A DNA stretch of 64,000 bases from Coleofasciculus sp. LEGE 07092 (GTDB lineage Bacteria > Cyanobacteriota > Cyanobacteriia > Cyanobacteriales > Coleofasciculaceae). The first letter of the stretch is position 1. Every line of letters begins with the position of its first letter. A model generated the notes under the pieces. The model searched no databases. It was not told the DNA's origin and saw nothing but the letters and a program-made list of their open reading frames with translations. Location: the NCBI RefSeq assembly GCF_015207375.1, contig NZ_JADEWY010000011.1, forward strand, positions 1-64,000. The letters run 5' to 3'. Position numbers and translations under genes: made by a program. This document shows positions 1 through 64,000 of the stretch, piece by piece.

Positions 1-28
1 GTGGGGAGTGGGGAGTAGGGAATGGGAC
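1..28. repeat. G-rich low-complexity tract
   Basis: Short GGGGAGT/GGGAGTAGGG repeats at the very start of the window. Similar purine-rich tracts are common between cyanobacterial genes, and a related GGGAGCA tract interrupts glmS in this window. No coding capacity is visible here. Confidence 0.5.
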
Positions 29-52
29 TGTACCTCATGTAAATGAGAACCG

Positions 53-271
53 CTATATATCCTTTACGCAAATGATTGGAATATCGAGATCGAGGTAGTC
101 TTTTATGGGTTCTCCCGATTGTATAGCCAATATTTCGGTAATCGATATTACTTCGTTACGCTCAAAGAGATAAATTTTCTCCTCCTCTCCCTCATCAAGA
201 GAGCGGCGGGTTACAAGTTTCTGCCACGCTGGTGAGCTAGTAAGACGATGACAATAACTCTTCGGGAGTTG
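53..271 (-). pseudogene. Unassigned open fragment without a start codon
   Basis: On the minus strand a frame stays open from about 271 down to a TAG at 53-55 and overlaps the 3' end of the first DUF928 gene. The part after that gene reads naturally (ends with ...YLDLDIPIICVKDI) and has coding-like composition. There is no ATG, GTG or TTG in frame, so it looks like the 3' part of a decayed or frameshifted gene. I do not recognise the family. It could also be chance. Confidence 0.25.
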
Positions 272-1037
272 TTAAATCCGATACCAGTGACTCTTGAATC
301 AAATCACTCAAATTAGCAGCATTCAGAAGCTTAACCCACTGATTCGCCACCTTTGAATCACCGGGATTGTTGCGGCGCTGCTCCACCAACTTTGCCAAGG
401 CATCGTGCCAAATTTCCGCGTCGGAATACAGGTCAACTTGTTGTTCTGGTGATGCTTGTGCCAGTTGGGTGGCAAGGCGTGGGTCAAGTTCTACCCGTCT
501 TACCCACCCTTCTACGACAAGATCTTTTGACCGTTCGTTAGATTGGCACATCACCGAAAACGACCACTTATAATCCTGACCAACTTTCAACGGCGCTAAT
601 CCGACTTCAGTCGGTAGGCTGAGGGTAATAATACCTGACTTGCCACTGCTGTCAAACGTAGTTTTGTAGATTGGATTGTCTTCTATATCCTCCAAGACAA
701 ACTCCACAGGCAACGTCGTCCCAGATGATGACGCAGGCATATAGACAAAGAATGTAGGATATGCGGCTACTGTTGTTCCAAAGTTATTGCTGGGAACTAG
801 AGCTTTGAGTGCCTTGCCATTAACCGGACAACTGTCAACAGGACTTCGCGTTCCTCCTGGTTCAGTACGAGTGGGGGCGCCGATGCCTGCTGGCGGTTTA
901 TATTCTTTGGCTTCCCAAGTTTGGGGAATTCCTTGGGCAAGGAGAACTCGGGGAGTTTGTAGAAAAGCCAAACCCCCGGCAAGGAGTACTAGTTGTATCG
1001 AGAGAGCTAGAGAAAACTTGCGAAAATGGAACCGCAT
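237..1037 (-). CDS. DUF928 domain secreted protein (copy 1)
   Basis: A 266-residue protein with an N-terminal signal peptide (basic MRFHFRK, then a hydrophobic stretch to about residue 30). The rest matches the cyanobacterial DUF928 pattern: a Cys near the start of the domain, LVPSNNFGTTVAAYPTFFVY, a second Cys near FSVMCQSNERS, and a C-terminal helical section with LYSDAEIWHDALAKL. The function of DUF928 is unknown; the proteins are predicted to be exported. It lies 23 bases after copy 2 on the same strand, so the two are probably co-transcribed. It is the most divergent of the three tandem copies. Confidence 0.85.
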   Translation of the reverse strand: MRFHFRKFSLALSIQLVLLAGGLAFLQTPRVLLAQGIPQTWEAKEYKPPAGIGAPTRTEPGGTRSPVDSCPVNGKALKALVPSNNFGTTVAAYPTFFVYMPASSSGTTLPVEFVLEDIEDNPIYKTTFDSSGKSGIITLSLPTEVGLAPLKVGQDYKWSFSVMCQSNERSKDLVVEGWVRRVELDPRLATQLAQASPEQQVDLYSDAEIWHDALAKLVEQRRNNPGDSKVANQWVKLLNAANLSDLIQESLVSDLTTPEELLSSSY

Positions 1038-1060
1038 ATCTACCCTACAAGTATTATTGA

Positions 1061-1894
1061 TTAGTTGTTAAAGGTTCTGGTGTCCTGAACTACAAAGTCT
1101 TCAGATAGTTCATTTAGCCCCACCGAGTTGATCAGTGTGTTCCAAGCCTCGGTCAGATTTGGATCGTTGGGGTTGGTGCGCCGCAGCTCGATCAGAGTAC
1201 TCAAGGTTTCATACCAAAGTCGTTCATCTGCATAAATAGCCACTTGTTGGCGAGGATCTGCCTGTTCAAGACGACGTGCCAACATCGGTTCGGGTTCCAC
1301 TCGTTTGAATCCGCCATACACATCATAATCGCCCCCTCTGTCTGTGCGATCGCACATGAGTGTTAACTGCCAAGTATACTCCTGACCGATTTCTAGAGGA
1401 GGGAGACCACCAGAAGCAGGAAGGGTTAGGCTCATCATGCCGGGAGCACCGATAACCAATTCCTGGTCGAAACCATCAGCCCCTTTTTCCGTGTAATGGG
1501 TGAAGGCATACTGGGTCGAATAAATCTCCTGCTTTTTGGCATCCCGCAACACAAACTTTACCCCCCAAGCTGTTGTTTTGGGCAGATACCAAAATACAGT
1601 AGGATACTCTGCTACCGTTGTTCCTATCCCAGAAGGTGGAACCAATCCAATCAGAAATCCATTATTTTGAGCGATACAGGGGTTCCGCGAGGCACCGCCT
1701 TCTCTATTAATAGCAATGGGTTTGTCTGGATCTGGATTAGTTGGCGGAGTGAAATCCCATCGAATGGGAATCTGGCTGCTAAGAGGAGGAGGCTCCAATT
1801 GAGCTTGTACCCGTGCGGGGATATGGAAAGCAATCCCTAGCACCAAGGCTACAGTCAGCCTTGTGAAGTATGATGAACGTGTGAACCAAGCCAT
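1061..1894 (-). CDS. DUF928 domain secreted protein (copy 2)
   Basis: A 277-residue paralogue of copies 1 and 3. It begins MAWFTRSS, as does copy 3, followed by a signal peptide (about residues 10-31). The DUF928 core is visible as FLIGLVPPSGIGTTVAEYPT, LPPLEIGQEYTWQLTLMC and YADERLWYETLSTLIELR. It carries a loop insertion (about residues 130-145) that copies 1 and 3 lack. Predicted periplasmic or surface protein of unknown role. It is followed closely by copy 1. Confidence 0.87.
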   Translation of the reverse strand: MAWFTRSSYFTRLTVALVLGIAFHIPARVQAQLEPPPLSSQIPIRWDFTPPTNPDPDKPIAINREGGASRNPCIAQNNGFLIGLVPPSGIGTTVAEYPTVFWYLPKTTAWGVKFVLRDAKKQEIYSTQYAFTHYTEKGADGFDQELVIGAPGMMSLTLPASGGLPPLEIGQEYTWQLTLMCDRTDRGGDYDVYGGFKRVEPEPMLARRLEQADPRQQVAIYADERLWYETLSTLIELRRTNPNDPNLTEAWNTLINSVGLNELSEDFVVQDTRTFNN

Positions 1895-2192
1895 AATACA
1901 ACTGTATTTGTAGTGTAAAATAGAGTCTTTGTCTTAAGAACTCAGAACAGAAGCCCGCGTTCCAATAAGGATGATTCAGTCTAGCAACAATCAGGTTGCG
2001 GCAAGCTTCTGCCTGGATACTTACATTTTAAGAGGCATTAGCGGTATCGCTACCGTAAGCGTCCACTCTTATCTAAATCTTCATTTGAATTCAGCCACCC
2101 TAAAAAAAATTAATGCCGTACCCTGCCAGAAGCAAGTTACAGCATGAGATCAGTTCTAGTTTTCCCTTGAGGTTTACATTCCCATGGGAAAC
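1895..2192 (-). promoter_or_regulatory. Duplicated upstream region of DUF928 copies
   Basis: This 298-base gap resembles the gap upstream of copy 3 (3051-3249). Both hold a GTATCG box, then TCTTATYTAAATCTTCAT, and a CAGCATGAGAT word. This indicates that gene and upstream region were duplicated together. The CGGTATCGCTACCG stretch near 2050 is a short inverted repeat. No promoter can be fixed with confidence. Confidence 0.4.
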
Positions 2193-3050
2193 CTAGTTAC
2201 TGTTCACTAAACCGCTGGTTTCATCGATTCTTGGTTGTTCTCCAATGACATCTTCTAACCCTGGTTGTTTGGAAATGACCTCTAGTTTCACTGAATTAAG
2301 CAGCTTGTCCCAAGCCTGTGCCAGCTCTGGATCTTGAGGAGAATTTTGGCGGAGCCTCACCAACGTCTTGAGCGTGTCATACCACATTCCCTCTTTGGCA
2401 TAGAGTGCCATTTGCTCTTGGGGAGTTGCCTGTCGAAGTCGTGATTCGAGAACTAGGTCCCGTGAGGTTCGCTGAATTCCGCCACCGACAACGACATCGG
2501 CTGACCGATCTAGGGGATCGCAAACCAAGGCGAGCTGCCAGTAATAGTCCTTATTGGTCTCTAAAGGCGGTAAGTTAGAAAAGGAAGGAAGGGTCAAACT
2601 CATGATACGGGGAGTGCCACCCATGTCGTTCCCTGACTGATCCAAACTATACTCGACCCTGTAAATATCTCGGGCGTCAGCATCTTGCAACACAAACTCC
2701 ATTGTTGATGCACTGGTTTGGGGCATATACCAAAAAACAGTGGGATATGCCGCCATAGTTTTGCCTATTCCTGGCGTTTTATTCATTCCTGACTCAGGAA
2801 CCAATGCTACCAGCGACTCATTCGTCCGAATGCACTCTGGACCTCTGGTTGCCCCGCCCTCTCGATTCACTGAAACCGGAGCGGAATCAGGGTTTTTGGG
2901 GGGAGTAAATTGCCATTGATCAGGAATCTGAGAGCTAAGGGAAGCCGTTCTGAACTGAGCTTGCACCTGTTTAGGCAAATACACTGCCAGACCTAGTGTC
3001 AAAGCTACAGTCAGAATTGTTAAGCGTGATGAGCGGGTGAACCAAGCCAT
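2193..3050 (-). CDS. DUF928 domain secreted protein (copy 3)
   Basis: A 285-residue paralogue with the same MAWFTRSS start, a signal peptide and the DUF928 core (SLVALVPESGM, TMAAYPTVFWYMP, LPPLETNKDYYWQLALVC, YAKEGMWYDTLKTLVRLR). The C-terminus is about 15 residues longer than in the others. It is divergent from the transglutaminase-like gene that begins at 3250, with a shared 199-base intergenic region. Unknown function. Confidence 0.87.
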   Translation of the reverse strand: MAWFTRSSRLTILTVALTLGLAVYLPKQVQAQFRTASLSSQIPDQWQFTPPKNPDSAPVSVNREGGATRGPECIRTNESLVALVPESGMNKTPGIGKTMAAYPTVFWYMPQTSASTMEFVLQDADARDIYRVEYSLDQSGNDMGGTPRIMSLTLPSFSNLPPLETNKDYYWQLALVCDPLDRSADVVVGGGIQRTSRDLVLESRLRQATPQEQMALYAKEGMWYDTLKTLVRLRQNSPQDPELAQAWDKLLNSVKLEVISKQPGLEDVIGEQPRIDETSGLVNSN

Positions 3051-3249
3051 GATGAAATACCTGCTCGTAGAACCGAGTCTTTACAGTTTAATGATGTCAG
3101 AACAGAAGATAAAGTTCCAGCATGAGATAGCAATTTATATGATAATCAACTTCGTCCGACAAAGATCTGCCTTAGTATTGATATTCTAACTTGAAGTATG
3201 GGCAGTATCGGCACTTTCGTTTCCATTCTTATTTAAATCTTCATCATCG

Positions 3250-4932
3250 ATGAGCATGATTCCTGATTCAGCGTTCTCTGTTTTACCCAAACCCAAGTCG
3301 TTTGGGACGATTAGACCAATTGGAGCCTCTGCCTTACAGGGTATAGCATTTTGGGGGGAAACACTGGTCGCTATTGATGCTACGAATGGCTATCTGCTGC
3401 AAATCGATCCGCTCAACGAGAATACCAAAATTTTGAACTCTTCCCGCGAGTTGGATTTTGTCGATGCCAGTGGTTTGGCAATAGCAGGAGACACCCTATG
3501 GTTGACCTGGCAAAAAACCGTTTACTTTTGTCAGCTCAATGGTGATTTGAGCCTTCAGCCCTTTGTTACTCTGCCCTACACCGCCGATGGCGTTGCCGTC
3601 AAAGAATCAACCATCTATATTACCTGCCAGAAAGTTGGATATATTTTGATTTACAGCCGCGATACAGGTCGCGAGATTACACGATTGTACGCCCCAGGGA
3701 TTGGCGTTGAGAACATTGCAGTACGCGATGAGGAACTATGGGTTTCAGATCGAGAAGAACAAACCATTTACTGCCTCGACCGAGCAACAGGAAACATCCA
3801 ATTCAGCCTGCTGACTCCTTTTGAGAACCCTACTGGTTTGGCATTTTACCGAGACAAACAGACGAATCAAGATACACTCTACGTTGCCTATGCCAGTGAG
3901 GAGCCTTACATCCGAGATAACCCTAATGCCCAACCCAACTACGAATTGCAATTTCGCGATCGCACCTTCATCCACCCCCTTTATTTTCGCGCCGATCCTG
4001 AGAATCGTTACACCCTTTCCACCGGTTATTTAATCGAAATGTCCTACGTCGAAGAACTTTCCCCCCTCGAAGAGGTGGAATTTAAAGACGTGGAATGGCG
4101 CATCGCCCTACCCTCAGAAACAGACCGTCAAAAGGTGAGAAAAATCGAATCCGTCGGACTTCCCTTTACCGAAGAAATCCAAGGGGATCAGCGAGTCGCC
4201 GTCTTTAAATTCGACACCCTAAAACCGGGCGAACGCCATTTATTTGGCTGGAAAGCGCTGCTGGAAGTCTGGAGTATCAAATACCGTCTAACCCCGCGAG
4301 ACGTGGAAAAATTGACAGAATTACCGCCAGAGTTTCAAGAGCAGTATTTAGTGGATGATGATGAGTTAGCCATGGAAACAGACATCATTCGCCGCGCTGC
4401 CCGCGAAGCAATCGGCACCGAAACAAACCTGCTGCGGAAAATGTACAGCATTCGTAACTATGTCTATGACAAACTCTCCTACGGAATTAAACCGCATATT
4501 GATACTCCCAATGTTGTCTTAGAACGGGGAATTGGCTCCTGCGGTGAATATCTGGGCGTATTGCTAGCGCTGACACGCCTTAACGGAATTGCCACTCGCA
4601 CCGTCGGGCGCTACAAATGTCCTCCCCATCCTGACAAACTGGGCGTCCCCTTAGAACCTGACTTCAATCATGTTTGGCTAGAATTTTACGTGCCAGGTGT
4701 TGGCTGGCTACCGATGGAATCCAATCCGGACGATACCGTTGAAGGGGGTCCCTACCCAACTCGATTTTTTATGGGTCTGGCTTGGTATCATGTGGAAATT
4801 GGCAAAGGTATTTCCTTTGAAACTCTCAAAAGCCAAGGGAGTTTGGTGAAAAAAGAAAATATTTCCATTGGTGAGTTAGCCATCAATCACGTCCGGTTCA
4901 AAATTTTAGAGGAATTGTCGCCAGAAGGTTAA
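3250..4932 (+). CDS. Beta-propeller/transglutaminase-like protein
   Basis: A 560-residue protein. Residues 1 to about 230 contain repeating strands of NHL/beta-propeller type (for example GLAIAGDTLWLTW, GVAVKESTIYITC, NIAVRDEELWVSD, each about 40 residues apart). Residues 370-510 are a transglutaminase-like domain: Cys431 in GSCGEY, His474 in NHVW and Asp494 in ESNPDD form the expected Cys-His-Asp triad. No clear signal peptide. Family members are cysteine proteases or protein cross-linkers; the substrate is unknown. It is divergent from the DUF928 cluster. Confidence 0.8.
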   Translation: MSMIPDSAFSVLPKPKSFGTIRPIGASALQGIAFWGETLVAIDATNGYLLQIDPLNENTKILNSSRELDFVDASGLAIAGDTLWLTWQKTVYFCQLNGDLSLQPFVTLPYTADGVAVKESTIYITCQKVGYILIYSRDTGREITRLYAPGIGVENIAVRDEELWVSDREEQTIYCLDRATGNIQFSLLTPFENPTGLAFYRDKQTNQDTLYVAYASEEPYIRDNPNAQPNYELQFRDRTFIHPLYFRADPENRYTLSTGYLIEMSYVEELSPLEEVEFKDVEWRIALPSETDRQKVRKIESVGLPFTEEIQGDQRVAVFKFDTLKPGERHLFGWKALLEVWSIKYRLTPRDVEKLTELPPEFQEQYLVDDDELAMETDIIRRAAREAIGTETNLLRKMYSIRNYVYDKLSYGIKPHIDTPNVVLERGIGSCGEYLGVLLALTRLNGIATRTVGRYKCPPHPDKLGVPLEPDFNHVWLEFYVPGVGWLPMESNPDDTVEGGPYPTRFFMGLAWYHVEIGKGISFETLKSQGSLVKKENISIGELAINHVRFKILEELSPEG

Positions 4933-4935
4933 CCT

Positions 4936-5024
4936 TAATACTGAGTTGCGTTCAAAGAGGTAATTTTCAAGGGATGAAGAGGAACGGGGAGAGACTATTG
5001 CCTGTCTGAATGCAACTCCGTATT
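4936..5024. mobile_element. MITE-like element with 19-bp inverted ends
   Basis: An 89-base element between the transglutaminase-like gene and hisA. Its left end TAATACTGAGTTGCGTTCA and the reverse complement of its right end match at 17 of 19 positions. It has no coding capacity, and the inside is a short purine-rich segment. Terminal repeats of this GAGTTGC-TTCA type fit a non-autonomous transposon or palindromic repeat. It ends 48 bases before hisA and may affect that gene's promoter. Confidence 0.6.
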
Positions 5025-5072
5025 AGTAGATAAATATCTAGCCGTTTTTTTTGGTGAATTGGGAAATCAGCA

Positions 5073-5846
5073 ATGGATGTAATTCCAGCAATTGACTTAC
5101 TAGAAGGTCGCTGCGTGCGGCTGTATCAAGGAGATTATGAGCGATCGCAAGTATTTAACGACAACCCCGTTGATGTTGCCAAGCAGTGGGTTGACCAAGG
5201 AGCGACGCGGCTACACGTTGTAGATTTAGATGGGGCAAAAGTCGGTCATCCAGTCAACACCAAAACCATTGATGCCATCGTCCAAACTGTGGGCGTACCC
5301 GTGCAAGTTGGGGGCGGATTGCGCGATCGCATGGGTGTTTCTCAACTGCTGACTATTGGCGTTGGGCAGGTGATTTTGGGAACGGCTGCCGTGGAAGACC
5401 ATCCCTTAGTCAGCCAGTTGTGTGCAGAATTTCCAGGAAAAATCATAGTCGGAATTGACGCTCGCAACGGACGAGTAGCCACTCGCGGTTGGTTAGAAAC
5501 CTCAGAAGTTGCTGCCACAGAACTGTCCCAGCAGATGGCTCAGTTAGGCGTTGCTGCCATCATTTATACCGACATTCACCGAGACGGCACCCTCACCGGA
5601 CCTAACCGAGATGTCCTCAGAGAACTTGCCAGAAACATCTCTGTCCCCATCATTGCCTCCGGTGGCGTTAGTTCAATTACCGATTTGTTGAGTCTGCTGG
5701 CACTCGAACCGATGGGAGTCACGGGTGCGATCGTCGGTCGCGCCCTCTATACTGGCGATGTTTCTCTTAAAGAAGCGATTCAAGCCGTCGGTGCCGGACG
5801 CCTTCAGGACGTTCCCCCAGATTTAGGATTTTCGACCTTTGCCTGA
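5073..5846 (+). CDS. hisA: HisA, ProFAR isomerase
   Basis: A 257-residue (beta/alpha)8 enzyme, 1-(5-phosphoribosyl)-5-[(5-phosphoribosylamino)methylideneamino]imidazole-4-carboxamide isomerase, fourth step of histidine synthesis, cytosolic. It starts [20 protein letters not shown]. Asp8 is the expected first catalytic residue, and the Asp in [10 protein letters not shown] (about 129) is the second. The phosphate-binding GGGLR and the C-terminal ASGGVSS and AIVGRALY motifs are present. Normal length. No other his genes are nearby, as is usual in cyanobacteria. Its 3' end overlaps that of coaX by 24 bases, tail to tail. Confidence 0.97.
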
Positions 5847-6653
5847 TGCAGTAGTAAAGGCATCTTGTCTGTACACTGACCGAATTCCCCAAAAAATTAA
5901 ATGAGGATCGGCAATTAACAGATATCCCAGATCAGGATACTGAGCTTGCCAATACCTCAATAATAGGTTATAATCACCGCCAGTTATGGCAACTTGACTC
6001 CCCCGAAACCGACTCTGCCAATCACCAATAAAGTCTTGAACCCCCGCCAGTACGGTGTAAATTACGCCACTCTCAATCGCCGCAGGAGTCTGCATTGCCC
6101 AACGGGAAGGGAGTTGAGGCGGGAGTTGGGTAGTAGGTAACGCTGCCGTCCGTTGTCCTAAAGACTGCAACTGCAACCGTAATCCTGGTAAAATCGCGCC
6201 CCCCATGAGACGGCGGTGCCTATCCACACCCGTAAACGTCAGCGCCGTACCTGCATCAATGACTAGCATGGGATAACCATAAGTCTCCCCCGCTCCCAAT
6301 AAAGCCAAGGCGCGATCAATTCCCAAAGTGGGATACAGTCCTGACAGGGGTAGGTGGTCGAGACTGATGATACGGGTTGCTGGGTAGGCTTGCCATAGTT
6401 TTGTCTGCTCTGGTACGACTGAAGCGAGATAGAGCGGAGGAGACAGGCAAGATTTCTGTAGTACGGGCGGAAAAAGTTCGGCTGGCATGACACCAGATAC
6501 CCAGCACTGGATTAGCTGTTCTACTTGTTTTTCAGGGAAATAGTCAGTATCCCAAGCCTCTTGCAGAGTGCCATCAGCAAACCAACCCCAGTGCAGACGG
6601 GAATTGCCAATCACTAATGCAAGATAGCTTTTGTTCACAGCGATCGCATCCAT
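5823..6653 (-). CDS. coaX: Type III pantothenate kinase CoaX
   Basis: A 276-residue ASKHA-fold kinase that phosphorylates pantothenate, the first step of coenzyme A synthesis. Recognisable motifs are [16 protein letters not shown] (substrate/catalytic region), [32 protein letters not shown] and [10 protein letters not shown]. The N-terminal phosphate loop is [15 protein letters not shown]: the D-x-G-N-T Asp usual in type III kinases is Val here. I recall this variation from other cyanobacterial CoaX proteins, but activity cannot be judged from sequence. Tail-to-tail overlap with hisA. Confidence 0.88.
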
Positions 6654-6847
6654 ACTAGCCAGTAGTTTACAACATCAACATCTCTCGATAGCATTCCAAT
6701 GTTAGGAAGGTAGGGAACGCACTCTCCAACGAACCCTTGATCCTGGGAACGTGCAAATGCGATAACGAGGTAATGACTAACCTCATGGATCAGGAGAAAC
6801 CCTGCAACCTTGAGGATGTCATTATGATGGATTGGGAGGTTTATACC

Positions 6848-8971
6848 ATGTACGTACCAGTCTGGCCCGGTAAAGCTTATCCCTTAGGAGCAACCTGGGA
6901 TGGCAAAGGCACAAACTTTGCCCTGTTTAGCGAGAACGCAACAGGTGTCGAACTTTGCTTATTTGATAGGGAGAATCGGGAGACACGAGTCGCCTTGACC
7001 GAAATCAGTAACTTCGTCTGGCACGGCTACATACCGGGAATAGGAGCAGGGCAGCGGTACGGTTTCCGAGTTGATGGACCTTACGCTCCCCAAGAGGGGT
7101 ATCGATTCAACCCCAATAAACTTGTAATTGACCCCTATGCTAAGGCGCTGGATGGAGATATTCGCCATGGGTCGGAGAACCTTGGCTATCGTTGGGATGA
7201 TCCAGAAAAAGATTTGATCTTCTCCGAGTTCGATAATGCCCACTTAGTTCCCAAGGCTGTCGTGATTGATGAATCCTTTGACTGGGAAGGCGACCAACTT
7301 CTGCGAAGACAGGCTCACGAAACGATCATCTACGAAACTCACGTCAAAGGATTTACTAAACAACATCCAGATATTCCCAAAGCCCTACGCGGCACCTACG
7401 CAGGATTGGCTCATCCGGCAGCGATTACCTATCTCCAATCTTTGGGTATTACAGCCGTAGAATTGCTCCCTGTCCATCACTTCTTGACCTATCCCGGTCA
7501 TTTAGTTGAAAAGAGCTTAACTAATTACTGGGGTTACGATTCCATCGCCTATTTTGCCCCCCATGCCAGCTACAGCGCTAGTGGCACTCAGGGACGGCAA
7601 GTGACTGAATTCAAAGAGATGGTCAAGGCGTTACACAAAGCGGGTATCGAGGTGATTCTAGATGTGGTCTACAACCATACCGGAGAAGGTAATCATCTCG
7701 GTCCTACCCTATCCCTGCGGGGTGTTGATAATTCAGCCTATTATCGGTTGCTGGAAGATGACTCTCGCTACTACATGGACTTTACCGGGTGCGGCAATTC
7801 CTTGAACGTGCGCCATCCCCAAGTTTTGAAGTTAATCATGGATAGCCTCAGGTATTGGATCTTAGAAATGCACGTCGATGGTTTTCGCTTCGACTTGGCA
7901 TCAGCACTGGCGCGAGAACTCTATGAGGTGGATACCTTGGCAGCCTTCTTTGATATCATCCATCAAGATCCGGTCATTTCTGATGTAAAGCTAATTGCTG
8001 AACCTTGGGATGTGGGTGAGGGAGGCTATCATGTTGGGAAATTCCCCCTGTTGTGGTCAGAGTGGAATGGCAAGTATCGGGATACAATCCGAGACTTTTG
8101 GCGGGGTGAAGATAGCAGTCTCGCGGAATTTGCCTATCGCTTTACGGGTAGCTCTGACTTATACGAATCCAATGGACGGCGACCAAATGCCAGTATCAAT
8201 TTCATTACTGCCCATGATGGGTTCACCCTCAACGATTTGGTTAGCTACAACGAAAAGCACAACAAACCCAATGGCGAAGATAACCGGGATGGGGAAAGTT
8301 ACAACCGCTCCTGGAATTGTGGCGTTGAAGGAGAAACCGATGACCCAAAAATCATCAAGTTGCGAAATCGACAGCGGCGTAACTTTCTAGTTACTCTCAT
8401 GCTTTCCCAAGGCGTACCCATGATGCTGGGCGGGGATGAAATGGGGCGAGGGCAAGGGGGCAATAATAATGCCTATTGTCAGGATAATGAGGTTTCTTGG
8501 TTCGATTGGAATTTGCAGGAGGATAACGCGGCGCTGCTTGACTTTACCCGGCAGCTCATCTATTTTCGCCGTCAGCATCCAATCTTTCAGCGACGCAAGT
8601 GGTTTCAAGGTCGAGCCATCCACGGTTCTAGTGTCCATGATATTGGTTGGTTCAATGCCGATGGGGGTGAGATGACGGAGGAGCAATGGCACGATGGATT
8701 TACCACGGCAATTGCCATCTTCTTAAACGGTGAAGAAATTGCCACGCGGGGGGATCGGGGAGAACGGATTATGGATGATAGTTTTTTCCTGTGCTTTAAC
8801 GCCCACTACGAGATGCTAGAGTTTATCCTCCCACCTGGACTGCAACATCGGGAGTGGGAAGTTATCATCGATACCACTCAGCCACTTTTTGTAGACGGGG
8901 AGATTTGCTACAAAGGGGATAAACCCATACCCATGACAGAGCGATCGGTTATGGTATTGCGCAGAAGGTAA
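6848..8971 (+). CDS. glgX: Glycogen debranching enzyme GlgX
   Basis: A GH13 isoamylase-type enzyme of 707 residues that removes alpha-1,6 branches during glycogen breakdown. The N-terminal CBM48 (about 5-105) is followed by the catalytic barrel with [10 protein letters not shown], the nucleophile Asp in VDGFRFDLA, the acid/base Glu in LIAEPWDVG and the third Asp in TAHDGFTL. An upstream in-frame ATG exists at 6737, but the ATG at 6848 has GGGAGG 8 bases upstream and gives the family start [17 protein letters not shown], so I place the start there. glgB, the opposing branching enzyme, lies at the other end of the window. Confidence 0.95.
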
Positions 8972-9136
8972 ACACTATAGATGGCGGATTAGATAACAAA
9001 TCCTGACATCTGGAACTTTAAAGCTGATCAGCCCCAAAAGTCTTGTTGGATACACTAACACCTGCTCAGTGGTAACAGGGTTCATGTTAAGATCCATTTC
9101 AATTCTGAAAAGTGTGTTGGAAAGGAAGATTTAGGT

Positions 9137-9274
9137 ATGGACGCTGCACTGTTATTGGCAAAACTGCCGGAGGCTTACTCCATCTTTGATCCCATCGTGG
9201 ATGTACTCCCGGTTATCCCGGTTTTCTTCTTGCTATTAGCCTTTGTTTGGCAAGCTGCTGTGGGTTTCAGGTAA
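9137..9274 (+). CDS. psbK: Photosystem II reaction centre protein PsbK
   Basis: A 45-codon gene. The product starts [19 protein letters not shown], where the first residues are the short propeptide and mature PsbK starts near KLPEAY. One membrane helix follows ([16 protein letters not shown]) and the end is QAAVGFR. PsbK is a small thylakoid-membrane subunit of photosystem II near CP43. GGAAG precedes the ATG. A strong terminator follows, so it is probably a monocistronic transcript. Confidence 0.96.
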
Positions 9275-9297
9275 ATCCCAAGTTCCTCATTCCGAAT

Positions 9298-9333
9298 AAG
9301 AAGGACATCTAGTACTAGATGTCCTTCTTTTTG
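9298..9333 (+). terminator. Intrinsic terminator after psbK
   Basis: A perfect 16-bp palindrome arm (AAGAAGGACATCTAGT followed directly by its reverse complement) runs into a T-rich tail, 24 bases after the psbK stop. The fold would have a small loop at the centre. Its high symmetry lets it act for either strand. Confidence 0.88.
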
Positions 9334-9405
9334 TGATATGACGGTTCTCACGCTGAATGGAGTACACTCATCTATACTCGTGACTCCTGTCTTGTTTCTA
9401 AAGAA

Positions 9406-9969
9406 TTATCCTTTATTCGCGCTGCCAATCGTTTTCTGAAACGCAGGTCGCTCTGAGAGACGTTTGATATACTCTACAACCTCTGGATAGTCGCTCAGGT
9501 CAAGCTTCAACATAATTGGGATATAAGCCAAGACTGAGCCAACTGCCACATCCGCTGCTGTGAAGTCATCTTCGAGTAAAAATGACTGCTTCTCGAAAAT
9601 CTGATTCAATGCCGTCATCAACCGGGGCATTTCCCGTTCCCGATTGGCTTCTACAAAAATTCCTGGACCGAGTGTGGCATTAGCGAATAAAATCCACTGG
9701 TTAATTGTGGCTTGTGTCTCTACTGATATCGGTGTCTTGCCATACTTTTGAGCCAGATAGAACAGAATCGCCCCAGACTCCCAAAGCTGAAAATTGCCAT
9801 CCACAATGGCTGGGACTTTCCCTAGAGGATTAATTGCCAGATAGTTGGGTTGTCGATGTTCACCCGCTTGCATATCTAGCAAGACAAATTCGTAGGGAAC
9901 TCCCAGTTCTTCCAAATACCATTGGACAATTGAAGCCCGACTCCGGGCACCACCGTAAAGTTTTAGCAT
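9406..9969 (-). CDS. Glutathione S-transferase family protein
   Basis: A 187-residue cytosolic GST-fold protein. The thioredoxin-like N-terminal domain (1 to about 78) has MLKLYGGARSRASIVQWYLEEL, the cis-Pro in GKVPAIVDG and the glutathione-binding WESGAILFYLA. The all-helical C-terminal domain includes FTAADVAVGSVLAYI. It is shorter than typical 200-220 residue GSTs. The probable active residue is Ser or Arg in the GARSRAS loop rather than Tyr. It sits 12 bases after the upstream gene on the same strand, suggesting co-transcription. Substrate unknown. Confidence 0.88.
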   Translation of the reverse strand: MLKLYGGARSRASIVQWYLEELGVPYEFVLLDMQAGEHRQPNYLAINPLGKVPAIVDGNFQLWESGAILFYLAQKYGKTPISVETQATINQWILFANATLGPGIFVEANREREMPRLMTALNQIFEKQSFLLEDDFTAADVAVGSVLAYIPIMLKLDLSDYPEVVEYIKRLSERPAFQKTIGSANKG

Positions 9970-9981
9970 TGCAGTAGGGAT

Positions 9982-10434
9982 CTAAAGAACTTTGTGAGTG
10001 TACTCGTGTTGCTTAACATCGTCTTCCTTACGAACTACTCGTGTCTGATTTAGCACCCGCTTGCGTTCGGTGGAGTAGTTGAAGTCAGTGCGCATCGTTC
10101 CCAAGGGAATATGGGATTGTGCTTCAGTCCGAATCTTGTAGGTACGGCATGCCGCGATCGCTCGTTCGGCAAAGTCATCACAAAACTGAGTTGCTGGGGG
10201 AAACTCAACGGGGAGTTGAGGGATTTCCTCACCCATTACCTCACCCACGGTGACACCGCGAGCCATAGAATAGGAGGTAGGGATTCCTTTGAGGATAGCT
10301 TCTAGAGCGGCTGAGGGGATGGGTTCGAGAATGTTTACTTCATGAACTTCACCCTCTTCTTTTAAAAAGCAGGTGGCTAAACCAACAACCAGGTAGTCAT
10401 CGGTTGAAACATCAGGAGCATTCTTCAGGGACAT
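9982..10434 (-). CDS. Conserved cyanobacterial hypothetical protein
   Basis: 150 residues from the ATG at 10434 (MSLKNAPDVSTDDYLVVGLATCF). In-frame starts at 10446 and 10503 would add 4 or 23 residues, but the extension does not look like part of the protein. The sequence resembles a conserved cyanobacterial family I have no name for: a soluble protein with LVVGLATCFLKEEGEVHEV, a Pro-rich centre and a basic, Thr/Tyr-rich C-terminus (DFNYSTERKRVLNQTRVVR...HEYTHKVL). No membrane segment or signal. It is followed at 12 bases by the GST gene. Confidence 0.78.
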   Translation of the reverse strand: MSLKNAPDVSTDDYLVVGLATCFLKEEGEVHEVNILEPIPSAALEAILKGIPTSYSMARGVTVGEVMGEEIPQLPVEFPPATQFCDDFAERAIAACRTYKIRTEAQSHIPLGTMRTDFNYSTERKRVLNQTRVVRKEDDVKQHEYTHKVL

Positions 10435-10961
10435 TGCAGCTACCATAAGACAATTTTTTGTTAACGATTCCAAACCACGAGAAATCCACAGCTTTGGTTG
10501 CATTTTACCAGTATCTTTATCCAGTTCGGATGAGAATGGCTTCCCGCCAGTCTCCTCTTTGAGTGGAGTTGGGGAAACCTACAGGGGTGGAAGAGTACTA
10601 ACCAAACTGTATCCCTCGCCACCCACTGAATAGGTGCAGCGAATTGCGGAAATTATATTTCCATCTACGACAGGGACTATTCGCTGTGTGTGGCAATTTC
10701 TAAAGCGTTACCCAGGAAGTGGATGTTCAAAACCTAGGGAAGATGTGTGAGTAGCAATATTTTCGTTAAGCTTTCAGGAAAGTCACCAAACCCTACTGTA
10801 GATCCTTTAAGACCATCCAAAACTCTCTGGATGTAATTTGGGGAGTAATTTTTGAAGATGTGAAGACGCCTTAGGAAGTGACACATTCATACCAGCCAGC
10901 GGGGTGCTACTAGACGTAATGTGGATTGTAGATGGGTCGCAGGTATTGTTGGAGGACTATT
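10435..10961. other. Intergenic region, no gene seen
   Basis: This 527-base gap lies between divergent genes. Neither strand has a frame with coding character. It must hold the promoters of both the conserved hypothetical gene (minus) and the TPR gene (plus), but no clear -35/-10 pair stands out. A GGAGG Shine-Dalgarno for the TPR gene is at its right end. Confidence 0.5.
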
Positions 10962-11666
10962 ATGAAGAGCCATACATTTGTCAATCGGCAAGACCACAAT
11001 AGAAAGTGGTCTCCTATGCCCCGCAGGGTTCCCGGTTATTTACCATCTGTCAAACTGGCACCTAGGCAAAATCAAACCCTTTCTGTTAAAAGCCTGCGTG
11101 CCTCAGCTCAACGCAAAGCGAAACAGGGGGATTACAACGCCGCCCTCACGCTGCTAACTCAGGCAATCCAATGCTATCCCAACCGTGCGATTGATTACAA
11201 CAATCGAGGGTTGATTTACTTTCAAATGGGTCAACGGGAAAAAGCGATCGCGGACTACAACCGAGCGTTGCAACTCAATCCGGACTTAGATAGTGCCTAC
11301 AACAATCGTGCTAACTACTACGCCTCTACCGGACAACTCGCAAAAGCCCTTGGCGATTATGAGAAGGCACTCGATCTTAATCCGGGTAACGTCCGCACTT
11401 GGATTAACCAAGCTATCACGTTCCGGGAATTGGGATTGTATGACCTAGCCCTGGAAAATCTGGATTTGGGCTTAATCTTAGGATGTTTACAAGACCATAT
11501 CTATGCCGAACGGGGGCGTACTTACCACCTGCGGGGCGATTGGAATTGCGCGATCGCTGATTATCAACGTGCCTTAGATGAATTGTCACTATCAGGGAAT
11601 TCGAGTCGCTTGTATCGGAAAGTTGAAACGTGGATGAATCAGCTTCTAGAACCCCTGTGTGCCTAA
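10962..11666 (+). CDS. TPR repeat protein
   Basis: 234 residues from the ATG at 10962, chosen because GGAGG lies 6 bases upstream; an ATG at 10932 lacks this. Residues 1-45 are basic and Pro/Arg-rich. From about 50 there are tetratricopeptide repeats: AIDYNNRGLIYFQMGQREKA, SAYNNRANYYASTGQLAKAL, RTWINQAITFRELGLYDLAL and HIYAERGRTYHLRGDWNCAI, about 34 residues apart. Likely a protein-protein interaction scaffold; partner unknown. Cytoplasmic by lack of a signal. Confidence 0.85.
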   Translation: MKSHTFVNRQDHNRKWSPMPRRVPGYLPSVKLAPRQNQTLSVKSLRASAQRKAKQGDYNAALTLLTQAIQCYPNRAIDYNNRGLIYFQMGQREKAIADYNRALQLNPDLDSAYNNRANYYASTGQLAKALGDYEKALDLNPGNVRTWINQAITFRELGLYDLALENLDLGLILGCLQDHIYAERGRTYHLRGDWNCAIADYQRALDELSLSGNSSRLYRKVETWMNQLLEPLCA

Positions 11667-11740
11667 ACGAATTCTGTATAGTCGGGTTAATTAGTCCTCA
11701 GCCTGTAGAGTGGACTAAGGACTCAGGGATGCTCAACTGA

Positions 11741-12133
11741 TCAATTATCATCAATGATGCCCCGATCTTCCCAGACAATTTGGCGCTGAGTTGGGTCAAC
11801 CCGATAACTTTGCTCGTGCATCACATTTTTAGCTTGACCTGGGTCAAATGAACGACTGAAATCAGCTCGCAAGTCTTTCACCCTTGTCTCAGTTCGCCTC
11901 ACTTCTGCTCGCACTTCTCGCAGCTTGCCTTGCTGGGACAGGTGATAGGGCAACAGTTGGCTCAACCCAGTGATCGCGGCAGCACACAACACCAGATTTA
12001 CCGTTAATTTAGCAGTCGTTTCCCCGACAATGGCTTGGTAAGAATGATGCTGTTGGCGGCGTTGAGTCCGAGGAACCATCCGGCGGGGTGGCAAGGGTTG
12101 CCGATTGGATCGGGTGGGTTGAATGGCATTCAT
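11741..12133 (-). CDS. Small single-pass membrane protein with coiled coil
   Basis: A 130-residue protein. Residues 1-40 are basic and Gln/Arg/Pro-rich. One membrane helix follows at about 44-64 (TVNLVLCAAAITGLSQLLPY). A charged heptad-like segment (LREVRAEVRRTETRVKDLRADF) follows. This arrangement of a short cytoplasmic tail, one helix and a coiled coil resembles septum-formation initiator (FtsL/DivIC-like) proteins, but sequence alone does not show that identity. The distal part (NVMHEQSYRVDPTQRQIVW) looks conserved in cyanobacteria. Confidence 0.7.
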   Translation of the reverse strand: MNAIQPTRSNRQPLPPRRMVPRTQRRQQHHSYQAIVGETTAKLTVNLVLCAAAITGLSQLLPYHLSQQGKLREVRAEVRRTETRVKDLRADFSRSFDPGQAKNVMHEQSYRVDPTQRQIVWEDRGIIDDN

Positions 12134-12478
12134 CTAAATAAAACCTCGCAGTTGAAAACCACGCCCTTTTAGCTTCTGGAGGAAAATAAGGGTTAAGACT
12201 TTAGTCACCATCCCCCTGGCATAAAGAGCGTGTACGGTACGCACACCACCAAATAATACTGCTGTTTTCTACCGAACAAAAATCGGAGTCAATAGAAATA
12301 GAGCCTATCTGAGCCAGTGGCACGCCCATGTTACCAGATAAATTACAGCCGTTGCCGTGATTATCCGGGAAAATTGAGCGACCCACTGAAAGCGAGACAG
12401 AAGCAGTGCAATCGTGCTGTTTGCTCTAAGTTCTCTGCCTGCCGCAGATAAGCTCTTTCGTCCTGTGGGCTGTTGGAA
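12134..12478. other. Intergenic region, no convincing gene
   Basis: 345 bases between the small membrane protein gene and psaM. A 61-codon minus-strand frame (12201-12386) has Cys/Ser/Gly-rich, non-coding-like composition and no ribosome site, so it was not called. Confidence 0.5.
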
Positions 12479-12574
12479 CTACTTGTAGAGTTCCGTAGCT
12501 AGCCGGAAGGCTAGGATGCCAGGAATCAAGGCTAAAACTAGAGCCACGAAGACTTGAGTATCCGAAATTGTCAT
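12479..12574 (-). CDS. psaM: Photosystem I subunit XII, PsaM
   Basis: A 31-codon gene on the minus strand. The protein begins [19 protein letters not shown] and ends with FRLATELYK, the typical PsaM C-terminus. It is one membrane helix of the photosystem I trimer interface, in the thylakoid membrane. A strong AAGGAG Shine-Dalgarno lies 9 bases before the ATG. Usual family length (29-32 residues). Confidence 0.95.
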
Positions 12575-12774
12575 GATTGCAAACTCCTTATTTCTAAAGA
12601 TGAAGGGATCGCCAATTCTTTATCCCCTATAGTCTACTGGCTGTCGTTGACTTTTGAGCAGAAAATCCTGATGACAGGTTAAGATTAGTTAAGACAGGCG
12701 CAAATTCAAGTTTGCACCAGCAGCTTGCGCAATTAAGAATAATTGGCAACGTTACGGTTTGAAATCAATATTTA

Positions 12775-13467
12775 ATGCTAGATCAAGTTTTTAACTCCCC
12801 GTTCAACGTCGGAATAGAAGCTCCTTTGGTACTCCTGGTTCTGATTGCACTGGAAGCGGTGCTATCAGCGGATAATGCGATCGCTCTGGCAACGATCGCT
12901 CAAGGGTTAGAAGGTAGCCGACTTCAGCGCCGTGCGCTTAACTTCGGCTTGGCAGTCGCCTATATCCTGCGCATTACCCTAATTCTTACAGCGACTTGGG
13001 TCGTGAAGTTTTGGCAGTTTGAACTCCTAGGAGCTGCCTATCTGCTTTGGTTAGTCTTTGAACACTTCACTTCTGAGGAAGATGAAGAACATCACCATCA
13101 CGGACCTCGCTTTACATCGCTATTGCAGGTTGTTCCCTTAATTGCCATTACCGATTTGGCGTTCTCGTTAGATAGTGTCACAACAGCGATCGCTATTTCT
13201 GATAAAACCTGGCTCGTTCTCACCGGGGGCACCATCGGCGTGCTCACACTGCGGTTTATGGCAGGGTTGTTTATCCGCTGGCTAAAAGAATATGCCAATC
13301 TTGAGGATGCTGGCTACATTACAGTGGGTTTGGTAGGATTGCGGCTCTTAGTCAGGGCACTTAGCCCGGAATTGGTGCCGCCCGAATGGTTGATGATTAC
13401 CGCTATTGCTCTAATCTTCGCTTGGGGCTTCTCTAAGCGTATCGATAAGGATGTTGAAAGGAGCTGA
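12775..13467 (+). CDS. TerC family integral membrane protein
   Basis: A 230-residue polytopic membrane protein with about seven helices. The paired acidic motifs of the TerC/YkoY family are present: EAVLSADNAIALA near residue 30 and TDLAFSLDSVTTAI near 125. A His-rich loop (EEDEEHHHHGPRF) lies between helices and may bind metal. Family members are linked to metal efflux and, in photosynthetic cells, thylakoid biogenesis; which role applies is not visible. It is convergent with ndk across a hairpin. Confidence 0.9.
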   Translation: MLDQVFNSPFNVGIEAPLVLLVLIALEAVLSADNAIALATIAQGLEGSRLQRRALNFGLAVAYILRITLILTATWVVKFWQFELLGAAYLLWLVFEHFTSEEDEEHHHHGPRFTSLLQVVPLIAITDLAFSLDSVTTAIAISDKTWLVLTGGTIGVLTLRFMAGLFIRWLKEYANLEDAGYITVGLVGLRLLVRALSPELVPPEWLMITAIALIFAWGFSKRIDKDVERS

Positions 13468-13479
13468 GACGTTCTATTT

Positions 13480-13507
13480 GTAGAGACGTTTTACACAACG
13501 TCTCTAC
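13480..13507. terminator. Hairpin between terC-like gene and ndk
   Basis: GTAGAGACGTT, a six-base loop, then the exact reverse complement. This 11-bp stem lies in the short gap between two convergent genes and could end both transcripts. GTAGAGACGTT palindromes are also frequent dispersed repeats in cyanobacteria, and no T run follows, so the terminator role is inferred. Confidence 0.55.
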
Positions 13508-13520
13508 GGCGATTAATAAC

Positions 13521-13970
13521 TTATTCGTAGATCCAAGGGGTCAAGCTGGGTTGCCAGTTGGCTACTTCCTCATCCTTAAACCAGAGCTTAATCTCCTGTT
13601 GCGCCGTTTCTAAGGCGTCGGAACCGTGGATCAAGTTACGACCCACTGTCACCCCATAATCACCGCGAATCGTCCCCGGTTCAGCATTGAGGGGGTTAGT
13701 CGCACCAATAATCTTTCTGGCTGAGGCAATGATACCCTCTCCTTCCCAAACCATTGCCACAACAGGACCTGAGGTAATGAATTCAATCAGTCCGCCAAAA
13801 AAGGGTTTGCCTTTGTGAACCGCGTAGTGTTCTTCCGCCAGTTCACGGCTGACACTCATCAGCTTAAGTCCAACTAGGGTAAAGCCTTTGGTTTCAAACC
13901 GCTGGATAATTTCACCCACCAGATTGCGCTGGACGCCATCCGGCTTGACCATGAGAAATGTTCTCTCCAA
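13521..13970 (-). CDS. ndk: Nucleoside diphosphate kinase
   Basis: A 149-residue enzyme that transfers the gamma-phosphate of ATP to NDPs. Motifs are [36 protein letters not shown], and the active-site His in [18 protein letters not shown] start it at the TTG codon at 13970: GAGGAG lies 6 bases upstream and the length then equals the family norm. The frame is open upstream to an ATG at 14075, but that extension is unrelated sequence and would overlap the end of the neighbouring gene. Confidence 0.94.
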
Positions 13971-14064
13971 GTTTTTCTCCTCAATGTTTGCAAGAATCAC
14001 CAAACACAGATTAGACCAGAAATTGGTTCTTCGCCCAAAGATTAATAAAGAATTTGAGCATAAC

Positions 14065-15336
14065 TTAAATTGCAAAACGCTCCATCAAGCAGGTAGCAAG
14101 GCGGCGAGCTGCTCCAGGTTGACCCATTCGTCGGCGACCACTTTCAGCAATAAGCTGTAGGCGATCGGGATCGCGCAATAATTTCTGGATTGCCTCTGCT
14201 ACTTTATTGGGTTGTTCTACTGCCATTAACGAGGGACCTAACAAACGCGACTGTGCTTCGGCAAAGGCAGGAGTGTATTGGGGTCCCTTACCATGAATGG
14301 CGATCGCAGGTTTTCCCAAGCCAACAAACTGTTCGGTTGCTGTTCCTGCCATGGCAATACAGCAGTCACCGTTGAGTAGGCAGAGGTTGTAGTCATCTTG
14401 GCTCAAAACTAGGGTGGCATTTTTTTTAGTAAAGGTGAGTGTTGTAGGGTCATTAAACTGAAGGTTGGATGAGATAGATTCGGGAGATTGCTGACGCCAA
14501 CCTGAAATTTCTAGAACTTCTCGCAACGGGTCAAGACTTAAAGAGGGAGCAATGGCACCCAGAAATAAAAGCGATCGCTCTTTGAAGGTATTAAGTAACC
14601 CAGACACAGCTTGCACGATTAGCTGCCAATTTTCGTAAGCTTCTGGCACTCTAGAACCAGGCAGCAGGGTAACAATCATGGGTCGCTGCATTTCTTTTTG
14701 TTCGGCGTTGGGTTCGTAAAAGATGGGTTGGGGATTCTCTGGCTCAATTCCATCCATCATCGGATTACCCATATCAAAGGCAGGAATCGACCACTGCGAT
14801 AAGAGTTTCGTGGTAAGCTGATCTCTGGGAAAAACAGCTTTACAGCGTTTCCGGCTCATCAGCCAGCGTTCCCATGGCAGGTATACCGAACCCGACCAAC
14901 CTTCCCGGCGGGAGCGATTGGGCAACCAGCCTGCTTCATCCCGCAGGTAGTATTCTGATTTAGCCGTGCCGACAAAGACGTAGGGCGCTCCACTTGCCCA
15001 CGCTAATAGCAAAGGGACGATATCCCCTACTGCCAGAATCACACCGCCTTTTTTTGCCCAGCGACGGACGGCTTTGAATTGCGTCCAAGTCAGTTGCAGC
15101 AAACCGCCGCGCAAATCTCGCAGAAGCTGACGCCCTTCCATGTAGATAAAACCGCCGGATGGCATTGGCTGAACAGGTCCAACAATGGGAACATCTAATT
15201 GGCGGTAAGCGGTTCCTTCACCCACCAGGGGCAACGCTGCCAGTTCGGGTGCAGCCGGGTGACGCTGCAATTCCTGCAAAATTCGGACGGCAATGACATC
15301 TTCTCCGTGACCGTTGCTCAGACATAGCAACTGCAT
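14065..15336 (-). CDS. Lipid-A-disaccharide synthase-related protein
   Basis: A 423-residue GT-B fold protein of the LpxB-related family found in cyanobacteria (TIGR03492 type). N-terminal [20 protein letters not shown] and [14 protein letters not shown], and C-terminal [38 protein letters not shown] and [17 protein letters not shown] correspond to the donor-site region of LpxB-like glycosyltransferases. The true acceptor is not known, since the canonical lipid A LpxB is a separate protein. It lies 94 bases upstream of ndk on the same strand. Confidence 0.88.
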
Positions 15337-15573
15337 AGTTGGTGATGGGTTCTGTTTTGAAATACCAATACAACTTTACCGGATAGAGGAAGTTGGTGGT
15401 GTGCTTTATCCTTCAACATTGCCACCTCGCAATCTGGCAAGAAAACAGAATTTATCATTCAGACTCTGATTGGGCAGAGTAATCGCACTTGAAGAAACCA
15501 AGCTGGATGCCTAGCCGATTGGCGATCGCAACTAAAATGAGGACAAGAATACTCAAAACACAGGGGACACAGA

Positions 15574-15645
15574 ATGCAGACGCAACTCATGGTTCAACCT
15601 TCATCGTTGATATCTTCTGGCATCCAGTTGAGAGGAGACAGATAA
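15574..15645 (+). pseudogene. Possible N-terminal stub of an unrelated gene
   Basis: A 23-codon frame (MQTQLMVQPSSLISSGIQLR) is cut where the sequence shared with the tandem module begins (GACAGATAAC, near 15638). The beginning resembles starts of some cyanobacterial Uma2 proteins, but it is too short to identify. It marks the left boundary of the duplicated zone. Confidence 0.25.
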
Positions 15646-15660
15646 CCAAGATATATTAAT
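15630..15660. repeat. Left edge of the module repeat (copy 0)
   Basis: GAGACAGATAAC-AAGATATATTAATTGAG recurs almost unchanged at about 16822 and 18797, each time just downstream of a Uma2 gene and before a PEP-CTERM gene tail. Here no Uma2 gene precedes it, so copy 0 has lost that gene. Confidence 0.7.
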
Positions 15661-15683
15661 TGAGTCGCTCAATACCCTCTCAG

Positions 15684-15822
15684 TTAATTGTTGTCTTTAT
15701 TCTTCTGCTTTTTAGCAAACTATCCGTAATATCCATTCGGATAAACTGGGCAGTAGTTGTATTGAAGTTAAATACTTGGGTAGTGTCAGTGCCCAACTCA
15801 AAATTTTGAAGAAAAGAACCTA
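15684..15822 (-). pseudogene. Decayed PEP-CTERM gene (copy 0)
   Basis: Minus-strand relic of the gene at 16873. Its 3' end still spells AKKQKNKDNN and stop, the same end as both intact copies. After a deletion that removes the PEP motif and membrane helix, TAQFIRMDI follows in another frame, matching TAAQFIQMDI of the intact protein, and then decayed sequence. It belongs to the passenger type of copy 1, not copy 2. Confidence 0.75.
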
Positions 15823-16059
15823 TTGTAAAGTTGTGATGAAGCGACAGGGCTAAAATCATAAATTTTCATCGCCATAACCATCGTGTTGATTCAAGGTTTA
15901 GAGATAAACCTTGAATCAACACCGCTAACCTATGTTCAAAACCCGCCCTTAATCCTTGGCATCTCACCCCTCACCCTTATGCCAAACATTATTTATAACC
16001 GTCATCGCACAACGCTAAAATGAACGTAACCGTTAGCGATTAAAATTAAAGCGTGTCAG

Positions 16060-16743
16060 ATGTCAATTAGTCCCACCATTTCTCCTCCTCCCCTAGAAAG
16101 TGGCGATCGCCTCACACGAGTAGAATTTGAGCGTCGCTATCAGTTAATGCCAGACAACAAAAAAGCGGAGTTAATAGAAGGAGTGGTTTACGTGGCTTCA
16201 CCCGTTCGTGCCAATCGTCACGGTAAACCCCATGCCAAAATAATCACCTGGTTGGGAACGTATGGGGTGGCGACACCGGGAGTTGATGTGCAGGATAATA
16301 CTACAGTCTGTCTGGATGCCGATAACGAACCTCAACCGGATGCTTTACTGCGAATTGAACCGGAAGTAGGAGGGAATTCTCGGATTACTGAAGATGATTA
16401 TATTGAAGGCGCACCGGAGTTAATTGTGGAAATAGCGGCTTCGAGTGCCTCTTATGACTTAAACGATAAACTGAATGCCTATCGTCGCAATGGTGTCCAA
16501 GAGTATATTGTGTGGCAAAGTTACGAAAATCGCATTGATTGGTTTCGCTTAGAAGAAGGACGATATGTTTCCGTAGAACCCGATGAAGCGGGGATTATTC
16601 GCTCTCGTATTTTTCCGGGATTATGGTTAGCGGTAAATGCATTGCGCGAGGGAAATTTAGCTGAGGTTTTGGCAGTGTTGCAGCAGGGAGTACAGACAGC
16701 GGAACATCAGGCATTTGTGCAGCGTTTGAATCCGCAGGGGTAA
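16060..16743 (+). CDS. Uma2 family endonuclease (copy 1)
   Basis: A 227-residue protein of the Uma2/DUF820 family, PD-(D/E)XK nuclease fold, greatly expanded in cyanobacteria and of unknown substrate. Features: KKAELIEGVVYVASPV (first acidic residue), a central DNTTVCLDADNEPQPDALL, and the core PELIVEIAASSASYDLNDKLNAYRRNGV with E-x-A followed by the Lys. The C-terminus is AEHQAFVQRLNPQG. It differs from copy 2 mainly at residue 29 and within about 60-88; everything after EPQPDALL is identical. It is convergent with a PEP-CTERM gene. Confidence 0.9.
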   Translation: MSISPTISPPPLESGDRLTRVEFERRYQLMPDNKKAELIEGVVYVASPVRANRHGKPHAKIITWLGTYGVATPGVDVQDNTTVCLDADNEPQPDALLRIEPEVGGNSRITEDDYIEGAPELIVEIAASSASYDLNDKLNAYRRNGVQEYIVWQSYENRIDWFRLEEGRYVSVEPDEAGIIRSRIFPGLWLAVNALREGNLAEVLAVLQQGVQTAEHQAFVQRLNPQG

Positions 16744-16872
16744 TTAGGTATGTCATCCAAAAAACTATTTCAATTTCACTCATCATCGGGAATTAAACCA
16801 AGACAAAAGTCTCCCCTTCCAGAGAGACAGATAACGAGGATATATTAATTGAGTCGCTCAATACCCTCTCAG

Positions 16873-17553
16873 TTAATTGTTATCTTTATTCTTCTGCTTT
16901 TTGGAATTCTTTCTATTGAATAACGCACCAAAGCCTAGAGCCGTGGCAGAACCGAAAATAGTCATAGGTTCAGGAACAGGTTCAGGCGTAACGTCAGCCG
17001 TCTTAAACGCAACTTCGCCAATTCCTGTGCTAGAAGAACCATGATTACTCAGAATATCCATCTGGATAAATTGGGCGGCGGTGGGATTAAAATTGAATAC
17101 CTGGGCAGAGCTGGGTTGAGACTGTGTATTAGCATTAAAAGAACCTAAACTCATGAAACTGCCAGCATTTCCAGTAGAAGAAGCCAATAACTCGAAGTCT
17201 GATACGCCAAAAGAGGGATTTCCTGAAAAATTCCATAACGCCATCCCTTCCAGGTTGAGAACATTGCCAAAATCGAATGTCACCGATCCAGTGGCATCAG
17301 AAGAAATCCAATCTGTTCCTGGTGCAGAAGTGTGTGTGGGATTTCCTGACAAATAAGTATCAAAGGCAGTCACACCAGTGGTATACCCAACGGACAATCC
17401 AGATTGGTCAATACTATGAACTAAAGGAAAGTTTTCTCCCATATCTGTTGAAGCCGATTGAGGTTGAACAATTGAAGTGGCTTCAGCTTGAGTAATCGCT
17501 CCCAGTGCCATAACTGTAGCGCCAACGGTAACAAGAGATAATGATTTCAGCAT
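16873..17553 (-). CDS. PEP-CTERM protein, discoidin-like passenger
   Basis: A 226-residue exported protein. Signal peptide at 1-25 (MLKSLSLVTVGATVMALGA...AEA). The passenger at about 30-185 has a jelly-roll/F5-8C-like pattern: DWISSDATGSVTFDFG, LEGMALWNFSG, FELLASSTGNAGSF, AQFIQMDILSNHG. The sorting tail at about 192-226 is VPEP, a hydrophobic GSATALGFGALF and basic RKNSKKQKNK: a PEP-CTERM signal for exosortase. No exosortase gene is in the window. The tail is identical to that of the gene at 18848 although the passengers are unrelated. Confidence 0.88.
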   Translation of the reverse strand: MLKSLSLVTVGATVMALGAITQAEATSIVQPQSASTDMGENFPLVHSIDQSGLSVGYTTGVTAFDTYLSGNPTHTSAPGTDWISSDATGSVTFDFGNVLNLEGMALWNFSGNPSFGVSDFELLASSTGNAGSFMSLGSFNANTQSQPSSAQVFNFNPTAAQFIQMDILSNHGSSSTGIGEVAFKTADVTPEPVPEPMTIFGSATALGFGALFNRKNSKKQKNKDNN

Positions 17554-18034
17554 GGTTTAATTAGATGATTTCGTTTGCTTGAGCAGTTAATTTGCTTCAA
17601 TAAATAAATCATGACCTACCCCCCCCCGATGGTGTAAAGATGTATTTTGAAACTTTACAGAAACTTAAAATAATTGAAACTTAAAAATTCATCAGGCGTA
17701 TAAATGAATTGTGAAATGGCAATCCTGAGAGAATAAGGGTTTCAGGGTCATTTCTGTTCACAAATCATTTAAACTAACGGGAAATTGTTTAACTCGTTTT
17801 ATAAAGTTGTGATGAAGGAACAGGGCTAAAATAATAAATTTTCATCGCCATCGCCATCGTGTAGGGGCGGGTTTAGGGTTAAACCTTGAATCAACACCGC
17901 TAACCTTTGTTCAAAACCCGCCCTTAATCCTGGGCATCTCACCCCTCACTCTTATGCCAAAGATGATTTATAACCGTCATCACTCAACGCTAAAATGAAC
18001 GTAATCATTAGCGATTACAGTTAGAGAGTGCCAG

Positions 18035-18718
18035 ATGTCAATCAGTCCCACCATTTCTCCTCCTCCCCTAGAAAGTGGCGATCGCCTCACACGAGTAGAA
18101 TTTGAGCGTCGCTATCAGCAAATGCCAGACAATAAAAAAGCCGAATTAATTGAAGGAGTGGTTTACGTGGCTTCACCCGTTCGCGCCAACCGTCACGGTA
18201 AACCCCATGCTCAAATTATCGGTTGGTTGTTAGTGTACGAGTCAGAAACTCCGGGTGCATATCTGGCTGATAATACTACAGTCCGTCTGGATGCCGATAA
18301 CGAACCTCAACCGGATGCTTTACTGCGAATTGAACCGGAGGTAGGAGGAAATTCTCGGATTACTGAGGATGATTATATCGAAGGCGCACCGGAGTTAATT
18401 GTGGAAATAGCGGCTTCGAGTGCCTCTTATGACTTAAACGATAAACTGAATGCCTATCGTCGCAATGGTGTCCAAGAGTATATTGTGTGGCAAAGTTACG
18501 AAAATCGCATTGATTGGTTTCGCTTAGAAGAAGGACGATATGTTTCCGTAGAACCCGATGAAGCGGGGATTATTCGCTCTCGTATTTTTCCGGGATTATG
18601 GTTAGCGGTAAATGCATTGCGCGAGGGAAATTTAGCTGAGGTTTTGGCAGTGTTGCAGCAGGGAGTACAGACAGCGGAACATCAGGCATTTGTGCAGCGT
18701 TTGAATCCGCAGGGGTAA
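18035..18718 (+). CDS. Uma2 family endonuclease (copy 2)
   Basis: A 227-residue near-twin of the gene at 16060. The first 59 residues differ only at residue 29. Residues 60-88 differ at about a dozen positions (QIIGWLLVYESETPGAYLAD against KIITWLGTYGVATPGVDVQD), and from EPQPDALLRI to the end the proteins are identical. This patchy divergence suggests gene conversion. Same fold and probable nuclease activity as copy 1. Convergent with its own PEP-CTERM gene. Confidence 0.9.
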   Translation: MSISPTISPPPLESGDRLTRVEFERRYQQMPDNKKAELIEGVVYVASPVRANRHGKPHAQIIGWLLVYESETPGAYLADNTTVRLDADNEPQPDALLRIEPEVGGNSRITEDDYIEGAPELIVEIAASSASYDLNDKLNAYRRNGVQEYIVWQSYENRIDWFRLEEGRYVSVEPDEAGIIRSRIFPGLWLAVNALREGNLAEVLAVLQQGVQTAEHQAFVQRLNPQG

Positions 18719-18847
18719 TTAGGTATGTCATCCAAAAAACTATTTCAATTTCACTCATCATCGGGAATTAAACCAAGACAAAAGTCTCCCCTTCCAGAGA
18801 GACAGATAACGAGGATATATTAATTGAGTCGCTCAATACTCTCTCAG

Positions 18848-19531
18848 TTAATTGTTATCTTTATTCTTCTGCTTTTTGGAATTCTTTCTATTGAATAGCG
18901 CACCGAAGCCTAGAGCCGTGGCAGAACCGAAAATAGTCATAGGTTCAGGAACAGGTTGGGGAGGAGTATTATTCATCTCAACCCCAAACGTTAGTGGTTG
19001 AAATGAAGTACCAGTAGCATTGGTTGTGACTGATAAGGAGCTAACCGGGTCATTAAATTGAATAACTCCATTATGAAAACTACTGCCCGGTACAGACAGG
19101 GTATTTCCGCTAACCGTTGCCGCTCCGAGTCCAGAGAGAATGGTAAAGGGCTGATCAAATGCATAAGTAACTGGATCAGCGCCTGAAAAAGTTCCTCGCC
19201 AAAAGACAGGATATAACAACAGATCAGAAACAGGACTCGAAAAAGTAGCAGTCCAGTCACTACTTACCCTGTAAGAAGTAGTTTGTTGGGAACTGGAAAG
19301 GGGAGCCGCCGCATAATTACTACCGGATAGATCCGTAGAAAAAAATTGGACTCCAGCCGAAAAATTCACATCGACTCCATTTAACTCTCCCATGGTAGGA
19401 GTTGCCCAGTTTACCCCAACTGTAGCTGCCATTGTTGGCGCAGAAAACGCAACAAATGTGCCAGTGACGGCAGTAGCAGCGATAGCAATGGATTGAGACA
19501 AGGCTTGAGAACGTACCATTAATTGCTTCAT
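18848..19531 (-). CDS. PEP-CTERM protein, different passenger
   Basis: A 227-residue exported protein with a longer signal peptide (1 to about 35, ending APTMAA). The passenger at 36-190 is Ser/Thr/Gly-rich beta-type sequence I do not recognise (GVDVNFSAGVQFFSTDLSG, VSSDWTATFSSPVSDLL). The last 35 residues, from PVPEPMTIFG to KNKDNN, are identical to those of the other PEP-CTERM protein. Expected to be processed by an exosortase and displayed or secreted. Confidence 0.87.
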   Translation of the reverse strand: MKQLMVRSQALSQSIAIAATAVTGTFVAFSAPTMAATVGVNWATPTMGELNGVDVNFSAGVQFFSTDLSGSNYAAAPLSSSQQTTSYRVSSDWTATFSSPVSDLLLYPVFWRGTFSGADPVTYAFDQPFTILSGLGAATVSGNTLSVPGSSFHNGVIQFNDPVSSLSVTTNATGTSFQPLTFGVEMNNTPPQPVPEPMTIFGSATALGFGALFNRKNSKKQKNKDNN

Positions 19532-19893
19532 GTTATTAGATATATAAGGGTTTAATTTGCTTCAGTAATTAAATTGTTATCCCCCCCCTTTTTTTGTCAA
19601 GAACTATTCTGAAACTTTACGGAAGCTTTAACTTCTACAAACAACCGATTTACGAATTGAGATGACCGATAGTGCTGATACAGTAAGGGTTGAAGGGATT
19701 TTTATTTTTAAATATTTGTATAAAGTTTTGATGAAGAAGATAAGGTCGAAAAAATCTTTTCCTACCTTTCCTACCTTTTTAAACCTCTATTTATGATTCA
19801 TCCTGCGGTTAAAGTAAGCGGCTAGATGCGGATGAATCGCTAAAGCGCGATCGGCTATGGTGATAAATGAACGTAAAAGCTAGAGAGTGCCAG

Positions 19894-19956
19894 ATGTCAG
19901 TCCGTCCAAGGGTTTCCCCTCCTCCCTTAGAAAATGGCGATCGCTTCATTACATGA
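19894..19956 (+). pseudogene. Truncated Uma2 gene (copy 3)
   Basis: A third start of the Uma2 gene with its upstream sequence (AGAGAGTGCCAGATGTCAG). The frame reads MSVRPRVSPPPLENGDRFIT and stops at TGA, matching MSISPTISPPPLESGDRLTR of the intact copies. The rest of the gene is gone. A MITE-like element is inserted 18 bases further on. Confidence 0.8.
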
Positions 19957-19974
19957 GATCGCTCGATGTCAACC

Positions 19975-20060
19975 CAATACTACTCGGTTAACCTCTCCCC
20001 CTGCCCTAGTAGAGAAGGGGGGCTGGGGGGGTTAGGTCAGCCAAATGCCGAGCAGTATTG
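19975..20060. mobile_element. MITE-like hairpin element with target duplication
   Basis: An 86-base element. Ends CAATACTACTCGG and CCGAGCAGTATTG are inverted repeats with one mismatch in 13. The centre folds into a G/C-rich hairpin (CCTCTCCCCC against GGGGGGTTAGG). It is flanked on both sides by the direct repeat GATGTCAACC (19965-19974 and 20061-20070), as expected of a transposed element. Confidence 0.75.
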
Positions 20061-20070
20061 GATGTCAACC

Positions 20071-20241
20071 TCAAGATTCAGGTATATTCAAAACATTGGC
20101 TTGTAACAGCAACCTCCGTTCCTCCACCCGTTCAGGACGATTCATCTGTAACAAGCGCACTGTCACCCGTCCAATTGCAGTCAACGGTATAATTTCGCTC
20201 TCCTCTAGCTGAAAATGATCCCGCCAGCGATCGCGCTCAGG
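20071..20241 (-). pseudogene. C-terminal gene fragment, family unknown
   Basis: Minus-strand frame open for 57 codons, ending ...ERRLLLQANVLNIPES and stop. It has coding-like, charged sequence (HFQLEESEIIPLTAIGRVTV) but begins after an in-frame TAG with no start codon. It may be the tail of a Uma2-like or other gene cut by rearrangement. I cannot name it. Confidence 0.4.
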
Positions 20242-20259
20242 CTAACCGCCAGCACATCC

Positions 20260-20349
20260 TTACCAGGGTTGCGTGGTTGGATTAATCGTAAATTCGTTCA
20301 CGTTTGTGTCTTCTGGTTGGTCAATCGCAAATGCCACAACGTTGGCAAC
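20260..20349 (-). pseudogene. SDR oxidoreductase C-terminal fragment
   Basis: Minus-strand reading VANVVAFAIDQPEDTNVNEF, then TINPTTQPW and stop, which is the typical end of classical short-chain dehydrogenase/reductases of the YdfG-like group. Only about 30 codons remain and upstream sequence loses the match, so this is a relic. Confidence 0.6.
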
Positions 20350-20416
20350 ACAGCCGCGACACCATTGAGGACACCCTTGATATTGACCTCCCTGCCTAGT
20401 AGATCAATCAGGGCTT

Positions 20417-21478
20417 GGTTCTTCAGGACTTACTATGCTAAACCAACAGCTAGATAAGTAAATAAAGAGGAACTAAATTTATCAAGAAGTCAATTTAAGC
20501 GTTGCTATTCTTGACAAAGAAGCTGCCTATGCTGTTAACTATCAATCGAGAAAAGAGCGATTTGATACCTGGATAGCCATGCCTGCGAAAAAAAGCATAA
20601 AACTGCTGACCGAACTTTTGAATATAGAAGGAATAAAAGTCATCTCACATCGACAGCATAAAGGGATTGGAATAATGTTACAGATTGAGTCAATCCAGAA
20701 AGAAAGTATTTGTCCTCGTTGCGGAACAAAAAGCCATAGATTACACCAAAACCACCGATATATAATAAAAGATTTATCCTGGGGAGAAACTCAGGTGTTT
20801 CTAGAAATAAACAGACGACAGTTCAAGTGTAAGAAGTGTGAGAAACCCTTTAGTGAAGAGTTAAAATTTGAATGCTCAGGTAGTTGCCGACCGATTTCAT
20901 GTAATGGCACAAATAAATAAAGAATTAGATGCACAAAGGAAGCGAGAAAAAAGACAAGTAGAAGATTTAATCAAAAAAGCTAAATCGCCTGAAGAAAAAA
21001 CAGAGCCAGAGAAAGTTTTAGAGGGATTGACGCTTCAACTTCGCTCAACGTCAAAGAAAAGTAAATATGTCTTGCTGAAGAACGAAGAAGACCTAAGTGA
21101 AGAGCAAAAAGCCAAACTTATTCAAGTCAAAGATGTATCTCCTACTCTCAAAATGATGCATGAATTAAAAGAGGAAATCCGCCAAATTTTCGCTCAGACA
21201 GAGCATTGGTTAACCGGATTATTTCAACTGGGGAGATGGTTATCAGAAGCCTCAAAATTTTTTCCCGGCAGCCATTCGACTATTATTCGTTGGCTGGATG
21301 AGATAATTGCTTACTTTGATCACAGAACGACTAGTGGTGTTGTTGAAGGAATTAACAACAAGCTCAAGCTCATAAAACGTTCGGCTTACGGCTTTAGAAA
21401 TTTTGAAAATTACCGAATTAGATGTTTGCTTAATTGGCATTTTATTTATTAGTTTAGCATACTAAGTCCTGAAGAGCC
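20417..21478 (+). mobile_element. ISL3-family insertion sequence, defective
   Basis: Inverted ends match over about 25 bases: left TTCTTCAGGACTTACTATGC, right (reverse complement) CTCTTCAGGACTTAGTATGC. Between them lies one broken transposase gene in plus orientation. No 8-base target duplication could be found, so the exact ends are uncertain by a few bases. The length (about 1.06 kb) is below the roughly 1.3-1.5 kb of intact ISL3 elements because of the deletion in the transposase. Confidence 0.8.
20579..21452 (+). pseudogene. ISL3 transposase, internally deleted and frameshifted
   Basis: The N-terminal part (20579 to about 20870) carries the ISL3 zinc finger (CPRCGTKSH ... CKKCEKPF). It then jumps to another frame, which from 20868 reads NAQVVADRFHVMAQINKELD and continues to the end with GVVEGINNKLKLIKRSAYGF (the catalytic Glu region). 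The helix-turn-helix and the first catalytic Asp region, roughly 100 or more residues, are missing at the junction. It cannot encode an active transposase. Confidence 0.87.
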
Positions 21479-21479
21479 C

Positions 21480-21769
21480 ATTTTTTTACATATAGCTAGC
21501 GGTTCTCTCTTATATGAGGTAAAATGTAATACCCTCGCATCCCCCTTATAAAGGGAGACTCGAAGCTCAAAGACTTACCTCACAAGACTAGGAAGCGGTA
21601 TAACTAGATAAACTCTTCTTCTAGAGGAAGACTATTAAATCAAACGTATCAACCTAGCTCCGGGAGAGTCGAATCTATATCTAAACCCACCTCCAACTCA
21701 AATCTGGCTAACCTTCCAAATCGTCGAATAAGATGTTGAAAGCATCAAGCAGTAGGAGTGAGCGGTCAA
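21480..21769. other. Intergenic region upstream of glmS
   Basis: 290 bases between the IS and glmS without coding character. It must hold the glmS promoter. An AGGAG sits 11 bases before the glmS ATG. I see no glmS-ribozyme-like fold, and none is expected outside Firmicutes. Confidence 0.45.
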
Positions 21770-23728
21770 ATGTGCGGAATTGTCGGCTACATTGGCACCC
21801 AAGCAGCTACAGATATTTTGATAGCAGGGTTAGAGAAACTCGAATATCGGGGCTATGACTCTGCCGGAATTGCCACCGTCTTGGAAGGAGAGATTCACTG
21901 CGTTCGAGCAAAGGGCAAACTCCACAATTTGCGTGAGAAGCTGGAACGTCTGGAAAATCCAGCACAAATCGGTATCGGACATACCCGTTGGGCAACCCAC
22001 GGCAAGCCAGAAGAATATAATGCCCATCCCCACATGGATACAGCTCGGCGGGTGGCAGTTGTGCAGAATGGAATTATTGAAAACTACCGGGAGTTGCGAG
22101 AGGACTTGAAACAGCGGGGACATGAATTCCGCTCTGATACCGATACCGAAGTCATCCCCCACCTCATCGCGGAATTTTTGCCAGAAACCCCCCCATCCCA
22201 TACCTCACACCCTACACCCCTCTTAGAGGCAGTGCAGAAAGCGGTTAATCTGTTAGAAGGAGCGTTTGCGATCGCGGTTATCTGTGCTGACTATGCCGAT
22301 GAACTGATTGTGGCACGGCAGCAGGCTCCTTTAACCATTGGTTTGGGGCAAGGGGAATTTTTCTGTGCTTCCGATACCCCTGCACTCGTCCCCCATACCC
22401 GTGCAGTGTTAAATCTGGAGAATGGGGAATTAGCACGGTTGACTCCCTTGGGAGTGGAAGTGTATGACTTTGGGGGTGAACGCCTCAGAAAATTCCCCCG
22501 CACCCTCACTTGGAATCCTGTGCAAGTGGAAAAGCAAGGGTTCCGCCATTTCATGCTCAAGGAAATTTACGAGCAACCGGGAGTAGTGCGGACGTGTTTG
22601 GAGACGTATCTCAATAAAGATTGGGATGGGAGCAGGGGAGCAGAGGAGCAGGCTTGCCGTGAGCGTCAGTCGAACGGGAGCAGGGGAGCAGGGGAGAATA
22701 TTCTGTCCCCAATTCAACTGGGTATTCCGGAGTCGCTGTATGAAAATTTAGAACAGATTCAGATTCTGGCTTGCGGTACGAGTTGGCATGCCAGTTTAGT
22801 GGGGAAATACCTCTTAGAACAGTTGGCGGGGATTCCGACGATGGTGCATTATGCCTCTGAGTATCGCTATGCACCGTCACCCCTGATGAAAAATATGCTG
22901 ACGATTGGTGTCACGCAGTCGGGAGAAACTGCCGATACCCTGGCGGCGCTGGATATGGAACGACGGCGGCGTAGTGGTTTGGCTGTAGATTATCAGCCAC
23001 GACTGCTGGGAATTAGCAACCGTCGGGAAAGTTCCTTGGCTCATTTGGTGCCTCACATTATTGAAACCCATGCGGGAATTGAAATTGGGGTGGCGGCGAC
23101 GAAGACGTTTGTGACTCAGTTGATGGCGTTTTACTGCTTGGCGTTGGATTTGGCGTATCGGCGGCAAAGTGTGTCTGTGTCACGAATTGAGGAAATTATT
23201 ACGGGTTTGCGGCAGCTACCTGCTCAAATTGAGCTAATTTTGGAGAGTCAAGAGGGGTATATTGAGGAGTTGGCTCACGAGTTTGCTGAGACTCAAGATT
23301 TTATCTTTTTAGGACGGGGAATTAATTTTCCGATCGCTCTAGAAGGAGCACTGAAACTTAAGGAAATTAGCTACATTCATGCCGAAGGGTATCCAGCCGG
23401 GGAGATGAAACACGGACCGATCGCTCTGTTGGATGTTAAGGTGCCGGTGGTAGCGATCGCTATGCCGGGTAGTGTTTATGAAAAGGTGCTCTCGAATGCC
23501 CAGGAAGCCAAGGCGCGAGATGCTCGTTTGATTGGGGTGACACCGATTAATGAGCAAGAGGCGGCTCAAATCTTTGATAGTTTGCTATCAGTGCCAGCAG
23601 TAGAAGAGTTACTTTCGCCGATTTTGGCGGTGATTCCGTTGCAGCTTCTGGCGTATCACATTGCGGCGCGGCGGGGGTTGGATGTGGATCAGCCGAGGAA
23701 TTTGGCGAAGTCGGTGACTGTAGAATAG
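21770..23728 (+). CDS. glmS: Glucosamine-6-phosphate synthase (GlmS)
   Basis: A 652-residue glutamine:fructose-6-phosphate aminotransferase, first step to UDP-GlcNAc for peptidoglycan. I start at the ATG at 21770 because Cys2 (MCGIVGYIG) must become the N-terminal nucleophile; a GTG at 21758 would bury it. The N-terminal class II glutaminase domain (2 to about 240) is followed by two SIS domains (ILACGTSWHASLVGKYLLEQ; FIFLGRGINFPIALEGALKLKE) and the C-terminal DQPRNLAKSVTVE. An unusual Gly/Ser/Arg/Glu-rich insert of roughly 25 residues sits at about 284-312, in the linker before the first SIS domain. Confidence 0.95.
   Translation: MCGIVGYIGTQAATDILIAGLEKLEYRGYDSAGIATVLEGEIHCVRAKGKLHNLREKLERLENPAQIGIGHTRWATHGKPEEYNAHPHMDTARRVAVVQNGIIENYRELREDLKQRGHEFRSDTDTEVIPHLIAEFLPETPPSHTSHPTPLLEAVQKAVNLLEGAFAIAVICADYADELIVARQQAPLTIGLGQGEFFCASDTPALVPHTRAVLNLENGELARLTPLGVEVYDFGGERLRKFPRTLTWNPVQVEKQGFRHFMLKEIYEQPGVVRTCLETYLNKDWDGSRGAEEQACRERQSNGSRGAGENILSPIQLGIPESLYENLEQIQILACGTSWHASLVGKYLLEQLAGIPTMVHYASEYRYAPSPLMKNMLTIGVTQSGETADTLAALDMERRRRSGLAVDYQPRLLGISNRRESSLAHLVPHIIETHAGIEIGVAATKTFVTQLMAFYCLALDLAYRRQSVSVSRIEEIITGLRQLPAQIELILESQEGYIEELAHEFAETQDFIFLGRGINFPIALEGALKLKEISYIHAEGYPAGEMKHGPIALLDVKVPVVAIAMPGSVYEKVLSNAQEAKARDARLIGVTPINEQEAAQIFDSLLSVPAVEELLSPILAVIPLQLLAYHIAARRGLDVDQPRNLAKSVTVE
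22619..22704. repeat. GGGAGCAGGGGAGCAG tract inside glmS
   Basis: Direct repeats of GGGAGCAGGGGAGCAG flank GCTTGCCGTGAGCGTCAGTC. Tracts of this kind are typical of intergenic DNA in large cyanobacterial genomes, yet here the tract is in frame inside glmS. It encodes GSRGAEEQACRERQSNGSRG, with the peptide GSRGA occurring twice. Confidence 0.8.
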
Positions 23729-23977
23729 CTGGCAGTTATCGGTTTGACACTTGTGTAAGAGCATAATTAGCTGAACTGAGCTGAAGGTTCATCAAAATCG
23801 TTCGAGTTAACAAGAAGGCGCTCGATTGAACCGTAAAAATATACAAGTTCAAGCTGATCGCCTTAAATTTTGAAGACTAACCTAGTGGGCTGTCAAGCCA
23901 ACTTCTAACCATGAGCGATTGGCGGCGTTGGTGGAGGTGGGAGGTTGATTGAGGAAGAAATTCGAGTCAGCTAAACG

Positions 23978-24355
23978 ATGAATCAGGAAAGCACAAAACG
24001 CCCGCAAGATTGGACTGATGAGGAAGTTTTTGCAGAAATCGGTAAAATCGTTGTTAAATTTCCTCTTCTACAATGCGATCGCTGTGCTAAAGCCGTGATG
24101 GAATGGGTAGAAACAAATGGCATTGATGGAAAAATCCTAAAACTCAGAACTCGGAATCTCAGAGAACGATATATTATCAGCGATCGCTTTGGTGAAAATG
24201 AGTCAATTACTGAGAATGGACAGCATTATGGGGTAGAGGTACGAGGACGGATTTTTGATAATTTATCACCGGAGGGTTTGTTAAAAGAAGATTGGCTGAA
24301 GGATTTTTCTTGTCCGAGTGGACAGTTTATCGTTGAAGAGTTAGAGGAGTTATAA
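23978..24355 (+). CDS. Papain-fold toxin domain protein (Tox-PL-2-like)
   Basis: A 125-residue protein that consists almost wholly of a papain-like toxin domain. Cys33 or Cys36 (FPLLQCDRCAKAV), His83 (GQHYGVEV) and Asp94 (GRIFDNLSPEG) fit a Cys-His-Asp triad in the usual order. The C-terminus is W-rich then acidic. In polymorphic toxin systems this domain sits at the C-terminus of large secreted proteins; here it stands alone without signal or trafficking domain. It is followed 7 bases later by a probable partner gene, so a toxin/immunity or intracellular toxin/antitoxin pair is inferred. Confidence 0.75.
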   Translation: MNQESTKRPQDWTDEEVFAEIGKIVVKFPLLQCDRCAKAVMEWVETNGIDGKILKLRTRNLRERYIISDRFGENESITENGQHYGVEVRGRIFDNLSPEGLLKEDWLKDFSCPSGQFIVEELEEL

Positions 24356-24362
24356 GAGAGAT

Positions 24363-24830
24363 ATGAGTGGATTGTATGAAACGCTGCACAAAATTAAGCA
24401 AAAACCGGGGATGTACTTGGGGACACCTTCCCTGACAGCACTCCGTTTTTTTCTAGAGGGGTATGAATTTGCTCGTGATGAGTTAGGAATAGAATCAACA
24501 GAGCAAGAGTTAGAGTTTCACGGGGAGTTTCAATCTTGGCTGCAAAAAAAGTTTAACCTTGAGACGGTTAGCTCTTGGGCAAAAGTTATTTTGCTGTATT
24601 CGGCAGATGAAAAAGCCGCGTTTACCTATTTTTTTGATTTACTGGATGAGTTTTTACAACGACATCAGATTTTAGAAGGAACTGACTCTCAAGTAACCAA
24701 TGGCAAAGGTAAGGGGATTAAGGAGAATGGGAGTAAAACTGAGTTAATGGCTCTATTAGATAATTTATCTGAGGATTCGTTAGTTCAAGTCCGGGAGTTT
24801 GCTGAGTCTTTAAAGCAGGGAAATGGATAG
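24363..24830 (+). CDS. Probable immunity partner of papain-fold toxin
   Basis: A 155-residue acidic soluble protein. The N-terminal part has the pattern YETLHKIKQKPGMYLGTPSL, then ALRFFLEGYEFARDELGI and FQSWLQKKFN, known to me from small cyanobacterial proteins without an assigned function. The C-terminal third (LMALLDNLSEDSLVQVREFA) resembles a DUF2281-like helix. Its start lies 7 bases after the toxin stop. The immunity role is inferred from position and composition. Confidence 0.6.
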   Translation: MSGLYETLHKIKQKPGMYLGTPSLTALRFFLEGYEFARDELGIESTEQELEFHGEFQSWLQKKFNLETVSSWAKVILLYSADEKAAFTYFFDLLDEFLQRHQILEGTDSQVTNGKGKGIKENGSKTELMALLDNLSEDSLVQVREFAESLKQGNG

Positions 24831-24875
24831 CTTGATGGAGGTTTGAGAAGAAAAGGTGACGCACAATCCGATTAG

Positions 24876-25004
24876 GAAAATATCGAAGGCAACCGCCACG
24901 CCCTCTCCTGGCTGAGGGGCGAACAATCCATCTTTGTCCCCGAAGAAAACCGGGAACGCAACATCAAACTTATCGATTTCGACAACTGCGATCGCAACCT
25001 ATGA
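24876..25004 (+). pseudogene. hsdR relic, N-terminal part
   Basis: A frame reads EGNRHALSWLRGEQSIFVPE, ENRERNIKLIDFDNCDRN and stop. This matches the start region of type I restriction endonuclease R subunits of the cyanobacterial type (N-x-x-A-W/S-x-x-L-x-G...ERNVKLIDFDN). No start codon and only about 40 codons remain. A similarly short hsdR-like C-terminal piece is found at 30317, on the same strand, 5.3 kb away. Confidence 0.65.
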
Positions 25005-25035
25005 TTAATGTCACCAACACCCTTTTGAAACTCCA

Positions 25036-25398
25036 GTGAATATGAGATGCACAACTGAATTAATTTGTCAAGATACTGATAATTTGCGATCGCTCGTGCA
25101 TCACTGGGCAACCAAAATCGGCGTAAACGTGCAGCAAATTCACCTGCGCCCGATGAAAACCAAGTGGGCATCGATGTCCACCACTGGGCGCTTAACCCTA
25201 AATACGGACGTGCTTACCCTACCGCAGGAGTTGGCAGAATTTGTGATTGTTCACGAACTGGTGCATCTGCTGGTTCCCAATCACGGCAAGGTATTCAAAA
25301 GCTTCATGTACGCCTATCTGCCTGATTGGGAGGAACGAGAACAGCAGTTGCAGAGCAACTATGGAAAAACCATAAATACTAATTGTCAAGACGGATAG
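25036..25398 (+). CDS. YgjP-like M48 family metallopeptidase
   Basis: A 120-residue protein of the YgjP/DUF45 (WLM-like) zinc metallopeptidase group. His73-Glu74-x-x-His77 (VIVHELVHLLVPNHG) is the zinc site, with His83 a likely third ligand. KWASMSTTGRLTLNTDV before it is the family signature. It starts at GTG 25036 or ATG 25042. In many bacteria this gene follows hsdR in type I restriction loci, and here an hsdR relic lies just upstream, so it looks like the surviving member of a lost system. Confidence 0.85.
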   Translation: MNMRCTTELICQDTDNLRSLVHHWATKIGVNVQQIHLRPMKTKWASMSTTGRLTLNTDVLTLPQELAEFVIVHELVHLLVPNHGKVFKSFMYAYLPDWEEREQQLQSNYGKTINTNCQDG

Positions 25399-25413
25399 AG
25401 TTCAACTAAGCTT

Positions 25414-26943
25414 TTAGGATGTGGTGCGATCGTCGCGCAAGGATTGCAGATTCTTACGGATAGTATTCGTGTCGGGATGATTAACTCCTAGTTGTCGTTC
25501 AGCAATTTCTAAAGCTTGCAGATACAACGGCTCGGCTTCGGCGTACCTACCTTGAGAATAGTAGAGATGAGCCAGATTGTTCAGGCTGATGGCGACATCA
25601 CGATGCTCCTCTCCTCGCAGGCGTTTAATCAACTCTAAAGCTTGCAGATACAATGGCTCGGCTTCAGCGTACCTTCTTTGAGACTTGTAGAGATTAGCCA
25701 GATTGTGCAGGCTGGTGGCGACGTAAGGATGCTTCTCTCCCAGCAGGCGTTTAATCAACTCTAAAGCTTGCAGAAGCAACGGCTCGGCTTCGACGTACCT
25801 TCCTTGAGACGAGTAGAGTCGTGCCAGATTGTACAGGCTGGTGGCGACATCGGGATGTTCCTCTCCCAGCAAACGTTTCCATAGTTCTAAAGCTTGTAGA
25901 TACAACGGCTCGGCTTCGGCATACCTTCCTTGAGACGAGTAGAGTAGAGCCAGATTATTCAGACTGGCGGCGACATGGGGATGCTCCTCTCCCAACAGGC
26001 GTTTCCATAGTTCTAAAGCTTGCAGAAACAACGGCTCGGCTTCGGCATACCTTCCTTGAAACTTGTAGAGTATAGCCAGATTGTTCAGGCTGGTGGCGAC
26101 ATGGGGATGTTCCTCTCCCAGCAGGCGTTTCCATAGTTCTAAAGCTTGCAGAAACAACGGCTCGGCTTCGGCGTACCTTCCTTGAGACTTGTAGAGTTCT
26201 GCCAGATTGTTCAGGTTGGCGGCGACATCAGGATGTTCCTCTCCCAGCAGGCGTTTACTCAACTCTAAAGCTTGCAGATACAACGGCTCGGCTTCGGCAT
26301 ACCTTCCTTGAGACAAGTAGAGTATAGCCAGATTGTTCAGGCTGGTAGCGACATCGGGATGCTCCTCTCCCAGCAGGTGTTTTCTCAACTCTAAAGCTTG
26401 CAGATACAACGGCTCGGCTTCGGCATACCTTCCTTGAGACTTGTAGAGTTCTGCCAAATTGTTCAGGCTGGCGGCGACATCGGGATGCTCCTCTCCCAGC
26501 AGGCGTTTCCATAGTTCTAAAGCTTGCACCAATAACGGTTCGGCTTCGGCATACCTTCCTTGAGAATTGTAGAGTTCTGCCAAATTGTTCAGGCTGGCGG
26601 CGACAGCAGGATGCTCATCTCCCAGCAGGCGTTTCCTCAACTCTAAAGCTTGCACAAATAACGGTTCGGCTTCGGCATACCTTCCTTGAAACTTGTAGAG
26701 TATAGCCAGATTGTTCAGGATGTTGGCGACATCGGGATGCTCCTCTCCCAGCAGACGTTTCCTCAACTCTAAAGCTTGCAGATACAACGGCTCGGCTTCG
26801 ACGTACCTCCCTTGAGAATAGTAGAGTAAAGCCAGATTGTTCAGGCTTAAGGCGACATCGGGATGCTCCTCTCCCAGTAGGTGTTTTCTCAACTCTAAAG
26901 CTTGCAGATACAACGGCTCGGCTTCGGCATACCTTCCTTGAGA
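25414..26943 (-). CDS. TPR tail of a split CHAT-NB-ARC-TPR protein
   Basis: 509 codons in the same frame as the gene that ends at 26944, separated from it only by TAG. It holds about eleven kinesin-light-chain-type TPRs of 42 residues (GEEHPDVAxSLNNLAxLYxSQGRYAEAEP) and ends with a last half-repeat (HPDTNTIRKNLQSL). A TTG at 26913 could serve as a start, but no Shine-Dalgarno is visible and the natural beginning is upstream. It is probably translated only by read-through, or it is dead. Confidence 0.8.
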   Translation of the reverse strand, partial: SQGRYAEAEPLYLQALELRKHLLGEEHPDVALSLNNLALLYYSQGRYVEAEPLYLQALELRKRLLGEEHPDVANILNNLAILYKFQGRYAEAEPLFVQALELRKRLLGDEHPAVAASLNNLAELYNSQGRYAEAEPLLVQALELWKRLLGEEHPDVAASLNNLAELYKSQGRYAEAEPLYLQALELRKHLLGEEHPDVATSLNNLAILYLSQGRYAEAEPLYLQALELSKRLLGEEHPDVAANLNNLAELYKSQGRYAEAEPLFLQALELWKRLLGEEHPHVATSLNNLAILYKFQGRYAEAEPLFLQALELWKRLLGEEHPHVAASLNNLALLYSSQGRYAEAEPLYLQALELWKRLLGEEHPDVATSLYNLARLYSSQGRYVEAEPLLLQALELIKRLLGEKHPYVATSLHNLANLYKSQRRYAEAEPLYLQALELIKRLRGEEHRDVAISLNNLAHLYYSQGRYAEAEPLYLQALEIAERQLGVNHPDTNTIRKNLQSLRDDRTTS

Positions 26944-27130
26944 CTAGTAGAGTACTGCCAGATTGTTCAGGCTGGAGGCGACATCGGGATGCTCCTCTCC
27001 CAGCAGGCGTTTTCTCAATTCTAAAGCTTGCAGATACAACGGCTCGGCTTCGGCGTACCTTCCTTGAGAATAGTAGAGTAAAGCCAGATTGTTCAGGCTT
27101 AAAGCGACATCGGGATGCTCTTCTCCTAAG
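25440..27130. repeat. 126-bp tandem DNA repeats coding for TPRs
   Basis: About 13 units of 126 bases, highly similar at nucleotide level (CTCTAAAGCTTGCAGATACA, GGCTCGGCTTCGGC, CCTTGAGACTTGTAGAG recur). This implies recent expansion by recombination, and the copy number probably varies between strains. Confidence 0.9.
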
Positions 27131-29709
27131 CGTCCTCTCGCTGTTATCAAACATTGCTCGATCCAAGGTTCTGCCCGACTGTAGGCTCCTTGACCCATGT
27201 AAAACTGCCCTAAGCCACAAAACGGCGAAATTAAGTCTTCATCACTAAACCAGTCCTTCTGGTGTTCTGCGGCTTCGACAAGGTGGGGGATAGTGGGTGC
27301 GGCGGCGATGATATCTTGTTGCGTCGGGGTTTCGGGAATTTGCCGTGCGGCGGCTGCCATCGCCTGACAGAACCCTCGTTTGAGTTGCTCTGCCTCGGCT
27401 AATTGTGCCAACTTAATCCTCAAGAATTCTCGAATTAGTTGATGCAGTTGATAGCTCCCTTGACCACGACGCTCTAGTAAACTGAGATTCAGCAGCGCTT
27501 CATCTCTAGCATCCTCTAACGATTCCTTTTCTTGGTCGGGCAAAGATTGCTCCACCAACGACCAAGGAATGGGCGCAAGCGCAAACAGACTGAGCAGACA
27601 AGCTAATTGTTGAGCTAACTCATCAAGTTCCTGCCAACTCAACTCAAAGGCAGCAGCAACTCCCAACCGTGCCGTCATATCTTCAGAGCGCTGTTGCAGC
27701 GAACGATGCTCTAATCCTAATCGTTGCCGCATTTGAGCGAGGGACAAATCCGGTTTGCGCTTCAAATACCGCCCTACCAACTCCAACCCCAAGGGCAAAT
27801 ATCCCAACTCTGCACACAGTTGTTTAGCTTGGTCGAGTTCCCTATGGATGCGCTCCTCCCCAACAAATGACACCAACAGCTTTATCGCCGCATCTTCAGG
27901 GAGAACCTCCAAGCGTAGCAACTCAAAAGATTCCCCTAACCCTTGTCGTCGGGTTGTAATCAGTACTTTAAATCGAGGTTCGGCTGGGGGCAAATAGGGC
28001 TTGATTGTTTCATAGCTCCTGACATCATCGAATACCAGCAGTACCTCACCCCCTCGCCAATGCCGCCAGCAGTAAGCCACCTGTTCTGGCAAATCCAGCC
28101 CGTCTGGTATCTGCACATCTAACTGAACCCTGGCAAAGCTGATAATTTGAGTTCCTACATCGGCTTCCGCTGCCTGCAACCAGCACAATCCTCCGGGGTA
28201 AGTCCCCTGTTCCTGATGAGACTGGGCATATTGCAGCGCTAGTTCAGTTTTGCCAACGCCTCCCATTCCAGCAATGGCACAAATGGCGACTCGTTCCTTC
28301 TGCTGCAACTGTTCGTGTAGTGTTTTGAGGGCTTCATCCCGCCCGACGAATTGAATAACACCACTGCGCGGTAGATTCGAGGGAATCTCTTCTGGACGAA
28401 TACCAGCAATGGTAGGGGTAGCAAACAGTTGACCGCCCTGATTATCTCGCCAGCGCAGATAGAGAACTGGACGATACCACTGGTTGCCGTCAGCCCCCAT
28501 CGCCTCTCGTCCCTGATTGACAGCTACAGTGAGAGAATCTTTCTGCCCCAAAGACCGATAAAACTGTTCGGCAAACTTAGTAGCCGCCTCGACACTGACC
28601 GAGTATTGCATCGCCACCACTGCCGGAACGCGATGACCGATTAAGTTTTGCGCTGTGCCATTAAATACGGATTCTCCAGCGACTGCCATTCCCGATTGAC
28701 AGGCACTCAGCACCACCAAAGCCACCCCACCCGTTTGATGAGTACCGTCGCTTAAACGAGTCTGGTGTAGCAGCGTTCCCAATTCTTTGGCACTGATATA
28801 ATCGGCTTCACCCTCCTCATCCTCAAACACCAGATATCCTTGAGGGTCAGGCAGTGGAGCAAGACAAGCTTCTTTTTTACAGCGTTCGACCTTGATTCCC
28901 TTATACATCGCACCGCACTGCTGACACCGCTTGCCAAACAAACCGTGTCCGTCAAAGTGCAGAACGTGGGGCGCTTCCTTGCCTCGGTTTTCGGTGAGAT
29001 ACGTTCTCAGTTCCTGGAAGGTGGGATACTCCAGTTCCCTCAGACAAATATGTCCGGCATCGCTTGCCTTCTCCAGTCCTTTACGAATCGCTTGCTGTTC
29101 CTGTTTCGAGAGCCGTTTGAGTCCCATTTGTGAGTCAAACGCTGCCGATGACACCAACAGCACATTCACCTGTTCGACTGGCGGTAAGGAAGGTGGTGCA
29201 GTATCGTGGGCAATGTATCGAGAGAAACCGAGCTGGTGATGGAGTAAAAAACGCTGCCCATCATGCAGCAGTTCCCAAGGGTAATCGGCTAGACGCGATC
29301 GCTGTACTGCATCCGCTTCTAACTTTAACTGCACCAGCAGTTGGGTATTTTTTTCTTCGGCTTGGCGCAGTGAGGAATGTAAGGCTCTCTCGACCTTAGA
29401 ACCGGGAGGAAACAGGGCGCGATAAAGTTCTTTACCAATACTGGCTTGATAATCGGGATGGAACGTTGTCCGGTCAGCCGCCAAAATCTCAGCCTCAACC
29501 ATCCATTCCTGTTCACCCTCTCCCACAAAGCTCTCCGAACGGAAGCTGGCACTTTCCAGCGTTTTGATCAGAGTGATTCGCCTATCTTGAGAACCGTCAC
29601 AGAACGGCAGTGATGACTCCGTTTCCCCCTCACCCGCTGGCGATTGAGTGACGATAACTTTAAACCGAGTGGCATCAATGGGTGAGAGGTATAACTCAAA
29701 TAGTTCCAT
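26944..29709 (-). CDS. CHAT protease-NB-ARC (STAND) protein, interrupted
   Basis: 921 residues. The CHAT caspase-like domain (about 90-430) has His255 in HFDGHG and Cys337 in LSACQSG; between them is a four-Cys zinc ribbon (Cys262, 265, 277, 282). NB-ARC NTPase: FVGRDEAL, P-loop GMGGVGKTEL (481-490), Walker B VLLVFDDV (DD 561-562) and ITTRRQ sensor. Then winged-helix and helical parts and two TPRs, ending LAVLY with TAG. TCT CAA (SQ) then continues the repeat consensus, so TAG replaces the Tyr codon TAT. The original protein would be about 1431 residues: a sensor (TPR), switch (NTPase) and protease effector. Probable operon with Trypco2 upstream. Confidence 0.9.
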   Translation of the reverse strand: MELFELYLSPIDATRFKVIVTQSPAGEGETESSLPFCDGSQDRRITLIKTLESASFRSESFVGEGEQEWMVEAEILAADRTTFHPDYQASIGKELYRALFPPGSKVERALHSSLRQAEEKNTQLLVQLKLEADAVQRSRLADYPWELLHDGQRFLLHHQLGFSRYIAHDTAPPSLPPVEQVNVLLVSSAAFDSQMGLKRLSKQEQQAIRKGLEKASDAGHICLRELEYPTFQELRTYLTENRGKEAPHVLHFDGHGLFGKRCQQCGAMYKGIKVERCKKEACLAPLPDPQGYLVFEDEEGEADYISAKELGTLLHQTRLSDGTHQTGGVALVVLSACQSGMAVAGESVFNGTAQNLIGHRVPAVVAMQYSVSVEAATKFAEQFYRSLGQKDSLTVAVNQGREAMGADGNQWYRPVLYLRWRDNQGGQLFATPTIAGIRPEEIPSNLPRSGVIQFVGRDEALKTLHEQLQQKERVAICAIAGMGGVGKTELALQYAQSHQEQGTYPGGLCWLQAAEADVGTQIISFARVQLDVQIPDGLDLPEQVAYCWRHWRGGEVLLVFDDVRSYETIKPYLPPAEPRFKVLITTRRQGLGESFELLRLEVLPEDAAIKLLVSFVGEERIHRELDQAKQLCAELGYLPLGLELVGRYLKRKPDLSLAQMRQRLGLEHRSLQQRSEDMTARLGVAAAFELSWQELDELAQQLACLLSLFALAPIPWSLVEQSLPDQEKESLEDARDEALLNLSLLERRGQGSYQLHQLIREFLRIKLAQLAEAEQLKRGFCQAMAAAARQIPETPTQQDIIAAAPTIPHLVEAAEHQKDWFSDEDLISPFCGLGQFYMGQGAYSRAEPWIEQCLITARGRLGEEHPDVALSLNNLALLYYSQGRYAEAEPLYLQALELRKRLLGEEHPDVASSLNNLAVLY

Positions 29710-29721
29710 GAGTCTGCTGGC

Positions 29722-30099
29722 TTATGTTCCGAAGCCTTCGTTTAAGTTCGCGTCGCTATCGCCTTTCAAGATTCCATCAATACTTTTCTCCACCAGTTCG
29801 TTCAAGCGTTCCGGATGGCGTTTTTTGTACAGACCCAAAAGAGTTTCTTTGTTAACAATAGGAGAAAGCTTAACCTTGACTTTTTGTACATCATCCCGAC
29901 TACCTCCCCCACCTAAGTCTACGACGTAGATTTTTATTCCTCCCTTGGCTTCCTTCTTTACCGTTACTTGGAGTTCGAGTTCCACCTCATCCACACTCAA
30001 CAGGGGAATGTCAGTCTCGCCTTCCAGGGAGGGAGCAAGTAGTTCCCGCTTCACCTGCTCAATCAGTTCCGCCAGCCCGATGGTGCTTTCTTCTGCCAC
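29722..30099 (-). CDS. Trypco2 family protein
   Basis: A 125-residue protein starting at GTG 30099 with AGGAG about 10 bases upstream. GLAELIEQVKRELLAP, then VELELQVTVKKEAKGGIKIY and the DLGGGGSRDDVQKVKVKL strand pattern identify the trypsin-co-occurring domain 2 (Trypco2). The family accompanies trypsin-like or CHAT effectors and STAND NTPases in predicted NTP-dependent conflict systems. It precedes the CHAT-NB-ARC gene by 12 bases. A helical C-terminal extension (KKRHPERLNELVEKSIDGIL) is present. The precise role of Trypco2 is unknown. Confidence 0.85.
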   Translation of the reverse strand: MAEESTIGLAELIEQVKRELLAPSLEGETDIPLLSVDEVELELQVTVKKEAKGGIKIYVVDLGGGGSRDDVQKVKVKLSPIVNKETLLGLYKKRHPERLNELVEKSIDGILKGDSDANLNEGFGT

Positions 30100-30235
30100 G
30101 CTGCAATTACTCCTGTATCGGTTGGTTTAATTCTCTACACTCTGAATTTCTGGAGCTTTTCAGGCGCTTAACCCATGCTCTCCAGTTCTTTTATAGCCTA
30201 GTCAAGCCGACAAGATATAGCAACAGACATATCGG

Positions 30236-30302
30236 TTAGGACATTATATTTAGCCGTAAAGGGAACAGGGAACAAGCAAAAGGCAACAGAGAAATGTCCT
30301 AA
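30236..30302. repeat. Short element with TTAGGACATT inverted ends
   Basis: TTAGGACATT at the left is mirrored by AATGTCCTAA at the right, 67 bases in all, with a purine-rich inside (GGGAACAGGGAACAAGC). It is probably a small non-autonomous repeat; no target duplication was established. Confidence 0.5.
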
Positions 30303-30308
30303 CAATTG

Positions 30309-30332
30309 AGGCTTCTGCTATAGCAGAAGCCT
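30309..30332. terminator. Hairpin
   Basis: AGGCTTCTGC-TATA-GCAGAAGCCT, a perfect 10-bp stem. It overlaps the start of the hsdR-like fragment. No T run follows, so termination is only a possibility. Confidence 0.4.
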
Positions 30333-30409
30333 ACGAAAACCGACAAATTGACACCCAAGTAGCCCTAAGCGAGTTTGAAAAGCTAGCTCACTTGCGAGAA
30401 TTGCGCTGA
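30317..30409 (+). pseudogene. hsdR-like relic, C-terminal part
   Basis: 30 codons: AIAEAYENRQIDTQVALSEF, then EKLAHLRELR and stop. The pattern EAYENRQIDTQ-AL-EF--LA resembles the helical C-terminal end of type I restriction R subunits. No start codon. It may derive from the same gene as the relic at 24876-25004, which would make the DNA in between an insertion or replacement. Confidence 0.45.
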
Positions 30410-30509
30410 AACTGCTACTACTCCCCATTTCCTATTCCCTTTTCCCTGAGGCGAATCACCCGATTCAGGATTAAATAGTAGGAGTCTCTAGAGTCAGTAT
30501 TAACCCTTT

Positions 30510-32120
30510 GTGTCTGAACCCTCAAAACCTTCTCGTTCCCTCGCCGGAATTGCCGGAATTGTAGCCGTTGCTACCCTGATCAGTAAAATCTTTGGACTGG
30601 TGCGCGAACAAGCGATCGCGGCAGCCTTTGGTGTAGGTGCGGTTGTCAACGCCTACGCCTACGCCTACGTTATTCCCGGATTTTTACTCATCTTACTGGG
30701 TGGGATTAACGGACCGTTTCACAGCGCCCTTGTTAGCGTTTTGGCAAAGCGGGATAAATCGGACGCTGCCCCCTTGGTGGAAACCGTGACGACTCTGGTT
30801 AGCGGCATTCTGCTATTAGTCACCCTTGTCCTAATTCTCTTTGCTGGAACCTTCATTGATATTTTGGCACCCGGTTTGGATGAGACAACCCGTGCGATCG
30901 CCATCCAGCAACTACAAATTATGGCACCGTTAGCCGTCCTTGCTGGACTCATTGGTATCGGTTTCGGCACCCTCAATGCTTCTGATCACTATTGGTTGCC
31001 CAGTGTCAGTCCTCTATTTTCCAGTTTGGCAGTCGTACTCGGTGTTGGCTGGTTGGCGTTCTCATTAGGAGGACAAATTGACAATCCTCAATACCTCCAA
31101 CTCGGCGGTATGGTTTTAGCCGGCGGAACGTTAGCTGGTGCAATTTGGCAGTGGTTGATGCAACTCATCGCTCAGTGGCGTTCTGGGATGGGTAAGCTGC
31201 GCCTGCGGTTTAACTGGCGTATTCCGGGTGTCATGGATGTGATGCGAGTTATGGCACCCGCTACCCTATCGTCGGGGATGCTACACATTAACGTTTACAC
31301 CGATTTGTTTTTTGCATCCTTTATCCCCAATGCAGCAGCAGCCATGCGGTATGCCAACTTTATTGTATTAACGCCGGTGGGCATTATTTCCAATATGATC
31401 TTAGTGCCAATGCTGCCTGTATTCTCCCGACTAGCGGCACCAGAAAATTGGTCAGATCTAAAACTCCGCATTCGTCAGGGATTGCTGCTCACTGCCCTCA
31501 CCATGTTACCCCTGACTGCCATCTTTCTATCCCTATCCGTTCCCATCGTGCGAGTTATTTACGAACGCTACGCCTTTGAAAAAGAAGCCTCTCTGGTTGT
31601 TGCTCCCGTTTTAATGGCATATGGTCTAGGTATGTTCTTTTATCTAGGACGAGATGTTTTAGTCCGGGTATTTTATGCTTTGGGGGATGGTGAAACGCCC
31701 TTTCGCATTAGCATGGCAAACATTTTTCTGAATGCTCTGCTCGATTATCTATTAGTCAATGCCTTTGCCACACCCGGTTTAGTCCTGGCAACCATTGGAG
31801 TTAACATTACCTCAATGGGGTGGCTGTTGTGGATATTGAACCGCAGACTTAATGGTTTACCCTTAGCAGAATGGGGTTTAGCACTTTTGGCGCTAACCGG
31901 TAGCAGTTTGGTTGCTGGATTAGGGAGTTGGGGCGTTAGCTGGGGCTGGCAGCAATGGTTTGGCAGTGGCAATCTACTTCTTCAACTCTTACAAATCAGT
32001 CTTTCTATGCTAGTTGCCTTCGCTATCTTTGCCGTCTTCGTCGTACAACTCAAGTTACCCGAAGTCGATATTCTAGTCTCCCGCCTCCGTCAGAAGTTTG
32101 GTAAACGAACGTCTCGTTAA
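30510..32120 (+). CDS. murJ: Lipid II flippase MurJ
   Basis: A 536-residue membrane protein of the MOP superfamily with about 14 helices. It flips lipid II across the plasma membrane for peptidoglycan synthesis. The start is GTG at 30510 (MSEPSKPSRSLAGIAGI). Family signatures: ISKIFGLVREQAIAAAFGVG near residue 24 and IPGFLLILLGGINGPFHSAL around 55. The C-terminus VSRLRQKFGKRTSR is basic. Normal length. Confidence 0.93.
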   Translation: MSEPSKPSRSLAGIAGIVAVATLISKIFGLVREQAIAAAFGVGAVVNAYAYAYVIPGFLLILLGGINGPFHSALVSVLAKRDKSDAAPLVETVTTLVSGILLLVTLVLILFAGTFIDILAPGLDETTRAIAIQQLQIMAPLAVLAGLIGIGFGTLNASDHYWLPSVSPLFSSLAVVLGVGWLAFSLGGQIDNPQYLQLGGMVLAGGTLAGAIWQWLMQLIAQWRSGMGKLRLRFNWRIPGVMDVMRVMAPATLSSGMLHINVYTDLFFASFIPNAAAAMRYANFIVLTPVGIISNMILVPMLPVFSRLAAPENWSDLKLRIRQGLLLTALTMLPLTAIFLSLSVPIVRVIYERYAFEKEASLVVAPVLMAYGLGMFFYLGRDVLVRVFYALGDGETPFRISMANIFLNALLDYLLVNAFATPGLVLATIGVNITSMGWLLWILNRRLNGLPLAEWGLALLALTGSSLVAGLGSWGVSWGWQQWFGSGNLLLQLLQISLSMLVAFAIFAVFVVQLKLPEVDILVSRLRQKFGKRTSR

Positions 32121-32342
32121 TGCAGATTCTTTTTTTAAATAGCGCTGTCCGTTTTTCATGACAATCCGAACCCTTCCTGTGGTGGGCTTTTCTGATGACA
32201 CAAAGGTGCCAGATGCCGTCGCTACAGTCTGCTTTTGGGCAACGGCAGCATCAATTCCTTGTGGGGTAACTTCTGCTTGCAACCCTGGGGCAATAGCTCT
32301 AGATATGAACTCAGAAAAACCATTCCTCCGAAGCCAGTCCGA
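32073..32342 (-). pseudogene. Open fragment convergent with murJ
   Basis: Minus-strand frame open from after a TAA at 32343 to its stop at 32073; its last 48 bases overlap murJ. It reads SDWLRRNGFSEFISRAIAPG, then LQAEVTPQGIDAAVAQKQTV and VRIVMKNGQRYLKKESALTR. There is a TTG at 32282 but no good ribosome site. The sequence is coding-like; it may be a gene tail or a small hypothetical gene. Confidence 0.35.
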
Positions 32343-32375
32343 TTACTCAATTGGCTGTCACGAAACAATCTGTAC

Positions 32376-32606
32376 TTAAACGTCCCATTCGCGGCATACC
32401 GTCAGAAGTCTGTCTAGGGTTTCTTCCAAATCTTTCCACTCACTAAATAACAAATCTGCTTCCCTTGGCGCTAACGAAACATCGGCATCCAAGTCATTCA
32501 ACAAAATCTCTCCATCCCATTCTTCAAAGAAGAGTGAATCATCCCACTCTTGTAATAGAATTTCCACATCTTGTTTGCCTAATGATCTGTTTCCTAGTCC
32601 TTTCAT
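32376..32606 (-). CDS. Small acidic hypothetical protein
   Basis: A 76-residue protein with an ATG preceded by GGAGAA at 6 bases, which supports translation. It is very acidic and Trp-rich, with a repeated E-W-D pattern (LLQEWDDSLFFEEWDGEILL, then FSEWKDLEETLDRLLTVCRE). No membrane segment. I do not recognise it. Confidence 0.55.
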   Translation of the reverse strand: MKGLGNRSLGKQDVEILLQEWDDSLFFEEWDGEILLNDLDADVSLAPREADLLFSEWKDLEETLDRLLTVCREWDV

Positions 32607-33066
32607 GGTTAATTCTCCAGATAATTCCCGGATAACTAAAAATGTTGAGTTGAATTACCCTTTTAATGATCGCTCTATCTCCAGAAAAAAACTGTAATTT
32701 AGTAACTTCAAAAGAGTGATTCTCATCACAGAAAAATATGATATATGGATAAATAATTTGTGATTTAAATAAATTGGATTAGTGATGTATATCACAGGAA
32801 AAGAATCCTGAACTTACACCGTCAACTACCAGCTAATGGAAGGGGTTTACCGCCAGAAAAAAAGGCAGGACTAGCAGAGAAATAAATCCTACGTTTACTT
32901 TAACTTTTTTTCGTTTTCTTTACAAGAGTTTACAAAATTAGGTCTAATTAATCCAACCGACTCAATTATTAATCAATGGTGTTCAGTTTGTGATACTCTG
33001 ATAGAGTCAACCGTATCTTCTCTTCTGCTTCCCCAGCGTTCTCTCACGCTGGTGGTTTCTTAAATA
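32607..33066. other. AT-rich intergenic region
   Basis: 460 bases, AT-rich, with no coding frame on either strand. It holds the upstream region of the small acidic gene and perhaps the promoter of the 64-residue frame that follows. GAGTTTACAAAATTAGGTCT-like promoter-poor sequence; nothing specific recognised. Confidence 0.4.
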
Positions 33067-33261
33067 ATGTCTACCTACCTTTACGGCAAAGCAAGCAGTA
33101 AAGTCAGTAAAATGTCAATCAGGGAACAACTCGTCCGTCTGAAACTGGGATTAATCTTGCTGTGGAATAAACTCAGACTCTTCGCAAAATATCGGCAGAA
33201 GTTTTACCTAAAGCTTATCTGGGTAGAATTGCTTAGTTTTCCCAGCCGCGTGTTTGGTTAA
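33067..33261 (+). CDS. Small basic hypothetical protein
   Basis: A 64-residue frame rich in Lys, Leu and aromatic residues (SIREQLVRLKLGLILLWNKL, RLFAKYRQKFYLKLIWVELL). It could form amphipathic helices that bind membrane. There is no Shine-Dalgarno before the ATG. It may be a true small protein or a chance frame. Confidence 0.3.
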   Translation: MSTYLYGKASSKVSKMSIREQLVRLKLGLILLWNKLRLFAKYRQKFYLKLIWVELLSFPSRVFG

Positions 33262-33274
33262 GACAATTTAATGA

Positions 33275-33817
33275 TTAACCCAGTTGTAGCTGACAAATGA
33301 CTTGCCAGTCTTCTACATCCTCTCGGCTGCGAACTTGTGGCGGCGTAGAAATCGCTCTTATCTCATCAAACACCACCTCTGACTGAGGAAAAACTAACTC
33401 CGTCACTAATTTTCGTTGAGTTTTCTCGCTCAATGGCTTATAAATCAAACTTAAATGAGGATTGAGAAGGTAATCTGAGGGTTTGGCACAGTGACAGCGC
33501 AGGGTTTCGGAAATCTGGCTTAGACTTTCCGAAGCATAAAACTGCACAAATAACGTTTTAGTAAATTCATTACTATAGTCGAGCTTATTTACCCTTAAGG
33601 TTAAGGGGTGAACTCCATCAATCGCCTGATCAATCAGTGCAGCCGGAGAGTCTGTGAGACTACACTGTCCTGTATAGATCGTAACGTGGGGAGTAAACAG
33701 AGGAGCATCGTACTCTTTGGCAAGAAAATTGAGGGTTTCCTGAAAAAATACCCGATCTTCTGCTGACGGCATTAACCAAAATGCTATTTTAGTTTTCACG
33801 GTTTTTAGAGTCAACAT
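33275..33817 (-). CDS. Cyclic phosphodiesterase-like 2H phosphoesterase
   Basis: A 180-residue protein with the two H-x-T/S-x motifs of the 2H superfamily: PHVTIYTG (about residue 43) and NPHLSLIYKP (about 120). The start AFWLMPSAEDRVFFQETLNF resembles the plant/cyanobacterial CPDase-like group, which opens 2',3'-cyclic phosphates of ADP-ribose or RNA. Cytosolic. It lies 18 bases after the long acidic gene on the same strand, so co-transcription is likely. Confidence 0.82.
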   Translation of the reverse strand: MLTLKTVKTKIAFWLMPSAEDRVFFQETLNFLAKEYDAPLFTPHVTIYTGQCSLTDSPAALIDQAIDGVHPLTLRVNKLDYSNEFTKTLFVQFYASESLSQISETLRCHCAKPSDYLLNPHLSLIYKPLSEKTQRKLVTELVFPQSEVVFDEIRAISTPPQVRSREDVEDWQVICQLQLG

Positions 33818-33835
33818 CGATAAGCCGTTGTCCCA

Positions 33836-36748
33836 TCATGCCCCAAAATCATCAAGAGAAATATTGAGCAAGTCAGGGGGAATCACCCCGCAATCGACTG
33901 ACACCTTGTGACTCTCCCTGTCGCTATCGAGTTCCACAGCGATCGCTTCAAACCGAATTTCTACCGTACCAAAAGGCACTACCAACTGAGTCAACGCCTC
34001 TAACTCTCCTGATTCGTTGGGAATCAAATCCATTAACCAGCGCGGTCCGTCTAACAGAGAGCGACTCTGCCGATCCTGAACCCACAGTTTAACACCCAAA
34101 CGAGCTGGATGAGATGCCAATTTGACACGCACCAGGACAGGTTCTCCAGCCGCAAGTTCCATAGCCGGGATATAGAGTTCTGGTGTGGGCAGGGGCGGCA
34201 ATCGATCCAAGCGGGAAGAACTTTCTGGCTTGGGTTGAGTCGATATCTTAGACGTTGCAGCCCCATTACTGCCATCTCCTGAAGGTTCTTCCTCTGACAA
34301 TTGTTCGTCATCTACGACAATTTCCCGAGCATTCCACTCGGCGGGATCAGTAATGCGTGGCTTTTCCGGTTCGACAGAGGCTTTGAGTTCGGCAGATTCA
34401 GAGGAAACACTCCCGAATTCTTCCGTATCCTCATCCCAAATCGATTCATCAAAATCACTCATCTCTGAGCCTGCTCCTGGGGGGAGTGTGGCGTCTTCCA
34501 CCTCCGGAAATACAGTCTCTATCTCCGTAGATAAACTATCCAGCTCGATTTTTGATGCCATCTCCTCTTCTTCTCGTGCCTCAGCCGCAGCGTCACATAA
34601 GAGTAATTCCGACTTCAACCACTCTGACAACTCATTGTCTCCGACTAACGCATTCAACCGTAACCAAAAACGATCTTCGACATTTAACGCTTGGAAAGCG
34701 CGATCAACTTCTGTCGGCACTTCAACAACGGGTTGGGAAACGAGAGCCTTAGGGAGGGCATTCTGGGACGTCTCTGGCTCAGACTCTGTTGTTGATTCCC
34801 AAACATCTGAAATTTCGGTGGTTTTGGAGGTATCTAGCTCGGAATCGGCAACTGAAGATGCTTTCTCTAAAGACGGTACCTCGTCTTGGTTGTTGACAGT
34901 ATCATTAATTTGTGTATCAGAGGGGGATGGTAACGAGGATACCTTTTCCTTCACCCCTTCATCAGCAGTATCCCTGCCTTCAGAACTGGTAAACTCTTCG
35001 CTTTTTGTCTCAAGATGCTGCTGTTCTTGCTCCTCAGTTGAATCAGCCGGTGAAGTGGGGGCTTGTTCTTTAGATTGATCGGCTGGCACTAGGGCAACGA
35101 AATGCGATCGCTCAGTTGCTTGTGTTTCCAACTTCACCTCAACCGAGTCAACTACCTTGGCAAAACTGGGTAGATCCAGAGGTTTTGATACCCCCTGACT
35201 CTCCGGTTGTTGGTAAATTTGCGGCGGTAAGAATTGTTTCGATGAGGGTTGGGAGAGCAAGGTTTGGCGATTTTGAGGAAAGTCTACCAAGTCCAACCAA
35301 CTCTGATTAGCGGATACGGAGGCGTCTGAGTCTTGGTTTAGAATATCTGCTGAATTGCCATTCTCCTCAGATACAGCTTCACTGTTCGATTGAATTGTTT
35401 CTAATAATTCATCTAAATCAACCGTCACGGTAAAGGGTTGACTGGCTAAAGCGTGTGATGTTGACTCGTAAAGGGAGACTTTCCCCAAAAGCAAACAACT
35501 CTTGCCGTCTGGCGGCATATCTAGAGTATGACTGAACGTCAGGGGAAGCGTCTGTGCAGACAGGGGCTTTCGTATATCTAGTAGGACTTGTGAGGTTTGG
35601 GGATGACGTAGTTCGTAATGTAAGGTGCCTTGGAAAAGAGTAGTACCCGAATCAACCGTTGCACAGCCATGAAGCTGATTAACATCAAGTACATCCACTT
35701 GCCCGGTAATAGTCAAGGGTTCTTTTCCCTTTGCGACTACGGCTTCTTCATCGAGGGTTAAAATCAATCCTTGCCACTGGGTTTCTGACAGCAAGGGTAA
35801 TTCTGACTCGGACGTGACAGCAGGCTCTGAATCTGGAGGCTCAGGCTGCTCAAATTCTTGGATAACAGGATCGATGACTTGCTGCAAGACTTCTTCGAGC
35901 ATTTGCAGCGATTGTTCCAAGATGGGATTGGGAACAGTAGACGTGCCATTAGTCCCGTTCGTTACTGGAATTTCGGGTTCGGGAATTTCTATTTTTTTGG
36001 CGGTGACAGGGGGCGGGAAATCTGCGTTAGTGTCCTCTGTATTTGTCAGAGTAGTTTCTTGGTACGGTTCGGGCTCAACCGTTTCAGTCACATCAGTTTG
36101 AGTGGTGTCTGAGGTGGTGAGGGGGGCTAGGGGAACGACTTCAGTTTCGGTTTCAGTTTCGGTTAAATGAGGTTCAACCGAGGGGTTGAAATCGGAATTC
36201 ACAGAGGCGGGTTCGCTGCCATTCGTTTGAACCGTGTCAGTAGCTGCTAAAAGTTTTAGAAGACTTGCCTCCGGTTCTGGTGGTTTCAGTTCTGCAACTG
36301 GCTCTGAGTCAGAATGGGCAGGAACTTGTTCTGGTTCTGCCGTTGGTTCACTCATTTCTGCCGCTGATGTTGGTGTGTCGGTAGGCAGAACTGCCCTAAC
36401 AGTCGGTACGATTTGTAGTTGAACGGCTTCCTGCCAGGAATCCCCCAGAAAATCGGACATAATGTCGCCACAGCAGCGTAGTTCCCACAAACCTGGCTTG
36501 AGGTAAGTGAAGGGAATAACCACCATTAACCCTTCTGGGTTGGTGCGGCACGATCGCTTTTGATACCGTCGCTTTGGTGGCACTTCGTCGGTACTCTGAT
36601 GAGTCAGACAAATTTCCACATCGGTGTTGATGCGGTTAGAGTGAACTACAACCCGATACCGACCAGCTTCCAATTCTATCTTGGCGGACTTGACGGGCAG
36701 CCACGAGCGATCGCCCTCTTTCTGGAGTAGAAATTCCCAATATTCCAT
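33836..36748 (-). CDS. Large acidic, mostly disordered hypothetical protein
   Basis: 970 residues from the ATG at 36748 (MEYWEFLLQKEGDRSWLPV); an upstream GTG at 36799 is possible but less likely. The N-terminal about 110 residues form beta-type sequence (LEAGRYRVVVHSNRINTDVE; LKPGLWELRCCGDIMSDFL). A middle segment near 330-450 is also beta-like. Long Glu/Ser/Thr/Pro-rich stretches between them are predicted to be disordered. The last 110 residues (ELYIPAMELAAGEPVLVRVK...) are again beta-type. No signal peptide. The architecture of folded ends and acidic linkers suggests a scaffold; function unknown. Confidence 0.8.
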   Translation of the reverse strand: MEYWEFLLQKEGDRSWLPVKSAKIELEAGRYRVVVHSNRINTDVEICLTHQSTDEVPPKRRYQKRSCRTNPEGLMVVIPFTYLKPGLWELRCCGDIMSDFLGDSWQEAVQLQIVPTVRAVLPTDTPTSAAEMSEPTAEPEQVPAHSDSEPVAELKPPEPEASLLKLLAATDTVQTNGSEPASVNSDFNPSVEPHLTETETETEVVPLAPLTTSDTTQTDVTETVEPEPYQETTLTNTEDTNADFPPPVTAKKIEIPEPEIPVTNGTNGTSTVPNPILEQSLQMLEEVLQQVIDPVIQEFEQPEPPDSEPAVTSESELPLLSETQWQGLILTLDEEAVVAKGKEPLTITGQVDVLDVNQLHGCATVDSGTTLFQGTLHYELRHPQTSQVLLDIRKPLSAQTLPLTFSHTLDMPPDGKSCLLLGKVSLYESTSHALASQPFTVTVDLDELLETIQSNSEAVSEENGNSADILNQDSDASVSANQSWLDLVDFPQNRQTLLSQPSSKQFLPPQIYQQPESQGVSKPLDLPSFAKVVDSVEVKLETQATERSHFVALVPADQSKEQAPTSPADSTEEQEQQHLETKSEEFTSSEGRDTADEGVKEKVSSLPSPSDTQINDTVNNQDEVPSLEKASSVADSELDTSKTTEISDVWESTTESEPETSQNALPKALVSQPVVEVPTEVDRAFQALNVEDRFWLRLNALVGDNELSEWLKSELLLCDAAAEAREEEEMASKIELDSLSTEIETVFPEVEDATLPPGAGSEMSDFDESIWDEDTEEFGSVSSESAELKASVEPEKPRITDPAEWNAREIVVDDEQLSEEEPSGDGSNGAATSKISTQPKPESSSRLDRLPPLPTPELYIPAMELAAGEPVLVRVKLASHPARLGVKLWVQDRQSRSLLDGPRWLMDLIPNESGELEALTQLVVPFGTVEIRFEAIAVELDSDRESHKVSVDCGVIPPDLLNISLDDFGA

Positions 36749-36857
36749 AGCGGTTAGCGATTCTTCTATATAGCCATTAGTTTGGACTAGGGAAAGCACT
36801 TTCGTCTATACACAATGCCCTGGGCAAAAAACAGCAACTATTACGTGAACGGATTTT

Positions 36858-36985
36858 AACTCTGGGCTAATAGCTTAAGTCCATTGAAACTGATAACTTG
36901 CACCTTTGTCGATAAGCCCGAAAATCAGCCCGGAGTTCAAACTCCGGGCTAATAGCTCAAGTCCACAAAGCGTGGACTAAAACTC
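36858..36985. repeat. Palindromic dispersed repeats
   Basis: AGCCCGGAGTT-CA-AACTCCGGGCT (36927-36950) and GTCCAC-AAAGC-GTGGAC (36961-36977) are perfect hairpins. A partial copy, CTCTGGGCTAATAGCTTAAG, precedes at about 36860, matching CTCCGGGCTAATAGCTCAAG. Such GGGCTAATAGCTCAAGTCC repeats occur widely between cyanobacterial genes. Confidence 0.7.
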
Positions 36986-37023
36986 TTATCCAGTCGTATG
37001 CAAGACGAATGCAAGCTATGAGA

Positions 37024-37041
37024 CAGTGGTTTAAACCACTG
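37024..37041. repeat. CAGTGGTTTAAACCACTG palindrome
   Basis: A perfect 18-bp palindrome followed by GCGG. A related sequence, GTAGTGGTTTAAACTACTGG, is found at 49416-49435, and a weaker one near 57924. Probably a dispersed repeat of unknown role. Confidence 0.6.
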
Positions 37042-37114
37042 GCGGTTAGTGAGACTTTTGCCCAGTCGGATGAAAGACGACGCGATCGCATCATGTCGTT
37101 GAGTCCTGCAAATG

Positions 37115-38293
37115 CTAAGGAGACACAACTCTAAATCCTGTCGCTTCTAAGATTGCTTTAGAGCCTTTCCGAACTCTCAGACTTGTTGAATTTTTAGTTT
37201 CATCGGGACGATCTGGATTCTCAATTGGCTGCTCAATCACATAGGAATAATCTCCATTTATCCACCCCATCATGCATACTCCATCCCTACAGGTAACGCG
37301 CCCCCCTGTTAAATCAATACAATTTCCCTGAGGATCGCATCCCCGATAACTCAAATTTCCAGTACCATTAACTCCCGACCAAGAGTTTATATTACTGATC
37401 GTGATTGTCCACTCGTCATTACTGAGAGTTTGCGAATTACCTGAATTTTCAGAGTTTCCTTCCCCTACAATTTCCATACTGGTAATGAGGGATTCTATTC
37501 GCGTCTTACCACAGGGTTCAATACTTTCGCAATCATTAACGGGAACTCTTTCATACAAGAGGCGTACTTTCTGATTTAAGAACTTATTTGAATTTTCGCA
37601 GAGTTCAAAAGTAGCACCAATATTATGCTCAATGTTGTTTTCATCAACAAGGGTGACATAACACATCAAATCCCCGTTAACCATATCTTTGACGGTGGCA
37701 ACTGTGGGGTTTTCAGGGGAAGCTGGGGTTTCAGAGGTTGATGTAAAAACTTGGGTTAGTTGTGTCCCATCCCAGGCGTAGTAGCTAGTTTCCAGCCAGT
37801 CGGGTTTATTTGCTGGGAAATTTTCCGGCGGATTAACAACAAGTAGCCGACTATCAAGCTGAAACGTTACGTCTGCCTCAGCCGCATTATCTAACATATA
37901 AACCGAACCTGTTTCAGCATTAACAATGCTAACGACTTGACAACTTGTACCACATCCCCATGTCACAACCGTGTATTTAGCCGCAAAATTGGGTCCTTGC
38001 TTGGCTCCTTGTTGCAAAACAGTTCGGAATCTTCTGGCTTGAGGGTGGCTGGCTAGATTAACGGGTGCAGGACTACCAGAGAAACTTTCTGTGGCTGGAT
38101 AATCATCGAATCTTGGAGCCTGAGATCCTTGCTGGATAGCACTCTCTGACCCTAAAATTTTCCTACTGCCGTTGACTGTATTGACTGGAGATACCGTAGC
38201 TTGAGGGGTTGGAGATTCAGTCGCAGAGGGTGGTAAAGAACTGCAAGCGATCGCTAACGCTAGTGTAAGTCCTGAAATTACGATAGTTTTCAT
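37115..38293 (-). CDS. Predicted lipoprotein, unknown function
   Basis: A 392-residue protein. The N-terminus MKTIVISGLTLALAIAC is a lipoprotein signal with Cys17 as lipidation site, followed by a Ser/Thr/Pro linker (to about 45). The first folded part has PAPVNLASHPQARRFRTVLQ, GPNFAAKYTVVTWGCGTSCQ and DWLETSYYAWDG, a pattern seen in bacterial periplasmic proteins without known role. The second part (about 190-392) contains several Cys (CDPQGNC, CRDGVCMMGW) that may form disulfides. It is divergent from the TauE/SafE gene with 52 bases between starts. Confidence 0.75.
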   Translation of the reverse strand: MKTIVISGLTLALAIACSSLPPSATESPTPQATVSPVNTVNGSRKILGSESAIQQGSQAPRFDDYPATESFSGSPAPVNLASHPQARRFRTVLQQGAKQGPNFAAKYTVVTWGCGTSCQVVSIVNAETGSVYMLDNAAEADVTFQLDSRLLVVNPPENFPANKPDWLETSYYAWDGTQLTQVFTSTSETPASPENPTVATVKDMVNGDLMCYVTLVDENNIEHNIGATFELCENSNKFLNQKVRLLYERVPVNDCESIEPCGKTRIESLITSMEIVGEGNSENSGNSQTLSNDEWTITISNINSWSGVNGTGNLSYRGCDPQGNCIDLTGGRVTCRDGVCMMGWINGDYSYVIEQPIENPDRPDETKNSTSLRVRKGSKAILEATGFRVVSP

Positions 38294-38345
38294 ACATTAA
38301 TTTCACTTAGTCCGAAGAAAGGAGCGATCGCACCCTTTCAGTTCA

Positions 38346-39182
38346 GTGGCAAAGCCAATCGCGTTTCTAAGGATAGAATTTGTAGCGCCACCTAAAACAA
38401 CGTCTCTCTTGAGTGTAATTCAACTTCTTCCTCTAATTGCCATTTTCTTTCTAACTAGCATCATCAGCACTGTGACGGGTAGTACTTCACTGCTTACAGT
38501 ACCTGTGATGCTTCAGTTTGGCATTGAACCGCGCACTGCTATTGCCACCAATATGCTAGCCTTAACCTTCATGAGTATCGGCGGCACGTTACCTTTTATT
38601 GGCAAAAGCACAATTGATCGACACCGCTTACCACTGCTAATTGTCCTAACCCTAGTGGGTTCAATTTTGGGTGCATTACTGGTACTGGTTGTGCCGTCGA
38701 AAGCGATGCCCAGGATAATTTCTATCTTGATGATTGCCGTTGCTGGTTTTACAATTGCTAAACGGAATGCTGGAGTCGTTCCAGTCGAGGGAAAACCGTC
38801 ACGATTAGCAGAACTAGCGGGATATTTAGTCACCTGCGTACTGGGAATCTATGGAGGTTTCTTTAGCGGCGGCTACGTCACGATGCTTACAGTAGCCTAT
38901 GTTACGCTCTTTCAGATGACATTTGTCGAGGCGGTGGCGAGTACGAAACTTATTAATATTTTCTCTTCGCTGGTTGCTACTATTATATTTGCAGTGCGTG
39001 GGATAGTAGATTACCAACTTGGTATTATTCTGAGCCTTACCATGTTCGTGGGTGGAATTATTGGCTCACAGGTTGCTCTTAGATTGAGTAATATCTGGTT
39101 GCGACGTATCTTTCTGGTAGCAGTAGTTGCCCTAGCACTCAAGACACTATTATATGATTTAAAAGATTCTATAAAAAACTAA
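38346..39182 (+). CDS. TauE/SafE family sulfite exporter-like protein
   Basis: A 278-residue membrane protein with eight probable helices, starting at GTG 38346. The two-fold repeated signature of the family is visible: STVTGSTSLLTVPVMLQFGI with IATNMLAL, and later GIYGGFFSGGYVTMLTVAYV with AVASTKLINIFSSL. Family members export sulfite, sulfoacetate or related anions, or other small anions; the substrate here is unknown. Plasma membrane. Confidence 0.87.
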   Translation: MAKPIAFLRIEFVAPPKTTSLLSVIQLLPLIAIFFLTSIISTVTGSTSLLTVPVMLQFGIEPRTAIATNMLALTFMSIGGTLPFIGKSTIDRHRLPLLIVLTLVGSILGALLVLVVPSKAMPRIISILMIAVAGFTIAKRNAGVVPVEGKPSRLAELAGYLVTCVLGIYGGFFSGGYVTMLTVAYVTLFQMTFVEAVASTKLINIFSSLVATIIFAVRGIVDYQLGIILSLTMFVGGIIGSQVALRLSNIWLRRIFLVAVVALALKTLLYDLKDSIKN

Positions 39183-39362
39183 ATGGCGATGGAGCTCGCC
39201 AAAACCGCCTGCCAGTCCTAGCGTTGATTGTAAAGACTGAAAAGCTGATGGCTCCTACTTTCCTGGCTTGCTGCCGGAGAGTAGGGCTATGGAAATTTTT
39301 CACGGAACCCCTCACGTCTAGCAAGCCGTTGTTCGCAACCAGCTTATAGAGAGAGGGGTTTA

Positions 39363-40994
39363 ATGTTAGCGAGTGCGCTGTGGATTTTATTGATGGGCTT
39401 TTTTGTCAGTCAGATTGCCCGTCGTTTAGGTGTTCCACCGTTGATTGGCATGATTGGGGTGGGGATTGTTCTGGGTCCGCAAGTGGGAAATGTTATCAGT
39501 CCAGAGGTACTAGAGGCAGCCGATAACCTGCGAATGGTTGCCGTGATGGTTATCTTGATGAAGGCGGGATTAGGACTGGATCGGGAAAAGCTGCGTTCTC
39601 AGGGAAGTGTGGCGTTGCGGTTAGGATTTCTGCCAGCCGCATTCGAGGCAATTGCGATCGCGTTCGCCGCCATCTGGATCTTTCAATTTGACTTGGCAAC
39701 TGGATTACTCCTAGGTTGCATCATTGGTGCAGAATCTCCGGCGGTAATTGTTCCTGGAATGCTGCGACTGAAAAGTTTGGGTTGGGGTGTAACTAAGGGA
39801 ATTCCCGATGCCATTCTGACGGGGAGTGCATTATCAGATGTGCTGTTATTACTCCTATTTAGTTTACTCCTAAGTTTTCTGGGTCAGGGAGGAATTGAAA
39901 CCATCACGCTACCTGGAGGCGTTACTGTTTCTTCAGTGCAATTGCTACCGCTTCAAGTGCTAGTAGAAATCGGACTTGGGGTTTTAATCGGCTACGCGGC
40001 TGCTCGTTTAATTGTTTCGCTTTTAACCGAACAAAGCTGGACACAAAACACGGTTCACGATGTTCTGATTGCGGCTGGAATTGCTCTGTTATTGGTGATG
40101 GTTGAGAAAAGTTTGCCTTATTCTGGCTACTTAGCAGCGATGGCGATGGGGTTCTTTTTGATTGAGTTGGATGCACCCCTTGCTCGATGCCTGCGTGGTG
40201 GATTTGATAGCCTCTGGGTTGTTGCAGAGATTGTCTTATTTGTCTTATTGGGAGCTAGCGTTCAACTCCAGGTATTAGGAACTACTGTTTTACCGGGACT
40301 TTTAGTGTTAGGGATTGGGTTGTTTGTGGGTCGCCCAGTCGGTTGGTATCTCTCAACATTAGGTAGTAATTGGACGTGGACAGAACGGCTGTTTTTACTT
40401 CCTGGAAATATGGCAAAAGCAACGGTGCAAGCGGCGATTGGTGCTATTCCTTTAGCGAGGGGAATTGATGGGGGAGAAATTATCTTAGCTATTGCTGCGC
40501 TTTCAATTTTGACTACAGCACCGATTGGCGCTTGGGCAATTCCCACCTTTGCCCCAAAATTATTGGAACGGGGAGAAGTTGATTTGACTAAAGTCACTGT
40601 AGCAACTCGTACCGTGCTGTTAGCGGCAGTGGATACGTCTCCCCTGGCAACAGAAGTTTTAACGAAAGCGGCAAGCATGGCAAGGCGGATGGATGGTACA
40701 GTGATTGTGTTACACGTCATGAATCTTGAAGAAAAAGAGGCAGTCGAAAAGCTGCGCGATCGCACTCAACGATTGCTTTCAGATATTCGTTATCAGTTTA
40801 TCCTCGTTAAGGGTTCAGTTCCAGAGGAAATTATTAGTGTGGCGCAAGAGTATCAAGTGACAGATATTGTGATGGGGAAACGGGGACATCAACCTTGGGA
40901 ACAGGTGCGAGTCGGTTCTGTGTCACAAGCTGTTCTAGAAATGAGTTCTGTTCCTGTCATTTTGGTGGAAGATGGGCAACTAAATTTGTTGTGA
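39363..40994 (+). CDS. Cation:proton antiporter with C-terminal Usp domain
   Basis: A 543-residue protein. Residues 1 to about 400 form 12 or so membrane helices of the CPA superfamily (IARRLGVPPLIGMIGVGIVL, MKAGLGLDREKL, GCIIGAESPAVIVPGML, TGSALSDVLLLLLF). Residues 415-543 are a UspA domain: RTVLLAAVDTSPLATEVL, IVMGKRGHQPWEQVRVGSVS (ATP-type loop) and VPVILVED. The fusion suggests that nucleotide or stress state controls Na+/H+ or K+/H+ exchange. GAGAGG lies just before the ATG. Confidence 0.9.
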   Translation: MLASALWILLMGFFVSQIARRLGVPPLIGMIGVGIVLGPQVGNVISPEVLEAADNLRMVAVMVILMKAGLGLDREKLRSQGSVALRLGFLPAAFEAIAIAFAAIWIFQFDLATGLLLGCIIGAESPAVIVPGMLRLKSLGWGVTKGIPDAILTGSALSDVLLLLLFSLLLSFLGQGGIETITLPGGVTVSSVQLLPLQVLVEIGLGVLIGYAAARLIVSLLTEQSWTQNTVHDVLIAAGIALLLVMVEKSLPYSGYLAAMAMGFFLIELDAPLARCLRGGFDSLWVVAEIVLFVLLGASVQLQVLGTTVLPGLLVLGIGLFVGRPVGWYLSTLGSNWTWTERLFLLPGNMAKATVQAAIGAIPLARGIDGGEIILAIAALSILTTAPIGAWAIPTFAPKLLERGEVDLTKVTVATRTVLLAAVDTSPLATEVLTKAASMARRMDGTVIVLHVMNLEEKEAVEKLRDRTQRLLSDIRYQFILVKGSVPEEIISVAQEYQVTDIVMGKRGHQPWEQVRVGSVSQAVLEMSSVPVILVEDGQLNLL

Positions 40995-41176
40995 AACGCT
41001 GCAATTTTTGATAGCCATAGTTGGGGTGCGATCGCTTGCTGAGATAAGCTCCGTTGCGCCCAATTCCAAGCTTGCCAGAGTTTACGAGCGAATGGCTCCA
41101 GCTTGCGGTAGACTTCGTATGCCTGGTATGCTTGTCCAACCGTGACTTGATTAAGAGCAGGGGATAATTTTTGCAT
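40995..41176 (-). CDS. Possible small hypothetical protein
   Basis: Minus-strand frame beginning with the ATG at 41176 (MQKLSPALNQVTVGQAYQAY, then VYRKLEPFARKLWQAWNWAQ). Composition is protein-like, with aromatic and basic residues. The frame runs on into the antiporter gene to 40889, which is an unlikely overlap, so the real end or the reality of the gene is doubtful. Confidence 0.25.
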
Positions 41177-41249
41177 TCACCGATCCGTGTCTATCGTCTC
41201 TAATCTAGGCGGGATAATAGAGTCTTCTTGGGTGTTCGTACTCAGCTAA

Positions 41250-41271
41250 TATGCACAAATGTACATATAAT
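41250..41271 (+). promoter_or_regulatory. Probable brnT promoter and operator
   Basis: TATGCACAAATGTACATA is a near-perfect inverted repeat (TATG-ACA / TGTACATA) overlapping a TATAAT -10 box at 41266-41271, only 6 bases before the brnT ATG. BrnA is a ribbon-helix-helix type repressor of its own operon in known systems, so this is a likely binding site. Confidence 0.5.
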
Positions 41272-41277
41272 AGTTAA

Positions 41278-41544
41278 ATGACGTATCAGTGGGACGGCGA
41301 CAAAGCAGCCACTAATCTTCGTAAGCATGGTATTGATTTTGCTGATGCAGTGTCAGTCTTTGCAGACGATCTGGCAATTACTATCCCGGATGAACGTTTT
41401 GATGAAGAACGGTTTATCACAGTGGGGATAGATGCCTTTGGTCGAGTCTTAGTGGTTGTTTATACATGGCGTGGCGATGAGATTCGAGTGATTTCTGCCC
41501 GCAAAGCTACACGTCGTGAACGAAAGCAATATCAGGAGGGGTAA
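41278..41544 (+). CDS. brnT: BrnT family toxin
   Basis: An 88-residue protein with the BrnT signature: YQWDGDKAATNLRKHGIDFA at the start, DERFDEERFITVGIDAFGR, then VVVYTWRGDEIRVISARKAT and RRERKQY. BrnT is a RelE-like ribonuclease toxin of type II toxin-antitoxin systems. The brnA gene follows after 3 bases. The 5' leader is very short if the TATAAT just upstream is the -10. Confidence 0.92.
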   Translation: MTYQWDGDKAATNLRKHGIDFADAVSVFADDLAITIPDERFDEERFITVGIDAFGRVLVVVYTWRGDEIRVISARKATRRERKQYQEG

Positions 41545-41547
41545 CTA

Positions 41548-41805
41548 ATGGAAGCTGAGTATGATTTTAGCCAGGGGAAACGAGGAGCGATCGAGCCAAC
41601 ATCGCCAGGAAAAACTCGTATTACCATCCGATTGGATGATGATGTTTTGGCATGGTTTCGTGAGCAAGTCCATCTAGCAGGTGGAGGAAACTATCAAACG
41701 TTGATGAATGATGCACTTGGCGAGTACATCCAACAGCGTCGCGAACCGTTGGAGGAAACGCTACGGCGAGTGTTAAGGGAGGAACTTGAGCGAATTGGGA
41801 AATGA
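41548..41805 (+). CDS. brnA: BrnA family antitoxin
   Basis: An 85-residue protein. The ribbon-helix-helix core is TRITIRLDDDVLAWFREQVH followed by YQTLMNDALGEYIQ, the classic BrnA pattern; the N-terminus is the toxin-binding arm. The C-terminus is a charged helix (LEETLRRVLREELERIGK). It neutralises BrnT and represses the operon in studied homologues. Confidence 0.92.
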   Translation: MEAEYDFSQGKRGAIEPTSPGKTRITIRLDDDVLAWFREQVHLAGGGNYQTLMNDALGEYIQQRREPLEETLRRVLREELERIGK

Positions 41806-41879
41806 GGTGTGAGATTGGACTGAGAGTTGGGAATGCTATCTATATGAAAATGAAAATAGCTTCCTAAATATCACCAAAT

Positions 41880-43595
41880 ATGTCTGAATCACAACTGCCT
41901 TTAGTTTCCAGGATTGAAGAAATCGAACAGCGCTACAATACTGTAGCGAAGTATGCAGCAGGAATTAAGCGCCAGTTAGAGACACTAACCGAACAATTTA
42001 ACCAACGACCTGAGTTGCAGCAGATAGAAAGTCTAAGAGATGAGTTTTTGGCACTGCAACAGCGGTTTAATCAGTTACCTGCGTTGAGTAATAACGTAGA
42101 TAATATTAATACTTTTGAAATATCCACCGAATCGGCAAATCCTGATGATGTTGAAATAGTGAGGCAATTTTTTGAACGGGTTGACCAGCAACAGGGTCAA
42201 GAATTACTGACAGAGGTAGTCACTCAACCGTCTGGCGAATTGCCGATACAACCTGCTGATAGTTCTGTAAATACTAATGATGCTGAAATTTCGCAAGCTC
42301 AAGAGGCTGATAACGCTACTGAATTAGATGAAAGTGATAGAGCTTTTACTGATGAAGAATTTAAGACAGAACGAATAATGTGGCTGTTGAACAGAATTTA
42401 TGCAGCCGAGGAAGAGAGTCTTGAAATACCTGTAGATGCTGAAGAATTTTTGAAGCGGTATAAAAATAAAGAACATGAATTTGCTGGAATTAACTTAGCC
42501 GGAGCAAAGTTGAGTGGAAAATGTTTCAATCATGGTTTCATCCTCAACCTAAGTGGTGCGAATTTGAAAGGGGCTGAACTGTGTGAGACAAACCTCTGTA
42601 GCGCCAACCTAAGTGGTGCCAAGTTAAACAATGCCAACTTTTACAAGGCAAGACTGGAGTCAGCCAAGTTAGAGAAAGCCAAACTAATAAAGACAAACCT
42701 TAATAGTGCTAATCTGGGACAGGCAAACTTAAGTGAAGCCAACTTAAGTGAAGCGTGCTTGAGTCATGCAATCCTCTTTAAAGCTAACCTGAATAAGACT
42801 AACCTCAGTAGAGCAAACTTGCAGAACGCTAGCTTGAGGGAAGCAAATCTGAGAATGGCGAATCTAAATGATGCTAATCTGAGTAATGCAATTTTATTCG
42901 GGACAAATCTTGAAGGAGCTAACCTTGAAGGAGCTAATCTCCAGCAAGCGCTTTGCAATACGGCAACTATTTTCCCCGCCGATTTTGACCCCGTTAAAGC
43001 TGGTGTCTATTTGATTGCTCCTAGCGCGTCACTGAAAGGGGCAAATCTGAGTTCCATCAACCTCAATGAGGCAGACTTGAGAGAAGCTAACTTAAGTAGG
43101 GCAAACTTAAGTAAGGCAAATTTGCAAATTGCAAGACTCCTTCAAGCTAATCTGAGTGAAGCTAACTTAAGCGAGGCTAACCTAACTTGTGCTAATTTAA
43201 CGGCGGCAAACCTTAGTGGAGCCAATCTAAATCAGGTCAACTTAAAGGACGCTAATCTAACGGCGGCAAACCTGAGTAAAGCAAATCTGAAAAATGCACA
43301 AATTTCTAAAACAAACTTCAGCGGCGCGAATCTGATTGAAGTCAATCTAGTCGGGGCAAGGTTGTTAGGAAATTTGAGTGGGGCAACTTTGCACAAAGCC
43401 AACCTCTGTGGAGCTTATCTAGGCAGCGTAAATTTGAGCGGAGCAAACCTTACTTCAGCAGATTTGCGTGGGGCAAACTTGGAAGGAGCAAACTTAGAAA
43501 AAGCTAACTTAAAAGACGCTAACCTCAGTGGAGCTATCCTCAAAAATACAAAGTTCAGTGGTGCAATCATGCCAGATGGCACAACTCACGAATAA
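41880..43595 (+). CDS. Pentapeptide repeat protein
   Basis: A 571-residue protein. Residues 1-70 are predicted helical/coiled coil (VSRIEEIEQRYNTVAKYAAG). Residues 70-190 are acidic and low in structure. From about 205 to 565 there are some 65 pentapeptides of the A(N/D/K)LxX type forming a right-handed quadrilateral beta-helix. The repeats are broken near 360-380 by TATIFPADFDPVKAGVYLI, probably a loop. No signal peptide. Role unknown; such proteins often mediate interactions. Confidence 0.93.
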   Translation: MSESQLPLVSRIEEIEQRYNTVAKYAAGIKRQLETLTEQFNQRPELQQIESLRDEFLALQQRFNQLPALSNNVDNINTFEISTESANPDDVEIVRQFFERVDQQQGQELLTEVVTQPSGELPIQPADSSVNTNDAEISQAQEADNATELDESDRAFTDEEFKTERIMWLLNRIYAAEEESLEIPVDAEEFLKRYKNKEHEFAGINLAGAKLSGKCFNHGFILNLSGANLKGAELCETNLCSANLSGAKLNNANFYKARLESAKLEKAKLIKTNLNSANLGQANLSEANLSEACLSHAILFKANLNKTNLSRANLQNASLREANLRMANLNDANLSNAILFGTNLEGANLEGANLQQALCNTATIFPADFDPVKAGVYLIAPSASLKGANLSSINLNEADLREANLSRANLSKANLQIARLLQANLSEANLSEANLTCANLTAANLSGANLNQVNLKDANLTAANLSKANLKNAQISKTNFSGANLIEVNLVGARLLGNLSGATLHKANLCGAYLGSVNLSGANLTSADLRGANLEGANLEKANLKDANLSGAILKNTKFSGAIMPDGTTHE

Positions 43596-43622
43596 ACTTG
43601 ACTAAAGTTCTAAAATAGCTGA

Positions 43623-43656
43623 GTAGGGACACGATAAGATCGTGTCCTACCGTTTT
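43623..43656. terminator. Hairpin between convergent genes
   Basis: GTAGGGACACGAT, a short AAG loop, then ATCGTGTCCTAC with one bulged base, followed by CGTTTTG. It lies between the pentapeptide gene (plus) and the DUF2442 gene (minus) and could terminate both. The stem also belongs to a frequent cyanobacterial repeat type. Confidence 0.6.
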
Positions 43657-43673
43657 GTATGTGCTTCGCCCTT

Positions 43674-43946
43674 TCATGCGATCGCTTCATTAGTTCTCGG
43701 AGCAGGGGCACCCCGTAACATTCCTTCTGTGCTGAGATCTTCATCTATCTCTTCCCAGTGAATACCATAGCCTCCTCCAGATACTTCCCACTTGGTTCGC
43801 TGCTCCGGTGTAGCGTTCAGCAGTCTGGGATACCAAACCAGAGGTACAGTAATCGTTCTACCGTCCATCAAATCGACACTGATTGTCTCTTCGGTAAAGT
43901 GAATATCCTTAACTCTCTCGTCCGCTCGAATCGCCAAAATACCCAT
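43674..43946 (-). CDS. DUF2442 domain protein
   Basis: 90 residues from the ATG at 43946, chosen because GGAGG lies 6 bases upstream. The DUF2442 pattern is visible: VKDIHFTEETISVDLMDGRT, VPLVWYPRLLNATPEQRTKW and GYGIHWEEIDEDLSTEGMLR. The gene overlaps the end of the DUF4160 gene by 38 bases. The pair is widespread and toxin-antitoxin-like in organisation; function not established. Confidence 0.9.
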   Translation of the reverse strand: MGILAIRADERVKDIHFTEETISVDLMDGRTITVPLVWYPRLLNATPEQRTKWEVSGGGYGIHWEEIDEDLSTEGMLRGAPAPRTNEAIA

Positions 43947-44163
43947 ACCAAGCCTCCAATAACTTTTCCTGATTTTCTTGCACCATTGACTGCAATTTAC
44001 GAAGTTCTTTGGCACTAAAACCGATATTATTTGCCAAACTGACTGTCTCTAGCCAAAATTTAGCAGACAAGTTATCGCGGTCAATATGTATGTGCGGTGG
44101 CTCATTTGGTTCATGGCTGTAAAAGTAGAATCGGTAAGCGCCAATTCTTAAAACTGTTGGCAT
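43909..44163 (-). CDS. DUF4160 domain protein
   Basis: An 84-residue protein with the DUF4160 signature: MPTVLRIGAYRFYFYSHEPN, EPPHIHIDRDNLSAKFWLE and a C-terminal helix (ELRKLQSMVQENQEKLLEAW). The conserved His pair in PPHIHI may bind metal or catalyse. Translationally coupled with the DUF2442 gene by overlap. Confidence 0.9.
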   Translation of the reverse strand: MPTVLRIGAYRFYFYSHEPNEPPHIHIDRDNLSAKFWLETVSLANNIGFSAKELRKLQSMVQENQEKLLEAWYGYFGDSSGRES

Positions 44164-44391
44164 ATCTTAAGGCTACACGAAGACTATTCGATCTAACAAT
44201 GCACTGTACCAGACGGAAGGGCGAGCACGCTATCAGGCGAGATCATATAGATTGATTTTGATTGCACATAAGCATCAGTACGATCGCGCTACCGAAATCC
44301 AGCAGAAATTTGATTAACTCATGTCCAATCGCCTATGCTAGAAAGCCATTTGCGATCGCTTCTTTTCAATGCCCTCTTAAAAAGAACTCCA

Positions 44392-45825
44392 TCACTCCGG
44401 TAACTCCATCACCTGCCGATAATGTGCTTCCAGCTTCCGCACCATCTCCGACTGACGGTTAACAGTCCACTGACTGCGTTCAAATAATTCCTTTCTCAAT
44501 TCATCACCATCAATTCTCGTCACCTTACCATCAGCAACTACCCGTTCCCCATTCACCCAAACACTATCTATCGCATTCGTCGGACGCCCCATAACTAACA
44601 ACCCAATCGGATCAGTGCGGGGCAATAAGGATAAACTAGTCAGGTCATACAGTACTAAATCTGCTTTCTTCCCCACCGTCAGCGAACCCAACTCATCCGC
44701 CACATTCAATCCCTTCGCACCCCCTAACGATGCCATCTTTACTGCCTGACGGGGGGTAATCCAGTGGCGATAATCTAAATCAGTGATATTGTGCAGCAGC
44801 GAACCCATCTTAATCGCTTCTAACAAATCCTGGGAATCGTTACTTGCTGCACCGTCGCAACCGAATGTAACATTTACCCCCGCCTGACGGTATTTCAAAA
44901 TGGGGGCAATACCACTTCCCAAACGCAAGTTACTCAGGGGATTGTGTACCACCGTCGCTCGCGTTTCTGCGAGAATAGCAATATCGGCATCATCCAACCA
45001 GACACAGTGAGCTAGAGAGGTGCGATCGCTCAGATACCCGATACGCTTCAAGTATTCAACCGCACTATAACCATATTTTTCCTTAGCTAATAGCTTTTGC
45101 GCTTTAGTTTCCAGTAAGTGTGCGTGACGACAAAGATTATAGCGATCGCTTAATTCAATACATCCCTCAAATAACGCATCCGAACACAACTGAATCCCCG
45201 TTGGTGCGACTAAAATATTTACCCCTGCTTCTGGTTTATGGAATTTCTCTACTACCTCCCGCATCAGCGCCAAGGTTTCCTCGGTGGAACGGATGTAGTT
45301 TTCGTGTTCCCGTTTGGCATTACCATCGGGGATACCTTCTGAGAGAGATTCATCTTGAATCAGAGGACCAACAAACGCCCGAATGCCAATTTCTTGATAA
45401 GCGCGAACTGCCGCCGCAACGGTTTCAATTTCTTGACCTGGAATTAATACTAAATGATCGACAACACTCGTGCCGCCAGAGAGTAACGTTTCCACTGCTG
45501 TCCCCAAAGCACTCAAATAAACCTGTTCCGGTTCTAGCGGGGTAAAGTCGTAGAGTTCAGCAATCCACAGTTCCAACGGCAAGGGTGGAATAATACCTCG
45601 CTGCCACATCTCTGAGGAGTGAGTATGGGCGTTGACGAAACCCGGTAGAAGTAGTTTGTTTTCACCGTTAACCGTAGTGCCTTCACCCTCCTTTACCAAG
45701 TTAGGGGGGGCATTTAAAGAGGTTGTAGGGATAATTTCAGCAATTGTATCCCCCTCAATTTGCACCTGTGCTGTTGTATAACCCGACTCGACGGGAATTA
45801 AAACTTGCTCGATTGTATAACTCAC
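44392..45825 (-). CDS. ATZ/TRZ family amidohydrolase
   Basis: A 477-residue metal-dependent hydrolase of the amidohydrolase superfamily (TIM barrel with small beta-sandwich). HxH is in FVNAHTHSSEMW (about residue 67). His is in LCRHAHLLET, the next His in LAHCVWLDDADIAIL and the late Asp in VTFGCDGAASNDSQDLLEA. This pattern fits deaminases or dechlorinases of the guanine deaminase/SAH-MTA deaminase/atrazine group; the substrate is unknown. It is divergent from the effector-like gene, beyond which lie a cysteine hydrolase and a cupin that might act in one N-compound pathway. Confidence 0.88.
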   Translation of the reverse strand: MSYTIEQVLIPVESGYTTAQVQIEGDTIAEIIPTTSLNAPPNLVKEGEGTTVNGENKLLLPGFVNAHTHSSEMWQRGIIPPLPLELWIAELYDFTPLEPEQVYLSALGTAVETLLSGGTSVVDHLVLIPGQEIETVAAAVRAYQEIGIRAFVGPLIQDESLSEGIPDGNAKREHENYIRSTEETLALMREVVEKFHKPEAGVNILVAPTGIQLCSDALFEGCIELSDRYNLCRHAHLLETKAQKLLAKEKYGYSAVEYLKRIGYLSDRTSLAHCVWLDDADIAILAETRATVVHNPLSNLRLGSGIAPILKYRQAGVNVTFGCDGAASNDSQDLLEAIKMGSLLHNITDLDYRHWITPRQAVKMASLGGAKGLNVADELGSLTVGKKADLVLYDLTSLSLLPRTDPIGLLVMGRPTNAIDSVWVNGERVVADGKVTRIDGDELRKELFERSQWTVNRQSEMVRKLEAHYRQVMELPE

Positions 45826-46140
45826 GAGATAGAACCTGATGAAACCCCTGAGTGTAAAACTTTAACACAATCAGTAATGTTCCCGACAAACAACAGAATA
45901 GTAACAGTTAGCGCTATGACCGAGATTTCGAGATTTCTCATCACGATTTCTCAAGGGCTTATAAAACCTAGATTGACGGGAGAAGAAGGCGTTCCACACT
46001 CTGTCACAATTCCTGGCTTACCCAAAATGCCCGAAACCTAGTCTAGGTAAGGTCTTGACGAGTGTGTCCACGTTCTTTTTGAGAAATGCGGATATTATAA
46101 TTAGTGATTATTCTTTGACAACGATAATTAAATATAATAG
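45826..46140. other. Intergenic region between divergent genes
   Basis: 315 bases. A plus-strand 78-codon frame (45805-46041) has no ribosome site and overlaps the amidohydrolase start, so it was not called. The right end is strongly AT-rich just before the effector-like gene. Confidence 0.4.
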
Positions 46141-48237
46141 ATGAGTGACCCTCAGAGTATCCGTCAGCACATCGGCAAAAAAGATTCTAGTCTTTCACCG
46201 ACTCCTGCACAGAATCCGTTTCAAACTCGTGGCTTTGGCAAAGGAATTCAAGCACGTTCAGCGCAGTTACCGACAACAAATCTTTTGCAAACTCGTGGAT
46301 TTGGTTCTCCGCCCCAGCCATCACTGCAACAGCAGGAACCAGCAGATATCCAAACACAAAGGGAACGGGCAGAACAGTTTGGGTACAATGCGGCGGATAT
46401 TCCGACATTTGCATCGGGAGGAACACAACTCCCACCGACTAATCCAGCACTAGCTGTAGCTGAACAGATCAGGAATCGGTATAACGCAGCACAACTTGCA
46501 GAGTCTGGACAGAATGAGACGGTGCAGAGGCGAAAAGATGGTCAACAAACAAAAATGTCCCCAGATCAAATTAAGCATGCAAATCGCATCCGCAAGGCAA
46601 GAGGACTTGAGCTTCTATCAATACCGCAACCAGCAAACCAAAACCCGCCCGCCGTCGCCGACCAAACAGCAAGCACCGTTGAATCTCAAAATGCTCATAA
46701 TTTAAAAATTCCCCAAATTTTGAAGGAGTTAAAAAGCTGGAATGCAGTTAAAGAATGTTACCTGACAACGCCTGATATAATGAAGAAATTTGCCGAATAT
46801 CGCAAATGGTATGTAGATACCAAAATTAACGAACTTAGAAAGAAATATCCTACCCTCATTGCTAAATCGGTAGGCAGTACAGACCTCAGTTCTGACTATG
46901 ATATCACAGTATCAACTCCGGAAACGGGAGAAGATGTTGAAGCAGTTAATGATTTTAACAATATAGTCAAATCAGAATTTGGAGTCCAACCAGGGACTCT
47001 GTTCGACACTAACCTTTATGCCAAAGATTTTCTCAAAGTCGAAGGAAATATTAAAGCTGATAATCAACAACAGTTGGCAGCAGACAAAGATTTGTTACAA
47101 CCAGAAAACGGCTTAAAAGAGTTTAGCAATCTCGATCAAGATGTAGCGGCTTTAGTGAAACAGCGACGGTTTATGAACCAAACTGAATGGGATAAATATA
47201 CTCAAACTGTGGTTCAAAACATTAGCGATCCAGAGCAAGCAAAGGCTATTTTAAAACAATATGAAGAAGCCGATGGCATTTATCAAATTGCTGCTTATGA
47301 ACTCTTGTCTGAAGTCAAACAAGGATTGTCCTCAAAACGTCAATCTGAACTTAAAAAACAAGCAAGAAAAGAACTAGGAGTAGAAGAACAAAAAGTATTA
47401 AAAAACATCAAAGACAATAATCTTCGTGATGAAATTGAAGCACAGCTTTTAGGCGAACAAGAATTACATTTAATTAGTCACCAACAGGGAGACGTAGTTT
47501 TAGAGAAAAGCAACCAAATATATGTACAAAGAATGCGGCAAGTGCGTGTACTGCAAACACTGATTAATCAGCCTGAAGATGCTTCTGATAGTGAAATAAA
47601 TTCCATGAAAACAGAAGTAAAAAAGCTGTTAGGTGAAGCTTGTTTCTTTGCTTCTGAAGCTTATCACAGTGAAGGTGCAGTTAAACACGTCGTTGCTGGT
47701 CTTCAAGGACCAAATTCTGCCCAAGCACTAGCTCAACTTACTCCTGAACACATTTTGCAATCTTATAACGAACAGCTGGGTGACTTCTTAAAAGATATTG
47801 TCCACTACACTCCACAAGAACAAAAACCTAATGGTTCAGCAGGCATAACATTTTACCGCTCATCGAAATATCTATACCGATTATTTGATGCTGTATTAGA
47901 AATTAAAAAGCGACCACAATTCCAAGATTTGTATCTAGATATTGAAGCCAAGTCTGGTCAATTATCAAACTTAGCAAGTGCAGTTAAAAGCGAATTATTA
48001 GCTATCCGTAAAGGAGAGAAAAAATTTGATAGTGAAGAACAAAGAAATCAAGCAGCTATAGAATTTGTGAAAAGCCAATTCCAAGTTGATTCTGGGGAAA
48101 ATTTAAAGAAAACTATTTTGAAAATGAGCATAGATTTTAACCAAAAGGTTCGGAATAAGTTGTCATTTACAACAGATGAAGAAACACGAAAAGAATACTT
48201 CAAAAATGTGAAAATAACCGATTCTAGTCGCCGATAG
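46141..48237 (+). CDS. Effector-like protein with NTase motif
   Basis: A 698-residue protein. Residues 1-135 are Gln/Pro-rich and contain two copies of a QTRGFG motif (28-33 and 50-55) plus RERAEQFGYNAADIPTFASG; this style is known to me from cyanobacterial proteins linked to extracellular contractile injection systems and DUF4157-type toxins. Residues 195-300 carry GSTDLSSDYDITV (245-257), the G-S-x(n)-S-D-Y-D motif of nucleotidyltransferase-fold enzymes, with a further acidic residue in the FDTNLYAKDF segment. Residues 310-698 are long helices. No signal peptide. The codon use is AT-rich compared with neighbours, which suggests transfer. Confidence 0.6.
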   Translation: MSDPQSIRQHIGKKDSSLSPTPAQNPFQTRGFGKGIQARSAQLPTTNLLQTRGFGSPPQPSLQQQEPADIQTQRERAEQFGYNAADIPTFASGGTQLPPTNPALAVAEQIRNRYNAAQLAESGQNETVQRRKDGQQTKMSPDQIKHANRIRKARGLELLSIPQPANQNPPAVADQTASTVESQNAHNLKIPQILKELKSWNAVKECYLTTPDIMKKFAEYRKWYVDTKINELRKKYPTLIAKSVGSTDLSSDYDITVSTPETGEDVEAVNDFNNIVKSEFGVQPGTLFDTNLYAKDFLKVEGNIKADNQQQLAADKDLLQPENGLKEFSNLDQDVAALVKQRRFMNQTEWDKYTQTVVQNISDPEQAKAILKQYEEADGIYQIAAYELLSEVKQGLSSKRQSELKKQARKELGVEEQKVLKNIKDNNLRDEIEAQLLGEQELHLISHQQGDVVLEKSNQIYVQRMRQVRVLQTLINQPEDASDSEINSMKTEVKKLLGEACFFASEAYHSEGAVKHVVAGLQGPNSAQALAQLTPEHILQSYNEQLGDFLKDIVHYTPQEQKPNGSAGITFYRSSKYLYRLFDAVLEIKKRPQFQDLYLDIEAKSGQLSNLASAVKSELLAIRKGEKKFDSEEQRNQAAIEFVKSQFQVDSGENLKKTILKMSIDFNQKVRNKLSFTTDEETRKEYFKNVKITDSSRR

Positions 48238-48639
48238 TGCGAGCATTCGCATCGTAGGTTGGGTTGAAGCATGAAACCTAACATTCATTAGCTCTTGGCA
48301 ACTTAAATGAAACCCTTTGAGGGGAGAGAGAGTGCGATCGCTCAAAATCTAAATCTAACTTTCCCCACTTTATCATCCCATAGGTCTTCGGAGGTTTCTT
48401 GCTCTTGGGCGAAAGACATGGTAGTTCCACGAAGGAGAGCGTGATAAATCTAGTTTAGTGCGAAAGGGGTTAGCCCCTAGAGTTGCCCTGGCGATCGCAA
48501 TTCAGCCTTTCCGATAAAGTTTTGTAAAAAACTAGTAGCCTAGAATCCATCATTCCTAGCAGAATTGGGGCGAGCACAAAAAAATTGCCGTAGCTTTCCC
48601 CTTTTAATTACAAATTTTTCAAGTCTTTCCATCACTACT
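48238..48639. other. Intergenic region, no gene seen
   Basis: 402 bases. It includes GTAGGTTGGGTTGAAGCATG and AACCTAACA, a common dispersed repeat, and a frame open into the cysteine hydrolase from 48565 that lacks coding character before its ATG at 48640. Confidence 0.45.
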
Positions 48640-49413
48640 ATGAATCAACCTCTGCGTACTTTGGGTGTAGCACCGAATACTTGGACAGTCAGTGAAGCAA
48701 CTGCCGATCTCACCCGTCCCCCCGTCACTCCCCAACCCATAACCCTACCGACAGAAACCAAAACCCTACGCCTGGATCTTCTTAAATCGGCGATTCTCGT
48801 CATCGATATGCAAAATGATTTCTGTCATCCCGATGGTTGGTTAGCCCACATCGGCGTAGATGTAACACCCGCCCGCGATCCGATCAATCCCTTAAAAACC
48901 CTGCTACCTGAATTGCGAGCTGCAAAAGTACCCATCATCTGGGTAAACTGGGGGAACCGTCCCGACTTACTCAACATCAGTCCCGGACTACTACACGTTT
49001 ACAACCCCACCGGTGAAGGGATAGGATTAGGCGATCGCTTACCCAAACGAGATGCTAAAGTTCTCATCAAGGATAGTTGGGCAGCCGCAGTTGTAGATGA
49101 ATTAGAACAAAAATCAGAAGATATCCGCCTTGATAAGTATCGCATGAGTGGTTTTTGGGATACGCCTTTGGACAGCATTTTACGCAATCTGGGCAAAACT
49201 ACACTCTTTTTTGCGGGTGTTAATATTGACCAATGTGTCATGGCAACTTTACAAGATGCCAACTTCCTGGGTTATGACTGCATCCTTGTCAAAGACTGTG
49301 CAGCAACAACATCCCCCGACTATTGTTTTAAGGCTACGATTTACAACGTCAATCAATGTTTTGGCTTTGTCACTGATTCTGGGTCGATTATCAAAGCGAT
49401 TAAATCTCGTTGA
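48640..49413 (+). CDS. Cysteine hydrolase (isochorismatase-like)
   Basis: 257 residues from the ATG at 48640; the frame upstream looks non-coding. The isochorismatase-like fold is shown by ILVIDMQNDFCHPDGWL (catalytic Asp), the Lys in VLIKDSWAAAVVDEL region and the nucleophile Cys in GVNIDQCVMATLQDA. The family cleaves amides such as ureidoacrylate, biuret or N-carbamoyl compounds (RutB/biuret hydrolase type). It precedes the cupin gene and lies opposite an amidohydrolase, so a nitrogen-compound degradation role is inferred. Confidence 0.88.
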   Translation: MNQPLRTLGVAPNTWTVSEATADLTRPPVTPQPITLPTETKTLRLDLLKSAILVIDMQNDFCHPDGWLAHIGVDVTPARDPINPLKTLLPELRAAKVPIIWVNWGNRPDLLNISPGLLHVYNPTGEGIGLGDRLPKRDAKVLIKDSWAAAVVDELEQKSEDIRLDKYRMSGFWDTPLDSILRNLGKTTLFFAGVNIDQCVMATLQDANFLGYDCILVKDCAATTSPDYCFKATIYNVNQCFGFVTDSGSIIKAIKSR

Positions 49414-49415
49414 GC

Positions 49416-49439
49416 GTAGTGGTTTAAACTACTGGCGGG
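49416..49439. repeat. GTAGTGGTTTAAACTACTGG palindrome
   Basis: Imperfect palindrome right after the cysteine hydrolase stop, nearly identical to the perfect palindrome at 37024-37041, including the following GGCGG. Confidence 0.5.
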
Positions 49440-49562
49440 TTGTTGCAACTTACCAGTAACTCATCCGCTACATCCGTTACCAAAATCTGCCACACATCCC
49501 TAAGCAGTAAGGCAAAATGAAGGAAATACATTTTAATGATGAATTCTTAGGAGAAATTGCGA

Positions 49563-50015
49563 ATGGACTCTCGCTGCATGATTCCCGTAATCAAGTCACC
49601 CAAAGACTATCAAGCTTATCGCATTAGTCCTCAGGATACGAACCGTTTAGCCATTGTATTTGATCCAGTGATAGCAGATGCGTCCTTAACCTTTTGTGTG
49701 GAAATTTTTGATGAAGGAGGCAAAACGCCCCCCAACCGCCATCAAATTGCTGTAGAAATGTTCTTTATCCTCAAGGGAGAGGGGGAGGCTATTTGTGATG
49801 GAAAAACGGTTCCGATTCGATCAGGAGACAGTTTATTGGTGCCGCCAACGGGCATTCATGAAATTAGAAATACAGGTATGGGTCGTTTGTATGCGCTGTG
49901 TTTTATGGTTCCCAATGAAGATTTTGCGGAACTCATTCGTAGTGGAACACCTGTAGAATTGGATGAGGACGATTTACGAGTACTGAGTCGTACTGATGCG
50001 CTGGTGACTTGTTAA
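49563..50015 (+). CDS. Cupin domain protein
   Basis: 150 residues from the ATG at 49563 with AGGAGA about 9 bases before it. The cupin core at about 55-115 is PNRHQIAVEMFFILKGEGEA (metal motif with His and Glu) and VPPTGIHEIRNTGMGRLYAL (second His). A single cupin barrel, possibly a metal-dependent isomerase, dioxygenase or regulator; the substrate is unknown. Same strand as the cysteine hydrolase, 149 bases downstream. Confidence 0.85.
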   Translation: MDSRCMIPVIKSPKDYQAYRISPQDTNRLAIVFDPVIADASLTFCVEIFDEGGKTPPNRHQIAVEMFFILKGEGEAICDGKTVPIRSGDSLLVPPTGIHEIRNTGMGRLYALCFMVPNEDFAELIRSGTPVELDEDDLRVLSRTDALVTC

Positions 50016-50296
50016 AGCATTGAATGACTCCCTCAAAAAATACAAGGCATACGGCTCCAAGGAAAATATAAGGAGAGCCTTCTTTATCGCATCACTGTCC
50101 TATCCATCGTCTGGTTTGATAAAAAATCTTCTATCGATTGCAGATAATTATAATCATAACAAATTCTAATTGTATAATCTTATAAGCTAAGTCAATAATA
50201 GGATAATATTATAATCCTTATCGCTTGCTCCTACACTCAGCTTTGTTGGGTTACGCACCAAGCGCTCTAGAACAAGTATGAAACGAATTTACGGAA

Positions 50297-52870
50297 GTGA
50301 CTTACCCCAATCCCAAAGACCAAAAGGTACAGGAGTCACTTAAGCAAAGCGAAGAACGCTATAGGACTCTAGTTGCAAATATTCCAGGTGCTGTTTACCG
50401 CTGTGCCTGCGACTCAGACCGGAAAATGGCGTTTCTCAGCGAAGCGATTGAGGATATTTCTGGCTATCCGCCGAGTGACTTTATTAATAATCGAGTGCGG
50501 TCTTTTGGCAGTATCATTCATCCTCAAGATCGGGCGAATGTCGATCAAGTTGTCTGGCAGAATGCCAGACTCAAACATTCCTATGTCATTGAGTACCGGA
50601 TTGTGCGAGCGGATGGAACCTTAGTGTGGGTTTATGACAAAGGTCAAGCTATCTTCAGTGATACAGGAGAAATCCTTTGGCTGGATGGGGTAATCTTAGA
50701 CATTAGCGATCGCAAACAAATAGAAGCTCAATTACACTGTACCCAAGGGTTCCTCAACTCTGTGATTGACAACTTGCCTGTGGGGGTGTATATAAAAGAT
50801 GCTGAGAAACTGCGTATTCTGTACTGGAACAAAGCCAGTGAACGGATATTTGGCTATTCCAAAGCAGCAGTCTTAGGCAAGAATGACTATGATTTTTTAC
50901 CACAACAACAGGCTCGGTACTTACGTGCTAAAGACCGACAAGTGCTAGCGGGCGGACAACTAATCGAGAGTCTGGACGAAACAACTCTCGCCCCTTATCC
51001 AGAGAAACGGTTCCTGTATACCCAGAAAATTCCCCTATTCGACGAAACCGATACGCCCCAATATTTGCTGGTGATTTGCGAAGACATCACCGAGCGCAAG
51101 CGAGTTGAGGCAGCATTGCGGGAATCAGAAGCTCACTATCGTTCCATTGTAGAGACTGCATCCGAGGGGGTTTGGATTTTCAATGCCGATAGCCAAACCA
51201 CCTTTGCCAACACTCCCATGGCTCAAATGCTGGGCTATCAGGTAGAAGAAATGCTGGGGCGCTCCCTATTTGACTTCATGGATGAAGAAAGTCGCGCCCT
51301 CGCTGATGCCTATGTGGAGCGCCGCCGCCAAGGTTTCCATGAACGACACGATTTCAGATTTCGCCGTAAGGATGGCTCCGAGTTGTGGGCAATTGTTTCA
51401 GCCATGCCCATTTTTGATGCCGATAATCAGTTTGTCGGCGTCTTAAGGATGATTACCGATATTAGCGATCGCAAGCAAGCCGAGGCGCAACTGCAAGAGA
51501 GAGAGGAGTTTTTACGCAGCATCTACGATGGCATCGAGTCCTCAATCTTTGTAGTAGACGTTCAAGAAAAAGAGAATTCAGAAATCACAACTGAGGCATC
51601 AGAAGCCAGAACCGAAGAAATTGTAACTTCTGCCTATGAATTTCGCTACAGAGGTCTAAACCCAGCTCACGAGCGCTTAATCGGTATCCAAACAGCCGAA
51701 TTGCAAGGCAAAACACCTGAAGAAGTATTACCTCCACCTGTTGCCGCCGCCTTGCATCATCGCTATGAGCAGTGTGTGCGTGCAGAAACCCCCATTCGCT
51801 ACGAGGAATGCTTGTTATTAAACGGAAAAGATACTTGGTGGCTCACGACTCTGACCCCTTTACGGAATGAACAAGGGCGTATTTATCGCTTGGTGGGTAC
51901 GAGTACGACTATAAGCGATCGCAAGCAGGCACTGGAAGCCTTGCAGCAGTCCGAGAGTCGATTGAAAGCCAAAAACCAACAGCTCAAGCAAGCCTTGCGT
52001 AAACTCAAACAAGCCCAAGCCCAACTGATTCAAAATGAAAAAATGATCAGTTTGGGTCAGATGGTTGCGGGTATAGCTCATGAAATTAACAACCCGATTA
52101 GCTTCATTTACGGAAACGTTAACTATGCCTGTACCTATGCGACTGACTTGTTGCACTTAGTAGAACTCTATAGCCAGCACTATCCTGAACCCGTACCAGA
52201 AATCACGCACGAGATTGATGCCATTAACCTGAATTTCATCAAAACAGATTTCCCCAAACTGTTTAAGTCCATGACAGAAGGGGCAGAGCGCATCCACTCC
52301 CTTGTTTTGTCTCTGCGGAACTTCTCCCGTTTGGATGAAGCGGAAATGAAGGCAGTTAATATTCATGAAGGCATCGATAGCAGCCTACTCATTTTGCAGC
52401 ATCGACTCAAAAAGCGTCCATCTCAGCCGGAAATTCAGGTGATCAAAGAGTATGGGCAACTCCCGCCAGTTGAATGTTATCCGAGTCAACTCAATCAGGT
52501 ATTTATCAACCTCCTCAGTAATGCTATTGACGCCTTAGAATCAGAGTCAGATCCTCAGCGAGTCAGCCCCTCAGAAGTAACACCCACTATCACCATTCAC
52601 ACCGAAGTGAAGAATCAAAACACTCGTCCGAATTCTGAACAAGTTATCATTCGGATTACTGACAACGGACCCGGTATCTCAAAAGCTGTCAAGAAACGCA
52701 TCTTTGACCCCTTTTTCACAACCAAACCTGTTGGTGTTGGTACAGGTTTAGGGTTGTCCATTTCCCACTCAATTATCGTTGAAAAACACAGAGGTCATTT
52801 AACCTGCGTTTCCGCACCAGGTAAAGGAGCAGAATTTATTATTGAGTTGCCAATGAAGCAAAAGCGCTAA
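50297..52870 (+). CDS. Multi-PAS sensor histidine kinase
   Basis: An 857-residue soluble kinase starting at GTG 50297. Four PAS/PAC units: about 15-140 (EERYRTLVANIPGAVYRCAC), 145-275, 277-395 (EAHYRSIVETASEGVWIFNA) and 400-545. A coiled coil at 550-585 is followed by a HisKA with the phospho-acceptor His in MVAGIAHEINNPISFIYGNV, and a HATPase (N box NQVFINLLSNAIDAL, DNGPGIS, GTGLGLSIS). No receiver domain or response regulator is adjacent. No membrane helix, so a cytoplasmic signal is sensed by the PAS domains. Confidence 0.92.
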   Translation: MTYPNPKDQKVQESLKQSEERYRTLVANIPGAVYRCACDSDRKMAFLSEAIEDISGYPPSDFINNRVRSFGSIIHPQDRANVDQVVWQNARLKHSYVIEYRIVRADGTLVWVYDKGQAIFSDTGEILWLDGVILDISDRKQIEAQLHCTQGFLNSVIDNLPVGVYIKDAEKLRILYWNKASERIFGYSKAAVLGKNDYDFLPQQQARYLRAKDRQVLAGGQLIESLDETTLAPYPEKRFLYTQKIPLFDETDTPQYLLVICEDITERKRVEAALRESEAHYRSIVETASEGVWIFNADSQTTFANTPMAQMLGYQVEEMLGRSLFDFMDEESRALADAYVERRRQGFHERHDFRFRRKDGSELWAIVSAMPIFDADNQFVGVLRMITDISDRKQAEAQLQEREEFLRSIYDGIESSIFVVDVQEKENSEITTEASEARTEEIVTSAYEFRYRGLNPAHERLIGIQTAELQGKTPEEVLPPPVAAALHHRYEQCVRAETPIRYEECLLLNGKDTWWLTTLTPLRNEQGRIYRLVGTSTTISDRKQALEALQQSESRLKAKNQQLKQALRKLKQAQAQLIQNEKMISLGQMVAGIAHEINNPISFIYGNVNYACTYATDLLHLVELYSQHYPEPVPEITHEIDAINLNFIKTDFPKLFKSMTEGAERIHSLVLSLRNFSRLDEAEMKAVNIHEGIDSSLLILQHRLKKRPSQPEIQVIKEYGQLPPVECYPSQLNQVFINLLSNAIDALESESDPQRVSPSEVTPTITIHTEVKNQNTRPNSEQVIIRITDNGPGISKAVKKRIFDPFFTTKPVGVGTGLGLSISHSIIVEKHRGHLTCVSAPGKGAEFIIELPMKQKR

Positions 52871-53180
52871 GTTGGTCATTGGTCATTAGTTAAACATCCG
52901 TTACATCCGTTAAGCCGTGTTCGAGTTGTTCGAGTGTTGCCGTTTGTCCGGTTAATCCGGAGGAACACAGGGGTGGGGCGATCGCTTCGTAGATGCCATG
53001 GGAATAGATTTTGGCGACTTCGGGTTCTGTTTTTTCAACGGGATACTCGTTCCATAGCTTATTAGTCGTCAAAGATGTTAAGTTAATGACCAAAAGGAAG
53101 TAATCAAATTTCTTTCTTTTGCTCCTTGATATCCCATCCCTTCTAGGCGTAAATTTTACGGCTTCTTCCGATTAACTGGC
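52871..53180. other. Intergenic region, no convincing gene
   Basis: 310 bases between the kinase and the PrsW-family gene. A 67-codon minus-strand frame (52890-53093) reads like protein in part (VEKTEPEVAKIYSHGIYEAI), but has no ribosome site and could be a relic. Confidence 0.4.
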
Positions 53181-54152
53181 ATGGAGCGATACATCATCAC
53201 AGCGATCGCGCTGGCAATTCCCGCATACTTCTACACCTGGCTGGTGAGAACCATCGATCGGTTCGAGAAAGAACCTGTCCTTTACCTCATTGCTGCCTTT
53301 TTGTGGGGCGCAGTGCCAGCGGTGGTTTTTGCCCTCGTTTTGCAACTCGTTTTCTCTGTACCTGTGAATCAGATTTTCGGTCAAGAGACGTTGCAGGGTC
53401 AACTGATCGAAGCGGCGGTTAGTGCGCCCGTCACTGAAGAAATTCTCAAAGGCATGGCAGTGGCAATTGTCTATCTCAGGCATCGCCGAGAATTTGACGG
53501 TTGGGTAGACGGTATCGTTTACGGAGCGACGGCTGGTTTTGGATTTGCCTACGTGGAAAATATTATCTATCTAACGAGTACCCAAACCTGGCAGGATTGG
53601 GGAGCCTTGTTTTTTTTGCGGGCAATCGTGTTTGGCGGAATGCACGGCTTTTGGTCGGCGCTGGTGGGGATTGGTTTCGGGTTCGCCCGCTACAGTAGTG
53701 ATCCTCTCAAGAAAGTTTTAGCGATCGCCTGCGGGTTAATGGCGGCAATATCAGGACATTTGATTCACAATGGAGCCATCACTCTGATCGAAAAAACTTC
53801 AGGATTAACGTTAATCGTGGCGTTATTCAACTACGCCGCCCTAGGGCTGTTGATGGTCGTCTTGTGGTTTGTAGCCGGATATGTGGAGCATCAGCGACTG
53901 AGGACTTACTTACGGGAAGAAGTGCCAGATTTCATCTCTCCTGAATGTTACGAAGCTCTGTGCAAGCATCGTTCGGATACGCTGGCAGCATTGGGCATGA
54001 GCCTATACCAACGTCGGGCTTTATTTCAAGTGGCAGCAGAATTAGCTCAGAAGAAGTTGCAATTGAGCAAAATGGGCGAAGAAGAAGGGAATAGCCGACA
54101 AATCGCCCATTTGCGGCAGGAGTTGAGGCGATTAGGGCGGCAACGGATTTGA
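53181..54152 (+). CDS. PrsW family intramembrane metalloprotease
   Basis: A 323-residue protein with seven or eight helices in residues 1-235. The PrsW/Abi-CAAX-type metal motifs are APVTEEILKGMAVAI (EE), GGMHGFWSALVGIGF (His) and ISGHLIHNGAI (His-x-x-x-His-like). Family members cleave membrane substrates such as anti-sigma factors. The C-terminal about 80 residues are cytosolic and helical. It is followed by the CocE/NonD hydrolase gene after 15 bases. Confidence 0.88.
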   Translation: MERYIITAIALAIPAYFYTWLVRTIDRFEKEPVLYLIAAFLWGAVPAVVFALVLQLVFSVPVNQIFGQETLQGQLIEAAVSAPVTEEILKGMAVAIVYLRHRREFDGWVDGIVYGATAGFGFAYVENIIYLTSTQTWQDWGALFFLRAIVFGGMHGFWSALVGIGFGFARYSSDPLKKVLAIACGLMAAISGHLIHNGAITLIEKTSGLTLIVALFNYAALGLLMVVLWFVAGYVEHQRLRTYLREEVPDFISPECYEALCKHRSDTLAALGMSLYQRRALFQVAAELAQKKLQLSKMGEEEGNSRQIAHLRQELRRLGRQRI

Positions 54153-54167
54153 TAGCGGATGTAACGG

Positions 54168-55820
54168 ATGATTAATTCCCCTATGTTGAAGGTTCGCAAA
54201 GAAACCGCATCAATGCTGACTCGGGACGGCGTGCGACTTGATAGCGATATCTATCGTCCTGATACTACTACTGAGTTGCCAGTGCTGCTGATGCGGCAAC
54301 CCTATGGTAAAGCGATCGCCTCTACGGTAGTCTATGCCCATCCCACTTGGTACGCTGCCCATGGTTATATCGTAGTGATTCAGGATGTACGAGGACGCGG
54401 CACTTCAGCAGGGGAATTCCGGATATTTTCCCATGAAATTGAGGATGGTATTGATGCGGTTAACTGGGCGGCACAACTCCCCGGCAGTAACGGACAGATG
54501 GGAATGTATGGTTTTTCTTATCAGGGAATGACGCAGCTTTATGCAGCATCGGGACGTCCCTCAGCACTAAGAACCATTTGCCCCTCGATGATTGGGTATG
54601 ACTTGTATGCAGATTGGGCGTATGAAGGGGGGGCGTTTTGCTTGCAAGCAAATCTAGGTTGGGCAGTCCAACTAGCAGCAGAAACGGCTCGTTTACAGGG
54701 GGATGCTGCTGCTTATCAGGTGCTTTATGCCGCATCTCGGAACCTGCCGTTCTACGAACCGTTAAACCATTTTATTGAAAGTTTTAGAAAGTATACGCCA
54801 AATTCATTCTATTATGAGTGGCTAGAGCATCCAGAACCGGGGGATTACTGGCAGCAATTGTCTCCCAAGTTGCAAGATGTAGACTTACCCATGCTGCATA
54901 TTGGGGGATGGTTCGACCCTTACCTACGCGGTACTCTCCGCCTTTACAAGGAGATGGCAAACCGCAGTGCTTTCCCTCAACATCTTTTAGTGGGTGCTTG
55001 GGCGCATTTACCGTGGGGGCGTAAGGTGGGGGCGATAGATTACGGTGCTGATGCGGCTAGTCCCGTCGATGAGTTGCAGGTGCGTTGGTTTAACCAGTTT
55101 CTCAAGGGTATGGATACGGGATTACTCGACCAACTGCCTGTCTGTTTGTTTGAAATGGGTAGTAATCAGTGGCGCTATTTTGAAGATTGGTCTACTCATT
55201 CTCAAAAAGTTTATTATCTGACAAGTTCGGGTTTAGCGAGTGTACGGGAAGATTCTGGGAAATTAGTAGAGGTGTTAGATACAACGTCTCTACAACAGGA
55301 TACATTGGTTCATGACCCTTGGCGTCCGGTTCCGGCTTTGGGAGGTCATGCCGCCATACCTGCTGGAGCATTTGAGCGTTCTGCGATTGATTGTCGCACG
55401 GATGTTTTAACTTATACCTCTGCCCCTCTGGTAGAAGCATTGCATATAGTAGGGGATGTCACTATAGACATTTTTTGCCGTGCAGATCAACCCAGTTTTG
55501 ACCTGTGTGCCGTCCTTTCCAAAGTGCGACCAGACAGTAGCGTTTACAATTTTACGCAGGGATATGTGCGGGTAAATTTGGGACAAGAAACGACACCGCT
55601 ACGAATCGCATTACAACCCACTTGTATCAGAATTGCCAAGGGAAGTGCTTTACGTTTGAGTTTGAGTGCCGCTTGTTTTCCTGCTTATCCGCTGAATGCA
55701 GGCACAGGCGTACACCCAGGTGAGAAACACTTAATACGAGGTCAAATTATTACAGTGACGGTGAGTTGTGGGGAGGGGTGTTCTTCACAGGTTTTATTGC
55801 CTGTGGTTGCACAGTCTTGA
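54168..55820 (+). CDS. CocE/NonD family alpha/beta hydrolase
   Basis: A 550-residue serine hydrolase of the X-Pro dipeptidyl-peptidase S15/CocE class. The nucleophile Ser is in MGMYGFSYQGMTQLYAA (about residue 117), and the oxyanion Tyr in YGKAI may correspond to CocE Tyr44. The Asp is in HIGGWFDPYLRG and the His in LLVGAWAHLPWGR. The C-terminal jelly-roll domain (about 330-550) is typical. The ATG at 54183 (MLKVRKETAS) is an alternative start. Substrate unknown; cytosolic. Confidence 0.9.
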   Translation: MINSPMLKVRKETASMLTRDGVRLDSDIYRPDTTTELPVLLMRQPYGKAIASTVVYAHPTWYAAHGYIVVIQDVRGRGTSAGEFRIFSHEIEDGIDAVNWAAQLPGSNGQMGMYGFSYQGMTQLYAASGRPSALRTICPSMIGYDLYADWAYEGGAFCLQANLGWAVQLAAETARLQGDAAAYQVLYAASRNLPFYEPLNHFIESFRKYTPNSFYYEWLEHPEPGDYWQQLSPKLQDVDLPMLHIGGWFDPYLRGTLRLYKEMANRSAFPQHLLVGAWAHLPWGRKVGAIDYGADAASPVDELQVRWFNQFLKGMDTGLLDQLPVCLFEMGSNQWRYFEDWSTHSQKVYYLTSSGLASVREDSGKLVEVLDTTSLQQDTLVHDPWRPVPALGGHAAIPAGAFERSAIDCRTDVLTYTSAPLVEALHIVGDVTIDIFCRADQPSFDLCAVLSKVRPDSSVYNFTQGYVRVNLGQETTPLRIALQPTCIRIAKGSALRLSLSAACFPAYPLNAGTGVHPGEKHLIRGQIITVTVSCGEGCSSQVLLPVVAQS

Positions 55821-55909
55821 GGATGAATCCTCTCTCTGAGAGTTTTTTGCCATTTCCGGGTTCCATCGGGTGTTCTTGATGAGCCATCACAGGGTTATAC
55901 TGAGCATAT

Positions 55910-55926
55910 TTGTGAAACTTTCACAA
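55910..55926 (+). promoter_or_regulatory. Palindrome upstream of rloA-like gene
   Basis: TTGTGAAA-C-TTTCACAA is a perfect 8+8 inverted repeat 33 bases before the ATG of the RloA-like gene. Position and symmetry fit an operator for a dimeric repressor of this defence operon. No regulator gene is adjacent. Confidence 0.5.
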
Positions 55927-55958
55927 TTTATGCCACTTCATTGTTGCAGAGGCGCTTT

Positions 55959-57233
55959 ATGCTGATAGAATTCAGCGTCGGGAATTACAGATCCTTTAAA
56001 GAAAAAGTCACCTTCAGTATGGTAGCTGCCAAGGTAACAGCAAAGGACAAAACCCTCGACGAGAATAATGTCTTTAAGATTGATGATGAACTCAGCTTGC
56101 TCAAAAGTGCGGCTGTCTATGGTGCAAATGCCAGTGGCAAGAGTAATCTTGTTGCTGCGATTGAATTCATGCGCTGGTTTGTCCTAAATTCTTCTAAAGA
56201 AACCCAAGTTACGGAAGGAATCGACGTTGAACCCTTCCGACTCAGTACAGAAACAGTAGGCAAGCCATCCTTCTTTGAAATTGTGTTCTTATTGGAGGGG
56301 AAAACATACAGGTACGGATTTGAGGTAGACACACAGCGGGTTGTTTCTGAGTGGCTATTCTATGTGCCGAAAACCAGGGAAGCTAAACTCTTTGAGCGTC
56401 AATCAGACAGTTTTAAGGTTTTAAAGGCGTTCAAAGAGGGCAAAGATATCACAGATAAGACTAGAACAAATGCTCTGTTTCTTTCAGTTGTTGCACAATT
56501 TAATGGTGAAATATCACAGAAAATACTACTGTGGTTCAATCAAAGCTTGAATGTAATTTCTCGTCTATACCCCAATAGTATTTACCGTCGTTATACAGAA
56601 GAATATTTTAAAAATGATAATTATAGATATGATATTATTCAATTCATAAAAACACTAGATTTAGGAATTGATGATATCCAAATCGAAAATTCAAGCTTAG
56701 TAGAAGAAATTTTATGGAAACAAGGAGTATTCCTTACCAAAGAAATTAGTCAAAAAGCGATTAAGACTTTTCACCGTAAATACAATGCTGAAGGTAATCA
56801 AACTGAGCTAGAGGAATTTGACATTGACAAACACGAATCAGACGGAACAAAAAAACTATTTACATTTGCGGGACCACTACTCGATGCATTAAGGAATGGA
56901 AAGGTTTTGATCATTGATGAATTGGATGCGAGGCTTCATCCATTGATTACCAGCGCGATTATCAGCCTATTCAATTCTGATCAAATGAGTTCCCAGAACG
57001 CACAGCTCATCTTTATGACACATGATACGAACCTGCTGATCAACAAAATTTTTAGACGAGACCAGATATGGTTCACTGAAAAGGATAGGCAGGGTGCGAC
57101 TCATCTATACTCTCTGGTAGAGTACAAAGTGCGAAACGATGCCTCCTTCGAGACTGATTACATTCAGGGTAGGTACGGCGCTATTCCTTTCATCGGTGAC
57201 TTACGCCGCTTGATCGGTGAGCCTAATGAGTAA
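55959..57233 (+). CDS. RloA/AbiLi-like AAA ATPase
   Basis: 424 residues from the ATG at 55959 (MLIEFSVGNYRSFKEKVTFS), preceded by AGAGG. This is an OLD/SMC-like AAA_15 ATPase: Walker A YGANASGKSNLV near residue 54; Walker B KVLIIDELDARLHPLI, with ESDGTKKLFTFAGPLLDALR before it as the signature region; LIFMTHDTNLL as the His switch. It overlaps its partner rloB-like gene by 8 bases (ATGAGTAA). Homologous pairs (RloA/RloB, AbiL) accompany restriction systems or act in abortive infection. Confidence 0.9.
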   Translation: MLIEFSVGNYRSFKEKVTFSMVAAKVTAKDKTLDENNVFKIDDELSLLKSAAVYGANASGKSNLVAAIEFMRWFVLNSSKETQVTEGIDVEPFRLSTETVGKPSFFEIVFLLEGKTYRYGFEVDTQRVVSEWLFYVPKTREAKLFERQSDSFKVLKAFKEGKDITDKTRTNALFLSVVAQFNGEISQKILLWFNQSLNVISRLYPNSIYRRYTEEYFKNDNYRYDIIQFIKTLDLGIDDIQIENSSLVEEILWKQGVFLTKEISQKAIKTFHRKYNAEGNQTELEEFDIDKHESDGTKKLFTFAGPLLDALRNGKVLIIDELDARLHPLITSAIISLFNSDQMSSQNAQLIFMTHDTNLLINKIFRRDQIWFTEKDRQGATHLYSLVEYKVRNDASFETDYIQGRYGAIPFIGDLRRLIGEPNE

Positions 57234-57858
57234 AAAAGGCTCCTCTAGAAAACAAGATAAATCCTCGTCTCGGAAGTCCTATCGTGGCTACTCAGAAAGA
57301 ACAGTTGAGACACGAGAGTTAATCGAACGGTTTTTGATTGTTTGCGAAGGGGAAAAGACGGAACCAAACTATTTTAAAAGCTTCCGCGTTCCCAAAGATG
57401 TGGTTGATATCTATGGAGTGGGTGAAAATACAATTAACCTAGTCAAAAAAGCTATAGAGTTGAAAGAAAAAGATGATTACGATCAAGTCTGGTGCGTCTT
57501 TGATCGCGATGAATTTCCAGCAGAAAATTTTAATGCTGCCTTAACGGTTGCCAGAAACAACAATATTAAGGTAGCCTATTCCAATGAGGCATTTGAACTG
57601 TGGTACTTGTTACATTTCAATTACCACGATACGGCTATACCCCGAAAGGATTATACAAAGAAGTTAACTGAGCAACTGGGTCACGAGTACAAGAAAAACA
57701 GCGAGACGATTTACGAGGAACTGGAAAGCAAACAGCAGACTGCGATTAAAAATGCCAAAAAGCTTTTGACACAATATGTTCCCCCCAACCCAGAAAGTGA
57801 CAATCCTTCAACGACAGTGCATTTGCTAGTTGAACAACTTAACAGGTTTATCCGTTGA
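57226..57858 (+). CDS. RloB family protein (AbiLii-like)
   Basis: 210 residues from the ATG that overlaps the rloA-like stop. The N-terminus is basic, Ser/Lys-rich (about 1-30). The RloB core is FLIVCEGEKTEPNYFKSFRV (Glu for metal), VWCVFDRDEFPAENFNAAL (DxD motif) and AYSNEAFELWYLLHFNYHDT. This layout is a TOPRIM-like fold, so a nuclease effector controlled by the ATPase is inferred. Translational coupling by overlap. Confidence 0.92.
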   Translation: MSKKGSSRKQDKSSSRKSYRGYSERTVETRELIERFLIVCEGEKTEPNYFKSFRVPKDVVDIYGVGENTINLVKKAIELKEKDDYDQVWCVFDRDEFPAENFNAALTVARNNNIKVAYSNEAFELWYLLHFNYHDTAIPRKDYTKKLTEQLGHEYKKNSETIYEELESKQQTAIKNAKKLLTQYVPPNPESDNPSTTVHLLVEQLNRFIR

Positions 57859-57946
57859 CTCTCAGGCTCATAAAAATATCCCCTCTTACAAGAGAGAAAG
57901 GCATTAAATTGTGACCTGCGTCCCATTGGTTTAAACTGGTTAGTCA

Positions 57947-60900
57947 TCACCGAATCACGATATCCAGTTCCGAGACTCCAAATCGGCGAGCTTTTTCACA
58001 GCGCTCGATATAGTGACGAACGACTCTATCGTCCTGGTTGGTTTGTAACACTTGCTTGAAGACTTCCTGGGCTTCGGCAAATTTTTTCTGAATATAAAGT
58101 TCTACTGCCTCCTCAAACTCAGTGCGGGTTTGCGTCTTTAGTTCGATTAACGCTTGCGGATTGCTATCGAAAATTTCAAATACGGCAATGGGTTGGCTTT
58201 TGCCCTTGACTGTCACTCGACCTAAAAAACGATAGTCGTACTGGTGAGGGTTTTGCAAGCGATCGCGAGTTTGTTCACTAATCAAGATATCCACACCGTA
58301 AATCTTCGTCAAGCCTTCTAAACGAGATGCAAGATTGACGGCATCTGCAATCACGGTGGTATCCATGCGCTGCAACTCTCCCACAGTACCCAGCATCAAA
58401 GAGCCTGTGTGCAAACCAATGCCAATGGCTATCGGTTCTTTCCCATTTTTTTGGCGTTGGCAATTGTAGAGAGACACTTGCTTTTGCATATCAATTGCGG
58501 CTTGCACTGCATCATCAGCAGTGGGGGGAAAAAGTGCCATCACCGCATCACCGATGTATTTGTCAATAAATCCGTGATGATTGCGAATTACCGGACTAAC
58601 CCGACTTAAGTAGGCATTGATAAAGTCAAAATTGTCTTTTGGGGACATCCGTTCTGACAGGCTAGTAAAGGAGCGAATATCGGCAAAGAGTACCGTCATT
58701 TCTTTTTGCACTTGGTCGCCTAATTGCACCTCAATGATGCTTTCTCGTTCTAGAAATTGCAGGAACTCATGAGGAACAAAGCGTCCGTAAGCCGCATTAA
58801 TTTTGGCGATGTGAAGATGGGTTTTTATGCGGGCAAGTAGTTCGTTTTTGGAGATGGGTTTAGTCAAATAATCGTTAGCCCCGGCGCTAAATCCTTCGAC
58901 TAAATCCGATACCTGATTTTTGGCAGTCAGGAGCACGACGGGGAGTTCGTTCGCAAGAAATTGTTCGCGAATTGTTTGACAAAATTCATACCCTGTCATC
59001 TTTGGCATCATGACATCCAGCAAGATTAAATCGGGTTTGAATCCCTGGCGAATAATCTCTAATGCTTCTATACCGCTAGATGCTTGGGTAATTGCATAAT
59101 TTTGTAGTGAAAGATGGTTGACAATAACCTGAAGATTAACGGGTTCATCATCCACAATTAAGATTTGAAATGCACCTTCAGGGGGGGTTAGTGCTTCTTG
59201 ATCGGTTAGAATTTCATCAGGAATCACGGGAATGGCTTCCACCGATTGAATCTGGGATGCTGGCTGAGGGGGTTGACTTTCTGGCTGACTCCCGGATAGG
59301 GGAAGGGTGAACGTAAATTTTGAACCCACACCGACAGTAGACTCGACACGAATACTGCCCCCATGTAACTCTACTAGTTGTTTTGCGATCGCTAAACCTA
59401 ATCCGGTGCCACTGTAGCGTCTGGCAATGGAACCATCGGCTTGTTCAAATGATTCAAAAATGCGCTCAAATTTCTCAGTCGGAATCCCCATTCCTGTATC
59501 GGCAACGGTAACGTCTAGGCAGTTATCAACCACAGTGGCGGAGACTTCAATCGTCCCCTTTTCTGTAAACTTAATGGCATTGCCGACTAAGTTGTACAAA
59601 ATTTGTTGGACGCGGTTTTCGTCAGCGTCTACTAAGGGGACGGTTGGCTCAATTTTATTAATCAAGCGTAGATTTTTTTTACCAACGAGCGATCGCGAAA
59701 GGGTTAAAACAACATCGGCAATTTCGCGCATTCCTAGGGGCTTAATGTGCAATTCTATTTTTTTATGCTTGAGTTGGGAAAAATCTAACAAATTATTGAC
59801 AAGCTGATGCAGTCTTCTGCCGCTAGAGACGATTAGGGAAAGATTAAAGACGGTTGCAGGGGGTAACTTCCCGGTAACGCCATCAATTAAGGATTCAGCA
59901 ATGCCGATAATGCCGTTGAGGGGAGTTTTCAGTTCGTGGGAGGTATTGGCTAAAAATTCATCTTTGAGTCGATTGAGTTCTTGTAAGGTGGCATTTTTTT
60001 GTTCTAACTCTAGGGTATAGGCTTGCAAAAGTTGACGGGCTTGGGCGAAACGTCGCTCTAAAATAAATCCTAAAATTAGGATGAAAATAAGCGTTCCCCA
60101 AGGGTACAGTTGTTGAAACTCGTTACTTAGTTCAAACCGATAAACGAGAATATCGGGAATCGCAAACAGGGCAAGGATAATAAAGGCGAGTGTAAAGGAT
60201 TTAGCATCGCGGGTTTGGCTAAAGGAATTTTGGATAGTGTTAACCAATAAAATGAATGTACTGCACAAGAAAAAGAGTTGATCGATATAGAAAACTGAAA
60301 TCAAACTTTCTTGATGATCGATCGCCAAGGGTAAACAAATCAAAGCGTAAATAAGATGGATTTGCCATAAGCGTCGAATACTTGCACAGTAACCCACTCC
60401 AAATAGTTGCTCATAAAAAAGAAAAGTACTAACAGGTATTAGGTAAAACGATGTATATTCAATTATGTCCCATAAAGTATAATTATTGAAAAAGAATTGA
60501 CTAAAGCTTGATTGAGAAATAGTGTAACATCCCACTAGAATCGCTAATAAGCCGAAATAAATATAGGCTTGAGTTTCTTGCCGATTCAATGAAAGACATA
60601 AAGCAATCAATCCTAAAATTGTAAAAAATATCCCTAAAATAACATCCAATTCTTGCAGAAGTAGTCGTTTAATTAAAGGATTTTGAGAACCGATAACAAC
60701 TCTGTCAAATAATCCGATATAAATAGAAGAGCGTTCCCTCGGTTCAAGTTCCAATAATAGAGATTTCCGCTGAAATCCCGGCTCAAGACGAAGTAATACC
60801 CATTCTTCCTCAGAGGTATAGATGAGTTGATGATTAAGATAAACCTTTGATAGATAAGGGATAGCTCCCAAATAAAGCATGGGAGATTTCCAATTTACTT

Positions 60901-61219
60901 CAGGTAAGGTAACGCGCAACCAAACCTTTGTTTCATTTGGGAGATTAAGTCGTTTGGGAAACTGAAATGATATCCAGCAACGATTTGGATTGGCGATTGG
61001 TTCATCTGTGCAATTAGAAATATCGGCACGCGCCAAGGGAGAGTCACCCCAGTAATATTGCCATCCTGTTACAAATTCTGTGGATGGAGAGCTAACAATT
61101 TCTTGAGATTGCGCAAGACTGGGTGCAATCGGGAATAGTAGATTACTGAACACAATCAGTAAAAAAGCACTGAAACACAAGCTTATAGAGCTGCGGATTT
61201 GAGTAAATGCACGCTTCAC
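57947..61219 (-). CDS. Hybrid kinase-receiver-adenylate/guanylate cyclase
   Basis: A 1090-residue protein. Signal-like helix (1-37), 7TMR-DISM-type extracellular beta domain (about 45-180), seven-helix membrane part (about 190-390) and coiled coil (395-425). HisKA: His in EFLANTSHELKTPLNGIIGI. HATPase: QQILYNLVGNAIKFTEKG, DTGMGIP, GTGLGLAIA. Receiver: ILIVDDEPVNLQVI, Asp in LILLDVMMPKMTGYEF, Lys in YLTKPIS. Class III cyclase: metal Asp in VLFADIRSFTSL and GFIDKYIGDAVMALF, plus NLASRLEGLTKIYG. A TPR-like tail follows. It probably couples an external ligand to cAMP or cGMP. Confidence 0.93.
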   Translation of the reverse strand: MKRAFTQIRSSISLCFSAFLLIVFSNLLFPIAPSLAQSQEIVSSPSTEFVTGWQYYWGDSPLARADISNCTDEPIANPNRCWISFQFPKRLNLPNETKVWLRVTLPEVNWKSPMLYLGAIPYLSKVYLNHQLIYTSEEEWVLLRLEPGFQRKSLLLELEPRERSSIYIGLFDRVVIGSQNPLIKRLLLQELDVILGIFFTILGLIALCLSLNRQETQAYIYFGLLAILVGCYTISQSSFSQFFFNNYTLWDIIEYTSFYLIPVSTFLFYEQLFGVGYCASIRRLWQIHLIYALICLPLAIDHQESLISVFYIDQLFFLCSTFILLVNTIQNSFSQTRDAKSFTLAFIILALFAIPDILVYRFELSNEFQQLYPWGTLIFILILGFILERRFAQARQLLQAYTLELEQKNATLQELNRLKDEFLANTSHELKTPLNGIIGIAESLIDGVTGKLPPATVFNLSLIVSSGRRLHQLVNNLLDFSQLKHKKIELHIKPLGMREIADVVLTLSRSLVGKKNLRLINKIEPTVPLVDADENRVQQILYNLVGNAIKFTEKGTIEVSATVVDNCLDVTVADTGMGIPTEKFERIFESFEQADGSIARRYSGTGLGLAIAKQLVELHGGSIRVESTVGVGSKFTFTLPLSGSQPESQPPQPASQIQSVEAIPVIPDEILTDQEALTPPEGAFQILIVDDEPVNLQVIVNHLSLQNYAITQASSGIEALEIIRQGFKPDLILLDVMMPKMTGYEFCQTIREQFLANELPVVLLTAKNQVSDLVEGFSAGANDYLTKPISKNELLARIKTHLHIAKINAAYGRFVPHEFLQFLERESIIEVQLGDQVQKEMTVLFADIRSFTSLSERMSPKDNFDFINAYLSRVSPVIRNHHGFIDKYIGDAVMALFPPTADDAVQAAIDMQKQVSLYNCQRQKNGKEPIAIGIGLHTGSLMLGTVGELQRMDTTVIADAVNLASRLEGLTKIYGVDILISEQTRDRLQNPHQYDYRFLGRVTVKGKSQPIAVFEIFDSNPQALIELKTQTRTEFEEAVELYIQKKFAEAQEVFKQVLQTNQDDRVVRHYIERCEKARRFGVSELDIVIR

Positions 61220-61771
61220 GTTCTAGCTTCTCCTGGGGAATTATCCACAAAGCTGTTATGCCAAAACAAACGTCTTTCGGGCTGTTCAATCTAATTCGGG
61301 AGGTTAAGTAACAAAGCCCATCTTCATAAAACTATGCAAGGGAAGGTATAAGTGCAAGACGTTTATGAGAAATGAGTATAAATACTCAACAAGCAGAGTC
61401 TTTCATGCCGTTGCTCCCTCATATCCACAAGCGTAAATTAAATCCTACAGCGGGAAAGGGATTTTTTCATGTACAGGTTTAGGGTGTGGCAAAGGGGACT
61501 GGAAATGGTATCAAGAAAGATATTTTGCTGAAGCTCAGGGAGCGGTTATTTAACCCAATTGAGGATTGTCTGGCTGTCAAGATACTTCAGCGGGAAATTT
61601 AGCAAAACGTGACTAAAACTATCGCCGTTTTATGAGTAAAATTCACAGAGTTTCAACAAGATTTTTAAGCTAAATTTAAGATTTTTGACATTTTCTGTGA
61701 TTGGCGACAATCGCGCCTATTGTGGTAAAGAATGTGTCAAACCTAGCTTCGGCACTAGCGTTCAGTTTTTT
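61220..61771. other. Intergenic region, no gene seen
   Basis: 552 bases upstream of both the cyclase gene (minus) and the small membrane protein gene (plus). It includes a short palindrome GAGTATAAATACTC at 61374-61387. No coding frame of quality. The open frame before 61772 belongs to the small gene's upstream region. Confidence 0.45.
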
Positions 61772-62065
61772 ATGACCATGTTGCCCACCCTTCTCCGTTC
61801 TTTACTATTGACAAGTTTTTTGAGCTTTCATACCCCTATTATCCTATTGACAGGGGTGTTAGCGGCTATTTCAGCCATTGGATATGTTCCCGGTTTTGAA
61901 ACCATCTCTCAAGCGGGTGCAGCAGCGTTATTAAAGTTTCTCGCGGTTTTCGGCAGTGGCTGTCCCTTTGAAGGAATTATTGTAATTGGTCTGACTTGTA
62001 GCGTAGTGGCAGCCTTATTCGATACCTACGCTTTCTACAGTTACCAACACCTTAACCATCATTAA
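61772..62065 (+). CDS. Small cyanobacterial membrane protein
   Basis: 97 residues from the ATG at 61772 (MTMLPTLLRSLLLTSFLSFH); the frame is open 29 codons further up but that part looks non-coding. Two membrane helices: TPIILLTGVLAAISAIGYVP and EGIIVIGLTCSVVAALFDTY. A Gly/Ser/Cys loop (VFGSGCPFEG) lies between them. I recall similar conserved proteins in cyanobacteria without known role. Confidence 0.65.
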   Translation: MTMLPTLLRSLLLTSFLSFHTPIILLTGVLAAISAIGYVPGFETISQAGAAALLKFLAVFGSGCPFEGIIVIGLTCSVVAALFDTYAFYSYQHLNHH

Positions 62066-62198
62066 GGGTTTTAGGGTAAAGGGGAAAGGAAACTCTTGCA
62101 AAAATAGGGAAAACGGGCAAGATGCCCATCCCACATTTCTGGGGGGGTAGGCATCCTGTCTGCCCAAGAATTTGATGAAAATGAAGGCAAGCAAGAAG

Positions 62199-62323
62199 GG
62201 GAGTATGTCTACCGTTGGCTGTTGGGTTGAGGTACGAAAACCAACTGGAGGGTTAGCTGGTTGGGTTTCACCATCGCTCTACCCAACCGACCTAAACGTT
62301 ATGTGCAAACTTGACATACTCCC
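62199..62323. repeat. Element with GGGAGTATGTC inverted ends
   Basis: GGGAGTATGTC at the left is mirrored exactly by GACATACTCCC at the right, spanning 125 bases with GTTGGGTT/AACC-type repeats inside. It may be a non-autonomous mobile repeat; CTTGACATACTCCC ends are common beside IS200/IS605-type elements in cyanobacteria. No transposase inside. Confidence 0.45.
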
Positions 62324-62336
62324 AGCCCAAAGCCAA

Positions 62337-64000
62337 TTACCGCGCTGACTCTAATGCGGCTGCTGTCTTCTTCCTATCCAGCTTGAGAATCAAAACTCCC
62401 AAGGGTGGCAAACATAAATCTATAGAATAAGGTCGGTTGTGGAATGACCACTCATCCGTCCACTTGCCCCCTAGATTTCCCATATTACTACCACCGTACT
62501 CACGGGCATCACTGTTAAACAGTTCCGTGTAAAAACCCATTTCTGGAACCCCAACCCGATAGTGACTGTGGGGCTGAGGGGTGAAATTACAAACTGCAAC
62601 AATAAACTCCTCCGAATCCTTAGAGCGGCGGATAAAGGAGACCACACTATGGCGGTTGTCACTGCAATCAACCCACTCAAACCCAGGTTCAGCAAAATCT
62701 TGAGTGTAAAGGGCGGGTTCGCTCCCGTAAAGCTTATTCACGTCGCTGATAAACCGCTTCAGCTTTTGATGGGGTTCGTATTGCAGTAAATGCCAGTCCA
62801 AATCGCCCCAAACATTCCACTCATTCCACTGACCAAATTCCATGCTCATGAACAAGGTTTTCTTGCCAGGGTGAGCGTACATATAGCTAAACAAGCAGCG
62901 GATATTAGCAAACTTCTGCCACTCATCCCCTGGCATTTTGCCTAGCATATTGCTCTTGCCGTGGACAATCTCATCGTGAGATAGCGCCAGCATATAGTTC
63001 TCAGCGTGGTGATACCACATACTGAAGGTGATATTATTCTGGTGGAACTGGCGGAACCAAGGGTCCATGTTGAAGTAGTCGAGCATATCATGCATCCAAC
63101 CCATGTTCCACTTCAAATTAAAGCCCAAGCCGCCGACGTAGGTGGGCCAAGACACCATGGGCCAGTCTGTTGATTCCTCAGCAATTGAGAGAACTCCAGG
63201 GAAGTAGCTAAAGATAACGTGATTCATCTGGCGCAGAAAATCTGCTGCCTCAATGTTTTCTCGTCCCCCATACTGGTTGAGAACCCATTCCCCCTCTTTG
63301 CGGCAGTAGTCTAGGTAGAGCATTGACGCCACTGCATCAACCCGAATGCCATCAATGTGGTACTTGTCAAACCAGAACAGGGCATTAGATACCAAAAAGT
63401 TTCGCACTTCATGGCGGGAATAGTTAAAGACGAGCGTACCCCACTCTTTATGTTCTCCCTTGCGAGGGTCGGCGTGTTCGTAGAGGTGAGTGCCATCAAA
63501 GAATGCCAAACCGTGACCATCTTTCGGGAAGTGTCCAGGAACCCAGTCCACAATCACGCCGATGCCGTTTTGGTGGCACTTGTCAACGAAATACATGAAG
63601 TCTTGAGGAGTTCCGTAGCGAGAGGTACAGGCATAGTATCCGGTGACTTGATAGCCCCAAGAGCCATCAAAGGGATGTTCTGCCACGGGTAACAGCTCAA
63701 TGTGGGTGAATCCCAGTTCCTTGATGTAAGGAATGAGTTTATCAGCCAGCTCCCGATAGGTCAGGAAGCGTGCTCCCGGTTTGAGATCTGAAACCATGAC
63801 CACAGGCTCAGGTTTGCCCTTACTGTTCAAGGCAGGTTCGCCAGAGGAACCATGGAGCCAGGAACCTAAGTGAAGCTCGTAAATCGAAATGGGCTGAGTC
63901 AACGGTTCGGTGTGACGCCGCCGCTCCATCCACTCCTCATCGTTCCAATCATAAGCATCGAGGTCTGCAACAATTGATGCTGTTTTGGGTCTGACTTCTT
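62337..64000 (-). CDS. glgB: 1,4-alpha-glucan branching enzyme GlgB (partial)
   Basis: The C-terminal about 554 residues; the 5' end lies beyond the window (the frame is open to base 64000). A GH13 enzyme that makes alpha-1,6 branches in glycogen. Motifs are [54 protein letters not shown], nucleophile Asp in [15 protein letters not shown], Glu in [11 protein letters not shown] and Asp in [14 protein letters not shown], then the all-beta C domain. It complements glgX at 6848. Confidence 0.95.

What the first reader, a model, noticed from the sequence alone, without database searches (positions are those of the whole stretch)
16060..19531. Duplicated module in which the exported passenger is exchanged but the PEP-CTERM tag and flanks are kept
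Two units 1975 bp apart share the Uma2 gene, the spacer, the last 35 codons of a PEP-CTERM gene (identical protein) and a related promoter region, but the roughly 570 bp coding for the passenger differ completely. This looks like recombination at conserved flanks that swaps surface-protein domains onto a fixed sorting tag, with a nuclease-fold gene (Uma2) as constant partner. A Uma2-linked cassette of this kind is not known to me.
Basis: partly seen in the sequence, partly recalled or inferred. Interest (0 to 1): 0.8.

Follow-up and report, generated by a model that had tools for sequence, protein, structure and literature searches.

The report
Swappable surface proteins with switchable promoters
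Two neighbouring cyanobacterial genes join unrelated, predicted exported parts to one identical sorting tag, each with a run of G's upstream that is predicted to switch it on and off, and at three loci in another cyanobacterial genus the same middle part differs sharply between closely similar flanks, likely through recombination, which would give such bacteria a way to vary their surface.

Summary
In detail: two units 1975 bp apart share a Uma2 gene, a spacer, an identical 35-residue PEP-CTERM tag and a related upstream region, while the passenger differs (173 of 571 bases). The array is larger: a decayed third PEP gene on the left, a Uma2 stub on the right. The shared 689-bp block (8 differences, 460 bases identical) looks gene-converted, and PEP-A's tag looks overwritten by PEP-B's. 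Uma2 is no constant partner: 0 of 80 Uma2 loci show a PEP tail and 0 of 18 passenger-exchange loci hold Uma2. Yet exchange on a fixed tag is real elsewhere: in one unnamed genus, three collinear loci keep promoter, leader and tag but carry unrelated (two loci) or barely related (one) passengers. Both window genes, and 20 of 27 stereotyped promoters of two related genera that precede a PEP tail, have a G7-G14 run between -35 and -10 hexamers; its length differs among near-identical promoters. Best reading: phase-variable, passenger-exchanging PEP-CTERM loci; switching is inferred. By-product: tandem Uma2 pairs are homogenised except for one patch of about 30 residues.

The parts
15635..15829 (-). 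Decayed third PEP-CTERM gene (unit 0): end of the tag with its 3' flank (15635-15713) fused to a fragment of an A-like passenger (15722-15829); most of the tag and passenger are missing
   Evidence: tag end reads AKKQKNKDNN in one frame, passenger fragment in another
15895..16059 (+). Upstream region of Uma2 U1, 149/165 identical to that of U2
16060..16743 (+). Uma2 gene U1 (PF05685), 227 aa
16236..16293 (+). Heterologous patch in U1 (32/58 identical to U2; within aa 48-80, the region that stays unlike in most tandem Uma2 pairs)
16294..16982 (+). Homogenised block: Uma2 3' part, spacer and PEP tag; 8 differences in 689 bases from 18269-18957
16873..16983 (-). PEP-CTERM tag region of PEP-A with stop codon; last 35 residues identical to PEP-B
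16873..17553 (-). PEP-A, 226 aa; passenger resembles F5/8 type C / CBM32 domains
17619..17627 (-). G9 run (coding strand) 66-74 nt upstream of PEP-A, after a TTTACA hexamer; predicted slippable promoter spacer
18035..18718 (+). Uma2 gene U2 (PF05685), 227 aa
18848..19531 (-). PEP-B, 227 aa; no Pfam domain over cut-off; predicted beta-sandwich
19581..19588 (-). G8 run (coding strand) 50-57 nt upstream of PEP-B, between TTGACA and AACAAT (spacer 16)
19878..19948 (+). Stub of a third Uma2 start (85% to U2 start over 71 nt)

Best explanation
The window holds two predicted surface-protein genes with unrelated passengers, an identical PEP-CTERM tag and related upstream regions with a G8 or G9 run, and they are likely two occupants of one type of locus in which recombination at constant flanks exchanges the exported part while slippage in the G run is predicted to switch each gene on and off. 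Shown: the sharp break at the tag edge; a homogenised block lying between two heterologous blocks (Uma2 patch and passenger); and, at three loci of another genus of the same order, collinear DNA in which upstream region, leader codons and tag are kept while the middle of the gene is unrelated (two loci) or barely related (one). Shown too: G runs of differing length in -35/-10 spacers upstream of many PEP-CTERM genes there. Inferred: that general homologous recombination does the exchange, that the G run changes transcription, and that the products sit outside the cell and bind sugars. The Uma2 genes are most likely neighbours caught in the same duplications, not the engine.
For: Breaks and conversion tract. 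Tag of PEP-A equals PEP-B's, while its 95% relative P0001 has three other tag residues, the decayed unit 0 keeps the A-type residue, and B relatives P0029/P0030 have the B-type at both S/A sites. Passenger exchange: L399/L401 150 nt upstream 0.99, leader 1.00, signal-peptide codons 0.96, tag 0.94, 3' flank 0.88, passenger E 2.6; L402/L403 tag 0.98, passenger E 0.97; L406/L408 150 nt upstream 0.98, tag 0.97, passenger 37.5% over 80 aa. One gene in L400 has one group's leader and another group's tag. G runs: the only two in the window; a PEP tail follows 20 of 30 pattern matches in genera g68/g81 (17 in the first ORF, 3 behind an interrupted frame; 18 by HMM, 2 by regex only) and 1 of 10 elsewhere; 6 of 6 tested proteins pass TIGR02595; run length differs among near-identical promoters. 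Two exosortase genes in the own genome.
Against: No close relative of the window locus could be read as DNA, so exchange at this very place is not witnessed. 10 of the 30 matches have no PEP tail. Only 2 of 7 own PEP genes have a run. The window promoters do not meet the strict pattern (0 in the own genome) and promoter-like sites in 15500-20100 are not above shuffles (11 against 8.6, sd 3.0). 13 of 16 A-family loci checked show no G/C run of 6 or more near the start, one of the other three has it 191 nt away. Run lengths in assemblies can be sequencing error.
Confidence: 0.6

Rival explanations
1. Concerted evolution only: an old tandem array of Uma2 and PEP-CTERM genes, whose two unrelated PEP genes once came to share a tag, is kept alike by gene conversion; the G runs are incidental.
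For: Conversion tract and remnants of a larger array; A and B each have their own relatives with the same tag type; only two passengers carry this tag.
Against: It does not explain replaced passengers at collinear loci of genus g68 nor G runs placed in promoter spacers before PEP genes.
Confidence: 0.28
2. A Uma2-driven cassette: the predicted nuclease cuts at the flanks and drives exchange of the neighbouring passenger.
For: Uma2 lies at both units; Feder and Bujnicki propose that such nucleases are recombinogenic (PMC551604, discussion read).
Against: 0 of 80 Uma2 loci show a PEP tail at E<=0.1; 0 of 18 large PEP loci of genus g68 hold Uma2.
Confidence: 0.04
3. PEP-A and PEP-B are one family that diverged beyond recognition while the tag was conserved.
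For: Equal length and both predicted as beta-sandwiches; one weak colinear BLASTP match, 30 aa, E 0.029.
Against: Profile comparison finds only the signal peptide (probability 3.4%) and 0.2% without it; B relatives elsewhere carry other tags; only A matches CBM32/discoidin folds strongly.
Confidence: 0.05
4. Assembly artefact: the repeat was mis-joined in a draft genome.
For: Draft assembly, 296 contigs.
Against: The two copies differ in promoter, Uma2 patch and passenger; PEP-A and PEP-B relatives exist independently in other data; G004 has a tandem Uma2 pair with the same kind of patch.
Confidence: 0.03

Closest known systems
PEP-CTERM/exosortase sorting system (TIGR02595, TIGR04155; Haft 2006, PMC1569441, sections 5 and 7 read)
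   Same: C-terminal tag on otherwise unrelated proteins; tags more alike within a species than between; frequent gain and loss of genes; tag described as a modular domain
   Different: Wholesale passenger replacement between fixed leader and fixed tag at one collinear locus and a G-run promoter are not in the sections read; their upstream motif was found only in proteobacteria
Promoter-spacer phase variation by homopolymer slippage (Neisseria porA/opc type; recalled, no call)
   Same: G run between -35 and -10, run length varies among relatives
   Different: Here before cyanobacterial PEP-CTERM genes; switching not demonstrated
Cassette or segment exchange in bacterial surface proteins by recombination at conserved flanks (recalled, no call)
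   Same: Constant ends, variable middle
   Different: Constant end is an exosortase tag; no silent donor cassettes were identified
Uma2 / COG4636 predicted PD-(D/E)XK nucleases (PMC551604, passages and discussion; PMC2701414, passages)
   Same: Tandem paralogous copies are described in both papers
   Different: A patch that stays unlike in otherwise homogenised tandem pairs is not in the passages read

Membership tests
PEP-CTERM proteins | C-terminal tag over the curated cut-off | tested here: met
   TIGR04155 52.9 and 53.3 bits, cut-off 21.6
PEP-CTERM proteins | Exosortase in the same genome | tested here: met
   PF09721, two genes over cut-off
PEP-CTERM proteins | N-terminal signal peptide | not tested
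   N-termini look like signal peptides by eye; no predictor was run
PEP-CTERM proteins | Export and cleavage by exosortase | not testable with these tools
   needs proteomics
Uma2 | PF05685 over cut-off | tested here: met
   120.1 and 122.2 bits, cut-off 27
   0 of 80 and 0 of 18 loci
Promoter phase variation | Homopolymer inside the -35/-10 spacer | tested here: met
   PEP-B 10/12 with spacer 16, PEP-A 9/12 with spacer 19 by consensus only
Promoter phase variation | Run length differs among near-identical promoters | tested here: met
   met in genus g68 (G10/G11/G14, G11/G8, G11/G7); not testable for the window's own promoters
Promoter phase variation | Reversible change of expression within a clone | not testable with these tools
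   needs reads or reporters
Passenger exchange at constant flanks | Unrelated middle between collinear, closely similar flanks | tested here: met
   met at L399/L401 and L402/L403, weaker at L406/L408; not testable at the window locus for want of a close relative

The most novel reading that the evidence does not exclude
Cyanobacteria run contingency loci for their surface: PEP-CTERM genes whose promoters are switched by G-run slippage and whose exported part is exchanged wholesale between a fixed leader and a fixed sorting tag.
Probability: 0.55. Interest if true: 0.85.

Novelty: new variant of a known kind. Interest (0 to 1): 0.74.

Why it matters
Why environmental bacteria keep many fast-changing PEP-CTERM proteins is an open question. 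A slippable promoter plus exchange of the passenger on a fixed tag would explain their turnover and predicts surface heterogeneity within one clone, with bearing on phage, grazer and mat interactions. It can be tested by reading one G run in deep reads. Separately, the Uma2 patch points to the part of an abundant, uncharacterised predicted nuclease family that stays different between tandem copies, so perhaps its specificity or partner surface.

Full report
What is there. The window lies in a draft genome of 6.7 Mb and 296 contigs; named relatives of its proteins are cyanobacteria, the nearest named PEP-A kin Coleofasciculus MAGs. From left to right it holds a decayed PEP-CTERM gene (15635-15829, minus), Uma2 U1 (16060-16743), PEP-A (16873-17553, minus), Uma2 U2 (18035-18718), PEP-B (18848-19531, minus) and a Uma2 stub (19878-19948). 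It is the remainder of a tandem array, not just two units. Both Uma2 proteins match PF05685, both PEP proteins pass TIGR04155; the genome has seven such tags and two exosortase genes.

Homology breaks. At offset 1975 the identity runs 149/165 (15895-16059), 167/176 (to 16235), 32/58 (to 16293), 106/111 (to 16404), 460/460 (to 16864), 115/118 (to 16982), then 173/571 over the passenger. Uma2 codons 116-227 have no difference, silent or not; codons 1-58 have 7 silent and 1 changing. An array of some age with a recent conversion tract between two heterologous blocks explains this. The tag suggests the direction: P0001, 95% identical to PEP-A, has three other residues in its 35-residue tag; B relatives P0029 and P0030 differ from the window tag by one residue each; window A equals window B; the decayed unit 0 has the A-type residue. 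So PEP-A's tag was probably overwritten by PEP-B's. One A relative, P0003, also has the window's tag exactly.

Uma2 is not the partner. In 80 named loci around close Uma2 relatives no PEP tail was found at E<=0.1, with working positive controls. Feder and Bujnicki (PMC551604; passages and discussion) report no preferred neighbours except tandem copies; the toxin-antitoxin survey PMC2701414 (passages) says that Uma2 genes mostly form cassettes of paralogues.

The upstream runs. The window has exactly two runs of 8 or more G/C, 66-74 and 50-57 nt upstream of PEP-A and PEP-B, at corresponding places of related upstream regions. On the coding strand they follow TTTACA (G9) and TTGACA (G8, then AACAAT at spacer 16). 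In 79 runs from the own genome, 11 run-strand combinations have a -35 of at least 5/6 just upstream; PEP-B scores best (10/12), PEP-A (9/12) ties with two. The five other own PEP loci have no run of 7 or more. Of 16 A-family loci in other genomes, L194 has G7 at -47, L191 C9 at -53, L200 G11 at -191 from the first candidate start, 13 none. A pattern search over 243 genomes, matched in 75, showed a stereotyped promoter, TTGACA-AAATC-G(7-14)-TAnnnT, in eight genomes of genera g68 and g81: 32 matches (30 distinct) against 9 for the reversed control, summed by hand from the table; the own genome has none under this strict pattern. All 30 were fetched, with 10 from elsewhere. A PEP tail follows on the same strand in 20 of 30 and 1 of 10; by promoter type 20 of 27 against 1 of 13, Fisher p 1e-4, the type being defined afterwards. 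The outsider, L391, is from G011, of the window's own family. Run length differs among near-identical promoters: G10, G11, G14; G11, G8; G11, G7.

Passenger exchange. Larger stretches of 18 of these loci were compared within groups. In L399 and L401 the match runs from -6040 to +148 of the promoter (91-97%), stops, resumes at the tag (670-823 against 684-831, 86%) and goes on downstream at 97%; the passengers show no similarity (E 2.6). L402/L403 show the same (flank pieces 87-98%, passenger E 0.97). L406/L408 too (pieces 96-98%), but their passengers still share 37.5% over 80 aa. Base-level bins put the 5' edge about 30 to 110 nt into the gene and the 3' edge about 50 to 80 nt before its end, at the tag. 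Four genomes of one group carry three passengers (L363 and L368 alike, L375, L379); another group has three (L359, L367, L373) and an interrupted fourth, L370. One gene in L400 has the leader of one group and the tag of another. Gradual divergence is seen as well: passengers of L362/L364 and of L371/L372/L382 are related within each set.

How it most likely works. A fixed leader and a fixed tag give homology on both sides of any passenger; recombination there swaps or converts parts. In the window the tract went across the tag and the Uma2 3' part; in genus g68 the middle was replaced. The G run would make each gene's transcription reversible. That a cyanoexosortase affects extracellular PEP-CTERM proteins, motility and biofilm was reported for Nostoc punctiforme (PMC12188702; passages). 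The agents of exchange, the switching and the sugar binding are inferred.

Against it. No close relative of the window locus could be read as DNA; homopolymers are prone to assembly error; 10 of 30 matches have no PEP tail; 2 of 7 own PEP genes have a run; the window promoters miss the strict pattern.

By-product on Uma2. Among 16 distinct tandem Uma2 pairs the lowest 20-residue window begins between aa 44 and 66 in 12; three pairs have a near-identical patch and one is lowest near its C-terminus. By the rest of the protein the tandem partner is the nearest of the compared relatives for 24 of 32 members, by aa 48-80 for 7 of 32. Silent sites follow (L246: third positions 1.00 at aa 81-214, 0.79 inside). 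So tandem copies are homogenised but keep unlike patches, whose nearest kin often sit in other genomes. Some pairs come from the same genus, so they are not all independent, and most pairs are not significant singly.

Noticed in passing
window:16202-16300 and 18177-18275 (Uma2 aa 48-80); L048, L102, L128, L146, L239-L250: Tandem Uma2 pairs are alike at DNA level except for one patch: lowest 20-residue window begins at aa 44-66 in 12 of 16 pairs; partner nearest by the rest in 24 of 32 members, by the patch in 7 of 32.
   Followed up: yes
L400:7162-7752 (minus): PEP-CTERM gene with the leader of one locus group and the tag of another, so the tag too can be exchanged.
   Followed up: partly
L391 (G011, family of the window): PEP-CTERM gene with TTGACA, G8 run and TA-rich hexamers upstream: the promoter type also occurs in the window's own family.
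   Followed up: partly
window:17860-17947: Stretch between PEP-A and U2 that recurs at 79-95% identity in several genomes of the family: a dispersed repeat.
   Followed up: no
window:20417-21478: ISL3-type insertion element with 30-nt inverted ends (90% complementary); zinc-ribbon and DDE parts lie on two overlapping ORFs.
   Followed up: no
G000:C91:21213-21467: Lone Uma2 fragment, 88% identical to U1 over aa 81-165, on another contig of the own genome.
   Followed up: partly
window:25447-27258 and 42580-43555: Tandem array of 126-nt units (13 copies in register) and a stretch of 15-nt units that looks like pentapeptide repeats.
   Followed up: no
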